From the NCBI RefSeq assembly GCF_036323495.1, contig NZ_AP028947.1, forward strand, positions 1,116,001-1,180,000: DNA of 64,000 nucleotides. The letters are read 5' to 3'. The notes below the pieces were generated by a model. It saw nothing but the letters and a program-made list of their open reading frames with translations, was not told the origin of the DNA and made no database searches. Shown here piece after piece: positions 1 to 64,000 of this stretch. Source of the DNA: Limnobacter thiooxidans (GTDB taxonomy: Bacteria; Pseudomonadota; Gammaproteobacteria; Burkholderiales; Burkholderiaceae_B). Both the position numbers and the translations under genes were made by a program. Within the stretch, counting starts at the first letter, position 1, and the number at the start of each line of letters is the position of its first letter.

Positions 1-71
1 CTTGCACTTAGAGCAAACCCCCCAAATTTGACGCGTTACACAGGCAAATTCTTTTGCCCGGTGCTGTTTGC

Positions 72-94
72 AATAGTTTATAAAATAAACTATT
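72..94. promoter_or_regulatory. Perfect inverted repeat upstream of ectA
   Basis: Arms AATAGTTTAT (72-81) and ATAAACTATT (85-94) are exact reverse complements around a 3-nt AAA centre. It lies about 130 bp before ectA in an AT-rich stretch with no gene. Ectoine operons are often controlled by a MarR-type repressor (EctR) that binds near-palindromes in the promoter, so an operator is a reasonable reading. No regulator gene is inside the window, and the site has not been matched to a known EctR box. The rest of 1-224 shows no gene and no convincing -35/-10 pair. Confidence 0.5.
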
Positions 95-224
95 ATTGTT
101 TTGTTCTTTCATAAAAACTCGTCAAGTGATTGAAAAGGTTTTCATGAGCTTTTACGAAAGGATGGGAAATCATTAATTGTTTAATAACAAGTGATCCTGC
201 CAATAACGGGGTCGCCTCATCCAG

Positions 225-725
225 ATGTCAAGAAACGATGTTGTCTTGCGCCACCCGGTGCTCGAAGACGGTACTGCTGTGTTTGGTCTTGTTGACGCCT
301 GCAAACCGCTCGATCTGAATTCTCGCTATTTGTACCTCTTGCAGTGCAGTCATTTTGCGCCCACCTGTGTGGTCGCAAGTTTGCAGGGCGAAGTTGTGGC
401 TTGGGTATCCGGGTACATTCTTCCGCACCACCCCGATACATTTTTCATATGGCAAGTGGCTGTTGGTGAAAAAGTACGAGGTCAGGCCTTGGGCAAACGC
501 CTGATTAACTGGTTGCTTGCGCAACAGCGGGGCATTCACAAAATACACACTTCCATCACGCCCAACAATGTGGCGTCTTGGGCTCTTTTCAGGTCATTGG
601 CTCGTGATTGGGGCAGTGATTTGTCATCTCGGGACTGGTTTGAACATCAGTCCCACTTCAGCGGTCGTCACAGCACCGAAGTGCTCGTGGAAATCGCCTT
701 GCCAACACAAGGGGTAAAACAATGA
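225..725 (+). CDS. ectA: Diaminobutyrate acetyltransferase EctA
   Basis: A GNAT-fold enzyme that acetylates L-2,4-diaminobutyrate with acetyl-CoA to N-gamma-acetyldiaminobutyrate, the second step of ectoine synthesis. The product is 166 aa, usual for EctA. The acetyl-CoA loop is visible at residues 85-90 (RGQALG), followed by the KRLINWLL helix. It is the first gene of the operon, and its TGA overlaps the ATG of ectB by 4 nt (ATGA), so the two are translationally coupled. No strong Shine-Dalgarno is seen before the ATG. The call is firm because ectB, ectC and ectD follow directly. Confidence 0.95.
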   Translation: MSRNDVVLRHPVLEDGTAVFGLVDACKPLDLNSRYLYLLQCSHFAPTCVVASLQGEVVAWVSGYILPHHPDTFFIWQVAVGEKVRGQALGKRLINWLLAQQRGIHKIHTSITPNNVASWALFRSLARDWGSDLSSRDWFEHQSHFSGRHSTEVLVEIALPTQGVKQ

Positions 726-2056
726 GTGACCAAAGCAAATCGATCGATTTTCAAACGCTCAGCAAAATTCGCACATTTCAAAAAAACGAGTCGGAAGCGC
801 GCAGCTACTGCCGAAGTTTTCCAACGCTGTTTGTGCGCGCCAAGGGCAGCACTATGACCGACATGAATGGTCAGGACTATCTCGATTTCCTGTCTGGGGC
901 TGGTTCCTTGAACTACGGCCACAATGATCCAGAGATGAAATCGGCATTGCTTGACTACATCGCAGATGATGGCATCGGACACAGTCTGGACATGCACAGT
1001 GCAGCCAAGGCCAAATTCATTGATGCATTCAACCGATACATCCTTAAACCCCGTGGCATGCAGTACCGCATTCAGTTCACCGGCCCAACCGGGACCAATT
1101 CGGTGGAGGCTGCCATCAAGCTGGCGCGAAAAATCACCGGGCGCAAACAGATCATTGCCTTCACCAACGGCTTTCACGGTGTAACTCAGGGTGCATTGGC
1201 ATGTACCGCCAATACCCACCATCGAAGTGCGTCTGCCGCCACCTTGTGTGGTGTGGACCGTTATCCCTACGATGGTTACATGGGCGAAGGGGTGGACACC
1301 ACCGAGTACCTTGAAAAAATGCTGACTGACAAATCCAGCGGACAAGATGCCCCAGCAGCTGTAATTGTAGAAGGTGTACAGGGCGAGGGCGGGTTGAACC
1401 CCGCATCCATGTCGTGGCTTAAAAACCTGGCCCGAATTACGCGCAAGGCTGGCGCGATGCTGATTCTGGATGACATTCAGGCAGGTGTTGGCCGCGCAGG
1501 TTCATTTTTCAGTTTTGAAAAAGCAGGCATCGAGCCCGATTTGATCTGTCTGTCCAAATCGCTTTCAGGCATGGGTTTGCCCATGGCGATCACCCTGATT
1601 CGTCCTGATCTGGATTTCTGGAAACCAGGTGAACACAACGGCACATTCCGAGGCAACAACCACGCCTTCATCACCGGGGCTGCATCACTTGAAAAGTACT
1701 GGTCCAACCCGGCATTCGAGCGGGGTATTGAACAACGTGCCGCAGAAGTGCATAAAAGCCTCAACCGGATTTTGCAGGCCAACGACAATATCGCAGTTCA
1801 GGTCAAGGGGCGGGGCATGATGCAGGGCATTGAAATGCAAAGTGGTGCCTTGGCGGATGCTGTTGTGGCCGAATGCTTCAGGCACAACATGATTATCGAG
1901 ACCTGCGGCAATGAAGGTCAGGTTGTAAAGGTTTTTGCTGCTTTGAATATCGAAATGGAAGACCTCAAAAATGGCTTGGGAGTTCTTGAACAGGCCGTGG
2001 CCACAGTCAGTGCCAACGCCGATAAAGAGATAAACAACAAAAAGGTGAAAGCATGA
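722..2056 (+). CDS. ectB: Diaminobutyrate--2-oxoglutarate aminotransferase EctB
   Basis: A class-III PLP aminotransferase that makes L-2,4-diaminobutyrate from aspartate semialdehyde and glutamate, the first committed step to ectoine. The protein is 444 aa, near the family norm. Visible features are the phosphate-binding [11 protein letters not shown] around 121-131, the cofactor-contacting LILDDIQAG at 247-255, and the Schiff-base lysine K279 in LSKSLSG. ATGA overlaps couple it to ectA upstream and ectC downstream. No aspartokinase gene (ask/lysC) is attached to this operon, unlike some ectoine clusters. Confidence 0.96.
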
Positions 2057-2469
2057 TTGTACGAAAGCTCAGTGATGTTGAGGGGACAGACAAGCATATT
2101 CGTTCGCAGGGTTGGGACAGTGTTCGCCTTCTGCTGCGGGATGATGGTATGGGTTTCTCCTTCCACATCACCACCATTCACGCCAATGCTGAATTGCCCA
2201 TGCATTACAAGAATCACCTGGAGAGTGTGTACTGCATTAGCGGCCGGGGTGAAATCAAAAGCAGGTTGGACGGCAAAGTCTATCCGATCGAGCCAGGCAC
2301 CGTGTATGCGCTGGATCTGCATGATCCACATGTGTTGCGTGCGTTTGATGAACCCTTGGTGATGGCCTGTGTTTTCAACCCACCGGTCGCAGGTGCCGAG
2401 GTGCACGATGAAACAGGTGCGTACCCTCTGCCTGTCAACAGTCAAAAATTGAAGGAGGCGACCTCATGA
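2053..2469 (+). CDS. ectC: L-ectoine synthase EctC
   Basis: A small cupin enzyme that closes N-gamma-acetyldiaminobutyrate to ectoine with loss of water. At 138 aa it is a full-length EctC. The residues known to hold the catalytic iron in this family, Glu57, Tyr85 and His93, are all found at exactly those positions (HLESVY, PGTVY, DPHVL), so the enzyme should be active. It overlaps ectB and ectD by ATGA junctions. Confidence 0.96.
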
Positions 2470-3389
2470 TTTTTTCTGCTGTCAGAGATCCATACCCCAC
2501 TCGCGACAAGTCCGAGGGTGCCTTGATAAGACGGGCTGAGCCAGTGGTTTACGCCAAATGGACTGATGACTCACCCCTGACTGAATCGCAGGTGAGGCAG
2601 TTTGAACGTGAAGGATATCTGGTGTTGACCGACGTATTTTCTGCCCACGAGCTGGATGAATTGAGGGCTGCTTCTGAAAGGGTCAGCAAAACCTGTGCGC
2701 AGGCGCATGCCGGGCAGCTGATCAAGGATGCCCTTCAAAACGAAAATTCTTCCCAATTGCGAACACTGTTTGGCGTGCATGCCATGGACGGTTTGCTGAA
2801 GGAGACGGCGAGCAATCCCCGCATGCTCGAGGTCATCCAGTTTTTGCTGAATGATTCGATTTACATCCACCAGTCGCGCCTGAATTTTAAAAGTCCGCAG
2901 TATGGCAGTGGCTTCGAATGGCACAGTGATTTTGAAACATGGCATGCAGAGGATGGCATGCCCGGCATGCGCGCGATCAGTGCCACGGTGTTGTTGACCG
3001 ATGAAATTTCAGCGCCAGGTTCGCTGAAATTCATCCCCGGGAGTCACCGGACTTTCCTGGCGTGTCCGGGTGAAACACCCCGTAGCAATTATCAGGATGC
3101 ATTCAAGAAACAGGCGGTGGGCAAGCCCCCTGCATTGTTGCTTGATCTACTTCAGCAACATGGTGGCGTGCAGGAAGTGGTAGCACCGGCCGGTTCGGTG
3201 CTGCTGTTTGACTGCAACGTGATGCACGGGGCAGGCAACAACACCAGCGAATACCTGCGAGCCAACCTGTTTTACGTGTACAACGCAATCAGCAATGCTC
3301 TGAATGCACCCTATGCGGCCGACAAGCCTCGCCCCGAGTTTCTGGCGGCTCGCCAGGTGAATCCCCTGACGGCCCACGTGCCGGCCTGA
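2466..3389 (+). CDS. ectD: Ectoine 5-hydroxylase EctD
   Basis: A non-haem Fe(II), 2-oxoglutarate-dependent dioxygenase of the PhyH type that converts ectoine to 5-hydroxyectoine. The family signature [15 protein letters not shown] is present (150-164), with iron ligands His153 and Asp155 and the distal ligand His254 in [11 protein letters not shown]. Length 307 aa is typical. It is joined to ectC by an ATGA overlap, so ectoine and hydroxyectoine are expected to be made together under osmotic or temperature stress. Confidence 0.95.
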
Positions 3390-3390
3390 T

Positions 3391-4788
3391 TTGGCTGCAA
3401 GCTTTTTTGTATGCCTTGCAGTGGTTTTGCTGGTCGGACTAAGTTCCGCCCGGCAAGCCAAAGCCAGTGCGGCTGATTACTTTCTCGCCAGTCGCACTGT
3501 TCCACCCTGGCTGGTGGGTTTGTCGGCTGTGGCCACCAACAATTCGGGCTACATGTTCATCGGCTTGATTGGATATACGCACGCTGTGGGCATTCAATCC
3601 ATTTGGTTGATGGTGGGCTGGATCACTGGTGATCTGATTGCCTCAAGAATTGCCCATGAACGCATGCGAGACGAGGCTGAGCGTGTCCAGGCGAACGGCA
3701 TCATCAGCCTGTTGGCACGCTGGGGTGGAAATCACCACCGCAGTTGGCAAATATTGGCGGCTTTGGTAAGCGTAGTGTTTTTGAGTACCTACGCAGCGGC
3801 TCAAATATCGGCGGGTGGCAAGGCACTGGAAGGCATGCTGGATATACCCATGGCGGTGGGCATGTCGATGGTTGCGCTCGTCGTGATTGCTTACAGCATT
3901 GCAGGTGGCATGCGCGCATCAATCTGGACAGATGCCGCGCAATCACTGCTGATGGTGGTTTCCATGGTGGTGTTACTTTGGGCAACAGTGTCACACCTTG
4001 GCGGAACAGAGGCCGTTCTGCAACAAGCAGCTGCTATTCCCGGTTTTTTGGACGCCAAGCCCAGTGGTCTTGAGTTGACAGGGTGGCCAGGCCCTGTGGC
4101 ATTTGTGGTCGGATGGATGTTTGCTGGCGCAGCCGCCTTGGGGCAGCCTCATATCGTCAGTCGTTTTCTCGCTTTGCAGCACACTCGGCAAATGAACCGG
4201 GTGCGGCTGTGGTACTACAGCTACTATCTCCTCTTTTATTGCTTTGCCACGACAGTGGGCCTGCTCAGCCGCCTTTATTTTGGCGATCACACGGGTTTCG
4301 ATCCTGAAATGGCATTGCCACACATGGCCCGCGAGCTTTTGCCACCTTGGCTGGCAGGGCTGATGCTGGCAGGTATATTTGCAGCCACCATGTCGACTGC
4401 CGATTCGCTGGTACTGTCCTGTTCTTCAGCGCTGACTCAGGACTTACCCAAAACACCCTCAGAGCAACGCTGGTTGCTCAAAGCGGCTACAGCCCTCGTT
4501 ACAGTGTTTGCTCTGCTCATTGGCCTAGTGAGTGAGCAAAGCGTGTTTTCTTTGGTGGTGTGGGCTTGGGGCACACTGGGCGCTGCTTTTGTTCCGGTTT
4601 TGATTTGGAAGGTTTGTGGGGCGCAATTAAGCTCTGTCAGCATGCTCTGTATGTCGGTCACAGGTGTTTCGGTCACTGTGGCCTGGAAGTTTTATGGCTT
4701 CCCCGACACGGTGTATGAGGGTGCTGTGGGAATGTCGGTCGCATTGGCTTTGGGATGTTTTTTATCCAGACCCCAGCTACGGTGGTAA
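3391..4788 (+). CDS. Sodium:solute symporter (SSS family), probable compatible-solute uptake
   Basis: A polytopic membrane protein of 465 aa with about 12-13 hydrophobic segments and SSS-type features: the N-terminal ADYFLASRTVPPWLVGLS segment, and the conserved GMRASIWTDAAQS and AGIFAATMSTADS stretches. It probably imports an osmolyte (ectoine, proline or a betaine) with Na+, inferred from its place 1 nt after ectD. The substrate cannot be read from the sequence. The only start before the first membrane segment is TTG at 3391: an in-frame stop lies at 3367 and there is no ATG or GTG between. Bases 4789-4940 behind it hold no gene and no clear terminator. Confidence 0.82.
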   Translation: MAASFFVCLAVVLLVGLSSARQAKASAADYFLASRTVPPWLVGLSAVATNNSGYMFIGLIGYTHAVGIQSIWLMVGWITGDLIASRIAHERMRDEAERVQANGIISLLARWGGNHHRSWQILAALVSVVFLSTYAAAQISAGGKALEGMLDIPMAVGMSMVALVVIAYSIAGGMRASIWTDAAQSLLMVVSMVVLLWATVSHLGGTEAVLQQAAAIPGFLDAKPSGLELTGWPGPVAFVVGWMFAGAAALGQPHIVSRFLALQHTRQMNRVRLWYYSYYLLFYCFATTVGLLSRLYFGDHTGFDPEMALPHMARELLPPWLAGLMLAGIFAATMSTADSLVLSCSSALTQDLPKTPSEQRWLLKAATALVTVFALLIGLVSEQSVFSLVVWAWGTLGAAFVPVLIWKVCGAQLSSVSMLCMSVTGVSVTVAWKFYGFPDTVYEGAVGMSVALALGCFLSRPQLRW

Positions 4789-4940
4789 TTTGTGCTGTAG
4801 TTACCCCAATTAGGGGGAGGGGGGCATCACCTCAAGTTGTTAAATTATGTGGAATGCTGTGTGAGCAGGCCTAATTGACAGCACTAAAAAACTAAATCAG
4901 CAAAGAAGCTGAACAAATCGAAACTGGGGCAAACAAATTA

Positions 4941-6992
4941 ATGAATTGGCTCGTTGAGGATTTCGCGTTTGCGGCGCAGATCATCTCAGAGGCCCATCTT
5001 TCGGGATTGGTCTTTGGTTTTTTTGCGTCCTTGCTGGCCATGACAGTGGGTGTTGAAGTGCGGATCAAGAACCCACCCTTGATCGCCAACCAGCATTACC
5101 TCATTCGTCGGGGCGCGTTAATCACGCTCTATGTCATTTCCATGTTTTTCGCATCGGCGTTTGTCGGCCTTACCTTGCCATCTGCCAAGGAAGCCATGTT
5201 CAGTATCTCCGGTACGGTGCTGACCTTTATTGCCTGTGTGGCCGTGTTTCTCTGTATCGACTACCTGGTGCAGTCATCGAAGGAAAAGGCTGGCCTGTTC
5301 ATGCTGCTGTACACCTCGCTGGGTATTCTTGTTCAGTTTGCAATTCACATGGCATTCATCTTCATTCCCAACAGCCAGAAAATTCTGGATGTGCGCTGGT
5401 CTGGTCTGGTGGTCATGTATGTTTTCCTGTTCATCTGCATGGCCCTGTTAAGCAGATTTGCGCATGAAACCTCGGTGGGAAAGTACCGACCCCTCCAAAG
5501 CCGCATGATTTATATTTTCGGAATTGTGGGTTTGAACCAGATGATTGCGCTGAGTGTCATTGGTTTTATCCATGTGGGTAACCACAGCGTTCCATTGGCT
5601 TGGTACGGGTTGTGGACCAGCTGGTCTGGCTTTGAAGTGTTTGTCAGTTTTTCCGCGCTGATCATGATCTCCGTGTTGATGTGCTACGTGTATGCCTTTA
5701 TAGAGCGTTCTCTGCACATGCTGCGCGCAGACAACCAGAAGTTGCAGGTCTTGAAACAGGATGCCTTGACCCGGGTGGCCAATGCCTCCGAGGAACTGGA
5801 ATTCAAACGCACCCGAATTGCGCAACTTGAACGCTCCATTGAACTGGTGCAACACGACCACGAAATGTCGGTAGACAGCCTGGTTGCGGCCGTGGCCACG
5901 CTGGAAGATGGTGTGTTTGAGTGGGACTTCGAGCAGGAAACACTGGCCTTCAGCAGCAGTTGGCACCACTTGTTTGGTCTGGATCGGGTCAAGCAAGGTC
6001 CGATGCCTGCGGAAGTTTGGCGTGCTGGCGTGCTGGAAGACGACATCAAGGCGCTGGATACCGCCTTGCAGGATTGCCTGACCTTGCAAACCCCCAGCGA
6101 AGCCGTACAGATTCGATACTCCACCCCCTACGGTTCATTGTTGAAGCTGGAAATACGCCTGGTGGCCGTCAAGAACGCCTACGGGCTGCCTAGTAAAGCG
6201 GTTGGCATCATTCACGACCGCACGGAGGAAATGGACCTGGAGCGCTCAATTCGCGAGGAACTGGACGAAGAGTCGCTGCTTTCCTCCAGAAAGTCCCAGT
6301 TTGTTTCTTACCTGTCCCATGAAATCCGCACACCGATGACTGTGATAGGCTCTGCCAAAGCCCTGCTTGAAAGTACCCTGCAACGTGATCCGGTCAATCT
6401 TGAAAATTCTCTTCACTATGTGGACCAGATCGGGGGTGCCTTGCGTTCCCTTCGGGCTTTGGTGGATGAAACATTGATGTTCATGGGGGCCAATTTCACG
6501 CGTAAGCACTTGAACATCACCTCGCTTGACGTACGGCGTGTATTTGACCAGTTTTCCTCGTTTGAACAACGAAGGCGGCATGGCCAGCACTGGCTTGAGT
6601 TTCATCTGGACCCCACCCTGGATAATCATTCTTTTTACTCCGATGAATATGTGTTCACTCAGGCTTTGAGACAACTGCTGGCCTATGCAGAAAGCAGGGA
6701 ATCAAGCGTAGGCAAACTCAGCATCAAGATGCCCGATAGCCAGACCCTGTTTTTGTGTCTCGAGCTGACCGCCTGGCCAGTCTGGATGATTAAAAGCGGG
6801 CAACTTGAACCGCACCATACAGAGGAAACCGTGGTGCCGTTCAAAGGTGAGTGCTTGCCGTTTACCCTGTTACTCACCAAGCGGGTGATACGCTTGATCA
6901 ACGGACGCATTATGATTAAAAGCCGCGGCAATCAACACTGGTTGTGCGTCGATCTGCCCTCAATGAAGGAGAGCCCATGCCCCGTGTCATGA
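4941..6992 (+). CDS. Membrane sensor histidine kinase with PAS domain and degenerate catalytic domain
   Basis: 683 aa. Residues 1-255 carry about seven membrane helices, then comes a coiled coil (about 260-310), a PAS_3-like domain (about 322-430, ending in HDRTEEMDLERS) and a HisKA domain with phosphoacceptor His460 (YLSHEIRTPM). The C-terminal 150 residues sit where an ATPase domain belongs but show no N-box Asn, no DxGxG and no GxGxG. The usual NLLxNA is QLLAYA. It may therefore be a phosphorelay partner, phosphatase or pseudokinase. Its last 16 nt overlap the receiver gene at 6977. Signal and target are unknown. Confidence 0.8.
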   Translation: MNWLVEDFAFAAQIISEAHLSGLVFGFFASLLAMTVGVEVRIKNPPLIANQHYLIRRGALITLYVISMFFASAFVGLTLPSAKEAMFSISGTVLTFIACVAVFLCIDYLVQSSKEKAGLFMLLYTSLGILVQFAIHMAFIFIPNSQKILDVRWSGLVVMYVFLFICMALLSRFAHETSVGKYRPLQSRMIYIFGIVGLNQMIALSVIGFIHVGNHSVPLAWYGLWTSWSGFEVFVSFSALIMISVLMCYVYAFIERSLHMLRADNQKLQVLKQDALTRVANASEELEFKRTRIAQLERSIELVQHDHEMSVDSLVAAVATLEDGVFEWDFEQETLAFSSSWHHLFGLDRVKQGPMPAEVWRAGVLEDDIKALDTALQDCLTLQTPSEAVQIRYSTPYGSLLKLEIRLVAVKNAYGLPSKAVGIIHDRTEEMDLERSIREELDEESLLSSRKSQFVSYLSHEIRTPMTVIGSAKALLESTLQRDPVNLENSLHYVDQIGGALRSLRALVDETLMFMGANFTRKHLNITSLDVRRVFDQFSSFEQRRRHGQHWLEFHLDPTLDNHSFYSDEYVFTQALRQLLAYAESRESSVGKLSIKMPDSQTLFLCLELTAWPVWMIKSGQLEPHHTEETVVPFKGECLPFTLLLTKRVIRLINGRIMIKSRGNQHWLCVDLPSMKESPCPVS

Positions 6993-7429
6993 TCGTTGAA
7001 GATGATATGACCATACTGAGTAATCTCTCTCAGCTTTTGCAATTGAGCGGACTGGATGTGATTGAGGCGCACGATGGCCGAATGGCACTTGATTTGCTCT
7101 CGGCTGCCCTGAGCAACGAGCCGGGCAACTTGCCCCGGATGATTGTCAGTGACCTGATGATGCCCAAAATGGATGGTTTTGAGCTGCTGCATGCGGTGCG
7201 TACCACCCCTGGACTTCATGTATTGCCTTTCGTACTGCTAAGCGCTCGAAGCGAGGCCAGCGATTTGCAACATGCTTTTTTTCTGGGTGCTAGTGATTAC
7301 CTGATCAAGCCTTTCGAGGTAGATCAATTGATTGATGTCATCCGATACCAGATGGCAAGGGTTAGCGACCAGGAAGCAAGCGGCCCCAGCACAGATGTCA
7401 AGGTGAGCACCGACTTCTTTCTCGAATAG
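6977..7429 (+). CDS. Stand-alone CheY-like receiver protein
   Basis: A 150-aa response regulator with a receiver domain and only a short acidic tail, with no DNA-binding or enzymatic output. The acidic pair EDD is at 8-10, the phospho-acceptor is Asp59 (IVSDLMMPK), and the conserved Lys is at 111 (DYLIKPF). Start chosen at ATG 6977 because of the GAAGGAGAG ribosome-binding site just upstream. A longer reading from 6944 lacks one and would add an atypical N-terminus. It overlaps the kinase gene, so the two are a pair. It is convergent with fliR. Confidence 0.87.
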   Translation: MPRVMIVEDDMTILSNLSQLLQLSGLDVIEAHDGRMALDLLSAALSNEPGNLPRMIVSDLMMPKMDGFELLHAVRTTPGLHVLPFVLLSARSEASDLQHAFFLGASDYLIKPFEVDQLIDVIRYQMARVSDQEASGPSTDVKVSTDFFLE

Positions 7430-7448
7430 GAACGCCTACTGCAGGCAC

Positions 7449-8213
7449 CTACTGCGGCGTCAGCACGGACACGCTGAGCAGGCGGCCAATTGCACCGTCA
7501 ATGCCGGCGATGAAATAGGGCAGGCTGACCCACAATATCCACAGACCCACGCCGATGGTGATTGAAAAGCCAATCGACATCACGTTCAACTGGGGTGCGG
7601 CACGGGCCAGGATACCCAGCACAATATTGCTGATCAACACGGCTGCAAGTACGGGCAGGGAAATCTGTAGCGCAAGTGTGAACATGATGCCGCCCGCCAT
7701 GGCGATGTTTTGCGCATTCACGACCGAGAGGTTAGCGCTGATCGGAATCAACTCGAAACTTTGAACCACCGCTGCAATAACCAGCAAGTGGCCATCAATC
7801 ACCAGAAAAACCAGGCTGGCCAGCACACCCAGAAAACTGCCCAGCAAAGGGGTTTGGGTGCCGCGTGACGGATCAATGAACTGAGCAAAAGCCAGGCCCA
7901 TTTGCAAGCCCAACAAGTCGCCTGCCATCTCGAATGCCGCGAACACCAGCCGCATTGAAAACCCCATGGACACACCGATCAGAATTTGCTGAATCAATAC
8001 GGGAACGGCTTGTGCCGAACTGAGTGTGGGTGGTGTCGGCAGTATGGGCATCATCAGCATGGCGATCATGGCCGCCAGTGCCACACGCGTGCGGCGTTGC
8101 ACGGTGCGGTTGTCAAACACCGGTGCAGTGGCCAGCATGGCGAGTATGCGAATGAATGGCCACAGGAATGCGGCGATCCACATTTCCAGTTGTTCGCCAT
8201 TGATGGGGACCAT
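7449..8213 (-). CDS. fliR: Flagellar type III export protein FliR
   Basis: An inner-membrane component of the export gate (FliP5-FliQ4-FliR1) in the flagellar basal body. 254 aa with about six hydrophobic segments, typical of FliR. Recognisable stretches are MVPINGEQLEMWIAAFLWP at the start and GFSMRLVFAAFEMAGDLLGLQMGLAFA in the middle. It is the last gene of the long fliF-to-fliR run on this strand, 12 nt behind fliQ, and convergent with the receiver gene at 6977-7429. Confidence 0.95.
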   Translation of the reverse strand: MVPINGEQLEMWIAAFLWPFIRILAMLATAPVFDNRTVQRRTRVALAAMIAMLMMPILPTPPTLSSAQAVPVLIQQILIGVSMGFSMRLVFAAFEMAGDLLGLQMGLAFAQFIDPSRGTQTPLLGSFLGVLASLVFLVIDGHLLVIAAVVQSFELIPISANLSVVNAQNIAMAGGIMFTLALQISLPVLAAVLISNIVLGILARAAPQLNVMSIGFSITIGVGLWILWVSLPYFIAGIDGAIGRLLSVSVLTPQ

Positions 8214-8225
8214 GGTTGTGCCGAC

Positions 8226-8495
8226 CTAGCCGATCACGTTCGGAATGTTCATGATCAGCCGCTGGGTGTAGTCCACCAGCGTGGCCAGCATCCAGGGGCC
8301 AAGCAACAACAGGGTGGCGAAAATGGCCAGAATTTTCGGAATGAATGACAGGGTCATTTCATTGATTTGCGTGGCTGCCTGCAAAATGCTGACCAGCAAA
8401 CCCACCACCAGCGCAACCACCAGCAGGGGGCCTGACACCATCAACATCACTTCCAGTGCGTTCTGGCCCAAATTCAATACGGTTTGACTGTTCAT
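8226..8495 (-). CDS. fliQ: Flagellar type III export protein FliQ
   Basis: An 89-aa two-helix membrane subunit of the export gate, full length for the family. The pattern NLGQNALEVMLMVSGPLL followed by QAATQINEMTLSFIPK is the FliQ hallmark. It sits between fliP and fliR with short gaps (15 and 12 nt), so it should be co-translated with them. Confidence 0.96.
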   Translation of the reverse strand: MNSQTVLNLGQNALEVMLMVSGPLLVVALVVGLLVSILQAATQINEMTLSFIPKILAIFATLLLLGPWMLATLVDYTQRLIMNIPNVIG

Positions 8496-8510
8496 GAATC
8501 AGTATCCGGT

Positions 8511-9296
8511 TCAGGTTTCAAAGCTGGCAACCAGCGAGCCCACAAGGAGCGTCCAGCCATCGACCAGCACAAACAGCATGATTTTGAAGGGCAGGGAAAT
8601 CAGCATGGGCGAGAGCATCATCATGCCCATGGACATCAAGACGCTGGCCACAATCAGGTCGATCACGAGGAACGGCAGGAAAATCATGAAACCGATTTGA
8701 AAGGCGGTTTTCAACTCGCTGGTGACAAAAGCGGGAATCAACACGCGCAGTGGCACGTCTTCGGGGTTTTGTACATTTTCTACCTTGCCAAGCCGCATGA
8801 ACAGCGCCAGATCCGGTTCACGAGTCTGCTTGAGCATGAAGTCCTTCATGGGCGCGCTGGCCCGCTCAGTCATTTCCTGAAATTCAATTTCATTGTTGCT
8901 GAAAGGCAGGTAGGCGTTTTCATACACGCGGTCAAACACCGGCGACATGATGAAGAAGGTCAGGAACATGCTTAGGCCAATGATGACCTGGTTGGGTGGT
9001 GAGTTTTGTGTGCCCAGCGCCATACGCAGCAGTGACATGACAATCACAATACGGGTGAAGCCGGTCATCATCAGCAACAGCGCTGGCAAAAAACTGAGGA
9101 AAGTGAAAAACAGCAGGGTTTGAATGGGCACGCTGTAGTTCGTGGTGCCATTGGCACCAGGGCTTGCGGTGACACCTGGCAGCACTTGTTGTGCCTGTGC
9201 TTCGGGCTGGGCAAGGCAAAGCAGGAAGACAAACAGTCCGAAGGCCAGCCCAAGCCACTTGAGTGGGCGGGTGGGTGAAACAACTTGATGAATCAT
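8511..9296 (-). CDS. fliP: Flagellar type III export protein FliP
   Basis: The pentameric core subunit of the export gate, 261 aa from the chosen start. A cleavable signal peptide (hydrophobic GLAFGLFVFLLCLAQ, then AQAQ) precedes the membrane segments. FliP hallmarks are FTRIVIVMSLLRMALGTQ and FMIFLPFLVIDLIVASVLMSMGM. The start at 9296 is preferred over an upstream in-frame one because its ATG overlaps the fliO TGA (ATGA) and gives a proper signal sequence. The upstream extension would be an unlikely Gln/His-rich stretch lying over fliO. Confidence 0.95.
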   Translation of the reverse strand: MIHQVVSPTRPLKWLGLAFGLFVFLLCLAQPEAQAQQVLPGVTASPGANGTTNYSVPIQTLLFFTFLSFLPALLLMMTGFTRIVIVMSLLRMALGTQNSPPNQVIIGLSMFLTFFIMSPVFDRVYENAYLPFSNNEIEFQEMTERASAPMKDFMLKQTREPDLALFMRLGKVENVQNPEDVPLRVLIPAFVTSELKTAFQIGFMIFLPFLVIDLIVASVLMSMGMMMLSPMLISLPFKIMLFVLVDGWTLLVGSLVASFET

Positions 9297-9808
9297 GATT
9301 TGGCCTTGCCTGTTTTGACACGATCGAGCAATTTGGCAAAACTGGCGGCGGCGTTTTGTGCAGAATCTATCTCGATGCTGCCAGCCGGCATGCTGTGCAG
9401 GGTGTTGATGCTGTTGCTGGTCATGCCCAATACCAGCCATGTGTCGCCGACTTCAACCAATACGATTTTTTCACGAGGCCCCAGGGCAGAAGTGGCCAGT
9501 ACTTTGTAAAAACCACCGCGCCGTTGTGCATTGCCTACCCCGAGCCGTTTGAGCAACCACACCAGTGCGAGCAAAAGCCCCAGCACAAAGAGCAGTCCGA
9601 GGGTTGTTTGCAGCAGGTGACCTGTCATGGGGTTATCTGCAGCCGCCGTGGCGGCAGGCATTGTGGAATTTACAGCCTCGCCAGCAGGGCTGGCGGGTGT
9701 GGTGTTTTCCTGCGCCAGGCAGGCCCCGCTGGCCAGCAGGGTGCCAGTCAGAAACAGAAGGGTTTTTCCCTTTGCGAAAACAGTGCTTACTTTTTTTATT
9801 GTGACCAT
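9293..9808 (-). CDS. fliO: Flagellar biosynthesis protein FliO
   Basis: A small membrane protein that helps assemble the FliP ring. 171 aa from ATG 9808: signal-like N-terminus ending ACLAQ, an Ala/Thr/Pro-rich linker, one membrane helix (LGLLFVLGLLLALVWLL), then a cytoplasmic FliO domain with LGPREKIVLVEVGDTWLVLG. An in-frame TTG at 9823 would add five residues; neither start has a convincing ribosome-binding site, so the start is uncertain. It lies between fliN and fliP in the usual order. Confidence 0.9.
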   Translation of the reverse strand: MVTIKKVSTVFAKGKTLLFLTGTLLASGACLAQENTTPASPAGEAVNSTMPAATAAADNPMTGHLLQTTLGLLFVLGLLLALVWLLKRLGVGNAQRRGGFYKVLATSALGPREKIVLVEVGDTWLVLGMTSNSINTLHSMPAGSIEIDSAQNAAASFAKLLDRVKTGKAKS

Positions 9809-9830
9809 GCCTTTGTACTGCAAAGGGGCA

Positions 9831-10280
9831 TCAACGGTTGAGCTTTCTCAAACGCTCGGAGGGCGTAATGATGTCAGTCAAACGGATACCGAATTTGTCG
9901 TTGACGACCACCACCTCACCTTGGGCAATCAGGTAGCCGTTTACCAGCACATCCATCGGTTCTCCGGCAAGACCATCCAGTTCAATGACGGAACCCTGCG
10001 CAAGTTGAAGTATGTGCTTAATCGGTATCTTCGTCCGACCCAGCTCAACAGTCAACTGAACCGGGATATCCAGGATCATGTCGATGTCGTTCTGAGTGCC
10101 TGACGCCACACTTCCAGCAAACGGCTGGAACAAACCCGCTGCGGGTTTTGCATCCTGTGCCTTGGCAAACAGGTTGTCCGTGTCGCTGGAATTTGGAGCG
10201 GTGGTGTTGGCTTGTTCGGCCAATGCGGCGGCCCAGTCGTCAGCTGCGTCTGTCACTGTTTCTTCGTGCTGTTCTGCCAT
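9831..10280 (-). CDS. fliN: Flagellar motor switch protein FliN
   Basis: A C-ring component below FliM that receives CheY-P and docks FliH-FliI export complexes. 149 aa: an acidic, Ala-rich N-terminus (about 65 residues) then the conserved SpoA/surface-presentation domain with LDIPVQLTVELGRTKIPI, LAGEPMDVLVNG and KFGIRLTDI. The gene follows fliM by 26 nt. Confidence 0.96.
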   Translation of the reverse strand: MAEQHEETVTDAADDWAAALAEQANTTAPNSSDTDNLFAKAQDAKPAAGLFQPFAGSVASGTQNDIDMILDIPVQLTVELGRTKIPIKHILQLAQGSVIELDGLAGEPMDVLVNGYLIAQGEVVVVNDKFGIRLTDIITPSERLRKLNR

Positions 10281-10306
10281 GGTTACTTCCTTGTCGTAAT
10301 TACTGT

Positions 10307-11356
10307 TTACTGTTGATGAGCCTTTTCAGGCTGTTTGTTTTCCCGGTTGAGCAAGGCTTCCAGGTTCAAGGCGTCTGCATGCGATTCATTGCTTACTGAC
10401 ATCACCTCTTCAACTTTGAGCGCGTATTGACCACCACTGGTGCCATAGCTGCAATTGAACACAGGCACGTTGTCCACACGCGCTTCAATCACTTTGTCGA
10501 TTTCAATTGGAATGACATCGCCAACACGCAGTTCCATGATGTCAGCCACCGTCAGTTGTGTGTTGGCCAGGCTGGCCACAAGGTCCACTTCGGCCATCTG
10601 CACCTGTTTCTTCAACATGGTGACCCAACGTTTGTCGGGTTCAGCTTGGTCGCCTTGCATGCTGGAATACAGCAGGTCGCGAATGGGTTCCAGTGTGGAG
10701 TAGGGCACGCAAATATGAAGCGATCCGCCACCTGCACCCAGTTCAATGGAGAACGAGGTGGTCACGACAATTTCCGAAGGCGTGGCGATGTTGGCGAACT
10801 GGGTATGCATTTCTGAGCGCAGGTATTCCGGTTTCAGCGGAAACACAGGGGCCCAGGCTTTTACAAATTCTTCGCGGATCACTTCCAGCATTCGCGCAAT
10901 AATGCGTTGTTCTGTCTGGGTGAAATCACGGCCTTCCACCCGGGTGTGAAAACGACCATCGCCGCCAAACAGGTTGTCGATGACTGCAAACACCAGGCTG
11001 GGGTCAAAAATGAACAGGGCGTTGCCGCGCAAAGGCTTCATGGCCATGATGTTCAGGTTGGTGGGCACCACCAGGTTGCGGATGAATTCGTTGTACTTCA
11101 GTACCTTCACCGGGCCCACCGAAATTTCGGGGCTGCGGCGCATGAAATTGAACAAACCGATGCGGATCAGTCGGGCGAAGCGCTCGTTGATGATTTCCAG
11201 CGTGGGCATGCGGCCACGCACAATGCGTTCCTGTGTCGCCAGGTTGTAAGGGCGTACGCCACCTGCAATTTCTGATTGCTCTTTCGTTTCTTCTTCGCCG
11301 TTCACTCCCCTGAGCAGGGCGTCGACTTCGTCTTGTGAAAGAAATTCTCCGGGCAT
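10307..11356 (-). CDS. fliM: Flagellar motor switch protein FliM
   Basis: A C-ring protein, 349 aa. The N-terminal CheY-P docking peptide is intact (FLSQDEVDALL, residues 5-15). The middle CheC-like domain has the LFGGDGR segment, and the C-terminal SpoA domain carries VASLANTQLTVADIMELRVGDVIP. With CheY and CheZ encoded in the same window, motor switching is expected to follow the enterobacterial logic. It lies 16 nt behind fliL. Confidence 0.97.
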   Translation of the reverse strand: MPGEFLSQDEVDALLRGVNGEEETKEQSEIAGGVRPYNLATQERIVRGRMPTLEIINERFARLIRIGLFNFMRRSPEISVGPVKVLKYNEFIRNLVVPTNLNIMAMKPLRGNALFIFDPSLVFAVIDNLFGGDGRFHTRVEGRDFTQTEQRIIARMLEVIREEFVKAWAPVFPLKPEYLRSEMHTQFANIATPSEIVVTTSFSIELGAGGGSLHICVPYSTLEPIRDLLYSSMQGDQAEPDKRWVTMLKKQVQMAEVDLVASLANTQLTVADIMELRVGDVIPIEIDKVIEARVDNVPVFNCSYGTSGGQYALKVEEVMSVSNESHADALNLEALLNRENKQPEKAHQQ

Positions 11357-11372
11357 GGTACTGGCTGTCCTG

Positions 11373-11888
11373 TTATTGAATCACAAAGCTGGAAAAATGA
11401 ACGTCGCGTATGCCACGGGTGGGGTCTTTCTCATCGCCCTTGATCGTGACGCGGGCCAGGTCCACCAGTTCATCCATCAGTTGTTGCTTGCCTTCAATGG
11501 AGGTGAGGTTGCTGACGTTCTTGCCAGACAACACCAGCAGGATTCGGCTGCGAATTACGGGTGTGAAATTCTTGATTTCGTCGGCAGTGGCTGCACTGCT
11601 GACTTCGTAGGTGATGCCAATTTGAAGGTAGCGGGTGCTATCGGGATCAGTCAGGTTGACCACAAACTGGTCCATCACGACAAAGGTCGGTGGGCCAACA
11701 GGTTCTACGGGCTTGACTTCTTCTTCGGCATGGTCTGCTGGCTTGAGCAACATGAAATAGGCGGCTGCACCACCTGCACCCAACACGGCCAGAACAATGG
11801 CAATGATGAGGATCATTTTTTTCGATCCCTTTGCGGGGGCTGCTGCATCAGGTGCTGCAGCAGCAGGTGCCGGGGCAACTTTGGCCAT
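11373..11888 (-). CDS. fliL: Flagellar basal body-associated protein FliL
   Basis: A single-pass inner-membrane protein next to the stator that supports torque. 171 aa: an Ala/Pro-rich cytoplasmic tail, one helix (MILIIAIVLAVLGAGGAAAYFMLL), then a periplasmic domain with FVVMDQFVVNL and YLQIGITYEV typical of FliL. The 112-nt gap to fliK is the longest inside this operon and could hold a secondary promoter, but no clear box was found there. Confidence 0.94.
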   Translation of the reverse strand: MAKVAPAPAAAAPDAAAPAKGSKKMILIIAIVLAVLGAGGAAAYFMLLKPADHAEEEVKPVEPVGPPTFVVMDQFVVNLTDPDSTRYLQIGITYEVSSAATADEIKNFTPVIRSRILLVLSGKNVSNLTSIEGKQQLMDELVDLARVTIKGDEKDPTRGIRDVHFSSFVIQ

Positions 11889-12000
11889 TTTCTTGACTCC
11901 GTAAGTTCAATTGCTTTGTTTCACATTCAAACACCATTGTGTCTGAAAGGTTTTTGAGCAAATCCCCGAAAAGCCGTGTTCTTTAGACCCTATTCATTCA

Positions 12001-13536
12001 TCACGCGAACATATCCAGCTGACCGGTGGCCTTCGGACCTGGTGCTGGTGTTGCAATGGATCCCTGTTCGTCAGAAGCCATTCCACCTCGTGCGGATTGT
12101 TGGCCGCCGCGGCCTTGCTGGCCACTGTTTTGTTCAAACTGAGCCTGGCTTTGCTGGTTTTGACCTTGCCCGGCGCTTGGTGTGTTGTTGTTGTGCTGGA
12201 TCTGCACGTTGTTCAATTGCAGGCCATTTTGTGCGAGTACTTCTTTCAAATTGCTCAATGACTGGCTGAGCAAGTTTGCAGAAGCTTCGTCCTGGGTACG
12301 GATGACCAATTGTACCTGTTGACCTTTCTGGACCAGGCGCATGTTCATCGGACCAAAGGTTTCCGGGTTGACGCGAATGTCCACGGTGGACATGTTTTTG
12401 CCAATGGCCCATTGCACGGTTTGTCCGAGTTCCTTCGCAAAACCGGGTTGGTTCACCGGGGTCTTGATCAGTGCCTGCTGTGCAGCGCCACTCGGGCCTG
12501 TCAGCCCGTTGGTACCCGCTGCGATGGCGTTGGGGTTGCCCGCGGCCTGCAGGTTCGAGCCAGCCAGTATTTTCTGGCCCGCTTTCAGTTCCCCAACTTC
12601 CAGCTCTGTTTCCATGCCTTGCGTTTGCTGGGCAATTTGAGGTGCCAGCTGGGCTGCCACGGCGCTGGCATTGCTGCTTGTTGTGATGCCAGTAGGTGGT
12701 GCGGGTGTAGCGGGGTCGCCTGCTTTGCTGATTGTCCCTGCGTTCAGCATTGCATCAATTTGAGTATTGCCTGTGTCACGCACCTGGCCTGAAGTGTCGG
12801 CAGCCTGGGTCACTGGTGTGCCTGTGGCCTGTGAACTGCCTTGGGCATTGGCTGGACTTGCTGTGCTTGTGGTGCCGGGTATTAATCCAGATGTGTCCAC
12901 ACCCTTGGTCGCGGTCAGTGTACTTTCGCTGGGCGGTACTGTGGCGTTGGCTTGTTGGCTTGCTGCTGTGGTTTCCCGGCTGTTTGCTGGCCCATTGCTT
13001 GCGGGTTGAGCACTTGCCTCCTGATCGATGACCTTGTTTTCTGTTGGTTCCCCGGCCTGGTTGGCTGATGCCTCGGCCGAGGCCTGCTCAGCTGGCGTTG
13101 ACTTGTTTTCTGCGTTGGTTTTTGTGTTCTGTGAATTGGCTGCTTCTGCTTTATCAGCGGGCTCAGCGGCTGTGGCCTGCTTTGAGTTGCTCACTGAGCT
13201 GCTGGTTGTGTTGCTCACCGACAGGGACTGAGCTTGGGGTGCAGGCGCACTGGCTTGTTGCATCCAGTTGCGTTGCGCCCACACGGCGGCTTGAGCCGCT
13301 TCAGCATTGATATTGCTGTCAGTTTCTTTTTTTGGTTTGTCCTGTTTGAACAGGCTTTCACGCAGTTGTGATTCGATGCTATTCCATTGGGCATTTGGGG
13401 CGATTTGACCCATGGCAGAACTGAAGAGCGCTTCAAATTGCAAATCGGGGCCTTTCTTGTCCGAGGCAACTTTGTTGCCCTGGTTGGGTGTTTGCACTTT
13501 GTTGATGCTGTTCATGGCTTGGGTACTCGTGCTCAT
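12001..13536 (-). CDS. fliK: Flagellar hook-length control protein FliK
   Basis: A secreted molecular ruler, 511 aa. The long Ala/Thr/Ser/Gln-rich N-terminal part (to about residue 350) is low complexity, as usual. The C-terminal Flg_hook domain (about 365-460) with MSTVDIRVNPETFGPMNMRL and LVIRTQDEASANLL is the part that talks to FlhB. The tail is Gln/Gly-rich. It overlaps fliJ by ATGA. A second FliK-like gene lies at 22103-23389. Confidence 0.93.
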   Translation of the reverse strand: MSTSTQAMNSINKVQTPNQGNKVASDKKGPDLQFEALFSSAMGQIAPNAQWNSIESQLRESLFKQDKPKKETDSNINAEAAQAAVWAQRNWMQQASAPAPQAQSLSVSNTTSSSVSNSKQATAAEPADKAEAANSQNTKTNAENKSTPAEQASAEASANQAGEPTENKVIDQEASAQPASNGPANSRETTAASQQANATVPPSESTLTATKGVDTSGLIPGTTSTASPANAQGSSQATGTPVTQAADTSGQVRDTGNTQIDAMLNAGTISKAGDPATPAPPTGITTSSNASAVAAQLAPQIAQQTQGMETELEVGELKAGQKILAGSNLQAAGNPNAIAAGTNGLTGPSGAAQQALIKTPVNQPGFAKELGQTVQWAIGKNMSTVDIRVNPETFGPMNMRLVQKGQQVQLVIRTQDEASANLLSQSLSNLKEVLAQNGLQLNNVQIQHNNNTPSAGQGQNQQSQAQFEQNSGQQGRGGQQSARGGMASDEQGSIATPAPGPKATGQLDMFA

Positions 13537-13982
13537 TGGGCCTCTCCCGCGGTTTGAACCCGGTAAATGCGTGCGGCAAATTCATCGTTCATTTTTTGGT
13601 CACGCTTGTTTTCAAGCTTGGCCTGTTTCAGTTTTTCCCTTTCCACCAAGGCTTCAAATTTGCGCTGCTCTGCCAGGGCTTCCTGCCATTGCGTGTTCTG
13701 GTGAATCAGTGTTGTGTTCAGGAATTCCACTTCACGGGTTTGCTGGGCAATGGCCTCTGCAATTTTTCCGACAAAGGCGGTTTGATTGCGCAACTGCTGC
13801 CCGGTCATGCCGGTTGATGCTTTGCTGTGCATGCCGTTCTGGCATTCATCGCGATAGGTTTGCAGCATGTTCAGTTTGTCCTGGCCATGCACCAGTTTTT
13901 GCCGGGTTTTCGCCATGTTTTTGGCCATGGCATCGGCTTTTTCGCTGGCCTGTTCAATCAGGGTGTGCAGCACATTGCTCAT
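13533..13982 (-). CDS. fliJ: Flagellar export protein FliJ
   Basis: The coiled-coil stalk protein of the export ATPase, 149 aa. The sequence is almost all helical heptads rich in Gln, Lys and Glu, with no hydrophobic segment, as FliJ should be. It lies between fliI and fliK with an ATGA overlap at the fliK side. Sequence conservation in this family is low, so the call leans on length, composition and position. Confidence 0.9.
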   Translation of the reverse strand: MSNVLHTLIEQASEKADAMAKNMAKTRQKLVHGQDKLNMLQTYRDECQNGMHSKASTGMTGQQLRNQTAFVGKIAEAIAQQTREVEFLNTTLIHQNTQWQEALAEQRKFEALVEREKLKQAKLENKRDQKMNDEFAARIYRVQTAGEAQ

Positions 13983-13997
13983 AAAGACCCAAGCTTT

Positions 13998-15404
13998 TTA
14001 GTGTTTGTCGTTCTTGAATTCATTGGGGAATAGCGATTGAAGGCCCGCAAGGGCTTCATCGAAACTCGCGCTCTCTAACATTGACTGCTGCAGCAGATTT
14101 TCAATCTTCGGATAAAGGGCCAAAGAATGGTCCAATTGCGGGTCTGCCCCGGGGGAATAAGCGCCTACGGTGATCAGGTCGCGGTTGCGTTGTACCTTGG
14201 AGAAGGCTGCTTTCAATCCTCGCGCGGCATTCAGGTGTCCGGGGGGCACGATGTTGTGCATGGCGCGGGAAATGGACTGTTCAATGTCAATGGCGGGGTA
14301 ATGGCCACTTTCAGCGAGTTGACGCGACAGCACAATGTGACCGTCCAGAATGGCGCGGGCGGAATCGGCAATCGGATCTTGCTGGTCATCGCCCTCGGTC
14401 AGCACCGTATAAAACGCCGTGATCGATCCGCCACCCTTGCGGCCGTTTCCGGCACGCTCAACCAGCGTGGGCAATTTGGCAAACACACTGGGTGGGTAAC
14501 CTTTGGTGGCAGGGGGTTCGCCAATCGCCAATGCAATTTCACGTTGGGCCATGGCGTAGCGTGTCAGTGAATCCATGATCATCAGCACGTTGTGGCCCTG
14601 GTCGCGAAAGTGCTCGGCTACCACCTGGGTGTAGGCAGCACCTTGCATGCGAAGCAGGGGGCTGACATCGGCGGGCGCTGCGATCACGACGCTGCGTTTC
14701 AAGCCTTCTTCACCCAGAATCTGTTCAATGAATTCCTTGACTTCGCGGCCCCGTTCGCCAATCAAGCCCACCACCACGCGGTCGGCCTTGGTGTAGCGGG
14801 CCATCATGCCCAACAGCACCGATTTGCCCACGCCGGAACCGGCCATCAGGCCGATTCGCTGGCCACGGCCCACAGTCAGTAGTGCGTTGATTGCGCGCAC
14901 GCCCACATCAAGAGTTTCTGTAATGGGTTCGCGCTCAAGCGGGTTGATGGGGCGGGCGGCCAGGGGGCAACGCTTTTCGAATTTCAGCTCACCCAGCGTG
15001 TCCAGTGGTTTTCCATTGCTGTCCACCACGCGGCCCAGCAGGCTGTCACCCACAGGCAAGTGCTTGGTCTTGTCTTCCGGGCGGCGCCAGGGGTGTGCTT
15101 TCACACCCAGCTTTGGGGCGATGGGAGGGGGTTCCTGTGCAATCACTTTGGCGCCTGGTGTCATGCCATGCACATCGGTCGCAGGCATTAAAAACAGTTT
15201 GTCGCCGTTGAAACCCACCACTTCGGCTTCAAGCGGGGGTGCGCCTTTTTGTACTACGGTGCACACACTACCCACGGGCAGTTTGAGGCCCACTGCCTCC
15301 ATCACCAAACCCGCCACGCGGGTCAACTTGCCGGTTGCAACTTGTGGCTGACTGTGTTCAACCAGAAATTTGCACTCATCAATCCATTCAAGCAATTCGG
15401 CCAT
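13998..15404 (-). CDS. fliI: Flagellum-specific ATPase FliI
   Basis: The F1-beta-like ATPase that feeds substrates to the export gate, 468 aa. The P-loop is at 188-195 (AGSGVGKS). Walker B is in [19 protein letters not shown], followed by the family stretch [18 protein letters not shown]. The start ATG directly follows the fliH stop (TAAATG), so translation is coupled. Confidence 0.97.
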
Positions 15405-16166
15405 TTATTCACTGTCCTTTTCAGGGTCGCTGTTCAAGTCGTCGGGTGTAATCGGGTTGCTTTTGCCCAAAGATTCGATGGCGCGAAGCCAGCGGGTTTG
15501 CAAGGTGGCGTCCACTTCCCCTTCCGGGTGTTGAAGAATGAAGCCGCCTTGCAGTTGTTGCGGGTCTTCCATCAGGCGAATGTTGCCCAGCATTTTCTGG
15601 TCACCAAACTGGGCTTCCAGTACACGAAGGGTATTGGGGTGGGCTCGCAGTGTGACTGCCTTGCTGTACAACTGCATGCTGTCCAGCACCTGGTTCAGCA
15701 GCAGGGCGGCCTGTTGGGGTTGCAAGGTGACTGTGTCGGCAATCACTTTTTTGCTCACCAGCACAGCCAGGTCCAGTAACTTGTCAGACAGTTCAAGCTT
15801 GAACCGCTCGAATTCGTCTTCCATGCTTTTGGTCGCTTGAAGCAATGCCACCCGTTCATTGTGGGCCGTGTTCCAGCCCGCTTCGTAGCCGGTTTGCAGG
15901 CCTTTTTCTTCGGCTTCTTTCAGGGTGTCGCGTTCAAGCAGTTTCAATTGTGCTTCCCGGCGAGCCAGCGCGTCTTCCCATTCTTTCAGGCGCGTTTCCT
16001 CGGCTGAAAGGGGTTTTGCCGGCTGGGCATTCTTTGCCCTTTGGCGATCTGCGTCCGACATCATCCGTTCAACCGGATTCTGATAGACATCGCCAATCAA
16101 ATCCACTGACCAACTGGGCAATTCTGCGGCATCCAGGCCGCGGATGATACGGCTAGACGAACGCAT
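15405..16166 (-). CDS. fliH: Flagellar export regulator FliH
   Basis: The stator-like partner and negative regulator of FliI, 253 aa. A charged N-terminal region with heptads rich in Glu/Ala/Arg is followed by a GYEAGWNTAHNE motif and the C-terminal LLDLAVLVSKKVIADTV domain. The start ATG at 16166 lies inside the end of fliG and has a GGAGG site 5 nt upstream. A longer in-frame start at 16202 has no such site and would overlap fliG further. Confidence 0.94.
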   Translation of the reverse strand: MRSSSRIIRGLDAAELPSWSVDLIGDVYQNPVERMMSDADRQRAKNAQPAKPLSAEETRLKEWEDALARREAQLKLLERDTLKEAEEKGLQTGYEAGWNTAHNERVALLQATKSMEDEFERFKLELSDKLLDLAVLVSKKVIADTVTLQPQQAALLLNQVLDSMQLYSKAVTLRAHPNTLRVLEAQFGDQKMLGNIRLMEDPQQLQGGFILQHPEGEVDATLQTRWLRAIESLGKSNPITPDDLNSDPEKDSE

Positions 16167-17154
16167 CGTCGCCTCCACCACCCAATACCAACTCGCCTGC
16201 ATCGGCCAGTTTTCTTGCGACTTTCAGAACATCCTTTTGTGCTGCTTCCACTTCCGACAGGCGAACGGGGCCGCGACTTTCGAGGTCATCCCGAAGTGCT
16301 TCGGCTGCACGGGCAGACATGTTCTTGAACACTTTCTCGCGAATGGCTTCGTCTGCGCCTTTCAGGGCAATGACCAGCACGTCGCCTTGAACATCGCGCA
16401 AAATGCTCTGCATGCCGCGGTCGTCAATGTCGAGCAGGTTGTCGAAGGTGAACATTTCATCCTGAATGCGCTGGCTGAGTTCGTTGTCGTATTCGCGGAT
16501 GGTGTCGAGCACGGTTTTCTCTGAAGTGGTGCCCACGAAGTTCAAAATTTCAGCCGCAGCACGTACGCCACCCAGGGTGGTTTTCTTCAGCTTGTCGCCG
16601 CCGGCCAGTACCTTGGACAGTACGTCGTTCAGTTCAAGCAGGGCGTTGGGCTGAATACCATCAATGGTGGCGATGCGCAGCACCACGTCGCTGCGAAGGC
16701 GGTCGACAAACAGGTTCAGAATGGCGGCGGCAAAGTCGCGTTCAAGGTGCACGAGAATGGTGGCAATGATCTGCGGGTGTTCGTTCTTGATCAGTTCAGC
16801 CACTGTGCCCGGGTCCATCCACTTCAGGCCTTCAATGCCTGATGTGTCGCTGCCCTGCAGAATGCGGTCGAGCAAAAAGCCGGCTTTGTCTTCGCCCAGC
16901 GCTTTGGTCAGCACGTTGCGAATGTAAGCGTCGGAATCCAGTCCCAGTGCGCTCTGGCTTTGTGCCATGTTCACCACTTCACCAGCAATTTCCTCGATGC
17001 GGTCTACTGGCACGTCCTTGGTCTTGGACATCTGCTGCCCCAGCTTTTGAACTTCCTTGGGGCCCAGGTATTTGAATACTTCAGCGGCTTCTTCTTCGCC
17101 GAGGCTGAGCATCAGGATTGCGCTTTTCTGGATGCCGAGTTCGCTGTCTGCCAT
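16153..17154 (-). CDS. fliG: Flagellar motor switch protein FliG
   Basis: The C-ring protein that meets the stator, 333 aa. The conserved EHPQ motif is at 125-128, and the C-terminal domain has the charged helix MFTFDNLLDIDDRGMQ whose charged residues interact with MotA. The tail GGGGDD is unusually Gly/Asp-rich. The gene lies 33 nt behind fliF and overlaps fliH by 14 nt. Confidence 0.97.
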   Translation of the reverse strand: MADSELGIQKSAILMLSLGEEEAAEVFKYLGPKEVQKLGQQMSKTKDVPVDRIEEIAGEVVNMAQSQSALGLDSDAYIRNVLTKALGEDKAGFLLDRILQGSDTSGIEGLKWMDPGTVAELIKNEHPQIIATILVHLERDFAAAILNLFVDRLRSDVVLRIATIDGIQPNALLELNDVLSKVLAGGDKLKKTTLGGVRAAAEILNFVGTTSEKTVLDTIREYDNELSQRIQDEMFTFDNLLDIDDRGMQSILRDVQGDVLVIALKGADEAIREKVFKNMSARAAEALRDDLESRGPVRLSEVEAAQKDVLKVARKLADAGELVLGGGGDDAFV

Positions 17155-17187
17155 GTTGTCTGTTCCTTGTTCTGCTGAAGGTTTGCC

Positions 17188-18900
17188 TTAAGCGTTCTGT
17201 GTTTCGCCGTTGACCCAGTTTTTCACGATGTTGGCCACAATCTGGGGGTGCTCTTTCGCCAATTCGCGAAGCTTCTCCAGTTTTTCCTGGCGGTTCATGC
17301 CGGGCAGGGTGCCTTCGCGTTGTAATTGTTCCAGCAATTCCACATCGTTGTCATCGCCCACACGGCTGGCCAGAAGCGGTGTGCGCTGTCCTGGCAGCAG
17401 TTCGGGGCCGTCGTCATAGGCATTGATCTCAGCAGGCTTCATCATGGGGCGGAACACGCCAAACACCAGGATGGCGGCGATCAGTGCGATACCAATCGGC
17501 AAGCCCAGTGATTTGGCCAAGTCCATGGTTTCCTGCTGAGCCCACATGGGGATTGTTTCTTCTTCCACCTTGGTGAAGGCCTGGTTGACCACATTCACGG
17601 CATCGCCACGTTTTTCGTCAAATCCAATGGCCTGTTTCACCAGGTTGTCCAGCTGGGTGATTTCCTCTGGTGTCAAAGGCACCTGGCGCGTTTCACCCTT
17701 GGGGTCGGTGATGGTCTTGAAATTCACCACGACGGCGGCTGACAGGCGTTCGATCTTGCCCACCTGTGCTTTCGTGTATTGAATCGACTTGTCCACTTCG
17801 TAGTTCACGGTGGAATCTTTGCGGCTGCTGTTGTTGGTTTGCGCAGGCGCCGTGTTGCCGTTGGCGAGCGCCTGTTGCGGGTTTTGGCCAATGTTGGCTG
17901 CTGCTGCACCGGGTGGCGTGTTGGCCATGACACCGGGCACACCTTGCGGGTTGCTGCTGGTGCCGTCGTTTGATTCACTGATCTGCTGGCTGCGAATGGT
18001 GGCCTGTGTCGCGTCACCGTTGGGTTTGTAAATTTCGTCGGTGCGCTCGGACGTGGAGTAGTCCATGTTGGCCGTCACGGTGGCGCGCACGTTTTCGCTG
18101 CCAAATACGGGGGTAAGGATATCCACAATGCGGCTGGTCAGGCTTTGTTCAATCTGATTGGTGTAAGCCAGTTGGGTGGGGTTCAAACCACTTTCAAGTT
18201 GGGTTTTACCCGTGAGCAAACGGCCGGATTGGTCCACGATGCTGACGTCTTCCGGGTTCATGCTGGGCAGGCTCGATGCAACCAGGTGAACAATGCCGTT
18301 GATTTGTGGTTCAGACAAAGTGCGGCTGCCAAACAGATTCAGCACAATCGACGCGCTGGGGGTTTGTTTTTCGCGAATGAAAATCGAGGGCTTGGGTATG
18401 GCCAAATGCACGCGGGCGCTTTGTACGGCTGAAATGGATTGAATGGAACGAACCAGTTCACCTTCCAGTGCACGCTGGTAATTCACCTGTTCCTGAAACT
18501 GGGTAATACCCAGCTTCTGGTTGTCCATGGCTTCAAAGCCACTTACGGTGCCTTTGGGAAGGCCCTGGCTGGCCAGTGCCAGGCGGGTGTCGTAGACTTT
18601 ATCGGAAGGCACCAGAATCGCTGTACCTGCGGTGTTGAATTCGTAGGGCACTTTCATCTGGGTGAGCGCCTCAACTATGGCGCCGCCGTCCTGATCATTC
18701 AATCCACTGAACAATACGCGGTAGCTGGTCTGATTGGCCCACATCAGCAGCGAGGCCAGCATGGCGATCAGCAGGGGCACTCCGACAAGAATACCGATCT
18801 TGTTTTTTTGGGGCAATCTTGCAAAACGTTGCTGCATGTTGGTAATCGGGTTGTTGCCAACGGGTCCGATCACTTCGGGGCTGCTGAGAACTTCTGCCAT
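17188..18900 (-). CDS. fliF: Flagellar MS-ring protein FliF
   Basis: The inner-membrane ring on which the flagellum is built, 570 aa. It has two membrane helices (about 35-55 and about 460-480), ring-building motifs between them (YRVLFSGLNDQDGGAIVEAL, ARVHLAIPKPSIFIRE), an unstructured Asn/Pro/Thr-rich loop near 330-370, and a C-terminal FliG-binding tail. First gene of the minus-strand run to fliR, divergent from fliE across a 223-bp gap with a candidate FlhDC box. Confidence 0.97.
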   Translation of the reverse strand: MAEVLSSPEVIGPVGNNPITNMQQRFARLPQKNKIGILVGVPLLIAMLASLLMWANQTSYRVLFSGLNDQDGGAIVEALTQMKVPYEFNTAGTAILVPSDKVYDTRLALASQGLPKGTVSGFEAMDNQKLGITQFQEQVNYQRALEGELVRSIQSISAVQSARVHLAIPKPSIFIREKQTPSASIVLNLFGSRTLSEPQINGIVHLVASSLPSMNPEDVSIVDQSGRLLTGKTQLESGLNPTQLAYTNQIEQSLTSRIVDILTPVFGSENVRATVTANMDYSTSERTDEIYKPNGDATQATIRSQQISESNDGTSSNPQGVPGVMANTPPGAAAANIGQNPQQALANGNTAPAQTNNSSRKDSTVNYEVDKSIQYTKAQVGKIERLSAAVVVNFKTITDPKGETRQVPLTPEEITQLDNLVKQAIGFDEKRGDAVNVVNQAFTKVEEETIPMWAQQETMDLAKSLGLPIGIALIAAILVFGVFRPMMKPAEINAYDDGPELLPGQRTPLLASRVGDDNDVELLEQLQREGTLPGMNRQEKLEKLRELAKEHPQIVANIVKNWVNGETQNA

Positions 18901-18963
18901 GTAATACCTGCGTGTAAGTTGAATTGTTCTACCCCTGCATTGTGCGTGTTCGTTCTTGCGGGC

Positions 18964-19007
18964 AATGCGGTAAAAAGGGGCCTTTAACGGCAGCTATTTC
19001 CAAAACT
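18964..19007. promoter_or_regulatory. Candidate FlhDC box between fliF and fliE
   Basis: The left half AATGCGGTAAAAAGGG (18964-18979) matches 11 of 13 fixed positions of the enterobacterial half-site AAYGSNNNAAATAGCG. After 12 nt comes AGCTATTTCCA (18992-19002), matching 7 of 8 of the inverted core CGCTATTT; its outer part is weaker. The spacing fits the published 10-12 nt. It sits between two divergent operons (fliF-R and fliE) in a window that encodes FlhDC, exactly where a class II activator site is expected. Not tested beyond consensus matching. Confidence 0.55.
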
Positions 19008-19123
19008 TGAGATCGCGGTTCAAAAAATAGGGGCACTTTTACCCCTTGTTTGTGGCAATGGCTTGCCCCGCTTGGCTGTACAAAGAGAGGGTAGAACCAG
19101 ACATTCTTGCTTTGGAGCAATTC

Positions 19124-19447
19124 ATGATTGACAAAATGGGGGCCGTGAGTGGCCTTTTAAGCAGTGCGGTGACCGATGCGCTGAAGGGCGCACCGCTGAG
19201 CAGCAAGCCACAGGGGGTGGACCAGGCTTCATTTGCCGATGCCATTTCCAAGGCGCTGGAAAGCGCCAGCATGGCGGCGGACAAGTCTGCTGAAATGGGC
19301 AAGCGTTTGCAGATGGACGACCCTACTGCCTCGGTGGAAGAAACAGTGATTGCCATGAACACGTCGTCCCTGCAATTCACGGCGGTGGTTCAGGCGCGCA
19401 ACAAAATTCTGCAAGCCTACAACGACATCATGAACATGCCGGTGTAA
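19124..19447 (+). CDS. fliE: Flagellar hook-basal body protein FliE
   Basis: A small junction protein between the MS ring and rod, 107 aa, normal for FliE. The C-terminal part has MDDPTASVEETVIAMNTSSLQFTAVVQARNKILQAYNDIMNM, the strongly conserved FliE segment. The start at 19124 is chosen for the GGAG site 8 nt upstream; an earlier in-frame ATG at 19046 would add residues not seen in the family. Transcribed away from fliF. Confidence 0.95.
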   Translation: MIDKMGAVSGLLSSAVTDALKGAPLSSKPQGVDQASFADAISKALESASMAADKSAEMGKRLQMDDPTASVEETVIAMNTSSLQFTAVVQARNKILQAYNDIMNMPV

Positions 19448-19518
19448 TGATCTGAATTGCAATCGGCGTGTGGCACAATCCAGTTCATCGAACACCGCGA
19501 TGAACCGGAGCCAACCCC

Positions 19519-21057
19519 ATGATTGCACCTTTCCCGATAGCCCGAGACAACCGCGCCGAAAGCGCCACAGACCTGGTCATGCTGCCGCAATTGGCCAATC
19601 GCCATGGTCTTATTACCGGGGCAACCGGCACCGGAAAAACTGTCACTTTGCAGGTGTTGGCCGAGGCTTTTTCCAGAATGGGTACGCCTGTATTCATGGC
19701 CGATGTCAAAGGCGACCTGACCGGTATTTCTCAACCAGGTCAATCCTCCCCGAAGTTCGAGGAACGCCTGAAAACGACGGGTATCCCAGTGCCTGAATTT
19801 GCAGGTAGCCCAGTGACTTTGTGGGATGTATTCGGCAAACAGGGACACCCTGTACGGGCCACCATTTCAGACCTGGGTCCTTTGTTGTTGGGCCGTTTGC
19901 TGGGTTTGAATGACACGCAGGAAGGCCTGCTGAACCTGGTATTCAAAATTGCCGATGACAACGGCATGCTGTTGCTCGACCTGAAAGACCTGCGTGCCAT
20001 GTTGCAGCATGTGGGCGAAAATGCGAAAGAATTCACGACCGAATACGGCAATATTTCTGCTGCATCGGTGGGTGCCATTCAGCGCGGCCTGCTGGCCCTT
20101 GAAGGGCAGGGGGCAGACCAGTTTTTTGGCGAGCCCATGCTGAACATTGACGACATGATGCAGACCGATTCAAACGGCCGGGGTGTGGTCAACATTCTGG
20201 CGGCCAGCCAGCTTATGAATTCCCCCAAACTGTACGCCACGTTTTTGTTGTGGTTGTTGTCGGAGTTGTTCGAAAACCTGCCCGAGGTGGGCGATGTGGA
20301 CAAACCCAAAATGGTGTTTTTCTTTGATGAAGCCCACCTTTTGTTCACAGATGCCCCCAAGCCATTGATCGAGAAAGTGGAGTTGGTGGTCCGCTTGATC
20401 CGCTCCAAAGGGGTGGGTGTTTATTTTGTGACCCAGAACCCGCTGGACGTGCCGGATTCCGTGCTGGGCCAGTTGGGCAACCGCGTTCAGCACGCCTTGC
20501 GCGCTTTCACACCAAGGGATCAAAAGGCGGTGAAAGTGGCGGCTGAAACCATGCGCCCGAACCCGGGTCTGGACATTGAGGCCAGCATCACCGAGCTGGC
20601 CGTGGGTGAAGCACTGGTTAGTTTCCTGGACCCCAAAGGCACACCAAGCCCAACCTGCCGTGCCTGGGTATACCCACCTGCCAGCAAGTTTGGCCCAGCC
20701 ACGCCAGAGCAATGCAAGACATTGATTGCCAACTCGCTGGTGGCCGGGGTGTATGAACAAACCGTGGACCGTGAATCGGCTTTCGAGATGTTGAAAGCGC
20801 ACACAGCGCAGGCCATGGCTGCCCAAGATGCCGTAAGCACAACGGCTGTAAAGGGCGAGCAAACCGCTGAAGAGAAAAGCGCCTTGGGTGGTCTGGGTGA
20901 CATGTTGTTCGGCACGACGGGCGCGGGAGGGCGCAAACGCCAAAGTGTTGCCGAAACCATGGCAAAAAGCGCAGCCCGCAGCATCGGTTCCCAGGTTGGC
21001 CGCGAATTGATGCGCGGTATTCTTGGTTCCTTGTTGGGCAGCAGCAAACGCCGCTAA
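19519..21057 (+). CDS. HerA-like ATPase, DUF853/YjgR type
   Basis: 512 aa. P-loop GATGTGKT at 34-41, Walker [12 protein letters not shown], and the family features [12 protein letters not shown] and [24 protein letters not shown] mark the DUF853 branch of the HerA/FtsK-like ATPases. The C-terminus is an Ala/Gly/Arg-rich tail ending GSSKRR. Its cellular role is poorly understood in any organism; DNA translocation is only inferred from the superfamily. It sits between fliE and the ycgR end of the fliD operon with no flagellar motif, so it is probably a passenger. A 71-bp gap separates it from fliE. Confidence 0.85.
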
Positions 21058-21073
21058 GCCTCTTGATTGACGC

Positions 21074-21829
21074 CTAATCGATCGAGTGCAGGTTGGCCCT
21101 TTGCCTGCGCTCGGTGGCCAGCAGGAACCGCTGCAAACGCCGTTCTGCATTGCGTTGTGCCGCTTTCATTTCGCAGCCCAGCTGAATCAGGTCAGGGTTA
21201 TCCACAGTGGGTTTGATGTTTCGAACTACCAGGTCAACCAGCAGGCTGCTTTCCCCGTCAGGCAATGTCAACTGGACATTAGACAGGACCTGGCCCGATT
21301 CGAATTGCCCAGCCTGAGCCATCAGCGTAAATCCGCAACCCGCCAGGCTGAGGTCAATCAGGTTGGGTCTGTCAGGATATGCCGGAATTTCCAGCTTGAC
21401 CTGGTGGTTCAGTTCTTCATCTGCCATCACCCGGAAATAGTTTCGGCGTTGCAGGCGAACAATGGATTTCGGAATGGCAATCCGCAAGGCATCTGCGCCC
21501 TGGTATTCACTTTGAAGAATACCAATTCCTGCAAACTGTACCTTTACTCCGTCCGGGAAAGCCACGATGACATAGGCACTTGAGCCATTGCAACCCGCGC
21601 TCAATGATTTTTCGTAGGGTGTTCCAAGCCAGATCAAACCTGTTTGCCAGTCAATATTCAATATTTCAGTGACAAACTGGGTGTGGTCGGCTTGCAAGAA
21701 TACATACAACTCATGTTCATCTTCTTCAATGGTGGTCAGCAGTTTGCGCAGCGTGGGTTCTGCGCTCAAGCTGAATTCTTTAAGGAGTTTTGGATCGCTT
21801 TCTGGCGCGATGCTGGTGTTGTGATTCAC
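21074..21829 (-). CDS. ycgR: Flagellar brake protein, YcgR-type PilZ protein
   Basis: A c-di-GMP receptor that slows or biases the motor. 251 aa: an N-terminal YcgR domain (about 20-120) followed by a PilZ domain with the ligand motifs RRNYFR (128-133) and DLSLAGCG (159-166), both intact. It starts with GTG, preceded by a GAGGG site that overlaps the end of the FlhB-like gene, so it belongs to the flaG-fliD-fliS-fliT operon. This links c-di-GMP to late flagellar expression. Convergent with the HerA-like gene. Confidence 0.88.
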   Translation of the reverse strand: MNHNTSIAPESDPKLLKEFSLSAEPTLRKLLTTIEEDEHELYVFLQADHTQFVTEILNIDWQTGLIWLGTPYEKSLSAGCNGSSAYVIVAFPDGVKVQFAGIGILQSEYQGADALRIAIPKSIVRLQRRNYFRVMADEELNHQVKLEIPAYPDRPNLIDLSLAGCGFTLMAQAGQFESGQVLSNVQLTLPDGESSLLVDLVVRNIKPTVDNPDLIQLGCEMKAAQRNAERRLQRFLLATERRQRANLHSID

Positions 21830-21831
21830 GG

Positions 21832-22113
21832 TTATCCCTCTGTTTTGAATTCTTTGTTTTCAATTTGATACACCCAAGCCAGCAATTCTGCAATGGCCTG
21901 GTACAAACCGGGGGGGATCTGCTGGTCCAGGTCTACATTCATCAGCAGGGAAACCAGTTCCCTGCTTTCATGCACAAACACCCCGGAGTCTTTGGCCTTT
22001 TGTATGATCTGCTCGGCAATCAGCCCCTTGCCCTTGGCCACGACCTTGGGGGCACCCGAGTGCTCCAGGTAGGCCAGTGCAACAGCCTGCTGCGGGTTCA
22101 ACTTACTGGTCAA
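21832..22113 (-). CDS. FlhB C-terminal domain-like protein (FlhX/YlqH type)
   Basis: 93 aa resembling only the cytoplasmic C-terminal half of FlhB after the cleavage site: AVALAYLEHSGAPKVVAKGKGLIAEQI matches the FlhB stretch around VVAKGIGPLALKI, and the end LLAWVYQIE matches LLAYVYALA. It lacks membrane helices and the NPTH motif. The only suitable start is TTG at 22113, with GGAG 7 nt upstream, inside the end of the FliK-like gene (11-nt overlap). Such proteins may replace or compete with cleaved FlhB in substrate switching; the role here is inferred. Confidence 0.85.
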   Translation of the reverse strand: MTSKLNPQQAVALAYLEHSGAPKVVAKGKGLIAEQIIQKAKDSGVFVHESRELVSLLMNVDLDQQIPPGLYQAIAELLAWVYQIENKEFKTEG

Positions 22114-23389
22114 TCTTGGTCTCCGACGGCACCATGAACTGGCCATGAACCAGTTTGATTCCCTGGTTGTCCATGGCGGTCCGGAATTCATGCCAATGTG
22201 GGTCGATCGCCGATTTGCTGTGCGCCTGCCCGGAAATCTGCACATCACACTGTGAACCTATCATGCGTACCCGCACATGAAGCTCACCCAGATGAGGCAT
22301 GTCCAGCTTCAGTTTCGCAACCCAGGGGCGCGCTGGTTCAGCACCTTGTTCTTCAGCCTGTTGTTCCTCGCCCGATGGTTCATCGGGTTCAATGTCGATT
22401 TGTACTGGCTGACCGAGCAGGCCGTTCAAGGCGAGGGAAATCCGGTTGTTGTCTAGCGTGGCCAGTTGTGCCGTAATCAGTTTGACCGATTGATCCACCG
22501 CAGAGGGGCTCAGGCCTTTCTCGCTGATGACTTGGTCTTGGCCAAAACGGGCCTGAGGTTCGCGCGCGATCTCGTCGGTGCTTCTCTGCCCATTGGCCCA
22601 CTGTTGCAAATGCGATTCATAGAACAGGCCACTGTTTTCAACTGCCGAGCTGACTTGCCTCGCCAATACACCTGCCAGTGCGTTGTTCAATTGGCTTGAC
22701 GGGGTGAGCTGTTGTGCAGCCCTGGCAGAGTTGTTGGCCGCAGGGTTGGCCGCACCCGGTGCGCCTTGCGCTTCGATATTGGCTTTGCTGTCTGTCAGCG
22801 TCAATGGATTACCCGCACCCAGTTGGGCTTGAATCTGGGTGCTGAGTTGTTTCAGGCTACTCATGACCGTGGTTGACACCTGTGTGGTGGTTCCTTGCCC
22901 AAGTCGTTCCAGCAAACCGATCAGGCGGGCCGAGCCCGACAAGCGGTCGACAAAGCTGGGCGATTCCTGTGCCTCACCTTCATCCTGACCCGCAGTGGTC
23001 GGAGTGATGAGATTGCGCGCTTCCTGAATTTTCTTGTTGCCAGAGGTGCCAGTGGCCCCACCAGCTGACAGGTCGTCGCCTTTGCTGGCCAAGGCAAAGC
23101 TGACTGTGACCATTTCGCCTGCGGTCAGAGATCGGCCTGGTGGCAGTTTGACCTGAATGTTTTGGCCGGCAAAGTCCAGTTCGGCCTCATTGCCTGGGCC
23201 GCCCTTGACCACGCGAACCAGTGCAGTTTGTCCTGCCAGTTGTTGCGCCTGGGGCAGGGGGAGTTGCCGCGACAGAATCGCGACCACGGGCGCAATTTCC
23301 CCCTTGCCTGAACTGACCCGGTCGCCCGGGTTGGATTGCAGCAGGGAATTGACACTGGGCGGAGCCGATTTAACCGGAGTCAATGACAT
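22103..23389 (-). CDS. Second FliK-like (Flg_hook domain) protein
   Basis: 428 aa with the layout of FliK-like proteins: an N-terminal domain with LVRVVKGGPGNEAELDF, a Gln/Ala/Ser-rich middle, and a C-terminal Flg_hook-like domain (about 320-415) with LKLDMPHLGELHVRVRMIGSQCDVQISG. It is translationally coupled to the FlhB-like gene, similar to the ylqG-ylqH pair of Bacillus. The true FliK is at 12001-13536, so this is a paralogue whose job (hook, filament cap or other secreted-substrate timing) is unknown. Confidence 0.8.
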   Translation of the reverse strand: MSLTPVKSAPPSVNSLLQSNPGDRVSSGKGEIAPVVAILSRQLPLPQAQQLAGQTALVRVVKGGPGNEAELDFAGQNIQVKLPPGRSLTAGEMVTVSFALASKGDDLSAGGATGTSGNKKIQEARNLITPTTAGQDEGEAQESPSFVDRLSGSARLIGLLERLGQGTTTQVSTTVMSSLKQLSTQIQAQLGAGNPLTLTDSKANIEAQGAPGAANPAANNSARAAQQLTPSSQLNNALAGVLARQVSSAVENSGLFYESHLQQWANGQRSTDEIAREPQARFGQDQVISEKGLSPSAVDQSVKLITAQLATLDNNRISLALNGLLGQPVQIDIEPDEPSGEEQQAEEQGAEPARPWVAKLKLDMPHLGELHVRVRMIGSQCDVQISGQAHSKSAIDPHWHEFRTAMDNQGIKLVHGQFMVPSETKIDQ

Positions 23390-23420
23390 GTCTCACACCC
23401 GTCCGTGTTGATGCCGTGGC

Positions 23421-23735
23421 TTAGTTGGACCCGTACGAGCTGCTGAGTTTCTGTGAGTTGTTGGCTGCACGAAGAAATTCTTCCAACTGCTTGAGGCGGG
23501 GTTCAGTGATGTCGCGAATGGCTGCATCATCGGCCAGGATTTTTTTCAGGTAGCCGATGTGCTGGCTGCGTTCTTTTTCATTCAATTCAGTTTGTTGCGC
23601 CTGCTTGATGGCTTGAAGCTCGTGTATCAGTTTTGAACACTGTTCTTCGGCTGCACACAATTCGTCCCAATTGCCAGACTTTGCAGAGTCCAGCATGATC
23701 TGGCTCTGGTTCGCAATGGCGGCGTAAAGCTTCAT
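23421..23735 (-). CDS. fliT: Flagellar chaperone FliT
   Basis: A small helical chaperone for FliD, also an FlhDC inhibitor in enterics. 104 aa from ATG 23735, beginning MKLYAAIANQSQIM, the usual FliT opening. The rest is charged helix (LNEKERSQHIGYLKKILADDAAIRDI). An in-frame ATG at 23768 would add 11 residues; neither start has a strong ribosome-binding site. Position right behind fliS supports the call. Confidence 0.85.
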   Translation of the reverse strand: MKLYAAIANQSQIMLDSAKSGNWDELCAAEEQCSKLIHELQAIKQAQQTELNEKERSQHIGYLKKILADDAAIRDITEPRLKQLEEFLRAANNSQKLSSSYGSN

Positions 23736-23794
23736 GATCGTACCGTTGTTTTCTGTCGCGAAAATCATGGTGTCGAGCGGTCCTATAAGTGTTG

Positions 23795-24199
23795 TTACGG
23801 TCTGGTGGCGGTTTGGCCAATTTCAAGCCACGCGCCACGCAAGTCATCCAGCAAACCGATGCAGGTGTCCATGCGCTGGGCGCTGTTCTGGGCATTGGCC
23901 AAAATCAGTTCCTTGCCAATGTAGTCGTACAAGGAAAGCAGTTGTTTGGCCAGGTCGCCGCCTGCGTTGACATCCAGGGCGGCAGTCAAGCCGTCCTTGA
24001 TGATTCTCAACGCCTTGTCTACCGATTTGGTCTTCATTTCAATGTCCCGCATTTCCATGTAGATCTTGGCCTTGCGAATGGCCTCAATGGCCCCGTCGTA
24101 GAGCATCACAATCAGGCCATGGGGAGAGGCGCTGTTAATGCCTGTCTCCAGTCCAACTTGTGCATATGCTTTTGCGCCGTACATCATGGGTTTTTTCAC
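23795..24199 (-). CDS. fliS: Flagellin chaperone FliS
   Basis: 134 aa. It binds the flagellin C-terminus and prevents early polymerisation in the cytoplasm. Family marks are the opening YGAKAYAQVGLETGINSASPHGLIVMLYDGA and the IGKELILANAQNS / GLLDDLRGAW helices. It lies between fliD and fliT in the standard order and serves the four flagellins at 26493-30834. Confidence 0.95.
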   Translation of the reverse strand: MKKPMMYGAKAYAQVGLETGINSASPHGLIVMLYDGAIEAIRKAKIYMEMRDIEMKTKSVDKALRIIKDGLTAALDVNAGGDLAKQLLSLYDYIGKELILANAQNSAQRMDTCIGLLDDLRGAWLEIGQTATRP

Positions 24200-24292
24200 T
24201 GGGTGGTTTGTCTTATACAGATAGTAGGCTGTGCATCCCCTGTTTGATCGACCTAAAAACAGGGGTTTTAGGGCACAGTTCGTGGCTTGTCC

Positions 24293-25936
24293 TTATCTCG
24301 AAAGTGCGGCCAATTGCTGACTGAGGTAGGAGCTGGTTTGCTGCATGCTGGCCAGCATGCTGTCCAGAGCGCTGAATTGCGCCCTGTAGCGTTTCTCAAC
24401 CTGTTCAAGCCGAAGGTTCAGGCGATCTTCCTGGTCGTCGAGTCGAAGTTTTCTGCTGTTCAATCCATCCGTTCTGGAAGACAACGCACCACCTTCGTCA
24501 GACAGGGTGTTGATCCAGTCGCTCAGGCGTTCGGCCAGCCCTTTGCTGAAGGTGATGCTGCCCATATTGCCGGAAGCATCTTGTGCCACTGAAAACTGCA
24601 GGCCTTCACTTGCATCGCCAACTGCACCGCTGAGCGTACTGCTGACACCCGTTGCAGCAACGCCATTGATGGTGCCTGCTATCGTATTGCTGCCGTTGTA
24701 AGCATTGCTGACATTGATGGCGTAGGTGCCTTCCAGCGTTTTGCTGGTGGCTCCCAGGAATTTCACCCGCGCATCCGTGGTCGTGGCGGTGTTTGAAAAT
24801 ACTTTTTCGAGTATGGCAGGGTCTGCGGCCACAGCCGTGTCCAGTTTGCTTTTGTTCAGGGACAGTACACCGTCCTTGTCAAAGCTCAGGCCAATGTCAC
24901 TCAAGCCGATGCCGTATTGGGCCACCTGTTCACGCAAAATATTGCGCAAGCCCCTTTCCAGGCTCGAAGGGGTTGTTTCCTTGGACAGCGTGGCGTCTTT
25001 TTGCTGTTGGTCTTTCAGGTTGCCGCGAATTTTGTTGTACGCCGTCACAAAACCATCCAGCGTGGTCTTCAAGGCAGCGTCATCCAGCCCCACTTCTAGG
25101 TTGATCGGGGTCGTGGTGACTGCTTTCAGGTTCAGTGTCAGACCTTCCACTGCATCGCTCACAGTGTTGCTGGCCTTGCTCACTGGCAGATTGTTGATGG
25201 TGAAGTTGGCATTTTGCGCAGCTTGCAGTGTGTCTGCATTCTTGCCGGAGCCTGCAAGGGCAGTGGGGTCATAAGCCAGGCGTGACAAGCCAGCCACATT
25301 GGTGTTGTTGCCATCGTCGTCAGCCACTTCCAGCTTGAAGCCGTTGACCGCACCGGTGTCCTTGCTGGTCAAAACCAACCGTGAGCCTGCGCCATCGTTC
25401 ACGATGGAGGCGTTCACCCCGGCGTTTGCTTCATTGATCGCTTGCCGAACCCCTTCCAGCGTTTGCTGGCCAGCACCAATATTGATCGTTACCGGTGTTT
25501 TGTCGGCATTGTCGGTGAAGGTGTTGGTGTTTGAATCGTAACTGCCCAGTGTAATGGTCAGGCTGCCTGTGCCCACCACGGTGTCGGCTGTGGCCACGCC
25601 CAGGGTGGCTACGCTTTGCGCTTTGGCCAACTGGCTGACTTCAATGCTGTAGCTGCCCTTGGCATTGGCCGAACTGGCTGTGGCCGATACCACCTTGTCG
25701 TCTGTGGATGTGGCTTTCAGTGGGTTCAGGTTGCTCAGGTTGGTGAGTTTGTCTGTAGCCGTTTTCAAGTCGGCAAATGAGTTCTTGATGATACCGTAGA
25801 TCGAAATCTTGGTATTGATCGCCGTTCTTTCAGTACTCACCTTGTTCAGGGGCAGGCGCTCGGCGGCCATCAGCGAGCTGATGATTCCCTCAATGTCCAG
25901 TCCAGACCCAATGCCTGCAGATGAAATCGATGGCAT
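24293..25936 (-). CDS. fliD: Flagellar filament cap protein FliD
   Basis: HAP2, the pentameric cap that folds flagellin at the filament tip, 547 aa. It opens with the typical ISSAGIGSGLDIEGIISSLMAAE and ends with a coiled-coil D0 tail (RLNLRLEQVEKRYRAQFSALD). The middle is Thr/Ser/Ala/Asp-rich like other exported axial proteins. It follows flaG by 28 nt and shares its promoter. Confidence 0.95.
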   Translation of the reverse strand: MPSISSAGIGSGLDIEGIISSLMAAERLPLNKVSTERTAINTKISIYGIIKNSFADLKTATDKLTNLSNLNPLKATSTDDKVVSATASSANAKGSYSIEVSQLAKAQSVATLGVATADTVVGTGSLTITLGSYDSNTNTFTDNADKTPVTINIGAGQQTLEGVRQAINEANAGVNASIVNDGAGSRLVLTSKDTGAVNGFKLEVADDDGNNTNVAGLSRLAYDPTALAGSGKNADTLQAAQNANFTINNLPVSKASNTVSDAVEGLTLNLKAVTTTPINLEVGLDDAALKTTLDGFVTAYNKIRGNLKDQQQKDATLSKETTPSSLERGLRNILREQVAQYGIGLSDIGLSFDKDGVLSLNKSKLDTAVAADPAILEKVFSNTATTTDARVKFLGATSKTLEGTYAINVSNAYNGSNTIAGTINGVAATGVSSTLSGAVGDASEGLQFSVAQDASGNMGSITFSKGLAERLSDWINTLSDEGGALSSRTDGLNSRKLRLDDQEDRLNLRLEQVEKRYRAQFSALDSMLASMQQTSSYLSQQLAALSR

Positions 25937-25964
25937 GTTAAAGCTCCTTCACGTTGTTGGGTTC

Positions 25965-26309
25965 TCAGACTTCGCGCGACATGAGAACGCCTTGCATTTT
26001 TTCAATGGCCTTGGCGATTTTCAGCATTTCCACAGAAGGAATCTGTTTCAGTATTTCCTGCGTTTCCCGATCGACAATTTGTACAATGGGTCTGCCGTTG
26101 TCGTTGTCAATCAGGAACTGCAAATTGGATTGGTTGCTGGCCAGCGCATCGTTGGCTTTTTGAACGACTTCAATCACCTCTTCCACAGTCAACTCTGCGC
26201 CTTCGCCCAGAATGGGTTTAGGTGCATTGCCTGTGATGGCTTTGACGTTGCTGGCGTCCTGCGGCTTTTGCAGCGCCGTTGCATAATCAGACATGTTTGA
26301 AATATTCAT
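25965..26309 (-). CDS. flaG: Flagellar protein FlaG
   Basis: 114 aa. The C-terminal half is the FlaG domain: LQFLIDNDNGRPIVQIVDRETQEILKQIPS. FlaG affects filament length in other bacteria; its mechanism is not settled. The start at 26309 is chosen for the AAGGTGG site 6 nt upstream; an earlier ATG at 26327 would place that site inside the gene. First gene of the operon running to ycgR. Confidence 0.9.
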   Translation of the reverse strand: MNISNMSDYATALQKPQDASNVKAITGNAPKPILGEGAELTVEEVIEVVQKANDALASNQSNLQFLIDNDNGRPIVQIVDRETQEILKQIPSVEMLKIAKAIEKMQGVLMSREV

Positions 26310-26360
26310 TTTCGCCACCTTTTGCATTCTAAGCGGGCATTACAAGCCCTCATGACTTGA

Positions 26361-26388
26361 TTAACGGCAGGTTTACTGTCTTTCTTTA
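26361..26388 (-). promoter_or_regulatory. Sigma-28 promoter of flaG-fliD operon
   Basis: On the minus strand, -35 TAAAGAAA and -10 GCCGTTAA (consensus TAAAGTTT and GCCGATAA) stand 12 nt apart instead of the standard 11. The -10 matches 7 of 8. It lies 52 bp before flaG and just downstream of the fla1 terminator, so the operon has its own late promoter. Confidence 0.65.
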
Positions 26389-26393
26389 ACAAT

Positions 26394-26430
26394 AAAAAAA
26401 GCCCGATGCGCTTGGTTCATCGGGCTTTTT
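26394..26430 (-). terminator. Intrinsic terminator after flagellin gene 1
   Basis: The stem GCCCGATG/CATCGGGC (26401-26408, 26418-26425) has a 9-nt loop and is flanked by A7 on one side and T5 on the other. On the minus strand the hairpin is followed by a seven-T run, ending transcription of the flagellin gene that stops at 26493. It separates that gene from the flaG promoter. Confidence 0.88.
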
Positions 26431-26492
26431 GTTCAATACAGGCGCGCTTGTGGCATGCCTGTATTGTGTCCAAGGTTACGCTTGCCCTGGCC

Positions 26493-27359
26493 TTAACGCA
26501 GTAGACTCAACACGTTATTGGGCAGCTGGTTGGCCTGTGCCAGCATGGCGGTACCGGCCTGTTGCAGAATCTGTGAACGGGTCAGGTTCGCAGTTTCCTT
26601 GGCAAAGTCGGCATCCATGATTCGGCCGCGGGCTGAACTCAGGTTGCTGCTAGTTGTTTCCAATGAACCCACGACCTGTTCAAGTCGACTCAAACCTGCA
26701 CCGGTTGTGGCGCGAAGGTTGGTGATGTCGTCAATTGCAGTGTCAATGGTGTCGATTGCGGTTTCTGCATTGGCCGCGGTGTCCACGCCACCGAAAGCCG
26801 TCACGATGGCTGCCTGTGTTGCGCCACCCAGGGTGGTTTGCAGATCGTTGCCGCCGGCAAGGCCGTCGTCAGTCAGGTTGACGTTCAAGGTGTCTGCAGC
26901 GTCATTGCCTGAACCAATCTGCAATTCAACGGATTTGTTTGCAGCTGCGAACACGTTGTTGTCGTTGAACGTGGTGCCTGTTGCAACACGGCCGACTTCG
27001 TTGGCCAGTTCCGTGAATTCACGGTTCAGGTTTGCGCGGTCGGTGTCGTTCAAAGTGCCGTTTTTGGCTTGTACGCCCAGTTCACGCATGCGCTGCAGGT
27101 TATCAGTGATTTTACCCAGGGCGCCATCTGCCACTTGCAGCAGTGAAATGCCGTCGTTGGCGTTGCGGGAAGCTACATCAAAGCCGCGTATCTGGGCGGT
27201 CATCCGTTCAGCAATCGCCAAACCGGCTGCATCGTCTTTCGAGCTGTTGACTCGCAAGCCGGAAGACAGGCGAGCGATTGAAGTTTCTAGGGAACCCGCC
27301 GATCTGCTCAGGTTTGTTTGTGCGCCCAGTGAAGGGGCGTTTGTGTTGATTCCTAACAT
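26493..27359 (-). CDS. fliC: Flagellin, type A (copy 1)
   Basis: 288 aa, a short flagellin made almost only of the conserved D0/D1 ends. N-terminus MLGINTNAPSLGAQTNLS with RLSSGLRVNSSKDDAAGLAIAERM; C-terminus ETANLTRSQILQQAGTAML and NNVLSLLR. The central D2/D3 part is largely missing compared with the 498-aa E. coli protein. It resembles the gene at 28765 much more than its direct neighbour at 27628, for example LSRSAGSLETSIARL and the ELQIGSGN segment. It has its own sigma-28 promoter and terminator. Confidence 0.96.
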   Translation of the reverse strand: MLGINTNAPSLGAQTNLSRSAGSLETSIARLSSGLRVNSSKDDAAGLAIAERMTAQIRGFDVASRNANDGISLLQVADGALGKITDNLQRMRELGVQAKNGTLNDTDRANLNREFTELANEVGRVATGTTFNDNNVFAAANKSVELQIGSGNDAADTLNVNLTDDGLAGGNDLQTTLGGATQAAIVTAFGGVDTAANAETAIDTIDTAIDDITNLRATTGAGLSRLEQVVGSLETTSSNLSSARGRIMDADFAKETANLTRSQILQQAGTAMLAQANQLPNNVLSLLR

Positions 27360-27458
27360 TTAGGACCTCCTTGCGGTTGAGTTGACAAAACCAGGTTTAG
27401 GGGTTTTTGTCGGTGTGGGTTAGGTAACCCTGCTCAGCTTCTCTTGCTGACACTACAA

Positions 27459-27485
27459 CTAACGGAGATGTTTTTCAAAAATGTA
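27459..27485 (-). promoter_or_regulatory. Sigma-28 promoter of flagellin gene 1
   Basis: On the minus strand, TACATTTT and TCCGTTAG are 11 nt apart, 11 of 16 matches to TAAAGTTT-N11-GCCGATAA, about 100 bp before the gene. It is the weaker member of the set, supported by the same arrangement before the other three flagellins. Confidence 0.55.
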
Positions 27486-27533
27486 TAGGGTTAATTCCTT
27501 TTATTAATTAATGTAAATTAAGTTTCAAAAACG

Positions 27534-27572
27534 AAATTGGATTATCCCCATGAAAAGGGGATAATCCAATTT
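27534..27572 (-). terminator. Long hairpin terminator after flagellin gene 2
   Basis: Arms AAATTGGATTATCCCC (27534-27549) and GGGGATAATCCAATTT (27557-27572) pair over 16 bp with a 7-nt loop. On the minus strand the hairpin is followed by TTTCGTTTTTG. It lies 55 bp behind the stop of the flagellin gene at 27628. Confidence 0.82.
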
Positions 27573-27627
27573 GGAAAAATCAAAAATCAGGTTTCTTGAT
27601 TTCAAAAATCAATTTTGCGAATCTGAT

Positions 27628-28491
27628 TTACTGCAACAGGCTCAGCACGTTGTTGGGCAACTGGTTGGCCTGGGCCAGCATGGCGGTGCCAGCCTGCTGC
27701 AAAATCTGTGAACGGGTCAGGTTCGCTGTTTCCTTGGCGAAGTCAGCGTCCATGATGCGTCCGCGCGCAGCCTGCAGATTGGTGCTGGAGGTGTCGGCAA
27801 AGGAAGCCACCTGTTCAAGGCGGCTTTGGCCCGCGCCCACCACAGCCCGAATGCCCGTGATGGCATCAATCGAGGCGTCCAGTGTGTCAATCGCCGTGGT
27901 GGCGTTGGCCACGTCGGTGATGGCACCGAGGTTGGTTTGAATATCGGCTGCGCCGTTGGTCAGGATGGTAGTCAGGTCGTTGCCTGTGCTCAAGCCGTCG
28001 TCGGTCAAATTCAATTCAAGTGTGTCGGTGGTGGCGTTGCCCGTGCCCACCTGGAAGCTCAGTGTCTGGTTGGCTGCATCAAACAGGTTGTTGCCGTTGA
28101 AGGTGCTGCCTGTGGTGATGCGGTCCACTTCGTTGGCCAGCTCCGTGTATTCACGGTTCAGGTTCACGCGGTCGGTGTCGTTCAGGGTGCCGTTCTTGGC
28201 CTGTACTGCCAATTCACGCATGCGCTGCAGGTTGTCCGTGATCTTGCCCATGGCGCCGTCAGCGACCTGGAGAAGAGAGATACCGTCATTGGCATTGCGG
28301 CCAGCCACATCAAAGCCCTTGATCTGCGCTTGCATGCGCTCGGCGATTGCCAGGCCTGCTGCGTCGTCCTTGGCGCTGTTTACACGAAGGCCAGAGGACA
28401 AGCGGGCGATTGAGTTGTTCAAACCCATACCTGAACCAGACAGGTTCTTCTGGGCGGTCAGTGATGCAACGTTGGTATTGATTCCTAGCAT
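27628..28491 (-). CDS. Flagellin, type B (copy 2)
   Basis: 287 aa, D0/D1-only flagellin. The N-terminus INTNVASLTAQKNLSGSGMG and the middle LSFQVGTGNATTDTLELNL set it apart from type A, while the C-terminal tail from RGRIMDADFAKETANLTRS is the same. It is nearly identical to the gene at 29971. Own sigma-28 promoter at 28560-28586, own terminator at 27534-27572. Confidence 0.96.
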   Translation of the reverse strand: MLGINTNVASLTAQKNLSGSGMGLNNSIARLSSGLRVNSAKDDAAGLAIAERMQAQIKGFDVAGRNANDGISLLQVADGAMGKITDNLQRMRELAVQAKNGTLNDTDRVNLNREYTELANEVDRITTGSTFNGNNLFDAANQTLSFQVGTGNATTDTLELNLTDDGLSTGNDLTTILTNGAADIQTNLGAITDVANATTAIDTLDASIDAITGIRAVVGAGQSRLEQVASFADTSSTNLQAARGRIMDADFAKETANLTRSQILQQAGTAMLAQANQLPNNVLSLLQ

Positions 28492-28559
28492 GATATTTCT
28501 CCAAGCAATTCAGTTGAGTTCATCGGGCTGCATCACTGTGTGTGCTGCCTCATGATTCC

Positions 28560-28586
28560 TTAACGCTTGAAAAAACAGGAACTTTA
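28560..28586 (-). promoter_or_regulatory. Sigma-28 promoter of flagellin gene 2
   Basis: Minus strand TAAAGTTC, 11 nt, AGCGTTAA: 12 of 16 matches to the FliA consensus, about 70 bp before the start codon. The leader lies in 28492-28559. Confidence 0.72.
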
Positions 28587-28764
28587 GAAAAAAATGCGAA
28601 AAAATTCACTTTCTCAAGAGAATTTTTGATAGCCCTCAAGTTTGCGGCGGGGGTGCCGTAATTGGGCCATTTTGTTTGAAACTTGGTCTGAACTTCCCCC
28701 GGTTTTCCAGTGCGTGTTGCAGGGTGCACTGTCAAACCAGGGGTCGCTCGGAGTGACTCTTCGA

Positions 28765-29631
28765 TTAACGCAGCAGGCTCAACACGTTGTTGGGCAGCTG
28801 ATTAGCCTGGGCCAGCATAGCGGTACCGGCCTGTTGCAGAATCTGTGAACGGGTCAGGTTCGCAGTTTCCTTGGCAAAGTCAGCGTCCATGATTCGGCCA
28901 CGGGCTGAACTCAGGTTGCTGCTGTTGGTTTCCAGTGAGGAGGCCACTTGTTCCAGTCGGCTCAAGCCAGCACCTACTGTAGAACGCAGGTTGGTGATGT
29001 CATCAATCGCGGTGTCGATTGTATCGATCGCAGTTTCAGCGTTGGCTGCGGAATCCACACCGCCAAGGGCTGTCGCGATCAGGGCCTGTGTTGCGCCACC
29101 CAGGGTGGTTTGCAAGTCGTTGCCGGTCGCTGTGCCGTCGTCAGTCAGGTTCACTGCCAAGGTGTCAGTTGTTTCGTTGCCTGCACCAATTTGCAATTCA
29201 ACTGATTTGTTCGCCGATGCAAACACTGTGTTGTCATTGAAGGATGTGCCTGTTGCAACACGGCCCACTTCGTTGGCCAGCTCCGAAAATTCGCGGTTCA
29301 GGTTGGCGCGGTCAGTGTCGTTCAAGGTGCCATTTTTCGATTGAACACCCAATTCACGCATGCGCTGCAGGTTGTCAGTGATTTTGCCCAGGGCGCCATC
29401 GGCCACTTGCAACAATGAAATACCGTCATTCGCGTTGCGGGATGCCACGTCGAAGCCACGAATCTGAGCGGTCATCCGTTCCGCAATAGCCAGGCCAGCT
29501 GCGTCGTCTTTTGCGCTGTTGACTCGCAAGCCGGAAGACAGTCGAGAGATTGAAGTTTCAAGGGAACCAGCAGATTTGCTGAGGTTCATTTGTGCGCCAA
29601 GTGAAGGTGCGTTGGTATTAATTCCCATCAT
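28765..29631 (-). CDS. Flagellin, type A (copy 3)
   Basis: 288 aa, starting MMGINTNAPSLGAQMNLSKSAGSL. A close relative of copy 1, differing at scattered sites in the middle (IGAGNETTDTLAVNL against IGSGNDAADTLNVNL). D0 and D1 are complete, so it should assemble. It lies between two type B genes. No clear terminator was found behind it in 28640-28764. Confidence 0.96.
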   Translation of the reverse strand: MMGINTNAPSLGAQMNLSKSAGSLETSISRLSSGLRVNSAKDDAAGLAIAERMTAQIRGFDVASRNANDGISLLQVADGALGKITDNLQRMRELGVQSKNGTLNDTDRANLNREFSELANEVGRVATGTSFNDNTVFASANKSVELQIGAGNETTDTLAVNLTDDGTATGNDLQTTLGGATQALIATALGGVDSAANAETAIDTIDTAIDDITNLRSTVGAGLSRLEQVASSLETNSSNLSSARGRIMDADFAKETANLTRSQILQQAGTAMLAQANQLPNNVLSLLR

Positions 29632-29715
29632 GATAGATTACTCCAAAAAAATCTTTACTATTAGTAAGAAGAGGGTGTCTTCTTGTTCGCCTCGGTGTTT
29701 GTCACCGATGTTTAT

Positions 29716-29742
29716 ATAACGTCTTTGGGGGATGAATATTTA
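29716..29742 (-). promoter_or_regulatory. Sigma-28 promoter of flagellin gene 3
   Basis: Minus strand TAAATATT, 11 nt, GACGTTAT: 11 of 16 matches, 85 bp before the gene. The surrounding leader is strongly AT-rich. Confidence 0.58.
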
Positions 29743-29786
29743 GCTTATTTTTGAAATATTTTTCAATTTGTTTTTTTACATTTAAT

Positions 29787-29839
29787 AAAAAAAACAGATT
29801 ATCTTTTTCATATTGTTAAATAAGAAAAAGATAATCTGT
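29787..29839 (-). terminator. Long hairpin terminator after flagellin gene 4
   Basis: Arms ACAGATTATCTTTTTC (29794-29809) and GAAAAAGATAATCTGT (29824-29839) pair over 16 bp with a 14-nt loop; an A8 run at 29787-29794 becomes a T-run on the minus strand. It lies 131 bp behind the stop at 29971 and ahead of the promoter for flagellin gene 3. Confidence 0.85.
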
Positions 29840-29970
29840 ATCCCGGCAGCTGCAAGCAAAAAATGAGGGGTGGATGCTTCCCACCCCCTTTAAAACAACC
29901 AGCTATCAGGAATCAGATCGCAGGTTGCTGCTTGGACTTCATACAACAGGTGATTCAATCAAATCCTTGT

Positions 29971-30834
29971 TTACTGCAACAGGCTCAGTACGTTGTTGGG
30001 CAACTGGTTGGCCTGGGCCAGCATGGCGGTACCAGCCTGCTGCAAAATCTGTGAACGGGTCAGGTTCGCTGTTTCCTTGGCGAAGTCTGCATCCATGATG
30101 CGTCCGCGTGCGGCCTGCAGGTTGGTGCTGGAGGTGTCGGCAAAGGAAGCTACCTGTTCCAGGCGGCTTTGGCCCGCGCCCACCACTGCCCGAATACCGG
30201 TGATCGCATCAATCGAGGCGTCCAGTGTGTCAATCGCCGTGGTGGCGTTGGCCACGTCGGTGATTGAACCCAGGTTGGCCTGAATGTCAGCGGCTGCACC
30301 GGTCAGGATGGTGGTCAGGTCGTTGCCTGTGCTCAAGCCGTCGTCGGTCAAATTCAATTCCAGAGTGTCGGTGGTGGCGTTGCCCGTGCCCACCTGAAAG
30401 CTCAGTGTCTGGTTGGCTGCATCAAACAGGTTGTTGCCGTTGAAGGTGCTGCCTGTGGTGATGCGGTCCACTTCGTTGGCCAGCTCCGTGTATTCACGGT
30501 TCAGGTTCACGCGGTCGGTGTCGTTCAGGGTGCCGTTCTTGGCTTGAACAGCCAATTCACGCATGCGCTGCAGGTTGTCTGTCATCTTACCCATGGCGCC
30601 GTCAGCGACCTGGAGAAGAGAGATACCGTCGTTGGCATTGCGGCCCGCCACATCAAAGCCCCTGATTTGCGCTTGCATACGCTCTGCAATGGCCAGGCCT
30701 GCTGCGTCGTCCTTGGCGCTGTTGACACGAAGGCCAGAAGACAGGCGGGCGATTGAGTTGTTCAAACCGATGCCTGAACCTGACAGGTTCTTCTGGGCGG
30801 TCAGCGATGCAACGTTGGTATTGATTCCTAGCAT
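29971..30834 (-). CDS. Flagellin, type B (copy 4)
   Basis: 287 aa, nearly the same as the gene at 27628 (differences such as GMGLNN to GIGLNN and TNGAADIQTN to TGAAADIQAN). It has the best sigma-28 promoter of the four (30918-30944), so it may be the main or first filament protein. That ranking is an inference from promoter match only. Confidence 0.96.
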   Translation of the reverse strand: MLGINTNVASLTAQKNLSGSGIGLNNSIARLSSGLRVNSAKDDAAGLAIAERMQAQIRGFDVAGRNANDGISLLQVADGAMGKMTDNLQRMRELAVQAKNGTLNDTDRVNLNREYTELANEVDRITTGSTFNGNNLFDAANQTLSFQVGTGNATTDTLELNLTDDGLSTGNDLTTILTGAAADIQANLGSITDVANATTAIDTLDASIDAITGIRAVVGAGQSRLEQVASFADTSSTNLQAARGRIMDADFAKETANLTRSQILQQAGTAMLAQANQLPNNVLSLLQ

Positions 30835-30917
30835 GATATTTCTCCAAGCAATTGTATTGAGTTCATCGGTCAGTCGCCTTCAGTGTCGAGCACCGTTGTG
30901 CGCTGCCTTGTGTCCTG

Positions 30918-30944
30918 TTATCGATTGCTGGAATTAAAACTTTA
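30918..30944 (-). promoter_or_regulatory. Sigma-28 promoter of flagellin gene 4
   Basis: Minus strand TAAAGTTT (8 of 8), 11 nt, ATCGATAA (6 of 8): 14 of 16 matches, 84 bp before the start codon. This and the flgM promoter are the two best FliA sites in the window. Confidence 0.85.
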
Positions 30945-31046
30945 GGGTTGGTGTGAGAAATAAAAAATATTCTTTTTACCCCCTAAAGTTCGGGGTGCGT
31001 TTGTCGTAACACCTCAGACGGGGCAACACTTTGTGACTCGAACGGA

Positions 31047-31062
31047 TGGGGGGATCCCCCCA
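31047..31062. promoter_or_regulatory. G6-AT-C6 palindrome upstream of flhDC
   Basis: TGGGGGGATCCCCCCA is a perfect 16-bp palindrome, embedded in a slightly longer near-palindrome (CGG before, CCG after). It lies in the 449-bp gap between flagellin gene 4 and flhD, about 220 bp before flhD, where regulation of the master operon is expected. It could be a regulator site or an RNA hairpin. No confident -10/-35 pair for flhD was recognised in 30945-31283. Confidence 0.4.
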
Positions 31063-31283
31063 AACCGTGATCCTTTCACCGAGTCCTTTCCCCGATAGTG
31101 AGGGTGTAAGACGTTTTCCTACATGCGGATTGCCAGAGAAGTGACTGAATCAATAGAAGCAGGATGATTCATGAAAACTGGCTTCAGGACGATGATTCGT
31201 ATCAGGGAATTGCAACTGTGACTAGACACCACAGTGCGAAATTGGGATGCCGTAAAACTGAGACTGAACTGGAGAATACACAC

Positions 31284-31601
31284 ATGAAAGCTACTCGCTT
31301 GCTTGACGAAATTCGTGAAACCAACCTTTCTTATTTGCTGCTAGCACAGCAGCTGATTCGCGAAGACCGTGCCGAAGCTACTTTCCGCCTGGGTATTTCC
31401 GAGGAAGTGGCCGACCTGATCGACCAACTGACCACGGCACAGGTGCTGAGAATTGCCTCCAGCAACATGTTGATGTGTCGCTTCCGCTTTGATGATGAAG
31501 TGGTCTGGAACCTGTTGACCAGCCACACCAAGGATCGCAGCGTGTCTGGAATGCATGCCGCCATCATCATGTCTGGCAAGGCGGTTGGCGTTACAGCGTA
31601 A
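31284..31601 (+). CDS. flhD: Flagellar master regulator subunit FlhD
   Basis: 105 aa, slightly shorter than the E. coli protein. It forms the FlhD4C2 activator of class II flagellar genes. It opens MKATRLLDEIRETNLSYLLLAQQLIREDRAEATFRLG, the hallmark FlhD N-terminus. The ATG at 31284 is preceded by GGAGA; a longer frame starting at 31164 would add 40 residues unlike any FlhD. It is followed by flhC after 73 nt. Confidence 0.96.
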   Translation: MKATRLLDEIRETNLSYLLLAQQLIREDRAEATFRLGISEEVADLIDQLTTAQVLRIASSNMLMCRFRFDDEVVWNLLTSHTKDRSVSGMHAAIIMSGKAVGVTA

Positions 31602-31674
31602 TAAGTTAAAAATGAGGGTGTAACAAAAACAATAAAGGCACCCAACTTTGACATCAGACAGGGGTCAGAAAATC

Positions 31675-32238
31675 ATGGCAAAAGTCAAATCAATTATTGA
31701 TGAAGCAGCACAAATCCGTTTGGCCACCGAGCTGATTCGACTGGATGCAAGGCTGCAGGTGCTGGAATCGGAAACCCAGTTGTCCCGTGAACGTTTGCTC
31801 AAGCTCTACAAAGAGCTCAAGCACAAATCGCCGCCCAAGGGCATGTTGCCTTTTTCGACAGACTGGTTCATGACCTGGCAACCCAATATCCATTCGTCGC
31901 TGTTCATCAACATTTACCAGACCTTGATCAAAAGCACCGACATTGAAGACATCGAAGCCATTATCAAGGCCTATCGCATGTACTTGGAGCAGGTTACCCA
32001 TTTGGGACTGCCCGAGGTGTTGTCCCTGACCCGCGCCTGGCGTTTGGTCAAGTTTTTTGATGCAGGCATGTTGACCACCACAGCCTGCAAGGAATGTGAC
32101 GGCCGCTTTGTGGTTCACACCTATGAGTTGGTCAATGATTATGTGTGTGGCCTGTGCCACATGCCCTCACGTGCCGGAAAGACCAGGCAATCTGCAGCGG
32201 ACCGCTTCTTCAATGAAGAAGCCAGCGTAGAAGCCTGA
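31675..32238 (+). CDS. flhC: Flagellar master regulator subunit FlhC
   Basis: 187 aa, the DNA-contacting partner of FlhD. The four zinc-binding cysteines are present as CKEC and CGLC near the C-terminus. The segment KGMLPFSTDWFMTWQPNIHSSLF is typical of FlhC. The start at ATG 31675 has AGGGG 10 nt upstream; an in-frame TTG at 31648 is possible but less likely. Confidence 0.95.
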   Translation: MAKVKSIIDEAAQIRLATELIRLDARLQVLESETQLSRERLLKLYKELKHKSPPKGMLPFSTDWFMTWQPNIHSSLFINIYQTLIKSTDIEDIEAIIKAYRMYLEQVTHLGLPEVLSLTRAWRLVKFFDAGMLTTTACKECDGRFVVHTYELVNDYVCGLCHMPSRAGKTRQSAADRFFNEEASVEA

Positions 32239-32365
32239 GTTAAAAGTCCGGCAAAAGCCCGCGGGAGCAGGGCTTGCCGTTTACCCCCGCTGCAACAAAA
32301 GGTCCGGTTGCATCCTCCCACCCTCTGTCTCTTCCGGGTCTGCAGTGGGGGTTTCTCATACTCGT

Positions 32366-32394
32366 AAAGGCCAGCCATTGTTGCTGGCCTTTTT
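32366..32394 (+). terminator. Intrinsic terminator after flhDC
   Basis: AAAGGCCAGC (32366-32375), a 7-nt loop and GCTGGCCTTT (32383-32392) are followed by TT and a pyrimidine-rich end. It is followed by the separate motA promoter, so flhDC and motAB are distinct units. A weaker hairpin (CGGCAA..GCCC against GGGCTTGCCG) lies at 32249-32279 without a T-run. Confidence 0.8.
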
Positions 32395-32495
32395 CAATTC
32401 ATAGCCCCCAAAGCGGCTAGAGCAAACGATTGTGTCGTGTTTCACCAGCAAGCCCCATGCTTTGAAATCGCCTAGAAAAGCCACTTTATTCAGAC

Positions 32496-32522
32496 AAAAG
32501 ATTTTACAAATTCTGCCGACAA
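32496..32522 (+). promoter_or_regulatory. Sigma-28 promoter of motAB (and possibly che genes)
   Basis: AAAAGATT, 11 nt, GCCGACAA: 13 of 16 matches to TAAAGTTT-N11-GCCGATAA, 43 bp before motA. It is the only promoter-like element seen between the flhC terminator and motA. Confidence 0.8.
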
Positions 32523-32565
32523 TACCTATACACAAAAACCATTTTTAGACAGAGAACCCAAGCCC

Positions 32566-33429
32566 ATGTTAGTAGCAATCGGATTCGTGATCGTCACGGC
32601 CTGTGTGTTAGGCGGCTTCGCCTTCATGGGCGGACATTTGATCACCCTGTGGCAGCCCGTGGAAATCCTGATCATCGGTGGTGGTGCACTGGGTGCCATG
32701 GTTGTCAGTAACACTCCCAACATTCTGAAGGCCACAGGTAAGGCCATGGCCGGCGCATTCAAACCCAGTTCAATCACCAAGGCCTTCTACATGTCGCTGA
32801 TGGCTCTGATGTATGAAGTACTGACCAAGGTTCGCAAAGAAGGCTTGATGTCGATTGAAGGCGATGTCGAAGAGCCAGAGCAAAGCCCGCTGTTTCAAAA
32901 ATACCCCGAAGTACTCGCAGATCATCACATTGTCGAGTTTTTGACCGACTACCTGCGACTGATGGTCAGCGGTAATTTGAACCCGATGGAAATTGAAAAC
33001 CTGATGGATGGTGAACTTGAAACCCACCACCAGGAAGCACACACACCGCAGGCGGCAGTCCAGCAAATGGCAGATGGTTTGCCTGCTTTCGGCATTGTGG
33101 CTGCGGTGATGGGTGTGGTGCACGTGATGGGCTCGGTGGGGCAGGTCAGCAACGCTGAGCTGGGCGTCATGATCGCAGCAGCCTTGGTGGGGACTTTCCT
33201 TGGCATCTTGTTGGCCTACGGGTTTGTCGGGCCACTGGCCAGCATCATCAATCACAAAATTGCAGAATCATCCAAGCCTTTTGAATGTGTCAAAACCACT
33301 TTGCTGGCAAGCCTCAATGGCTATTCGCCAGCGCTGGCCGTGGAGTTCGGTCGCAAGGTGCTGTATTCCACCGAACGCCCAAGTTTTGTCGAGCTTGAAG
33401 AGCACGTGAAGAACACCAAAGGCAAGTAA
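32566..33429 (+). CDS. motA: Flagellar stator protein MotA
   Basis: The proton-channel and torque subunit, 287 aa. Four membrane helices: two at the N-terminus (MLVAIGFVIVTACVLGGFAFMGG...) and two after the cytoplasmic loop (GLPAFGIVAAVMGVVHVMG and VGTFLGILLAYGFVGPLA). The long cytoplasmic loop holds the charged residues that meet FliG (LTKVRKEGLMSIEGDVEEPE). Followed by motB after 15 nt. Confidence 0.96.
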   Translation: MLVAIGFVIVTACVLGGFAFMGGHLITLWQPVEILIIGGGALGAMVVSNTPNILKATGKAMAGAFKPSSITKAFYMSLMALMYEVLTKVRKEGLMSIEGDVEEPEQSPLFQKYPEVLADHHIVEFLTDYLRLMVSGNLNPMEIENLMDGELETHHQEAHTPQAAVQQMADGLPAFGIVAAVMGVVHVMGSVGQVSNAELGVMIAAALVGTFLGILLAYGFVGPLASIINHKIAESSKPFECVKTTLLASLNGYSPALAVEFGRKVLYSTERPSFVELEEHVKNTKGK

Positions 33430-33444
33430 GGACAAACAAGCACC

Positions 33445-34392
33445 ATGGCGAAGTCTGACGAAGAACGTCCAATCATTGTCATCAAGAAGATCAAGAAAGG
33501 CGGGCATGGCCATCACGGTGGTGCCTGGAAAATTGCCTATGCCGACTTTGTGACGGCGATGATGGCTTTCTTTCTGCTGATGTGGCTGCTAGGTTCCACT
33601 GCAGAAGATGATCTTAAAGGCATCTCGGATTATTTCAACTCCCCCTTGAAAGTTGCCCTTGTAGGGGGTCCCGGATCTGGAACTGCAACCAGCATTATTG
33701 ATGCTGGGGGTACAGACCTGACACGCTCGGTGGGACAAATCAAGAGTGGCGGCAATGAAAAGAACTCGGCCAACGGTTCCGCCAACGAGGCATTCGAACG
33801 GGCAGAAGCCCGTCGCTTGCTTGAATTAAAGGGGGAAATAGAGGGCCTAATCGACGCATCAGAGTTGATGAAAAAGTTTGAAAATCAAATCATTCTGGAC
33901 ATTACGCCAGAGGGTTTGAGGATTCAGATCGTGGATGAACGCAATCGCCCCATGTTTGATTCAGGCAGTGCCGTGCTGAACAGCTACATGAAAGACATTT
34001 TAAGAAGTTTGACCAAGTTGCTGAACAAGGTCCCCAACAAATTAAGTTTGTCAGGCCACACCGATGCAGCGCCGTATGCGGCGGGTGTCAAGGGGTACAG
34101 CAATTGGGAGCTGTCGGCAGACAGGGCCAATGCCAGTCGTCGCGAGATGACCCTGGCCGGAATGCCGGATTCAAAAATGTTGCGGGTTGTTGGTTTGGCC
34201 TCTTCAGTGTCGCTGGATGAGAAAGACCCCTACGCAGCAGTGAACCGCCGTATCGCAATTGTAGTGATGAACAAGCGTGCAGAAGACGCAGTCAGGGCGC
34301 TAGCGAACCTGGATGAAGGGCAAGACCCCAACCAGATTGAGTTGCCACCCGTGCCGAAAATCGAAGGCTTGCCGTTCCCGCGGGAACAGTAA
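33445..34392 (+). CDS. motB: Flagellar stator protein MotB
   Basis: 315 aa. The proton-accepting aspartate is Asp34 at the start of the single membrane helix (YADFVTAMMAFFLLMWLLG), which fits an H+-driven stator. A periplasmic plug and linker is followed by an OmpA-like peptidoglycan-binding domain with LSGHTDAAPYAAG and NWELSADRANASRREM. Forms the MotA5B2 complex with the upstream gene product. Confidence 0.96.
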   Translation: MAKSDEERPIIVIKKIKKGGHGHHGGAWKIAYADFVTAMMAFFLLMWLLGSTAEDDLKGISDYFNSPLKVALVGGPGSGTATSIIDAGGTDLTRSVGQIKSGGNEKNSANGSANEAFERAEARRLLELKGEIEGLIDASELMKKFENQIILDITPEGLRIQIVDERNRPMFDSGSAVLNSYMKDILRSLTKLLNKVPNKLSLSGHTDAAPYAAGVKGYSNWELSADRANASRREMTLAGMPDSKMLRVVGLASSVSLDEKDPYAAVNRRIAIVVMNKRAEDAVRALANLDEGQDPNQIELPPVPKIEGLPFPREQ

Positions 34393-34443
34393 AAAGATGA
34401 ATTTGAAAACCGAAAACAGATGAACTGTCAGGAGTAACAAACA

Positions 34444-35373
34444 ATGCAAAACGATTACCGCTTGATGAACATGATCGATGAGAAGGCACGGCTGGCAGGC
34501 TCCAACAAAATGGAATTGCTTCTGTTCTCCCTCGGTTCCACTGAAGTGTTTGGAATCAACGTGTTCAAGGTGCGTGAAGTGTGCGAAACCTTGCCCATCA
34601 CACGCACACCGAACATGCCACCGGGCGTAGAAGGCATTATTTCCCTGCGCGGCAGCATATTGCCGGTGATTGACCTGGCGCAATGCCTGCACATGGGTAA
34701 TGGCGAGCAGCGCACCAAGCTGATCATCACCGAATTTTCTTCACACACCCAGGCGTTTCTGGTTCAGGACGTGGATCGAATCGTTCGTGTGGACTGGGAA
34801 CAGGTGAAGTCGCCGCAAAGCATCGGGCAAGCCCAAAGCGCCATGATCACGGCCTTGACCGAGCTGCCCGATGGCAAGCTGGTGTCAATCCTGGATGTAG
34901 AACAGATTCTGGGTGAAGTGATTGGTGAAGGCGACGTGCCCAACATGGATTCAATGCGACCCGATCATCCTTATCCGGTGTTTTTCGCAGACGATTCCAA
35001 TATCGCCCGCAAGAAAATCACGGAAGTCCTCGAGAAGTTGCACCTGCCTTACCAAAGCGCCATCAATGGTCGTGAAGCGTGGGAAAAACTGCGCAACATT
35101 GCCACACGTGCAGAACAGGAAAACCGGGATCTGCGCGATGTCGTTTCCCTCATTCTGGTCGATGCAGAAATGCCCGAGATGGACGGCTATGTGTTGACGC
35201 GTCACATCAAGGAGGATGCCCGCTTCAAGGGTATTCCAGTGGTGATGCATTCATCGTTGTCATCCGTGGCAAACAAGAAGTTGGGTCAGCAAGTTGGTGT
35301 GGATGCCTATGTGGGCAAATTCCATCCCGAAGAACTGGCGCAGATGGTTACCTCAATGCTTCACCCAGCTTAA
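34444..35373 (+). CDS. cheV: Chemotaxis coupling protein CheV
   Basis: 309 aa: a CheW-like domain (about 20-160; VFGINVFKVREVC, GIISLRGSILPVIDLA) joined to a receiver domain (about 178-305) with phospho-site Asp in LILVDAEMPEMDG. It links receptors to CheA and can tune them by phosphorylation. No separate cheW is in the window, so CheV may be the main adaptor of this array, or a cheW lies elsewhere. AGGAG site before ATG. Confidence 0.93.
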   Translation: MQNDYRLMNMIDEKARLAGSNKMELLLFSLGSTEVFGINVFKVREVCETLPITRTPNMPPGVEGIISLRGSILPVIDLAQCLHMGNGEQRTKLIITEFSSHTQAFLVQDVDRIVRVDWEQVKSPQSIGQAQSAMITALTELPDGKLVSILDVEQILGEVIGEGDVPNMDSMRPDHPYPVFFADDSNIARKKITEVLEKLHLPYQSAINGREAWEKLRNIATRAEQENRDLRDVVSLILVDAEMPEMDGYVLTRHIKEDARFKGIPVVMHSSLSSVANKKLGQQVGVDAYVGKFHPEELAQMVTSMLHPA

Positions 35374-35382
35374 GGAGAAAGC

Positions 35383-35772
35383 ATGAATCCCGAAGACCTG
35401 AGAATCCTGATTGTTGACGACTTTTCGACCATGCGTCGAATCGTACGCAACCTGTTGAAGGAAATTGGCTACAACAATGCGGATGAAGCGGAAGACGGCG
35501 CAATCGCATTGGCCAAACTGAAGAACGGCAATTTCAATTTTGTGGTCAGTGACCTCAACATGCCCAATATGAATGGTTTTGAGCTGCTTCAGAACATACG
35601 AGCCGATGCCGAACTGAAACATCTGCCGGTGTTGCTGGTGACCGCAGAAGCGAAAAAAGAGGACATTGTGACCGCCGCCCAGATGGGTGCCAATGGTTAC
35701 ATTGTCAAGCCTTTTACCAAGGCCACTCTGGAAGAAAAGCTGGGCAAGATCGTCGCGAAGATGTCTGTCTAA
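35383..35772 (+). CDS. cheY: Chemotaxis response regulator CheY
   Basis: 129 aa, a single receiver domain with Asp12/Asp13, phospho-acceptor Asp57 ([12 protein letters not shown]) and the conserved Lys in [14 protein letters not shown]. It binds the FliM N-terminal peptide to switch the motor. AAGGAG site before the ATG, 9 nt behind cheV, then cheZ. Confidence 0.97.
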
Positions 35773-35805
35773 AACCAATAAAACAGGAATGGAGAGGTCG
35801 CAACG

Positions 35806-36594
35806 ATGAATCCGGAAAATCTGAAAAGTGGTGACAACGTCGACTTGGAAGCGTTGTTTGATGAAATCGCCGAACAACGTGTTTGGGACGACAGCCCTGT
35901 TGAGGCTCCAGCACCGGTGGCGCAGGTAACCGCTGCGTCGGCCGAGCCAGAATCGGGCGTTTCCTTCAATGAAACACCCTTGAACGAAGAACCCCACGAT
36001 GTCTTTCGCCGGGTCGGCTCACTGACCCGAAAGCTGCATGATGCGCTTCGCGAACTGGGCTACGACAAAAGCGTGGAAAGCGCAGTCAATTCTTTGCCTG
36101 ATGCGCGTGCACGCCTGAATTACATTGCAGAGCTGACTGGCAAGGCCGCCGACAAGGTGCTGGGTGCTGTCGAAGCTTCGCAGAAACTGAACGATGACAT
36201 GGCCGCCCGCGCTGCTGAACTGGACAGGCAATGGGACCGGTTATACAACCATGAAATGAGCCTTGAGGAATTCAAGTCACATGCCCGCGAGAACCGCGAG
36301 TTCATGAAGGAAATTGCCGGAAACAGCAGCCAGATGGGTGGTCACCTCACCGACATCATGATGGCGCAGGACTTCCATGACTTGACAGGTCAAGTGGTCA
36401 ACCGCATTGGCAACATGGCGCAAGGCCTTGAAGAACAATTGGTACAGCTGCTGCTGGATACCACACCGCCCGACCAACGCAAACAGGTTGAAGAAACATT
36501 CCTGAATGGCCCTGCCATCAACGCGGAAGGTCGTGCCGATGTATGCAGCAATCAAAGTCAGGTCGATGACCTGCTGGAAAGCCTCGGCTTCTAA
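35806..36594 (+). CDS. cheZ: CheY-P phosphatase CheZ
   Basis: 262 aa. The catalytic segment QDFHDLTGQ carries Asp192 and Gln196, which correspond to Asp143/Gln147 of E. coli CheZ. The C-terminal CheY-binding tail QVDDLLESLGF is intact. Longer than the 214-aa E. coli protein because of an acidic, Pro/Ala-rich N-terminal extension of about 60 residues. Presence of CheZ fits a beta/gamma-proteobacterial host. Confidence 0.95.
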   Translation: MNPENLKSGDNVDLEALFDEIAEQRVWDDSPVEAPAPVAQVTAASAEPESGVSFNETPLNEEPHDVFRRVGSLTRKLHDALRELGYDKSVESAVNSLPDARARLNYIAELTGKAADKVLGAVEASQKLNDDMAARAAELDRQWDRLYNHEMSLEEFKSHARENREFMKEIAGNSSQMGGHLTDIMMAQDFHDLTGQVVNRIGNMAQGLEEQLVQLLLDTTPPDQRKQVEETFLNGPAINAEGRADVCSNQSQVDDLLESLGF

Positions 36595-36630
36595 CAACAC
36601 AAACAACCAGGCTGAAGTGGGAGAATACAG

Positions 36631-38487
36631 ATGAGTGCATTCAGTGACGTCGAACTGCTGCAGGACTTCCTGACGGAAGCAGGCGACTTGTTGGAAGACG
36701 TGGACAGCAAACTGGTGGAGCTGGAACAGCGCCCCGAAGATGCCGAGTTGTTGGCCACCGTTTTTCGCGGCTTTCACACCATCAAGGGTGGTGCCGGATT
36801 TTTAGAGGCCACCCACCTGGTTGAACTGTGTCACAAGACAGAAAACCTGTTTGACTTGCTGCGAGCCAAGAAGCTGTTGCTGAATGCGGAAATGATGGAT
36901 TCCATCATGGCGGCAACCGGTGAAGTCCACCGCATGTTTGGTGAAATGCGCAATGGTCAACAGCCAGGCGCAGCCCCTGTTGAGCTGCTGGATGCGCTGG
37001 ATGACGCGATTCATGGGCGAACCGCTGCGCCCGCAGTTGCAGCCGCTCCCGTTGAGCAACTGCAGCCCACACTCATCGCTGATGAGCCTGCAAGCCCATT
37101 GGGTTCAACCGCATTGGCTCACGATAATTTCTTTGGAGATGAACTGGATTGGGCGGCTCTGTACGAGGCGGCCGTGGGTGTTCCACCCCGTGAGCTGGAA
37201 CAGGCTGCATTGAGTGTTGACATGGTCACTGCTGCCATCTCACGTCAGGCTGCAGCGGCTGTGCGCCCCAAAGCAGCACCCCCCAAAGCCAAAGCCGCAG
37301 CCCCGGCTGCAGCTGTGCAGAAAGAAAATACGATACGCGTTGATACAGCGCGTTTTGACCAGATCCTGAACCTCAGCGGTGAAATCGGTTTGACCAAAAA
37401 CAGGTTGAATTGTCTGTTTCAAACCATTGCGGGTAGCGGTTCCAACGAAGACGCCATCAAATCACTGGACACAGTGATGGGTCAGTTGGACATGCTGGTG
37501 TCCGATTTGCAGTCTGCGGTGATGAAAGCCCGCATGCAGCCCGTGGGCCGGGTGTTTCAGAAATACAGCCGCTTGGCGCGTGATGTGTCTCGCCAGTTGG
37601 GCAAAGATGTTGAACTGGTCATTGAAGGCGCAGAAACCGAGGTGGACAAATCCATCCTTGAAGAACTGAACGACCCCCTGATCCACTTGGTTCGCAATGC
37701 GGTTGATCATGGCATTGAAACCATTGAAGACCGAATTGCCTGCGGTAAAAATCCGAAAGGTATTGTGAACCTGTCAGCACGCCAAACCGGCGACCACATC
37801 GTGATTGAAATTCAGGATGACGGCCGTGGCATGCGTCCTGAAATCATTCGCGAAAAAGCGGTTGAGAAGGGTTTGATCAACGCCGAGGAAGCAGGGCAGT
37901 TGAGTGTGCAGGACAGCCTGCAGCTGATCTTCCTGCCAGGGTTCTCAACGAAGGACCAGATCTCGGACATCTCGGGGCGTGGAGTGGGCATGGACGTGGT
38001 GAAAACCAATATCCAGCGCCTGAACGGCCGTATTGAAATTCAATCTGATCCGGGGCAGGGTTCGACCATCACCATTTTGTTGCCCCTCACACTGGCTATC
38101 CTGCCTGTGTTGATGCTCAAGCTGGAGGAACAGATTTATTCCTTGCCGTTGTCTTGCGTACGGGAAATCATTCCCATCGAAGAAGACAAGGTTCAGTATG
38201 TCGGCAGCAAGCCCACAATGGTGGTGCGCGGCGAAGTGATTCCCTTGCTCGACCTCGCTGTACTGATTGGTCGCGAAAGCAGCCCCACACCCAAGGTGGG
38301 TGTTCTGGCCATCAGCGGCAACAAGGCCTGCATACTGGCTGTTGATTCCATGGTGGGTCAGGACGAAGTCATGATCAAACCGCTGGATGGTGTCAAGCCC
38401 AAAGGCGTGGCCGGTGCCACTTTGTCGGGCGAGGGTCTCCTGGTCCTGGTGCTCGAACTACGTGAACTGATCGAAGGCAAGCTGTAA
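36631..38487 (+). CDS. cheA: Chemotaxis histidine kinase CheA
   Basis: 618 aa. P1/Hpt domain with phospho-His49 (GFHTIKGGAGF), dimerisation P3 (about 231-305), catalytic P4 (about 305-487; N-box HLVRNAVDHG, DDGRGM and GRGVGMDVV) and CheW-like P5 (about 490-618). Residues 110-230, where a CheY-docking P2 would sit, are Ala/Pro-rich linker with no clear P2 fold, so CheY may be phosphorylated without dedicated docking. Last che gene of the run; a hairpin follows. Confidence 0.96.
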   Translation: MSAFSDVELLQDFLTEAGDLLEDVDSKLVELEQRPEDAELLATVFRGFHTIKGGAGFLEATHLVELCHKTENLFDLLRAKKLLLNAEMMDSIMAATGEVHRMFGEMRNGQQPGAAPVELLDALDDAIHGRTAAPAVAAAPVEQLQPTLIADEPASPLGSTALAHDNFFGDELDWAALYEAAVGVPPRELEQAALSVDMVTAAISRQAAAAVRPKAAPPKAKAAAPAAAVQKENTIRVDTARFDQILNLSGEIGLTKNRLNCLFQTIAGSGSNEDAIKSLDTVMGQLDMLVSDLQSAVMKARMQPVGRVFQKYSRLARDVSRQLGKDVELVIEGAETEVDKSILEELNDPLIHLVRNAVDHGIETIEDRIACGKNPKGIVNLSARQTGDHIVIEIQDDGRGMRPEIIREKAVEKGLINAEEAGQLSVQDSLQLIFLPGFSTKDQISDISGRGVGMDVVKTNIQRLNGRIEIQSDPGQGSTITILLPLTLAILPVLMLKLEEQIYSLPLSCVREIIPIEEDKVQYVGSKPTMVVRGEVIPLLDLAVLIGRESSPTPKVGVLAISGNKACILAVDSMVGQDEVMIKPLDGVKPKGVAGATLSGEGLLVLVLELRELIEGKL

Positions 38488-38498
38488 AAAAATCTTTT

Positions 38499-38522
38499 TG
38501 CAAGTCCGCACGCGGACTTGCA
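38499..38522 (+). terminator. Hairpin after cheA, probable terminator
   Basis: TGCAAGTCCG (38499-38508) and CGGACTTGCA (38513-38522) pair over 10 bp with a 4-nt loop. The following GTCTTTACC is a poor T-run, so termination may be weak; a second short hairpin CCCC-GTTC-GGGG with AATTTTC follows at about 38531-38542. The receptor gene starts 172 bp further on. Confidence 0.55.
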
Positions 38523-38694
38523 GTCTTTACCCCGTTCGGGGAATTTTCATTGTTTAACTGTTACTTCAAGAACAAGGGTGTTTTTACTCTTTTCCTAAAC
38601 CTAATGCATTTGGGTTAGCTACTCGATAATCAAATCATGGGCAGTGAATGCCAATGACATCGAAAATAGCCACAATGGCAGAGGAGTAGGCAGG

Positions 38695-40440
38695 ATGGGT
38701 TCGCTTTACAGATCGATTGAGAAAAGTTTTTTCTACACACTCACTCGAAAATTATTGGGCAACATGGCTGCCATCGCTGTGGTGGTGTTGCTGGGTTATG
38801 TTGCGATTTACAGCTGGGTTACAGGCAAGCTCTCGCCTGAACAGGCTGGCGATTTTCGTTGGATGCTCAGCGTGGCCCTGAGTGCCACTTTGCTGGCCTG
38901 TGCGGGCGCATTTTTTTACCTGCGACACCTCATTGTTCGCCCGGTTCATCTGCTCAGCGACCGAATGGATCAATTGGCCAACGGTGAGGGTGACCTCTCC
39001 GTGAATTTGCCCACAGTGACTCAGGATGAGCTCAGTGAGCTGGCTGAAAACTACAATGCCTTTATGGTTCGCTTGCGTGACCTTATTCATGAGATTCGCA
39101 GAATGACTGCACAGGTGTCGATGGAATCGGTTCGTGTTTCCGGCAGCCTTAAAGACGCCAGCCGTACCGCAGACAAACAAGGCAGCATCACCACAGAGAT
39201 TTTTCAGGCGGCTGATCTGGCATCCAATGCCATGGAAAATGTGGCCAACAGTGCAAACTATTTGTCCCGTGCCACGGCTGAGCACTTGCACACCGTCAAT
39301 TCCTCCTACCGCGAGTTGTTGACCGTTGCAGAAGAAATGAATATGGCTTCAGGCAGTTTGAGCAGCTTTGGGCAAACTGTTGAAAAGTTGGCCGATACGG
39401 GCAAAGGCATTGAAAACATTGTCAAACTGATCAACGATATTTCAGACCAAACCAACTTGCTGGCACTGAATGCAGCCATTGAAGCGGCGCGTGCGGGTGA
39501 GCAGGGGCGAGGGTTTGCCGTTGTGGCTGACGAAGTGCGCGGCCTGGCCGAGCGTGTGAAGTCTGCCACAGGCGAAATTCGTGGCAACATCACTTCCATG
39601 CTCAGCCTCGTGGATGAAACCCAGAGCGAAACCCGTGAAATCAACCAGAGCATCCTGAAAGGTCAGAAAACAATCAGCACTTCATCGAGCAAGTTTTCCG
39701 GAATGGTTCAAAGTTTTGATGAAATGAGTGTGCAGATCAATGACGTCACTCAGCAGGTTCAGGCGGTCAAGCAGATCAATCAAGAAGTATCCGGAAAAGC
39801 TTCCGAAATTCGTGAAACAGCCCAGTCGGTCATCAATCAAACCCAGGAATCGGAAAAATCAAGTTCAGAGTTGGCTGCCGCAACTGACCGAATCAAGGAA
39901 TTGGTGGCGCGTTTCAAGATTGGAAAAGGGGCTTATGAAAAAGTCATCGAGCAGGCCATTGTTGCGCGTGAGCAATGCAAGCAGATTCTGGTGGACGCCA
40001 TGTCCAACGGCCACGACATTTTTGATGAGACCTACAGGGCCATTCCGAACTCGAACCCCCAGAAATACAGCACCTGCTATGACAAAGCGGTTGAACGCCA
40101 GTTGCAAGGCGCCTATGATCAATTGGTGACCAATGTGCCGGGTTCGGTGTTTTCGCTTTGTGTAGATCGCAAAGGTTATGCGCCCACGCACAACAGCAAG
40201 TATTCACGTCCATTGACCGGCGATTTGAAGACAGACCTGGTGGAAAGCCGCGACAAGCGCATGTTCAGCGACCCGGTGGGTTTGCGTGCTGCGCAGAATC
40301 TGATGCCCTGGCTTTTGCAGACCTACCGGCGTGACACCGGTGAGGTGTTGAATGATTTGTCACTGCCCATTGAAATCGACGGCAAACACTGGGGTGGAAT
40401 TCGCTTGGGCTTCAGCCCGGAGCTTTTGATCAAGGACTGA
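38695..40440 (+). CDS. Methyl-accepting chemotaxis protein with C-terminal sensor-like domain
   Basis: 581 aa. Two membrane helices (about 22-40 and 57-76) leave a periplasmic loop of only about 16 residues, so there is no external ligand domain. A HAMP domain follows, then the signalling hairpin with the tip [35 protein letters not shown]. After it, about 420-581, comes an extra cytoplasmic domain resembling Cache-like C-terminal modules ([37 protein letters not shown]). Start ATG 38695 has GGAG 8 nt upstream; a GTG at 38644 is a weaker choice. No CheR-docking pentapeptide at the end. Confidence 0.9.
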
Positions 40441-40478
40441 TCGCCCTGCGAGAGAATTGCGGATAGGGGTCCGTTTTA

Positions 40479-40506
40479 AAGCCGCACCAAGTTGCGGCTT
40501 TTTTTT
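40479..40506 (+). terminator. Intrinsic terminator after the chemoreceptor gene
   Basis: AAGCCGCA (40479-40486), a 6-nt loop, TGCGGCTT (40493-40500) and then T6. It is the end of the receptor transcript and touches the stop codon of the convergent Hpt gene, so it may act on both strands, though the T-run is better on the plus strand. Confidence 0.88.
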
Positions 40507-40855
40507 ATGGATTGCTCTTGATCCAGACATTCAGGAATTCAGGGCACTGAGTCAGTATGTCGACCAGCCTGGCTGTACTCGTCTCGAAACTCGCAATACT
40601 TTTGACACCCGATTGGCGGCAGGCCACTTCAAGTTCTTCTGCAAGGCTGGACGCTACGTCCAGGCCAATTGCAGCACTGGCACCTTTCACATTGTGTGCC
40701 GCGTCTCCCAGTGCATGCAGGTCTTGGTTGTCGCAGGCGGCCTGTAGCTTCGAGATGTATTTGGGACATTCCTTGATGAATACGGTGATCAGCAGGGTCA
40801 TCAAACCCGTGTCTTTGTCAATTCGGGCCAGGGCCGCGCTCGGGTCGTAGTGCAT
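40505..40855 (-). CDS. Free-standing Hpt (histidine phosphotransfer) protein
   Basis: 116 aa, all one Hpt domain: phospho-His54 in AAHNVKGASAAIG, flanked by helical segments (TLLITVFIKECPKYISKLQAA). No kinase or receiver domain is attached. It probably passes phosphate between a hybrid or receiver partner and another regulator; the partner is unknown. The degenerate kinase at 4941 and the single receivers at 6977 and 49814 are possible partners only by inference. Convergent with the chemoreceptor, divergent from flhB. Confidence 0.85.
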   Translation of the reverse strand: MHYDPSAALARIDKDTGLMTLLITVFIKECPKYISKLQAACDNQDLHALGDAAHNVKGASAAIGLDVASSLAEELEVACRQSGVKSIASFETSTARLVDILTQCPEFLNVWIKSNP

Positions 40856-40965
40856 GTGTGGAAACCTTTCCAGATAAGTAGCCTCATGTTACCTGCTCAA
40901 TTCGCCGTTTTGATTTGGGCGGACTGTTTTCATAATAAGAACATTCCAATACCCCAGGTGCTGCT

Positions 40966-42096
40966 TTGGCCGAAGAAACAGATCAGGAAAAAGACTTACC
41001 CGCGTCGGAACAGAAGATCCGTAAAGCGCGAGAGGAAGGCAATCTGCCCCGGTCCAGAGAACTGGGTGGTGGTGCGGTGCTGTTGTCCGGGGTCGGCCTG
41101 CTGTATGCCATGGGCGGTGAGCTGGTTGGGCAAAGTGAAAAGCTGATGCGTCAGGGTTTAATGCTTGAGCGTGAGCATGCATTTGACACCAAATACATGG
41201 GGCTCAAGTGGGTGTCCATGCTGCAGGAAAGCCTGGTCATTCTGGTGCCGCTTTTCCTGGTGGTCGTGGTTGCCGCCATTCTGGCGAACGTGGCTTTGGG
41301 TGGACTGAATTGGTCCACCACGCCCATGGAGCCCAAGTTCTCCAAGTTGAATCCAATCACTGGACTGAAGAATATATTCTCAGTCAATGGTTTGGCCGAA
41401 CTGGTGAAAGCCATTCTCAAAACGGTGCTGCTGGGCGGGGTCGGGTATCTGCTGCTGATGCAGGACCTTGGTGAATTTACCCAGTTGTCCGCGATGCCGC
41501 TTGAACATGGCATGGCCGAAACCGCGCGAATTACCATCAAAGACGCTTTGATTCTGTCGATTGTGTTTCTTCTGATTGTGGCCATTGATGTGCCTTACCA
41601 GTTGTGGCGCTACTACAAAGGTCTGCGCATGAATCTGGAAGAACTCAAGCGTGAGTCCAAAGAGTCTGAGGGTGACCCCCACCTGAAAGGAAAAATCCGC
41701 AGCATGCAGCGCGAAGCAGCTCGTCGGCGGATGATGGCTTCTGTTCCCAACGCCGATGTGATCGTCACCAACCCGACTCACTACTCTGTGGCCTTGAAGT
41801 ATGACAAGGACGGCAAAGGTGCGCCACGCGTGGTGGCCAAGGGTATCGGCCCATTGGCCCTGAAAATTCGTGAAGTGGGCAAGGAACACAAAGTACCTAT
41901 GGTAGAAGCACCACCACTGGCCCGTGCCCTGTATTCCAATGTGGAACTGGAGCAGGAAATTCCCGGTGCCTTGTACACAGCTGTGGCCAAATTGCTGGCT
42001 TATGTTTATGCGCTGGCCGAGGGCAGGGGGCATTTGGTTGAAGTGCCAGGTGATTCGGACATTCCGAAAGGCATGGATCCAGGACCGGCGGCGTGA
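40966..42096 (+). CDS. flhB: Flagellar export switch protein FlhB
   Basis: 376 aa. Four membrane helices in the N-terminal half, then the cytoplasmic domain with the self-cleaving NPTH at 269-272 and the following VVAKGIGPLALKIRE. It switches export from hook to filament substrates together with FliK. The start codon is TTG at 40966 with AGGTG 8 nt upstream; the protein then begins MAEETDQEKDLPASEQKIRKAREEG, correct for FlhB. Normally flhA follows at once, but here a 757-bp repeat-bearing gap intervenes. Confidence 0.96.
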   Translation: MAEETDQEKDLPASEQKIRKAREEGNLPRSRELGGGAVLLSGVGLLYAMGGELVGQSEKLMRQGLMLEREHAFDTKYMGLKWVSMLQESLVILVPLFLVVVVAAILANVALGGLNWSTTPMEPKFSKLNPITGLKNIFSVNGLAELVKAILKTVLLGGVGYLLLMQDLGEFTQLSAMPLEHGMAETARITIKDALILSIVFLLIVAIDVPYQLWRYYKGLRMNLEELKRESKESEGDPHLKGKIRSMQREAARRRMMASVPNADVIVTNPTHYSVALKYDKDGKGAPRVVAKGIGPLALKIREVGKEHKVPMVEAPPLARALYSNVELEQEIPGALYTAVAKLLAYVYALAEGRGHLVEVPGDSDIPKGMDPGPAA

Positions 42097-42166
42097 TGAG
42101 CGTTATTGCCCATTCGCTCGGCGCTGCTGCCATGGTTCAATTTTGCTCCACTCGGCGCGAACCCCA

Positions 42167-42315
42167 ATCGCTTGCCGAAAACCTGTTTTTCCCTTTTTGA
42201 ATTTCACACTGACTCAACACACTCGACAAAAAGGGATGGTCGAGTGTGTTGTCGGCTTGCAGCCGAACGTGGCGTGTGAATTCAAACGGGCAGGTTTTCT
42301 GAAAGGCGAAGCGAT
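42167..42315. repeat. Large palindromic element 1 (flhB-flhA gap)
   Basis: A layered imperfect palindrome. Outer arms GAAAACCTG/CAGGTTTTC (42177-42185, 42291-42299) extend outward to ATCGCTT/AAGCGAT. Middle arms TTTGAATTTCACAC/GTGTGAATTCAAA. Inner arms CAACACACTCGAC/GTCGAGTGTGTTG (42215-42227, 42239-42251) enclose the loop AAAAAGGGATG. A side hairpin TCGGCT-TGC-AGCCGA (42252-42266) follows the inner stem. Core length 123 bp. Same design as elements 2-4 but different bases in the stems. No gene is supported inside. Confidence 0.85.
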
Positions 42316-42498
42316 CGGGATGTCGCTGCCGATTGGCCTTGAACCCGGCGGTGACTGGGTGTGGCAGTGGCTCTGAATGGGACTGTACCGCTGGCGTTTG
42401 AGCTGGGTCTGGTGCTGCTGGTACCACTGCATGTTTAGGGCTTCAGCGCCGTGGCTGGTGCGCGCATGCTGTCGCTGTTGGGCTGCCTGGTCAGTGGG

Positions 42499-42673
42499 CT
42501 TGCCTTTTCGCACATTCAAGAAAACCGCCCCGTTTGAACGAGGCTTGCATGTTCGCCAAGCGGTGAAACCGATGGCGACACATCAACCCGACCATCCTTT
42601 TGGTCGGGTTGATGTGAATGCAAAGCCTTGCTTCAAAAAGGGATCAAGCGGTTTTCAGTGCGGAACAGGCAAG
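42499..42673. repeat. Large palindromic element 2 (flhB-flhA gap)
   Basis: Outer arms GAAAACCGC/GCGGTTTTC (42520-42528, 42648-42656) extend to CTTGCC/GGCAAG. Middle arms TTTGAACGAGGCTTGCAT against ATGCAAAGCCTTGCTTCAAA. Inner arms ACATCAACCCGACC/GGTCGGGTTGATGT (42580-42593, 42602-42615) with loop ATCCTTTT. Side hairpin TCGCC..GGCGA (42553-42578) precedes the inner stem, so this copy is inverted relative to element 1. Core 137 bp. The stretch 42316-42498 between elements 1 and 2 holds no convincing gene. Confidence 0.85.
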
Positions 42674-42674
42674 T

Positions 42675-42730
42675 CACGACTAGTCAGCCTTCGACAATCG
42701 CATCAGCCTATCCACGACTAGTCAGCCTTC
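42675..42730. repeat. 18-bp direct repeat next to palindromic element 2
   Basis: CACGACTAGTCAGCCTTC occurs at 42675-42692 and again exactly at 42713-42730, a 38-bp period. It directly borders element 2. 42731-42853 then leads into flhA without a recognisable promoter or gene. Confidence 0.85.
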
Positions 42731-42853
42731 AAAAGCCGCAATAACCGCAACAGCGAAAGCAGGCAACCCAGCTCGCAATAGAGCCCTAAATCTGCCTCAG
42801 TTCCCCCATTAAAAAAACCTAAAGTTTTCCATAATTGAACCGTTAACAACTTG

Positions 42854-44974
42854 ATGGGCGGAATTGTGGCCTCCACCGCATTCTCACTGGACTTCATTAA
42901 AGCAGGCTTGGCCGGCGACAAGGTAAAAACCTTGGGCGCGCCAATCTTCATCATCATGATTCTGGTCATGATGATTTTGCCTGTTCCCCCATTCGCGCTT
43001 GACCTGTTTTTTACATTCAACATCGCGCTCAGCCTCATGGTGCTGGTTGCAAGCCTGTACACCACCAAACCACTCGATTTCGCTGCATTCCCGACCATTT
43101 TGCTGGTCACCACGTTGTTGCGTTTGAGTTTGAACGTGGCTTCCACCCGCGTGGTACTTATGCACGGCCACGAAGGGCCCGATGCAGCTGGCAAAGTGAT
43201 CGAGGCGTTTGGTCACTTCCTGGTGGGCGGAAACCTTGCAGTCGGTATTGTGGTGTTCGTGATCCTGATGTTGATCAACTTCGTGGTGATTACCAAGGGT
43301 GCTGGCCGAATTGCTGAAGTGTCTGCCCGTTTCACCCTCGATGCGATGCCTGGTAAACAGATGGCCATTGATGCTGATTTGAACGCCGGCCTGATTACTG
43401 AAGACCAGGCACGAACTCGCCGTGCCGAAGTCAGTCAGGAAGCCGAGTTTTTCGGTTCCATGGACGGTGCCAGCAAGTTCGTCCGTGGCGACGCCATGGC
43501 CGGTATCATGATCCTGATCATCAACATCATTGGTGGTTTTGCAGTCGGTGTCATGCAGCACGACATGAGCTTTGCCGACGCCGGCACCAACTACGTGCTG
43601 CTGGCCATTGGCGATGGTTTGGTTGCACAGGTTCCTGCACTGGTGATTTCCATTGCAGCCGGTCTGGTTGTGGCACGCGTGGGTCAGGGGCAGGACATTG
43701 GTACCCAACTGGCCAGCCAGTTGCTCAAGTCCCCACAGGCTGTGGGCATTACCTCGGGCATCATGGCCCTGATGGGCATTATCCCCGGCATGCCCAGCTT
43801 CGCATTCCTGTCACTGGCTGCCGGTTTCGGTTATTTGTCCTATCACTTGGCTTCCAAACCGGAAGTGTCCAAAGTGGCACAGAACACCGATGAACAAGCC
43901 AAGATCAAGGCCGCTACAACGGAAGCGCAAGAAGCTACTTGGGACGACCTGGTCCCCATCGACACCATTGCACTGGAAGTCGGCTACCGCCTCATCGCCC
44001 TGGTCGACAACAAGCAAGACGGTGATCTGCTCAAACGCATCAAAGCGATTCGCAAAAAGTTTGCCCAGGAAATCGGTTTTTTGCCACCAGCTGTGCACCT
44101 TCGCGACAATCTGGAATTGCGTCCTTCGGTTTACCGTATTTTGCTCAAGGGCGTGTGTATGGGTGAAGGCGAAGTATTCCCGAACCAGCACCTGGCCATC
44201 AACCCCGGCCGCGTGACCATGCAATTGCCTGGCCCACAAACTACAGACCCAGCCTTTGGTTTGCCTGCGGTGTGGATCAGCGATGATCAAAAAGAAAAAG
44301 CCAATGCAGCGGGTTACACCGTGGTGGATGCCTCCACTGTGGTGGCCACTCACCTGTCGCACATTTTGCAAACGTCTGCTGCCCAGTTGCTGGGCCGCAC
44401 CGAAACCCAGCAGTTGCTCGACCATTGCGCAAAAACGTCGCCCAAGGTGGTTGAAGACCTTACCCCCAAATTGCTCGATGTGGCTGTCATTCAAAAAGTG
44501 CTTCAAAGCCTGCTGGATGAAAGTGTTCACATTCGTGATTTGCGCAGTATTTTTGAGACCCTGCTTGAAAACGGCGCTCGCACCAAGAACCCGCTGGAAT
44601 TGACCGCTGCCGTACGTATCACCCTGGGTCGCGCCATTGTGCAAGCCCTGGCAGGCACCAGCGAAGACCTGAACGTACTGGTCATGGAGCCCAAGCTGGA
44701 ACAAATGATTACCCACGCGCATTCTGCCGCTGGGCAAGACCAGGTGGGCATTGATCCCAATCTGGCAGAAACTTTGGCCCGACAGGCCGCAGAGGCCGCA
44801 GGCCGTCAGGAACAACTGGGCCAGAGCCCGGTGTTGCTGGTCCCCGATGCCTTGCGCTTGTCCATGGCCCGCCTCTTGAAGCGTGCAGCTCCCAATTTGC
44901 GGGTCCTGTCGCACAGTGAAATTCCAGAAAATCGAACTATCCGCGTTGCGCAAGTCGTAGGAGCGAAAGCATGA
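42854..44974 (+). CDS. flhA: Flagellar export gate protein FlhA
   Basis: The largest export gate subunit, 706 aa: about eight membrane helices in the first half, with the FHIPEP-family stretch LRLSLNVASTRVVL and the cytoplasmic FHIPEP loop (GKQMAIDADLNAGLI, ARTRRAEVSQEAEFFGSMDGASKF). The C-terminal half is the nonameric ring. The start is ATG 42854 (a TTG lies directly before it at 42851); neither has a good ribosome-binding site. Overlaps flhF by ATGA. Confidence 0.95.
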   Translation: MGGIVASTAFSLDFIKAGLAGDKVKTLGAPIFIIMILVMMILPVPPFALDLFFTFNIALSLMVLVASLYTTKPLDFAAFPTILLVTTLLRLSLNVASTRVVLMHGHEGPDAAGKVIEAFGHFLVGGNLAVGIVVFVILMLINFVVITKGAGRIAEVSARFTLDAMPGKQMAIDADLNAGLITEDQARTRRAEVSQEAEFFGSMDGASKFVRGDAMAGIMILIINIIGGFAVGVMQHDMSFADAGTNYVLLAIGDGLVAQVPALVISIAAGLVVARVGQGQDIGTQLASQLLKSPQAVGITSGIMALMGIIPGMPSFAFLSLAAGFGYLSYHLASKPEVSKVAQNTDEQAKIKAATTEAQEATWDDLVPIDTIALEVGYRLIALVDNKQDGDLLKRIKAIRKKFAQEIGFLPPAVHLRDNLELRPSVYRILLKGVCMGEGEVFPNQHLAINPGRVTMQLPGPQTTDPAFGLPAVWISDDQKEKANAAGYTVVDASTVVATHLSHILQTSAAQLLGRTETQQLLDHCAKTSPKVVEDLTPKLLDVAVIQKVLQSLLDESVHIRDLRSIFETLLENGARTKNPLELTAAVRITLGRAIVQALAGTSEDLNVLVMEPKLEQMITHAHSAAGQDQVGIDPNLAETLARQAAEAAGRQEQLGQSPVLLVPDALRLSMARLLKRAAPNLRVLSHSEIPENRTIRVAQVVGAKA

Positions 44975-46374
44975 AATTGAAAAAATTCACAGCCCCCACC
45001 ACCCGTGAGGCCCTGCAAAAGCTGCGCGCAGAACTGGGTGAAGATGCAATTATTCTGTCTACCAAGCAGACTGCAGCCGGCACGGAAGTGCTTGCCGCAT
45101 CCTCGCATGATCTGGACGCTGTCACTGAAAAGCCTGCGCAACAGGCTGCACCCGCCTCCTGGACACGGGCAGACCGGGCCCAGTTGGCCCAGGCCACTGA
45201 ACGGCAATCCGCTGAACGCCAATCCACCGAGCGCGCGCCCACTGCCGCTGAAAAAGTGGCTCAGCAAGTTGCAGCCCAGCGCGATGTTCTCATCAATCGA
45301 ACGTTTGCACCTGCGCCTGCACCTGCACCTGTATTAACGCCACAGCCCACACCCATAGCTGCCGCCCGCGAATTTGCCAATGACGACATGTTGTCGGAGG
45401 TGGCCAAGCGTCGCTCCATGGCAGCCAGTGAGTCCATGGCGCAGGAAAACACCGCTGTGCTGGAAGAAATCCGTCAAATGCGCCAATTGCTGAAAGACCA
45501 GATGGCCATGATGACCTGGCGCGACACGCTGGAGAAAAACCCGCAGCGTGGCGAATTGTGGAATCTGCTGACCCAGTCTGGCTTCTCCCCCTTGTTTGCT
45601 CGCACTGTGGCTGAAAAGCTGCCTTCCGGGCTGAATGACAATCAGGTTCAGGACTGGGTCACGAATGTATTGAAGAAAAACCTGAACGTCATTCCTGGCG
45701 ACAAGGACGTGGTTGAAACTGGAGGCACCTTTGCTCTGGTTGGCCCCACTGGCGTTGGAAAAACCACCACCACAGCCAAACTGGCCGCACGTTGTGTGGT
45801 CAAGTACGGTGCCGATTCCTTGGGCTTGATCACCACCGACAGCTACCGGATTGGCGCGCAAGATCAACTACGCATTTACGGCAAAATTCTGGGTGTGCAG
45901 GTTTACACCGCACAAACCCATGCTGACCTGCTTCAGTTGCGCAACAGCATGCAGCGCAAGCGTCTGATCCTGATCGACACCGTGGGCATGGGCCAGCGCG
46001 ATTCCCGCGTGGCCGAGCAAACCAAGATCCTGACCGATAGCCATGTCAAACGCATTCTGCTGCTGAATGCCACCAGCCAGCCTGAAACACTCGATGACGT
46101 GGTTCGCCATTACAAAAGCACGGGCCTGAGCGGTGCAATCGTGTCCAAACTGGATGAAGCCATCAAGATTGGTGGTGTACTCGATGTGGTCATGCGTCAC
46201 AAACTGGCCTTGCATTACATTGCCACCGGCCAGCGCGTGCCCGAAGACCTGTTTCCGGCCAATCCACAGGTGCTGGTGCACCGTGCCCTGCGTTCGCGCA
46301 GCGGCCAGGCATTTCAAACCTCGAGCGAAGAATTGAAATGGAAAATGGCCCAAGTCTCGACGACTGGAATTTAA
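44971..46374 (+). CDS. flhF: Flagellar SRP-like GTPase FlhF
   Basis: 467 aa. N-terminal B domain MKLKKFTAPTTREALQKLRAELG, an Ala/Pro/Gln-rich linker to about residue 135, then the NG domain with P-loop GPTGVGKT (258-265), TTDSYRIGAQDQLRIYG and LIDTVGMGQRD. FlhF recruits the first basal-body parts to a cell pole. Its presence beside FlhDC suggests a polar or subpolar flagellum, but placement cannot be read from the sequence. Confidence 0.95.
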   Translation: MKLKKFTAPTTREALQKLRAELGEDAIILSTKQTAAGTEVLAASSHDLDAVTEKPAQQAAPASWTRADRAQLAQATERQSAERQSTERAPTAAEKVAQQVAAQRDVLINRTFAPAPAPAPVLTPQPTPIAAAREFANDDMLSEVAKRRSMAASESMAQENTAVLEEIRQMRQLLKDQMAMMTWRDTLEKNPQRGELWNLLTQSGFSPLFARTVAEKLPSGLNDNQVQDWVTNVLKKNLNVIPGDKDVVETGGTFALVGPTGVGKTTTTAKLAARCVVKYGADSLGLITTDSYRIGAQDQLRIYGKILGVQVYTAQTHADLLQLRNSMQRKRLILIDTVGMGQRDSRVAEQTKILTDSHVKRILLLNATSQPETLDDVVRHYKSTGLSGAIVSKLDEAIKIGGVLDVVMRHKLALHYIATGQRVPEDLFPANPQVLVHRALRSRSGQAFQTSSEELKWKMAQVSTTGI

Positions 46375-46391
46375 GGTTTCATGGTGAACTG

Positions 46392-47156
46392 ATGCATATG
46401 GATCAAGCCAATACACTTCGACACCTGCTGGGTCAGCAACACGCCGTCATTCATCCGATTCTGGGTGACATGGGGTCTGACTACGCCGCCTGCCTGGGAC
46501 GCTTCGTACTTGAACAACAAGCACAGCGTGACCGGGTTACTGCCTTGTTTGACGGTTCAAGCGAAGGCCTGCTGCAATTGCTGCCCCAGGGCGCACGGCA
46601 CGATCTTATCGAGTTTTTCAATGGCAAGCTGAACCTGGAAGATCAGGTGGTGCAGTTGGGCGACAGGCAATACCTGGTGCCCGCCAAACTGGGCCTGCAG
46701 GCCCTGGCCCGAAAACCGGGGCAGGTCAACGCCTTGTTGGGCAAGTTGCACCGCATGCCGGTCAACTGTGACCGCTATTACGCCACTTTGCCCTACGAGG
46801 CTGTAGAGCTGGCTCACGCCTTGTCTCCGAATGATGAATGGTACTGGGTTGTGCAACCCACCGCGCGGTCCGTCACACGGGCTTTCCACGCCATTCGTTC
46901 TTCGAAAGGGGTAGACGAAAACATTCAACACCGTGTTATTGTTGCAGGTGTGAAGAGCACGGATGAAGCTGATCATGTATTCGCCAATCTGCTCGAAAGT
47001 ACGTCGTCCATGTTGGCAACTCCTTTGCAGTACGCGGGGCATTTGCCAGCGCTGGCGCCGGGCAGGGCGCTGAATCAGGTCAGTCGGGAGATGATTGCGG
47101 CGGGGCGTCGAATCGCGAAGGCCATTTGTTCGTTCGATGAACACGCGCTGGCGTAA
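46392..47156 (+). CDS. Degenerate FlhG-like (MinD/ParA-type) protein without P-loop
   Basis: 254 aa at the flhG position between flhF and fliA. The N-terminus has the DQA..LR activator helix (MDQANTLRHLL) by which FlhG stimulates FlhF. Where the ATPase P-loop should be, the sequence is ILGDMGSDYAA, with no Gly-Lys-Thr/Ser; no later deviant Walker motif was seen. The overall fold pattern of FlhG remains (LEDQVVQLGDRQYLVPAKLGLQAL; VVQPTARSVTRAFHAIRS; VAGVKSTDEADHVFANL). Start at 46392 or 46398; an in-frame ATG at 46338 would overlap flhF by 37 nt. Probably FlhF-activating but ATP-independent. Confidence 0.78.
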   Translation: MHMDQANTLRHLLGQQHAVIHPILGDMGSDYAACLGRFVLEQQAQRDRVTALFDGSSEGLLQLLPQGARHDLIEFFNGKLNLEDQVVQLGDRQYLVPAKLGLQALARKPGQVNALLGKLHRMPVNCDRYYATLPYEAVELAHALSPNDEWYWVVQPTARSVTRAFHAIRSSKGVDENIQHRVIVAGVKSTDEADHVFANLLESTSSMLATPLQYAGHLPALAPGRALNQVSREMIAAGRRIAKAICSFDEHALA

Positions 47157-47181
47157 TAACAAGACAGGAATCACACACTCC

Positions 47182-47898
47182 ATGTACACAGCCCAGGGCA
47201 CACTCAACAAATCCAAGCAGATCGACCAGTACATACCGCTGGTGCGCCGACTTGCTCACCACCTCATTGCGAAGCTGCCGGCCTCAGTGCAAATCGATGA
47301 CTTGATTCAAGCCGGTCTCATTGGACTGATGGACGCAATCACCCGGTTTGAAGAAGGGCAGGGCGCACAGTTCGAAACTTACGCCAGCCAACGCATTCGT
47401 GGTTCCATGCTGGATGAATTGCGCTCTGCAGACTGGATGCCCCGCGGTGTTCGCCAAGCCCAGCGAAAAATCGAAACGGCCACCTTAAAGGCCGAGCAAC
47501 AGTTGGGTCGTTCTGCCACCGAAAAGGAAATAGCGGAAGTCATGGGCGTGAGCCTGGATGAATACCAGAACATGCTGTTCGACTCGCGCGGTGCCCAACT
47601 GGTCTTTTACGACGACTATGCCGAGGACGGTGATGGCGAAGGTTACCTGGATCGCCAGATGGATGGTGATGAAGACGCCAATCCACTCGAGCTGTTGGGT
47701 GACCAACGATTCCGGTCCACGCTGATTCAAGCCATCGAAGAACTGCCAGAGCGTGAAAAAATGCTCATGGGGCTGTATTATGAACAGGAGTTAAACTTCC
47801 GTGAAATTGCGGCTGTTCTTGGGGTCACTGAATCCCGCGTGTGCCAGTTGCACACCCAGGCTGTCAGTCGTCTCAAGGCCAAGCTTCGCGACTACTAA
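47182..47898 (+). CDS. fliA: Flagellar sigma factor FliA (sigma-28)
   Basis: 238 aa, the length of E. coli FliA. Region 2 is visible (YIPLVRRLAHHLIAKLPASVQIDDLIQAGLIGLMDAITRFEE, FETYASQRIRGSMLDELRSADWMPR), and region 4 has LPEREKMLMGLYYEQELNFREIAAVLGVTESRVCQLHTQA. The start at ATG 47182 gives the standard N-terminus; the frame extends upstream over the end of the flhG-like gene without family resemblance. It reads the sigma-28 promoters listed here and is held by FlgM. Confidence 0.97.
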   Translation: MYTAQGTLNKSKQIDQYIPLVRRLAHHLIAKLPASVQIDDLIQAGLIGLMDAITRFEEGQGAQFETYASQRIRGSMLDELRSADWMPRGVRQAQRKIETATLKAEQQLGRSATEKEIAEVMGVSLDEYQNMLFDSRGAQLVFYDDYAEDGDGEGYLDRQMDGDEDANPLELLGDQRFRSTLIQAIEELPEREKMLMGLYYEQELNFREIAAVLGVTESRVCQLHTQAVSRLKAKLRDY

Positions 47899-47903
47899 TT
47901 TGC

Positions 47904-48827
47904 ATGGCCCAGCCTAAAGATCAAGGAACACCGAAAACCTTCAGGCAATCCAGCAAGCGGGTCAACCGTTCCCTGATTCTTGTTGTCATAACAGCCATCG
48001 GCCCCTTGGCGCTCACCGGGCTTTACATGGCAGGCAACACCACCGACCCCGATGGTTGGCTGCTCACAATTTTCTTTTCCCTGCTGTTGGGTGCGATTGG
48101 TGCCTGGTTCATGGGCAACAAGCTGATTTCCGGCTTGCTCGGAATCATTCAGACATCTGTTCAATCTGAAAGCCAGCTGCGCCGCCTGATGGAATTGTCG
48201 GGCGACTGGTACTGGCAGCAAGATCCGGCCCACACCATCGTGCGCATTATTTATCGTGGAAAAGATCAGAACGGCACACCGAAAAGCAGCCAACCCTTGC
48301 CCTTCGACGGCTTGGCGCGCTGGGAAGTGGAAGGCTTGAGCTGCATCGACCCGCGTTACAACTGGGACACATTCAAGGCATTGCTGGACAATCACCAGCC
48401 TTTTGACAAAGTCAGTTTTGAATATTGGCCACGTAACGCCGAACGCATCATCTTCGAATCCACAGGGCGCCCCTTGTATGGCCCCAAGGGCGAGTTTCTG
48501 GGTTACATGGGTGTTTCAACGGACATGACCCAAAAGCGCTTGAATGAGCAAATGCTTTCATTGCAGCGCTCCCTGTTGCAGGGGGTTCTGCTTTCTGCGC
48601 CCATTCCCGAGTTGGCTGCTTCATACGCCCGCGGACTGAAAAACTGCCTGACCGTTCACGCCGAAGTGGTGCTAGGATTTCGTGACAAATCCGAACAAAA
48701 TCACTGGCGTGTTCGCGGAACCAACCCCTTGATTCGCATGCCGCTGGACAAAGGCCAGGCTTTTTGGGACAACGCAGAGCAGTACTGCGATCCGCTGGAA
48801 GGTCATGACCAGCATGGCCTGGTTTGA
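47904..48827 (+). pseudogene. Sensor kinase, N-terminal part (TM-PAS-GAF-like), cut by in-frame TGA
   Basis: 307 codons: two membrane helices (RSLILVVITAIGPLALTGLYMA and WLLTIFFSLLLGAIGAWFMG), a PAS domain (about 90-210, ending FLGYMGVSTDMTQKRLNEQ) and the first half of a GAF-like domain. The frame then meets TGA at 48825-48827 and goes on in the same frame (CTG AGC AAA ATG) into the rest of the GAF-like domain and the kinase core. It is therefore one ancestral gene with a point nonsense change, a readthrough gene, or a sequencing error. It starts 5 nt after fliA, without a clear ribosome-binding site. Confidence 0.75.
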
Positions 48828-48836
48828 CTGAGCAAA

Positions 48837-49802
48837 ATGAAGCCCGAACATTATTTTGATGACAGCTGGAAAAACGAGCTGGGTATTTCCTCTATTTGGC
48901 TGGCCCGCAGAAAAGCCGTGGAGCCGAATCAGCCCGAATACTGGATCATGGTGGCTCAGCAGGGCGTTGAGCATGCCTGTCATGACGATGTACTTCGGGT
49001 TTTAACCGCCATTCGCTTGTTGGGTTTGTGTGTTGAACGCCGAGTATTCGAAGATGATTTACAAGGCTTGAACGGCACGCTGGAGCAGCGCATTACCGAT
49101 CGCACAGCTGAACTGACCCGCAGCAATTCCGAGCTGGAAGCTTTCACTTACACCGTGTCGCACGACTTGCGGGCACCCCTGCGTGCCATTGACGGGTTTT
49201 CCAGTATCTTGAAAGAAGATTTCGCCGATAGTCTGCCTGCTGAAGCCAACGGCCTGCTTGACCGAATCAGTAACAATGCCCGTCAAATGGGCGGTTTGAT
49301 TGACGGGCTTCTGGATTTTTCCCGCCTTTTGCGTACCGATGTGGCCCGCGTCAAGGTGGATCAGCAACAGTTGGTGGAGCAGATTCTCGATCAGCTTGAT
49401 GCCAAGCGCAAAAACATCGTCGAGGTGTGTGACCTGCCACCGGTGTATGCAGACCCGGTGTTACTTAAACAGGTCTGGATGAATTTGATCGACAATGCAC
49501 TGAAGTTCAGCAGCAAGGCCGAACACCCCAAGGTGATCATTCATTGCGAAAAAGGGGTGCGGACTTTCCGCTTTACCGTACAAGACAATGGTGCTGGCTT
49601 TGACATGAAATACGCGGACAAGCTGTTCAATGTGTTTGAACGTTTGCACCACAAAAAAGATTTTGACGGCACTGGTGTAGGCCTGGCCATTGTCAAACGG
49701 ATCATCGAACGCCACGGTGGAGAAATCAGTGCCAGTGGTGAATTGGGCCAGGGTGCATGCTTTACCTTCACGCTACCCGATCAAATTGAATTGACTGAAT
49801 GA
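48837..49802 (+). CDS. Sensor kinase, C-terminal part (GAF remnant-HisKA-HATPase)
   Basis: 321 aa from ATG 48837: the tail of the GAF-like domain (WLARRKAVEPNQPEYWIMVAQQG), a coiled coil, a HisKA domain with the phospho-His in TVSHDLRAPLRAIDGF, and a complete ATPase domain (NLIDNALKFS, DNGAGFD, GTGVGLAIVKRIIERHGG). All catalytic motifs are intact, so if translated on its own it could still work as a soluble kinase, without the membrane/PAS input. Same frame as the part ending at 48827. Phytochrome-type kinase style; the partner receiver follows. Confidence 0.82.
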   Translation: MKPEHYFDDSWKNELGISSIWLARRKAVEPNQPEYWIMVAQQGVEHACHDDVLRVLTAIRLLGLCVERRVFEDDLQGLNGTLEQRITDRTAELTRSNSELEAFTYTVSHDLRAPLRAIDGFSSILKEDFADSLPAEANGLLDRISNNARQMGGLIDGLLDFSRLLRTDVARVKVDQQQLVEQILDQLDAKRKNIVEVCDLPPVYADPVLLKQVWMNLIDNALKFSSKAEHPKVIIHCEKGVRTFRFTVQDNGAGFDMKYADKLFNVFERLHHKKDFDGTGVGLAIVKRIIERHGGEISASGELGQGACFTFTLPDQIELTE

Positions 49803-49813
49803 AAGGAATTTCC

Positions 49814-50254
49814 ATGGCTGATGTTGTGTTGGTTGATGACAACGCCAACGACGCGGACCTCGCCCTGCGCGTGGTGAGAAAAACTTCGTCAAGTTCCAGC
49901 ACTCTGTTGCTGGAAGACGGCGAGCGCGCCATTGACTATTTCAAGCAGTTGATGGATGACCACCCCGAGAACAGTGCTGTATTGAACTTGCCCAAGTTGG
50001 TGTTGCTTGACCTGAAACTACCCAAACTGGATGGACTGGAGGTGCTGAAGTTTCTGCGTTCCCATGACGTATTCAAAACCATGCCAATCGTGGTGTTGTC
50101 GTCGTCCAGGGAAATCAGCGATGTGAAGCGTTCTTATGAATTGGGTGTCAACAGTTTTGCAGTCAAACCAGTGCAATTCGATCAGTACCTGACCCGAATT
50201 TCCGCACTGGTTTCCTACTGGTTGACCATCAACGAATTACCGCGCGGGGCATAG
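49814..50254 (+). CDS. Rcp1-type single-domain response regulator
   Basis: 146 aa receiver domain with no output domain. Acidic pair VDDN near the start, phospho-Asp in LVLLDLKLPKLDGLEVL, Lys in FAVKPVQFDQY. This subgroup usually pairs with HisKA kinases of the phytochrome style, which fits the kinase directly upstream. Start at ATG 49814 because of AAGGAA upstream; the ATG at 49799 overlaps the kinase stop. Its 3' end overlaps the convergent flgN gene by 26 nt. Confidence 0.87.
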   Translation: MADVVLVDDNANDADLALRVVRKTSSSSSTLLLEDGERAIDYFKQLMDDHPENSAVLNLPKLVLLDLKLPKLDGLEVLKFLRSHDVFKTMPIVVLSSSREISDVKRSYELGVNSFAVKPVQFDQYLTRISALVSYWLTINELPRGA

Positions 50255-50744
50255 CGCCACCGGTCAATGCAGACTGGGCCATGCCGCCCTTCGGTCCGTA
50301 AGTGTCGCTGGCAGTGGGTTTTTGTTCAGCCACTGCAGCAGCAGTCAAAATCGAAATACGTTCCTGCAAACCTGCCAATTGTTCCGTGACCAACTCACCA
50401 TTGGTGGTGTTCAGGCGCTGTGCATGGGTCAAGGTAGAACGCAGTGTGGAATAGGTGCCGAACAGTCTGGGTTCATCGGCTGCCAGTACATCTACCCACA
50501 AGGCAATGCCATCCAGGTCTGGTGCAAAGCCTGCGGCTTTGGACAATTCAATGTTGGCCAGGTAACGCTTCTCCAGGTCCAGCATCATCGCTTCCTTGCG
50601 AGTAGCGAGGCTGTTCAATGCACCGGTTTCCATTTTGACCAGGCAAGCCTGTTCTTCAAGCAGAATGTCCACCAGCGCCATGGCTGTTTCACATTCATAA
50701 GCCAGGTTGTTGTACAAGTTTTTTGCTGCAGCAACATGCGACAT
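50229..50744 (-). CDS. flgN: Flagellar chaperone FlgN
   Basis: A chaperone for FlgK and FlgL. 171 aa, helical, with LVDILLEEQACLVKMETGALNSLATRKEAMMLDLEKRY, the FlgN pattern. The start at ATG 50744 (MSHVAAAKNL) is preferred; the frame extends upstream but that part is not FlgN-like and would cover the flgM end. It lies 43 nt behind flgM on the same strand. Confidence 0.9.
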   Translation of the reverse strand: MSHVAAAKNLYNNLAYECETAMALVDILLEEQACLVKMETGALNSLATRKEAMMLDLEKRYLANIELSKAAGFAPDLDGIALWVDVLAADEPRLFGTYSTLRSTLTHAQRLNTTNGELVTEQLAGLQERISILTAAAVAEQKPTASDTYGPKGGMAQSALTGGAMPRAVIR

Positions 50745-50787
50745 ATTCAATATTCCCAGTTGTCGTTCCCGAGCGGGCTGGTCAGTG

Positions 50788-51078
50788 TTATTTCTGACCC
50801 AGCAACTCGCGAGCACTTTCAATGACCTTGGCAGCAACTGCCTCGGCATTCACCTTGAATTCCCCTTTGCTGATGGCATCCTTGATCTCGGCCACTTTTT
50901 CGGCGTTGAATGGGGCACCCACAGCACTCAGCTCGCTGGACTGGCCAGAAAGCCTGGCCACTGCGCCTTCCGTACTGGCTTTGTCAGCAGCCGCCACAGG
51001 CGCAGATTTCCCGCCGCTTTGTGGTTTGGCCAGTTTGTCCAGGGGACTGCTTCCCGGGTTGATTCGATTGATACTCAT
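50788..51078 (-). CDS. flgM: Anti-sigma-28 factor FlgM
   Basis: 96 aa, unstructured and Ala/Ser-rich in the first half, with the FliA-binding C-terminal helices (FNAEKVAEIKDAISKGEFKVNAEAVAAKVIESA). It starts MSINRINPGSSP, usual for FlgM. It has its own strong sigma-28 promoter at 51126-51152 besides possible read-through from flgA, giving the expected negative feedback loop on FliA. Confidence 0.95.
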   Translation of the reverse strand: MSINRINPGSSPLDKLAKPQSGGKSAPVAAADKASTEGAVARLSGQSSELSAVGAPFNAEKVAEIKDAISKGEFKVNAEAVAAKVIESARELLGQK

Positions 51079-51125
51079 AATTTCCTCCGCATTTGGCAGA
51101 GCCCAAGTGGTTTTCGTATGTTTTC

Positions 51126-51152
51126 TTAACGGCTCAAGTCCACCTAACTTTA
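51126..51152 (-). promoter_or_regulatory. Sigma-28 promoter of flgMN
   Basis: Minus strand TAAAGTTA, 11 nt, GCCGTTAA: 14 of 16 matches to the FliA consensus, about 50 bp before flgM and behind the flgA stop. Together with the flagellin-4 promoter it is the best FliA site in the window. Confidence 0.88.
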
Positions 51153-51192
51153 ACGAATTCCCAAAAGAATTCCTATATTTAGGCTGACACGT

Positions 51193-51936
51193 TTACAAAT
51201 TCACTTCCACCACCAGCGCATCTCTGGCCACACCGTGCAAAATCTTGCCTTGGGCAGTCTTGATTTTGACCACTTCACCCAGTTCGGCTTCGCCCATCGC
51301 CACCGCAGTGCCACCAATTGCAAACCCAGGCCCGCTCATGACCACTTTCACCGTATCGCCATTCTTGACCATCGGCTGACCTCGCAAGTGGTCGTGTTTC
51401 AACAGGGTTCCCGGCCACAGCTGCCGGGTGCTTGTCTTGTTGGCCAAGTGGGTCATGTCGGTGACCCAGCCCTGCGTCAACTGACTCAGATCCATGGTCC
51501 GGTACTCCACATCACCGGCACCCACAGTTTGACCCGATTGAACCATGTTCTTGATCACCAGCACGGGTGCCCACACTTTGACGTCCACACCGAGGAAAAA
51601 CGGGGCCGTGTCAGAACCGACACATTGCACGCGTACAAAGGTGCGCCCCCACATCTTGTTGCCAGAACTGTTGGCAAACAGGGCTGCCGGGCAACGCGCA
51701 CTGCCAATCCGTTCATCGACTTTGACAAACTTCACATCCACGTTTGCACCGGCGGGCAGCAAGGCAGGATCCACCAGTTCACTCAACCGGTCTTCTGGCA
51801 CCCACCTCGATTCGTCGGCCTGTGCAACAGCACCTGTCAAAGCGCTGGCGCAAAGCAGGGCAATACCCAGCCTTTTGCCTGGCGTCTTGCCAAACAAACG
51901 ATTTTTTGATGAACACAGGACAGTGTGAAATTTCAT
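51193..51936 (-). CDS. flgA: Flagellar P-ring assembly chaperone FlgA
   Basis: 247 aa, periplasmic. Signal peptide at the N-terminus (LGIALLCASALTGAVAQA), then an N-terminal domain with two cysteines, and the C-terminal SAF domain (PVLVIKNMVQSGQTVGAGDVEYRTMDL; GDTVKVVMSGPGFAIGGTAVAMGEAELGEVVKIKT). Needed for FlgI ring formation. Divergent from flgB across a 191-bp gap that holds a strong inverted repeat. Confidence 0.94.
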   Translation of the reverse strand: MKFHTVLCSSKNRLFGKTPGKRLGIALLCASALTGAVAQADESRWVPEDRLSELVDPALLPAGANVDVKFVKVDERIGSARCPAALFANSSGNKMWGRTFVRVQCVGSDTAPFFLGVDVKVWAPVLVIKNMVQSGQTVGAGDVEYRTMDLSQLTQGWVTDMTHLANKTSTRQLWPGTLLKHDHLRGQPMVKNGDTVKVVMSGPGFAIGGTAVAMGEAELGEVVKIKTAQGKILHGVARDALVVEVNL

Positions 51937-52026
51937 TTAAGTTTTCTGTGCAGTTGCCGTAAAGGTGAACAAAAGGGTCATGTTCGCTTCGATGTTGCCA
52001 TCGTAGGCTGGGCGCGCGCATCCACT

Positions 52027-52056
52027 AAGCGGGAAAAGAACACCCTTTACCCGCTT
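52027..52056. promoter_or_regulatory. Hyphenated palindrome between flgA and flgB
   Basis: AAGCGGGAAAAG (52027-52038), 6 nt, CTTTACCCGCTT (52045-52056): the arms pair at 11 of 12 positions. It lies 71 bp before flgB and 90 bp before flgA. A FlhDC-type activator site would be expected here, and the half-site resembles GCGGTAAAAAG in the fliE/fliF gap, but the enterobacterial FlhDC consensus fits only loosely. Confidence 0.5.
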
Positions 52057-52127
52057 TATCTCCTCTTTGATTTGGTCTCATCAATTCAATAATCTTCTCA
52101 TCCATCCGTGTATGAAGGATTCAAAAG

Positions 52128-52580
52128 ATGTTGGACAAACTCACCGATTCAATGCAGTTCTCTGCCGAGGCCCTGAAACTCAGAGCGCGCCGGCAAGAGG
52201 TATTGACTTCCAACATTTCCAACGTGGATACACCCAATTACAAAGCAATTGATTTCAAGTTCGAAGATGCCTTGAAGGCCGCCACGGGCGAAAAAGGCTC
52301 CATGGGCACACCTGCACAACCCAGCCTTGGCAATGGCGCAGGCGGCCTGGCTGTGACCCACAAGGGACACATCACAGGCAAAGGCAATGCCGGGCAAAGC
52401 ACAGCAGAAATGCTGCAGTTTCGCCGGGGCAATAACGCAGCCATTGATGGCAACACCGTGGACATTGAACGTGAACGTGCCGCATTTGCCGAAAACACCG
52501 TGAAATACGAAGCCGCCTTGCGTGCCATCAATGGTCGAATCTCGACCTTGAAGCAGGCCATGGGCTCAGGTAACCAATAA
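52128..52580 (+). CDS. flgB: Flagellar proximal rod protein FlgB
   Basis: 150 aa. The rod signature SNISNVDTPNYKAIDFKFE is near the N-terminus, and the C-terminal helix ENTVKYEAALRAINGRISTLKQAM completes D0. First gene of flgBCDEFGHIJKL, with an AAGGA site before the ATG. Confidence 0.96.
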   Translation: MLDKLTDSMQFSAEALKLRARRQEVLTSNISNVDTPNYKAIDFKFEDALKAATGEKGSMGTPAQPSLGNGAGGLAVTHKGHITGKGNAGQSTAEMLQFRRGNNAAIDGNTVDIERERAAFAENTVKYEAALRAINGRISTLKQAMGSGNQ

Positions 52581-52596
52581 GGCTTAGGGGAACAAC

Positions 52597-53019
52597 ATGT
52601 CGCTATTCAATTCCTTCAAGTTGGCCGGTGGCGCGATGCAAGCGCAAACCATGCGCCTGAACACCGTGGCCAGCAACCTGGCCAACGTCGATACGGCCGC
52701 TGCCAAACCCAACGAGGTTTACCAGGCCCGCAAAGTGGTGTTCGAAGCCGTGCTTCAAAAGGCTGCACCCGGCAAGGCTGCCTTGGCGGAGAACGTGCAG
52801 GTCAAGGACATCGTTGAAGACAAAACCGAAGCGAAGAAAATGTTCGACCCCAAACACCCCATGGCCGATGAAGACGGTTACGTCTACATGCCCAACGTGA
52901 ATGCGGTTGAAGAAATGGTGGACATGCTCGCGGCATCGCGCAGCTATCAAACCAATGCAGAAGTGATGAACACCGCCAAACAGCTGATGCTGAAAACACT
53001 GAACATGGGCAACCAGTAA
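52597..53019 (+). CDS. flgC: Flagellar rod protein FlgC
   Basis: 140 aa with MRLNTVASNLANVDTAAA at the N-terminus and VNAVEEMVDMLAASRSYQTNAEVMNTAKQLMLKTLNMG at the C-terminus, both FlgC marks. It lies 16 nt behind flgB. Confidence 0.97.
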   Translation: MSLFNSFKLAGGAMQAQTMRLNTVASNLANVDTAAAKPNEVYQARKVVFEAVLQKAAPGKAALAENVQVKDIVEDKTEAKKMFDPKHPMADEDGYVYMPNVNAVEEMVDMLAASRSYQTNAEVMNTAKQLMLKTLNMGNQ

Positions 53020-53032
53020 GGAGAAATGAAAA

Positions 53033-53704
53033 ATGGCTATTGATGTAACTTCCGCGCTGGGCAACAACACGGGCACTGCGGCGACCAAGAAAAAAGCTGA
53101 AGAGAACAGTCCTGAAGCCATTCAGGAGCGTTTCATGTCCCTGCTGGTGGCCCAGCTTAAAAATCAGGATCCATTGGCCCCGATGGACAACGCCCAGGTC
53201 ACCAGTCAAATGGCGCAGTTGAATACTGTAACCGGTATCAACAACTTGAATGCCACCATGGAAGGTATGGCCAGTTCCCTCAACGCCAACCAGACCGTGC
53301 AGGCCACCAGCATGCTGGGCCGCGCGGTGTTGACCGAAGGCAATTCCCTGACCCTGGCCGATGGCAAGGCCCTGGGTTCGATGCAGCTGGATCAAAGCGC
53401 CGACGTGTTGAACGTGAAGGTGCTGGACGCTGGTGCCAACGTGGTGCGCACCATCAACCTGGGTGCGCAGTCCAAGGGCACGCACGAATTCCAGTGGGAT
53501 GGCAAAAGCGATGACGGCAGCACATTGCCAGCTGGCAATTACAAATTCGAAATTGAAGCCAAGGCTGCAGGCAAAGACGCCAGCGTGACACCGCTGACTT
53601 TGTCCGTGGTTCAAGGTGTGCGCAATGCGGGCGCAGACGGTACCAAACTTTTGACCAGCAACGGTGGCGAAGTTTCCTTCGCGGACATCAAGCAGGTTTT
53701 CTAA
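53033..53704 (+). CDS. flgD: Hook cap protein FlgD
   Basis: 223 aa. The N-terminal FLxLLxxQLxxQDP-like motif is present (RFMSLLVAQLKNQDPLAPMDN), then FlgD Tudor/Ig-like domains (HEFQWDGKSDDGSTLPAGNYKFEIEA). Needed to assemble the hook; lost from the mature structure. Confidence 0.96.
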   Translation: MAIDVTSALGNNTGTAATKKKAEENSPEAIQERFMSLLVAQLKNQDPLAPMDNAQVTSQMAQLNTVTGINNLNATMEGMASSLNANQTVQATSMLGRAVLTEGNSLTLADGKALGSMQLDQSADVLNVKVLDAGANVVRTINLGAQSKGTHEFQWDGKSDDGSTLPAGNYKFEIEAKAAGKDASVTPLTLSVVQGVRNAGADGTKLLTSNGGEVSFADIKQVF

Positions 53705-53730
53705 TTTAAAGATTTTTCAAGGAGTCAAAA

Positions 53731-55044
53731 ATGGCTTTTTCAGCAGGTGGAAGTTTTCAGCAAGGCTTGAGTGGTTTGAACGCGGCACAGCGCGGCTTGG
53801 AGGTGATTGCCAACAACGTCTCCAACGCCAGCGTGGTCGGCTTCAAGGGATCTGAAGCGGAGTTTTCAGACGTGTTTGCCCGCGCTTTCAACGGCGCGCG
53901 TTCCACCAATGGCATCGGTTTGGGTACCAGCCTGGCTGCAGTCACGCAGAACTTCAAGCAAGGCAACATCAATGTCACCGGCAACCCCCTGGACCTGGCC
54001 ATCAGTGGAACCGGCTTTTTCAAGGTGCAGGCAGCCAACGGCGACAACATTTACACCCGCAACGGCCAGATGGGCTTGAACAACGAAGGCGTGATCGTGA
54101 ACTCCCGTGGCGACAGGCTTCAGGGTTTTCCTATTGATGCCACCACGGGCCGCCCTTCGGACGTCGCCCAATCCATCACCGTGCCGCGTGGCAACATTCC
54201 TCCGGCTGCAACCCGTGGCGGTAATCTCGAATTGAACCTGGATGCACGTGCTACAGCGATTGACCCAGCGTTGACTTTTGATCCGGGCAATCTGAATACT
54301 TTCAACAACTCCACCTCCATGACGGTGTACGACGAGCTGGGTGGCGCGCACATCATGGGCATCTACATGCGAAAGGAATCGTCCAATGATTGGTCCGTGT
54401 TCGCCACAGTAGACGGCACGCAGGTGGACATTGGTACCTCCCCGGTCGCTGTGACCACGGCCCCTGCGCAATCCACGGCAGCATCTTTGCAATACGGTGT
54501 TGATGGCCTGTTGGTTACTCCTGCAAATGCCAACCTGACGGTTGATATGTCCCGTTTTGTCACCGCCAGCGGTGTGCCATTTTCTTCAACCGGTGTGGCG
54601 CCCAACCAGTTCACGTTTGACATGAGCAACACCACCCAGTACGGCAGTTCGTTCGTGGTGCAAAACCTGGGGCAGGATGGTTTTGAGTCCTCTCCGTTCG
54701 CAGGTTTCGATGTGGGCGCAGACGGCATGTTGACCATCAGCTACGCCAACGGCCAGTTGGTCAAGCACGCCCAGGTCGGCTTGTATCGCTTCCCCAATCC
54801 CGAAGGTCTGCAACCTGTGGGTTCCAACGGCTGGTTGGCCACCAACTCGTCGGGGCCTGAGTTGGTATCGCTCAGCGAAGACACTGCATTCGGCATCATC
54901 CAGTCGGGCGCACTCGAAGAATCGAACATTGACTTGACGGCAGAACTGGTGGCCATGATTTCCGCACAGCGCGTGTATCAGGCCAACTCGCAGACCATCA
55001 AGACCCAGGACTCGATTTTCCAGACCATTACCAACCTTCGTTAA
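53731..55044 (+). CDS. flgE: Flagellar hook protein FlgE
   Basis: 437 aa. N-terminus QGLSGLNAAQRGLEVIANNVSNASVVGFK; C-terminus ALEESNIDLTAELVAMISAQRVYQANSQTIKTQDSIFQTITNLR. The domain between (about 70-400) is the hook body. AAGGAG site before the ATG, 26 nt behind flgD. Confidence 0.97.
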   Translation: MAFSAGGSFQQGLSGLNAAQRGLEVIANNVSNASVVGFKGSEAEFSDVFARAFNGARSTNGIGLGTSLAAVTQNFKQGNINVTGNPLDLAISGTGFFKVQAANGDNIYTRNGQMGLNNEGVIVNSRGDRLQGFPIDATTGRPSDVAQSITVPRGNIPPAATRGGNLELNLDARATAIDPALTFDPGNLNTFNNSTSMTVYDELGGAHIMGIYMRKESSNDWSVFATVDGTQVDIGTSPVAVTTAPAQSTAASLQYGVDGLLVTPANANLTVDMSRFVTASGVPFSSTGVAPNQFTFDMSNTTQYGSSFVVQNLGQDGFESSPFAGFDVGADGMLTISYANGQLVKHAQVGLYRFPNPEGLQPVGSNGWLATNSSGPELVSLSEDTAFGIIQSGALEESNIDLTAELVAMISAQRVYQANSQTIKTQDSIFQTITNLR

Positions 55045-55076
55045 TTTTTAAATTGAACTGAAGCGGACGCAACAGA

Positions 55077-55814
55077 ATGGACAAACTGATTTTCCTGGCA
55101 GCCCAAGCCGCCAAAGGCACCATGTCTCGCCAAGAGAACATTGCCAACAACCTGGCCAACGTGAACACACCCGGGTTTCGGCAACAACTCATGGCGTTTC
55201 AAAGCGCCCCGGTCACCGGCGAGGGCAGTGGTTCCCGAAGCTTTGCGGTGGAAACCAGCATTGGCTTCGACACCACGCCAGGGCAAATCCAGTCCACTGG
55301 TCGTGAAATGGATGTGGCCGTTCAAGGCGAGGGCTGGTTTGCCGTCAATGACGCGAAAGGCAACGAGGCGTATACCCGCAACGGCTCCTTCCAGTTGGAT
55401 GGCACTGGCAACCTGGTGACTCAGGAAGGGTATTCCGTCATTGGCACCAACGGCCCGATCAACGTGCCGCCCGATCACCGATTGTCTTTCGAAGGCGATG
55501 GTTCTGTTTCTGCCATTCCTCTGACTGGCGACACCAATGTGGTGGCGCTTGGCAAGTTGAAACTGGTGAATATTCCCGAAGGGGAAATCAACCGGGGCGA
55601 CGACGGCCTGTTTCGTGCCGCCAATGGTGACCCCGCTGACGCAGACCCGAATGTGCGCATTGCCGGTGGTTTTATCGAGTCGAGCAACGTGAACGCGGTG
55701 GACATGATGGTGCAAATGATCAGCGCCGCCCGCCAGTATGAAACCCAAATGAAAATGATCAGCACGGCCAAGGAAAACGGCCAGGCTGCCAACAGCCTGT
55801 TTGGCATGAATTAA
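55077..55814 (+). CDS. flgF: Flagellar rod protein FlgF
   Basis: 245 aa. It starts [38 protein letters not shown], typical of FlgF (proximal rod), and ends [28 protein letters not shown]. Lies between flgE and flgG in the standard order. Confidence 0.95.
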
Positions 55815-55828
55815 GGAGATACACCACC

Positions 55829-56611
55829 ATGATGCGTTCTTTGTGGATTGCAAAAACAGGTCTGGACGCCCAGCAAACCCAGCTGGATGTGATTTCAAAC
55901 AACCTGGCTAATACCGCCACTAATGGTTTCAAGCGTTCGCGGGCAGTGTTCGAGGATTTGCTGTACCAAACCCTTCGCCAGCCCGGTGCTCAAACCACCG
56001 AGCAAACCCAGGTGCCTTCCGGCTTGCAGATCGGTACGGGTGTCAAACCTGTGTCGACAGTTCGGAATTTTGCGCAGGGCAACCTGCAGCAAACCGGCAA
56101 TACACTGGACGTGGCCATCAATGGTCAAGGTTTCTTCCAGGTTCAAATGCCCGATGGCACCACCAGCTACACCCGCGACGGCAGCATTCAGATTGACTCT
56201 GCTGGCACCTTGGTCACTTCCAACGGCTACCCAATTCTTGGCCCGGTCACTGTTCCCCAAGGTGTTCAGGAAATTTCGATTTCACAAAGCGGCGTGGTCT
56301 CAGCCGTAGTTCAAGGCCAGGTGCAGCCGCAGGAATTAGGTCAAATACAGCTGGCCAGTTTTGTGAACCCGGCTGGCTTGTTCAGCATGGGCCAAAATCT
56401 CTACTCAGAAACAGCGGCTTCGGGCGCACCCACCCAGGCGGTGGCGGGTACCAATGGTGTGGGCTTTGTTTCCCAGGGTTTTGTGGAAACATCGAACGTC
56501 AACGTGGTTGAAGAACTGGTCGGCCTGATCCAGGCCCAGCGTGCGTACGAAATCAACTCCAAGGCAATCTCCACATCAGACCAGATGTTACAGCGCTTAT
56601 CGCAGCTTTGA
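55829..56611 (+). CDS. flgG: Flagellar distal rod protein FlgG
   Basis: 260 aa, the E. coli length. It starts [47 protein letters not shown] and ends [41 protein letters not shown]. Near-canonical FlgG; AAGGAG site before the ATG. Confidence 0.98.
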
Positions 56612-56659
56612 TTTTTAAAGCGTCGGGCACACTGAATGTGTTCTGATGGAGTCCATGGC

Positions 56660-57343
56660 ATGAAAAGATTAACTCTCAAAGGCTTAACGGCAGCGTTCTC
56701 GATAACTTTAGGGGCTTGTTCAACTTTCGCACCGAAAGTTGACATGCCTGAAAAAACCACTGTGCAGCAGGCGCCTTCTTTGCCGGCCCAACAGGGTATG
56801 CCAACTGGCAGCCTTTACAGCACTGCCACCTATCGCCCCTTGTTTGAAGACCAGCGCGCCCGCTTTGTGGGTGACACACTGACCATTCAGATTCTGGAGC
56901 AGATCAATGCAGCGCAAACCAACTCCATGAATGCTTCCCGCAGCGATTCAGCCAGCATTGATGTGCCGCTGATTCAGGGCTTTTTCGGTTTTGGCGATTT
57001 GAAAGCCATCAATGGCAGCGCCAGCAGTGAAAAAGATTTTTCCGGTCAGGGGTCCAGTAAAGCAGCCAATAATCTGACTGGCACCATCACCGTGAGCGTG
57101 GCGGGTGTGTTGCCCAACGGCAACCTGCAGGTGGTTGGAGAAAAGCAGATTGGCACCAACCGCGATGTTGAATACTTGAAATTCAGCGGCGTGGTCAATC
57201 CGATCACGATTCTTCCCGGGAATGTGGTGCCCAGCACCAAAGTGGCTGATGCCCGCATTGAATACCGCGGAAAGGGCGCCATTGACTCAGCCACCACCAT
57301 GGGCTGGTTGAGCCGCTTTTTCCTGACCGTACTCCCTTTCTGA
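56660..57343 (+). CDS. flgH: Flagellar L-ring lipoprotein FlgH
   Basis: 227 aa outer-membrane ring protein. Lipoprotein signal with the lipobox LGAC, lipidated at Cys20, so the start at ATG 56660 is right (GGAG 8 nt upstream); an earlier in-frame start at 56636 would put extra residues before the signal. Later stretches [18 protein letters not shown] and [17 protein letters not shown] are FlgH marks. Confidence 0.96.
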
Positions 57344-57356
57344 CTGGGCACACAAC

Positions 57357-58502
57357 ATGAAACGCATTTCCTTTTCTGAATTGAAAGACCGGGTACTCAA
57401 GGTGCTTGTATTGGCAGCAACTGCAGCGGCTGTGATGGTTTTTGGCACCCAAGCCGATGCACAAACTCGCATACGCGACCTGACCACCGTATCAGGCGTA
57501 CGCTCCAACCCGGTGTATGGCTACGGCATCGTGATTGGCCTGGACGGTACGGGTGACCAGACCACGCAAACCCCGTTCACCAGCCAAAGTATTGTGGCGA
57601 TGTTGCAGCAGTCGGGCATCACTTTGCCACCGGGTGCCAACATGCAACTGAAAAACGTGGCGTCTGTCATGGTGACAGGCAACCTGCCCGCATTCGCACA
57701 GCCAGGCCAGGCCATCGATGTCACTGTGTCCTCTATTGGTAATGCCAAAAGCCTGCGCGGTGGCATGCTGCTCATGACCCCGCTGAAGGGCGCTGATGGC
57801 CAGGTGTATGCCTTGGCCCAGGGCCAACTCATTGTGGGTGGTGCAGGTGCCTCGGCGGGTGGTTCAAAGACGGTCATCAACCACTTGTCAGCGGGTCGCA
57901 TTCCTGCCGGTGCCTTGGTTGAACGTCAAGTGGCTTCACCATTTTTGCTCGGCGAAACCCTGCAGCTTGAATTGAACAGCACCGATTTCTCCAATTCCAT
58001 TCGCGTGGCGGAAGCCATCAACGCCAGCATGGGCCCCAATGTGGCGCAAGCTTTGGATGGGCGAATCATCAAGGTACGCGCACCGTCCAACCCCAATGAT
58101 CGTGTTGCATTTTTATCCCGAATCCAGGAATTGAGCATCAACAAATCCGTTGGCAGTGCCAAGGTCATTGTGAATGCACGCACAGGTTCGGTGGTCATGA
58201 ACCAGGCTGTCATGCTTGAAAGTTGCGCCGTTGCACACGGCAACCTTACGGTAAAAATCACGTCAACCCCTGTCATTTCCCAGCCTGCGCCCTTTTCGCA
58301 AGGTCAAACCGTGGTGGCCGAACAGGCCGACATCCAGATTTCCGAATCGGGTGGCGAGTTGATCGAAATCAAGGGTGCAGCCCAGTTGTCGGATGTGGTC
58401 AAAGCCCTGAATGCCTTGGGTGCCACACCTAGCGACCTGATTTCCATTTTGCAGGCCATGCAAACAGCCGGCAGTTTGAAAGCCGAACTTGAGGTGATCT
58501 GA
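57357..58502 (+). CDS. flgI: Flagellar P-ring protein FlgI
   Basis: 381 aa periplasmic ring protein with a signal peptide ending ADAQ (hydrophobic [15 protein letters not shown]). Family marks are [32 protein letters not shown] and the C-terminal [26 protein letters not shown]. FlgA, encoded at 51193, is its chaperone. Confidence 0.97.
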
Positions 58503-58504
58503 TC

Positions 58505-58918
58505 ATGAGCCCCTTGTCGAACAAACCGGTGGATACCCAGCAAATGCTGTCCATGGACTCACGCAGCCTGGAAGGCCTCAAGCGTGGCGCGCGGGCCGAG
58601 CGTGGCAGCGAGGAGTTCAATGCCTCGGTCGACAAAGTGGCAGTGCAGTTTGAATCCATTTTTTTACAGATGGCCCTGAAAAGCATGCGCGATGCGACAC
58701 CCGAAGGCGGTTTGTTCACCGATTCCAGCACCAAAACCTATCAGGGCATGTACGACCAGGAGCTGGTTCAGAAACTTTCCGGCAAGGGTTTGGGCCTGGC
58801 CAGCGAAATTGCACGGCAATTGAAAGCAGGTGCAGGCACGGCAGGCGAGCAAACAATCTTTCCTCCGGGGCAGGTGAAAAAAGACCTGCCCTCAACTTTC
58901 CCGAAAGCTGACCGTTAA
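58505..58918 (+). CDS. flgJ: FlgJ-like rod scaffold protein, lacking the muramidase domain
   Basis: 137 aa, equal to the N-terminal rod-capping domain only (VAVQFESIFLQMALKSMRDATPEGGLF, YQGMYDQELVQKLSGKGLGLASEIARQL). Most gamma- and beta-proteobacterial FlgJ proteins are about 300 aa with a C-terminal glucosaminidase that cuts peptidoglycan for the rod. Here the frame stops cleanly and flgK follows 30 bp later, with no remnant. A separate lytic enzyme must do the cutting. It starts 2 nt after the flgI stop. Confidence 0.92.
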   Translation: MSPLSNKPVDTQQMLSMDSRSLEGLKRGARAERGSEEFNASVDKVAVQFESIFLQMALKSMRDATPEGGLFTDSSTKTYQGMYDQELVQKLSGKGLGLASEIARQLKAGAGTAGEQTIFPPGQVKKDLPSTFPKADR

Positions 58919-58948
58919 ATCGTTCAAGACACCAAAGGATCCTGAATT

Positions 58949-60682
58949 ATGTCGAACTCGGTCTACGGAATTGCGCTCAGCGGCCTCAATGCGGCCCGTG
59001 CTGGGCTATCCACCACATCGCACAACATTGCGAACAGCAACACGGTTGGCTTTAATCGCCAGCAGGTGATCCAGCAGTCGCGCCCCTCAACAGGCAGCGA
59101 CATTGGCTTTATCGGGCAGGGCGTCAGCATTGCTACCGTGCAGCGGGTGTATTCAGACTTCATCAATTCGCAAGAACAGAAAGCCACATCGGATGCCGCC
59201 TTCTTCAGCGCCAAAGCGCAACAGATTGCGCGTGTAGATGCCATGGTTGCCGATGACGCCTCAGGTTTGTCGAGTGCGTTGAGCATCTTCTTTGGTGCCG
59301 CACAAACACTGACCACCAATCCGGCTGATTTGGCTGCGCGACAGAACTTTCTGTCCTCTTCGGAAACACTGGCCTCACGGTTCAATGGTTTGAACACCGT
59401 GATGGATGAACTGCGCGGTGCCACCAACCTGAAGGTGCGTGACACAGTTGAGCAACTGAACAATGCCACCTCGCAAATTGCGTCCCTGAACAACCAGATT
59501 GTCACCGCGCTGAATCAGACGTCCAATGGCGGGCCGCCCAACGACCTGATGGACCGCCGCGACAAACTGATTCTGCAGTTGTCTGAACAGGTACAAACCA
59601 CGCGCGTGGACATGGCCGACGGTTCTACCAACCTGTTTCTGGCGAATGGCCAGTCGCTGGTGGTGGGCCCCACACAATTCAAAGTGCAAACCCAGGTCGA
59701 TCCGCAAGACCCGCAAAACCTGCTGGTGGGCATGTCCACCAATGTCAACGGTCAGGAAAGATTGCTCGCCTTTGATTCAGACAGCTTGGGCAACGGCGCA
59801 CTGGCAGGGTATTTAAGTTTTCGTGAAAACGAGTTGACTGAATACCAGAACACGACTGGTTTGCTGGCGGCACGTGTGGGTCAGGCCGTAAACGACATTC
59901 AAACTGCGGGTGTTGACCTGGATGGCAACCCAGGCAACGCCCTGTTCAGCTTTGGCAGCAGCGGTAGTTTTGTGGAAGACATTTCACGCGTTGTCCCCAA
60001 CGTCAACAACAGCACTGCGAACCCGACTGAAGTCAGCCTTCGAAGTTTGGACTTGTCCAAACTCAGTGCAGCAGAATACGAAGTTCAAATTGTGGGCGGT
60101 GTTCCGCGTTATCGCGAAGCCGGCTCAGATTCAGCTTTTGTACCCGCCAACTTTGTTGCAGACCCGGGCGGTGATTATTACGAAATTCGCGACCCTGCGG
60201 GTGCCCCTTTGTTGAGTTTCCAGCTTGACAACGCCGCCCCACAGGAAGGCGACCGTTTTACTTTGATGCCAGTGCGCGAAGCAGCACTGAACATGCGCAC
60301 AGCGATTGACCGCCCTTCGGAAGTGGCGGCGTCCTCTGCAATAAACCCAAGCATTGGCAATAACGAGAACATTCTGGACATTGCTGCCTTGCAAAATTCG
60401 CGCACTCTGTTTCAGTCGAACAACTCCGCAGGCGTTTCCATTTCCGATGGATTCAACCAACTGGTCAGCCGCGTGGGCAACAAGGCACGTGAATTCAACA
60501 TGGCCGCCGAATCGCGGGAAACCGTGTTGAACCAGGTTGCTGATTCGCGTGATGCGCTGCAGGGCGTGAACATGGATGAAGAAGCAGCGAACCTGATCAA
60601 GTTTCAGCAGGCGTACCAGGCTTCCGGACGCGTCATTTCGCTGTCCAAAGAATTGTTTGATCAAATTCTTCAAATGTTCTGA
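58949..60682 (+). CDS. flgK: Hook-filament junction protein FlgK (HAP1)
   Basis: 577 aa. N-terminus YGIALSGLNAARAGLSTTSHNIANSNTVGFNRQQV; C-terminus GVNMDEEAANLIKFQQAYQASGRVISLSKELFDQILQMF. Both D0 helices are intact. Secreted after the FlhB switch with the help of FlgN. Confidence 0.97.
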   Translation: MSNSVYGIALSGLNAARAGLSTTSHNIANSNTVGFNRQQVIQQSRPSTGSDIGFIGQGVSIATVQRVYSDFINSQEQKATSDAAFFSAKAQQIARVDAMVADDASGLSSALSIFFGAAQTLTTNPADLAARQNFLSSSETLASRFNGLNTVMDELRGATNLKVRDTVEQLNNATSQIASLNNQIVTALNQTSNGGPPNDLMDRRDKLILQLSEQVQTTRVDMADGSTNLFLANGQSLVVGPTQFKVQTQVDPQDPQNLLVGMSTNVNGQERLLAFDSDSLGNGALAGYLSFRENELTEYQNTTGLLAARVGQAVNDIQTAGVDLDGNPGNALFSFGSSGSFVEDISRVVPNVNNSTANPTEVSLRSLDLSKLSAAEYEVQIVGGVPRYREAGSDSAFVPANFVADPGGDYYEIRDPAGAPLLSFQLDNAAPQEGDRFTLMPVREAALNMRTAIDRPSEVAASSAINPSIGNNENILDIAALQNSRTLFQSNNSAGVSISDGFNQLVSRVGNKAREFNMAAESRETVLNQVADSRDALQGVNMDEEAANLIKFQQAYQASGRVISLSKELFDQILQMF

Positions 60683-60702
60683 TCAGATTTCAAGGAAAAA
60701 TT

Positions 60703-61680
60703 ATGGCAATCGGCAGAATCAGCACCAACCAGTATTTCAAGCTTAGCACTGACCGCATGAGCAAGCAGCAGACTGATCTGGTCAACATCCAGGGGCAATT
60801 GGCCACCGGGCAGCGCGTGCTTAAACCTTCGGACGACCCCTTGGCCATGTCGGTGGCTCTGGGTGCCAAAGCAGGCGTTAAAACCATTGACAGCTACCAG
60901 AGCAACATCACCTACATCAACAACCAGTTGGGTCAGATGGATGTGGCCTTGCAGTCCGGTTCAGACATCATGGTGTCCATCAAGGAAGCCTTCATGCAGG
61001 CCGGCAACGCTGCACTCAGTGCTGCTGACCGGGAGATCATCGCCCAAGACATCGAAGGCCGCATGGAAGAACTGCGGGGTATCGCCAACCGCACCGACGC
61101 AAACGGCTATTACATGTTCTCCGGCACCTTTCAAGATCAGGAGCCGTTTCAGGCCCCAGGCGGCGCTGTCACCGGAACCTTTCTTGAAACCACCACAGCG
61201 GCTGCGGCCGAGGCTGTGACTGGCCGTGAAATTCAAGTGGCCAGCGGGCGTTTCGTTAACCTGAACATCACAGGTCAGGATGCGTTTGTCGACCCTGAAA
61301 CCAATGAAGATGCATTTGCGGTTCTGCGTGAGGCTGTGGCCTTGTTGCGCACCCCAGGCTTTCCGAATGGACAGGAAGGGGCAACGCCGCAGGATACATT
61401 TCTGAAAGCATTCAATGCCAAAGGCGCACAACTGGACAATGTGTTTGATCAGGTACAAATTTCCAGAACCAAAGTGGGCGTGCGCTTGCGCGAGGTGGAA
61501 ACCTTGCAGCAGATCAACCAGGCGGCCCAATTGGAGCTGGAGCGGGTTGCAGGCGAAGCGGTGGGGCTGGATTATGCCAAGGCCATCAGCGAGCTGTCAC
61601 AGGGCCAATTACAGCTTCAGGCGGCGCAGCAAAGCTTTGCCAGCACATCGAAACTGACGTTGTTCAACTTCATCAGCTAA
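60703..61680 (+). CDS. flgL: Hook-filament junction protein FlgL (HAP3)
   Basis: 325 aa. It starts with RISTNQYFKLSTDRMSKQQTDLVNIQGQLATGQRVLKPSDDP, the FlgL/flagellin-like N-terminal helix, and ends LSQGQLQLQAAQQSFASTSKLTLFNFIS. Last gene of the flg operon; no simple terminator follows, but a large palindromic element begins about 80 bp later and could serve. Confidence 0.96.
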   Translation: MAIGRISTNQYFKLSTDRMSKQQTDLVNIQGQLATGQRVLKPSDDPLAMSVALGAKAGVKTIDSYQSNITYINNQLGQMDVALQSGSDIMVSIKEAFMQAGNAALSAADREIIAQDIEGRMEELRGIANRTDANGYYMFSGTFQDQEPFQAPGGAVTGTFLETTTAAAAEAVTGREIQVASGRFVNLNITGQDAFVDPETNEDAFAVLREAVALLRTPGFPNGQEGATPQDTFLKAFNAKGAQLDNVFDQVQISRTKVGVRLREVETLQQINQAAQLELERVAGEAVGLDYAKAISELSQGQLQLQAAQQSFASTSKLTLFNFIS

Positions 61681-61761
61681 AGGGTTTTGCCTTACCCAGC
61701 GTGGTCTGCCCAGCTTGTGTATGAAAACAGATTGTAGTTTTTGGTGCTTGCCCAGTGAGGG

Positions 61762-61927
61762 TTACTCAGCCTGCGCACAGAAAACCGCTGTGTCCCTTTT
61801 TGAACGAAGACTTTGCATTCACACAGGCCCGACAAAAAATATGGTCGGACCTGTGTGTCGCGCTTAGCGCGACCATGCAAGCCTTGTTCAAACGGGGCGG
61901 TTCTCTTGAAGTGCGCAGTCTGAGTAA
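61762..61927. repeat. Large palindromic element 3 (after flgL)
   Basis: Outermost arms TTACTCAG/CTGAGTAA (61762-61769, 61920-61927), then CTGCGCAC/GTGCGCAG, then GAAAACCGC/GCGGTTCTC (61780-61788, 61897-61905). Inner arms CACACAGGCCCGAC/GTCGGACCTGTGTG (61820-61833, 61844-61857, one G-T pair) enclose the loop AAAAAATATG. Side hairpin TCGCGC-TTA-GCGCGA (61858-61872) follows. Orientation as element 1. Core 126 bp. Confidence 0.85.
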
Positions 61928-62034
61928 TCCCAACACCGTTCAAGCCCAAACCCCAGCTGTTTTCTTGCAGGAAAGCTGAGCAATCCCAACACCGGTCAAG
62001 CCTAAACCCTCAGCTGTTTTCTGAGCGCAAAAGC
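61921..62034. repeat. Two tandem copies of a ~57-bp repeat
   Basis: Units starting TGAGTAATCCCAACACCG (61921) and TGAGCAATCCCAACACCG (61977) run in parallel through CAAGCC.AAACCC, CAGCTGTTTTCT and AAAGCTGAG. The units differ by a few bases and one or two small gaps. No coding potential was seen. Confidence 0.75.
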
Positions 62035-62052
62035 TGAGTTATAGAACTGCGG

Positions 62053-62155
62053 GTATTGACTGAACGGGATGTTGAACTGTCTCACCGCAAGTGTTGATTG
62101 AACTGGACGTTGAGCTGCGTCACTGCAGGTGTTGATTGGCTGGATCACTGCAAAG
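62053..62155. repeat. Tandem 38-bp repeats (two full, one partial)
   Basis: Units at 62053-62090, 62091-62128 and a shortened one at 62129-62155 share the pattern GTGTTGATTGAACTGG-ACGTTGA.CTG..TCACTGCA. The 38-bp period equals that of the direct repeat at 42675-42730. Too degenerate and too few for a CRISPR array; no Cas gene in the window. Confidence 0.7.
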
Positions 62156-62170
62156 GTCACTGGTGAGTTT

Positions 62171-62365
62171 GTAAAACTGGATTTGCAAGTGTTCGCACGC
62201 TGCCCAATCAGAAAACTTGCCGACTTTGTGCGCAGGGCCTTGCGGTCGCGAAGCGAAAGCCAGGACCCGACCATGTTTTTTGTCGGGACTGGCTTAGCGA
62301 GGAACAAGCGCAAAGGCGAAATGCCAAGTTTTCGGGCAGTAGCGACACTGCAAATTCGGTTTTTA
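62171..62365. repeat. Large palindromic element 4 (before the NarL-type regulator)
   Basis: Far arms GTAAAACTGGATTTGCA (62171-62187) against TGCAAATTCGGTTTTTA (62349-62365). Outer core arms GAAAACTTG/CAAGTTTTC (62211-62219, 62325-62333). Inner arms AGCCAGGACCCGAC/GTCGGGACTGGCT (62258-62271, 62282-62294) with loop CATGTTTTTT. Side hairpin TCGC-GAA-GCGA just before the inner stem. Orientation as element 2. Core 123 bp, the same length as element 1. Confidence 0.82.
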
Positions 62366-62448
62366 AAAACAGCTGCAGCGACCCTGCAAATCCAGTTCTA
62401 AAAACAGCGGCAGCTACACTGCAAATCCAGTTCAACAAACCAGTCTGC
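62341..62448. repeat. Three tandem 35-37 bp repeats
   Basis: Units at 62341-62376, 62377-62411 and 62412-62448, each reading AGC.ACxCTGCAAAT..GGTT or CAGTT, then AAAAACAGC.GC or a variant. They partly overlap the far arm of element 4 and end just before the stop codon of the regulator at 62457. Confidence 0.78.
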
Positions 62449-62456
62449 AGCGCCAG

Positions 62457-63086
62457 TTAAATCAACCCATTCTCCAGTGCGTATCTCGTCAGTTCACCAT
62501 TGGTTTTCATCCGCATTTTTTCCAGAATCCTGGCCCTGTAAACACTCACGGTTTTTGGGCTCAGTGACAACTCATCCGCAATTTCGCTCAACTTTTTACC
62601 CGACGCAATCATGCGGATTGTCTGAAACTCGCGGTCACTCAGCGTCGCGTGCAAAGGCTTTTCGGAGTCTTCCGTTAAATGGCTGGCTAGCGATTCGGCC
62701 AGTTCCGCCGTAATGTATTTTCTTCCTGCTGCAATCACCTGGATTGCGTCGACCAATTTTTCGGGCGCCGTGTTTTTGGTAAGGTAGCCCGATGCACCTG
62801 CCTTCAAACAGCGCACCGCGTATTGGTCTTCCGGGTGCATGGACAGCATAAGGATTTTCAGGGCAGGGTACTTGTCTTTCAAAATCTTGACAATGTCCAC
62901 CCCATTCTTGCCCGGCATGGAAATGTCCAGAATGGCCACATCCACTGGCTGTGTCGTCATGGCTTTCATGATTTCGGAATATTCACCGGCCTGAGCAACC
63001 ACCTGCACAAAACCGGTCTCGTCCAGCAACTGCTTCAAGCTGCCCCGAAGCAATGCGTGGTCATCTGCCAGCAATACCTTAATCAT
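62457..63086 (-). CDS. NarL/FixJ-type response regulator
   Basis: 209 aa: receiver domain with Asp8/Asp9, phospho-acceptor Asp54 (VAILDISMPGKNG) and Lys in GYLTKNTAPEK, then a LuxR-type helix-turn-helix (LSDREFQTIRMIASGKKLSEIADELSLSPKTVSVYRARILEKMRMKTNGEL). Start at ATG 63086, overlapping the kinase stop by 8 nt, with GAGG 6 nt upstream; longer frames upstream lie inside the kinase gene. Targets are unknown; control of motility or of flg expression is only suggested by position. Confidence 0.92.
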   Translation of the reverse strand: MIKVLLADDHALLRGSLKQLLDETGFVQVVAQAGEYSEIMKAMTTQPVDVAILDISMPGKNGVDIVKILKDKYPALKILMLSMHPEDQYAVRCLKAGASGYLTKNTAPEKLVDAIQVIAAGRKYITAELAESLASHLTEDSEKPLHATLSDREFQTIRMIASGKKLSEIADELSLSPKTVSVYRARILEKMRMKTNGELTRYALENGLI

Positions 63087-64000
63087 TTTCTGCCTCGTCT
63101 GTCTGATTGCCTCTTGGGATTGAAACCATGACCGTGGTTCCTGATCCCGTTGATCCACTGACATCGACCCAGCCGTCAAAAGCGGCAACCCGCTCCTGCA
63201 TGCCCCGAAGGCCAAATGAAGTGTCTTTTAATTTATCAGCATTCTCGATGCCGCGGCCATTATCTCGAACCTCTAACGATAGTTCATTTTCAGTGACAAA
63301 CAACTCCACATCAACCCTAGTGGCTTGTGCATGTTTCACAATATTGGTCAAAGCCTCTTGTAGGATGCGAAACAAGGCAGTGCTCAGCTCGGGATCCAGT
63401 TGTAATTCTTCCACATTGCTCTGAAATTCCCCCTGAATCTGGGTGCGCTTCTGAAAATCTTTCATCTGCCAGTCTAGCGCGGGAATCAAGCCGTAGTCCA
63501 AAATTCCGGGGCGCAGGTCTTTGGCAATCCGCTGACTGCTGGCCAGCAAATGTTCAATCAATTCCAGCATGTCGTCCAGCTTTTCTGCAGCGGGTGTGTC
63601 CAGACTCAAATTCTTGTTCAACCACGCTACGTCCGCTTTCAGTTTGGTGAGCGAGCCGCCCATGTCGTCGTGAATCTCACGAGCAATCGCACCGCGTTCC
63701 TGTTCTCGTCGTTTTTCGAATTCAGTGGTGACCCTTCTCAACTCGGTTTGCGCGTTCAGCAAATGGTTTTCTGCTTCCTTGCGGTCTGAAATATCCAGCA
63801 ATACGCCATCCCAGACAAACATGTTGCCCCGTGCCTTGGCCACTGCATTCATCAGCACCCAGCGCTCGGAATACTTCCCATGCGGCTTCAGACGACCTTC
63901 CCATGTCAGGTGGGCGCCTGCCTGTGGAGGCTCAAGCAACATCTCGAAAAGACTTGCAGCATCATCAGCTGCAAACTGCTCAAAAAAATAATTCGGATTT
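63079..64000 (-). CDS. PAS sensor histidine kinase (NarX/DesK type), 5' end outside the window
   Basis: The visible part is about 307 codons and remains open to the window edge, so the N-terminus is missing. It contains the end of a PAS domain (WEGRLKPHGKYSERWVLMNAV, VWDGVLLDISDRKEAE), a HisKA_3 domain with phospho-His in AREIHDDMGGSLTKLKADV, and an ATPase domain (LTNIVKHAQATRV, VRDNGRGI, SFGLRGMQERV). It forms a two-gene operon with the NarL-type regulator at 62457. Confidence 0.9.
   Translation of the reverse strand, partial: NPNYFFEQFAADDAASLFEMLLEPPQAGAHLTWEGRLKPHGKYSERWVLMNAVAKARGNMFVWDGVLLDISDRKEAENHLLNAQTELRRVTTEFEKRREQERGAIAREIHDDMGGSLTKLKADVAWLNKNLSLDTPAAEKLDDMLELIEHLLASSQRIAKDLRPGILDYGLIPALDWQMKDFQKRTQIQGEFQSNVEELQLDPELSTALFRILQEALTNIVKHAQATRVDVELFVTENELSLEVRDNGRGIENADKLKDTSFGLRGMQERVAAFDGWVDVSGSTGSGTTVMVSIPRGNQTDEAEND

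Follow-up and report, generated by a model that had tools for sequence, protein, structure and literature searches.

What occupies the space between flhB and flhA in Limnobacter thiooxidans, and does it matter to either gene? The window analysed here comprises 64,000 nucleotides (positions 1116001-1180000 of the single 3,536,915-bp contig); coordinates within this length refer to the window and larger ones to the genome. flhB (40966..42096, + strand; Pfam PF01312) ends before the first of two layered palindromes that lie in the 757-bp gap in front of flhA (42854..44974, + strand; Pfam PF00771). A sequence-only reading had taken these palindromes for members of an ERIC- or BIME-like family held in shape by compensating changes, and had proposed that – by separating two genes that normally touch – they may set the level of the flhA transcript.

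The core of palindrome 1 (42177..42300, + strand, defining the family orientation C+; covariance model score 122 bits) consists of outer arms GAAAACC/GGTTTTC, middle arms with TTTGAA, an inner hairpin (13-bp stem plus loop at 42215..42251, + strand; arms 42215-42227/42239-42251) and a side hairpin (42253..42265, + strand, from sequence and fold); together with further outer arms, which are weaker and partly repeated, it spans approximately 42120..42370 according to the fold and an outer-arm test. Palindrome 2 faces it: the core (42519..42657, - strand, orientation C-; 113.4 bits) has a 16-bp inner stem plus loop (42579..42616, - strand; arms 42579-42594/42601-42616) and a side hairpin (42553..42578, - strand, again from sequence and fold), and with its outer arms extends by the fold over approximately 42450..42720, overlapping two 38-bp tandem pieces at 42661-42736. 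These limits are approximate since a lenient-score alignment overshot; folding of the window places the start of the palindrome arms at about 42120 and their end at about 42720.

Folding of the two palindromes beats all 200 dinucleotide shuffles on either strand (z -5.7, -6.9, -10.5 and -9.7), the entire flhB-flhA gap has a folding z of -7.8 (versus 20 shuffles), and when the window is simply searched for stems of 11 pairs or more, 11 turn up, compared to 1 and 2 in two shuffles. The sole match from an Rfam search of window positions 41000-44000 has an E value of 4.1 and 18 bits, where the gathering score is 75. The initial description thus stands in outline – two layered palindromes of one design, with side hairpins and T-rich loops, in opposite orientation – and needs correction in its measurements. 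The loop form was given as CATnnTTTTTT, though in palindrome 2 the loop is CATCCTTTT; the inner stem, put at 13-14 bp, is 13 bp in palindrome 1 and 16 bp in palindrome 2; the cores are 218 bp apart rather than some 180 bp; and the arms continue beyond the ends originally drawn, both in the window fold and in 82/90 genome copies (scoring above the best shuffled flank, with one shuffle per copy).

Two gaps in the window exceed 700 bp, and each contains a facing palindrome pair. The second pair, very likely elements 3 and 4 of the sequence-only reading, is made up of a third copy (C+; 61779..61906, + strand; 122.4 bits), which follows a gene with a flagellin N-terminal domain, and a diverged fourth copy facing it (C-; 62210..62333, - strand; 40 bits), to the right of which lies a gene for a LuxR-type response regulator on the - strand (Pfam). 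The gene directly before this pair (60703-61677) encodes a 325-aa protein in which the flagellin N-terminal domain is the only match. Elsewhere in the window, four consecutive flagellin genes on the - strand (26496-30834; 287-288 aa, each with Flagellin_N and Flagellin_C) are separated by spacers with ordinary terminator-like hairpins.

Within the L. thiooxidans genome, BLAST (queries included) gave 40 long matches to palindrome 1 and 20 full-length matches to palindrome 2; once oriented alike (palindrome 1 plus, palindrome 2 minus) 33 matches align, and 15 of 26 stem pairs in the alignment show changes on both sides. The covariance model built from these 33 copies, with a core of 127 model positions, recovers at least 90 copies at 57 sites (E<=0.01), the number being a lower bound with 150 of 1683 candidates scored. 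Across 77 matches in 48 loci, 95.8% of structure cells are paired, a share biased upward by the fitting of the alignment to the model; double-change cells number 334 as compared to 99 (s.d. 11) in 500 shuffles that keep relatedness in, and shifting the partner by a single base causes pairing to fall to 40-52%. The covariance-model scan that had been suggested at the outset thus reveals many further intergenic copies with covarying stems rather than an isolated pair, and the likeness to an ERIC- or BIME-like dispersed intergenic family, with the inverted pair as its unit, is upheld.

Analysis of the arrangement of copies shows that, among neighbours less than 2 kb apart in this genome, 31/33 face one another (C+ followed by C-), one pair is ++, one is -- and none points outward; in other Limnobacter records 47/48 neighbours are facing. 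The facing pairs of L. thiooxidans are separated by a median of 186 bp. Twenty-eight copies lie outside facing pairs: among the 25 inspected (68159, 451226 and 3386405 were left out), 15 are flanked on their free side by a palindrome of a different type, detected by both of its arms, with 10/25 going without assignment. Spacers between palindromes of this second type contain 7-bp tandem runs (e.g. CGACCTG, CTGCGGT) after position 3567 of record L159 and 3395 of record L154, where they follow genome positions 2642443 and 1848769, respectively; a similar run is present in genus genome G004 (L373).

By our in-house gene caller the 57 clusters are intergenic, with one overlapping a predicted gene. 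Flanking genes are convergent at 39 sites, co-directional at 17 and divergent at one. The background sample – 264 kb made up of the window (chosen for this finding) and ten spaced 20-kb stretches, containing four of the sites and called with thresholds slightly different from those used for the site set – has 228 junctions, 25 convergent, 25 divergent and 178 co-directional, of which copies occupy 3, 0 and 1, respectively: convergent junctions are strongly enriched among the sites (Fisher 1e-17), and the corresponding value for divergent junctions is 0.04. Of 36 gaps of at least 200 bp in this sample, the four with the lowest folding energies per base are the four that bear copies. The sites are evenly spread on the chromosome (KS p 0.29). 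Two further candidates were rejected: the 3.9 kb between copies 1088235 and 1092271 are not one element but separate two distinct sites, and the MFS gene between 68159 and 69808 is an ordinary gene, present in the nearest MAG too.

Palindrome 1 with its outer arms finds BLAST matches in the L. thiooxidans genome and in 11/15 other genomes of the genus, and none in eight genomes of other genera in the family or in 16 genomes of the order. The model matches 12/16 genus genomes, L. thiooxidans included, with 90 copies in the latter, 90 in G009, 20-58 in nine others and two in G004; there is no match in G002, G010, G014 or G015. When stricter filters were applied to 121 genomes of the family, five matched – all Limnobacter – and none did from 42 other genera. 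A 19-base pattern matched at least 119 stretches of GTDB contigs, from which 80 loci were taken: these belong to Limnobacter, to MAGs named Burkholderiales or Gammaproteobacteria, and to six distant singletons, all six without a model match. Carriage by plasmids, phages or viruses was rejected, given that palindrome 1 with its arms has no match among plasmids or phages and the 19-base core pattern no exact match in viral contigs. Among the listed Limnobacter papers on repeats and palindromes, no title or abstract opening gives an account of such elements, and we know of no name for the family.

Are the sites themselves shared between species? The 80 GTDB loci contain 83 clusters: 40 match both flanks of one L. 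thiooxidans site, 34 match one flank and nine (six of these being the distant singletons) match none. Thus 74/77 plausible Limnobacter clusters touch sites known from L. thiooxidans; as a control, 1/20 genes not adjoining a copy matched such a flank.

The sequences at these sites behave differently: copies tend to resemble other copies from their own genome more than the same-site copy in another species. For 54 copies from 34 of the 40 doubly matched clusters (weak matches left out), compared to all L. thiooxidans copies, 50/53 with a same-role L. thiooxidans counterpart have another L. thiooxidans copy that is closer than the one at the same site. Because a best match chosen from nearly 90 other copies is biased towards those copies, rank was used: the median rank of the same-site counterpart is 33, where a random one would come close to 44. 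In a tree comprising 193 rows (90 L. thiooxidans copies plus 103 of 127 matches, with weak, cut-off and duplicate rows left out), all of them short and self-complementary, label changes for species number 73 versus 93-103 in 100 shuffles, and for site 119 versus 125-134; when the nearest MAG is removed the values are 56 versus 77-85 and 105 versus 104-113. For the left/right role label the changes number 62 versus 56-71. Adding three strong rows from L277, L280 and L282 gives 70 versus 96-106 for species and 115 versus 125-136 for site (54 versus 80-88 and 103 versus 105-115 without the nearest MAG). On these sequences the genome signal is strong and the site signal weak, perhaps not nil. New in these results is that sites are common to species, but that likeness in sequence goes with the genome more strongly than with the location.

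Comparison of seven sites with the nearest MAG gives an indication of tempo. All but 2849796 keep at least one core at 86-96%, and in 6/7 sites at least one core is kept as well as, or better than, the outer arms: exchange is therefore not fast. At site 2849796 the inner layer differs on both arms and the outer arms are kept, which makes it one clear case of inner-layer replacement.

Gain and loss can be followed at two junctions. The nadB-nadC gap, measured in 15/16 genus genomes with palindromes judged by eye, holds a full pair in 2/15 (799 bp in L. thiooxidans, 689 bp in G009) and partial ones in gaps of 334 bp (fused), 327 bp (left palindrome gone) and 193 bp (half). Gaps in the other main-clade genomes measure 124, 76, 72, 63, 61 and 14 bp, and those in the outgroup (assigned by lower FlhA identity, 76-81%) 32, 24, 19 and 19 bp (G004, G014, G015 and G002, respectively). 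Of 11 flhB-flhA gaps, six contain two model matches (L. thiooxidans, G005, G006, G008, G011 and G012), several of them weak (28.8-43.8 bits); one copy is left in G007 and none in G001 (approximately 118 bp); in G003 the gap holds an orphan ORF (364 aa, no Pfam match; L175, 2811-3905); and G004 and G014, lacking a good model match, have palindromes of other sequence. No target duplication is evident by eye between empty and filled gaps at the two junctions, the spacers being strongly diverged, and neither a mobilising enzyme nor a target duplication nor a recent insertion was found. The tight outgroup junctions and half-deleted pairs suggest old insertions that are decaying in place.

The palindromes of G004 and G014 deserve separate mention. 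The pair in the flhB-flhA gap of G004 has no model match, and fragments of it, 32-60 nt long and 80-91% identical, form nine additional facing pairs, all confined to that genome; 3/8 sites fold as two large domains of similar size. The palindrome-like stretch (by eye) in the flhB-flhA gap of G014 gives 44 BLAST pieces within G014; its inner part has partial relatives of approximately 20-140 nt in ten other genus genomes, L. thiooxidans among them, so that some relation between this family and the others exists. Folding is strong at twenty G014 sites (-0.38 to -0.51 kcal/mol per base), most of which form a single domain, and an inverted-repeat search at three of them revealed no pair layout. 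Sites are convergent in 14/20 cases in G014 and 5/8 in G004, and at least one flanking gene is common to an L. thiooxidans site in 6/20 and 2/8, respectively, versus 1/20 control genes. That one genus should contain two sequence families without relation to each other, both laid out as facing pairs, calls for a common cause.

The best explanation overall, and one we consider rather likely to be right, is a bipartite intergenic element that stems from old insertions and whose sequence is kept up at the level of DNA. The locus would be a single non-autonomous element: two back-to-back layered palindromes, facing, usually with no gene between them, each with a core of approximately 125 bp that outer arms bring to roughly 200-270 bp. 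Such elements would have been inserted into tight gene junctions, chiefly convergent ones, in an ancestor of the main Limnobacter clade, and would now be mostly static or lost by deletion. Copies within a genome may swap inner layers by recombination or gene conversion, via the conserved layer borders, and template switching at the replication fork may keep both arms of each palindrome matched; a strong host function would be absent. We read the family as a BIME/ERIC-like element homogenised by conversion. Weighing against this explanation are the lack of any mobilising enzyme, target duplication or recent insertion among the findings, a terminal loop slightly better conserved than the inner stem, the chance that shared sites are useful ones, the slow pace of exchange, with no conversion caught in progress, and the weak site signal in the tree. 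ERIC, as presented in the part of PMC2229807 cited here, is 127 bp long, intergenic, and forms a long stem-loop when folded. Likened by description, the Limnobacter palindromes share with ERIC and with MITEs (RUP, Correia/NEMIS) a similar core length, an intergenic position and the long stem-loop; they differ in that the unit is a facing pair, that no target duplication was identified, and that among the genomes searched they occur in Limnobacter only.

An alternative is that the pair serves the host at the 3' ends of genes: the transcribed palindrome would be a terminator, insulator or mRNA stabiliser that separates convergent genes. The neighbours are suitably oriented (C+ after a + gene, C- ahead of a - gene's end, as a rule no further off than 50-160 bp), RNA folding is strong, sites are kept across species – shared sites could also mean useful sites – and an intrinsic terminator ahead of the core is missing from 75/95 facing gene ends. 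Element-free convergent ends, however, have intrinsic terminators about as rarely (7/42 versus 19/78; with a stricter score, 6/42 versus 7/78), in a comparison weakened by the fact that element-free convergent junctions are mostly shorter than 90 bp; with no clear difference between the two, replacement of terminators was rejected. Nor does a T-run follow the hairpins in the window (by eye), the full nadB-nadC pair is restricted to 2/15 genus genomes, and one genome is without the flhB-flhA pair.

Mismatches in the stems bear on the same alternative. Structured RNAs tolerate G·U pairs. Isolated stem mismatches comprise 23 G·U and 57 A·C in L. thiooxidans copies (3995 Watson-Crick pairs) and 19 G·U and 58 A·C in other copies (4619 Watson-Crick pairs), counts for which inherited columns make a finer reading unsafe. 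That G·U is rarer than A·C argues against selection on the C+ strand transcript; the pattern would be compatible with pairing on the opposite strand or with an absence of RNA selection. For the inner stem alone the counts are 32 and 48, in a test spoiled by indels. Compensating changes had originally been taken to mean that structure is conserved: the paired changes are real, but selection for structure is doubtful, and template switching or DNA-level conversion accounts for the pairing no less well. According to PMC8794818, template switching can both mend hairpin arms and give rise to them. The hairpins described there resemble those of Limnobacter in having paired changes with few G·U intermediates, and differ in that the cited part concerns RNA genes, whereas the Limnobacter palindromes are intergenic DNA with inner-layer exchange between sites too. 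Ten terminal-loop columns are conserved slightly above the inner stem (1.40 versus 1.23 bits), against a general pattern in which unpaired columns are less conserved than paired ones (1.08 versus 1.32); the better-kept loop might point to present or past recognition of the hairpin. On this evidence we judge a 3'-end device unlikely.

Rather less credit goes to a reading that would make the palindromes a fixed network of sites in which a dedicated folded-DNA process swaps inner layers, such that location and sequence are inherited separately; a second lineage would have its own, unrelated facing pairs, and the sites would sometimes take up foreign gene pairs. The partial relation of the G014 family to others, and the weak site signal that remains, make it slightly less probable.

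Marginally more doubtful again is that the palindromes are hairpin recombination sites, at which a putative recombinase would swap inner hairpins and move cassettes as at folded attC sites. The inner-layer exchange at one site (2849796) would agree with this, as would the genes enclosed by facing palindromes at two sites with wide spacing: those for an NlpC/P60 and a lipoprotein-like protein in L062 (2848-3799; genome 3291847-3292798), and a YaeF/YiiX-type amidase (Peptidase_C92) with a secreted-looking protein in L061 (2726-3888; genome 2842725-2843887). A DUF3828 protein and pieces of an amidase-like gene lie beside an unpaired copy in L166 (2214-2944; genome 1460713-1461443), and the flhB-flhA gap of one species is filled by the orphan ORF. 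Going by domain names, we would guess that the cargo consists of effector and immunity gene pairs. At the same site the NlpC/P60 cargo is present in L244, fragmented in L227 and missing from L243, L283 and L287. However, only 2/31 facing pairs in L. thiooxidans have an insert of more than 450 bp, and the sole insert edges compared, those of the NlpC/P60 insert versus the nearest MAG, show by eye a GCAAT repeat only, as deletion predicts. Integron attC sites are imperfect hairpins with consistent asymmetries. The Limnobacter palindromes, likened to them by general description, are also imperfect, asymmetric hairpins, and a few sites lie beside small foreign-looking genes; unlike attC sites they are inverted rather than direct and stand at chromosomal gene ends, with no cassette array seen.

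Very improbable, in our estimation, is a REPIN-like family moved in trans by a Y1 (RAYT) transposase. REP/REPIN sequences, in the parts of PMC3116915 and PMC1525189 cited here, are extragenic palindromes in inverted pairs, with a preference for convergent junctions and many copies per genome; the Limnobacter family is likewise composed of inverted extragenic doublets with convergent preference and many copies, a likeness it shares with BIMEs. REPs, however, measure 20-40 bp (PMC3733652, in the part cited), and the Limnobacter units are several times longer: palindromes of at least 125 bp with nested layers and a side hairpin, and with copies at sites common to several species. The two movers that had been put forward are not borne out, and both were rejected: RAYT (Y1_Tnp) has no match in the L. 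thiooxidans genome and matches in 1/16 genus genomes (the E. coli control was positive), and reverse transcriptase has no match in the L. thiooxidans genome and matches in 5/16 genus genomes. With Y1_Tnp missing from 15/16 genus genomes, REPIN-like movement is largely refuted, unless the family spread first and the enzyme disappeared later. Finally, that unrelated sequences pair by chance is refuted by the shuffled folds, the at least 90 model matches, the covariation and the outer-arm test, all of which stand against it.

What, then, of flhA? The notion that flhB and flhA normally touch is contradicted by all 11 gaps that were read, where the minimum is approximately 118 bp. About 30 bp preceding flhA are largely conserved in these 11 gaps, the palindrome-free one included, whatever lies upstream; by eye they contain a conserved leader (42820..42847, + strand) with what we take, from the consensus, to be a sigma-28-like promoter of flhA. 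A role of the pair in setting the level of the flhA transcript is unsupported, the promoter-like leader being kept even in the palindrome-free gap, and so is any effect of the palindromes on flhA expression. As part of the bipartite-element explanation, and with the same degree of confidence, we regard the flhB-flhA pair as an ordinary member of its family that needs no role in flhA expression.

For the family as a whole, the finding is of a bacterial repeat that holds its position from species to species, with sequence in common chiefly among the copies of one genome. It also urges caution against equating covariation with RNA selection: strong base-pair covariation alone does not show a functional RNA. 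The upkeep of long palindromes – whether by template switching, conversion or selection – is thereby made testable in a cultured bacterium.
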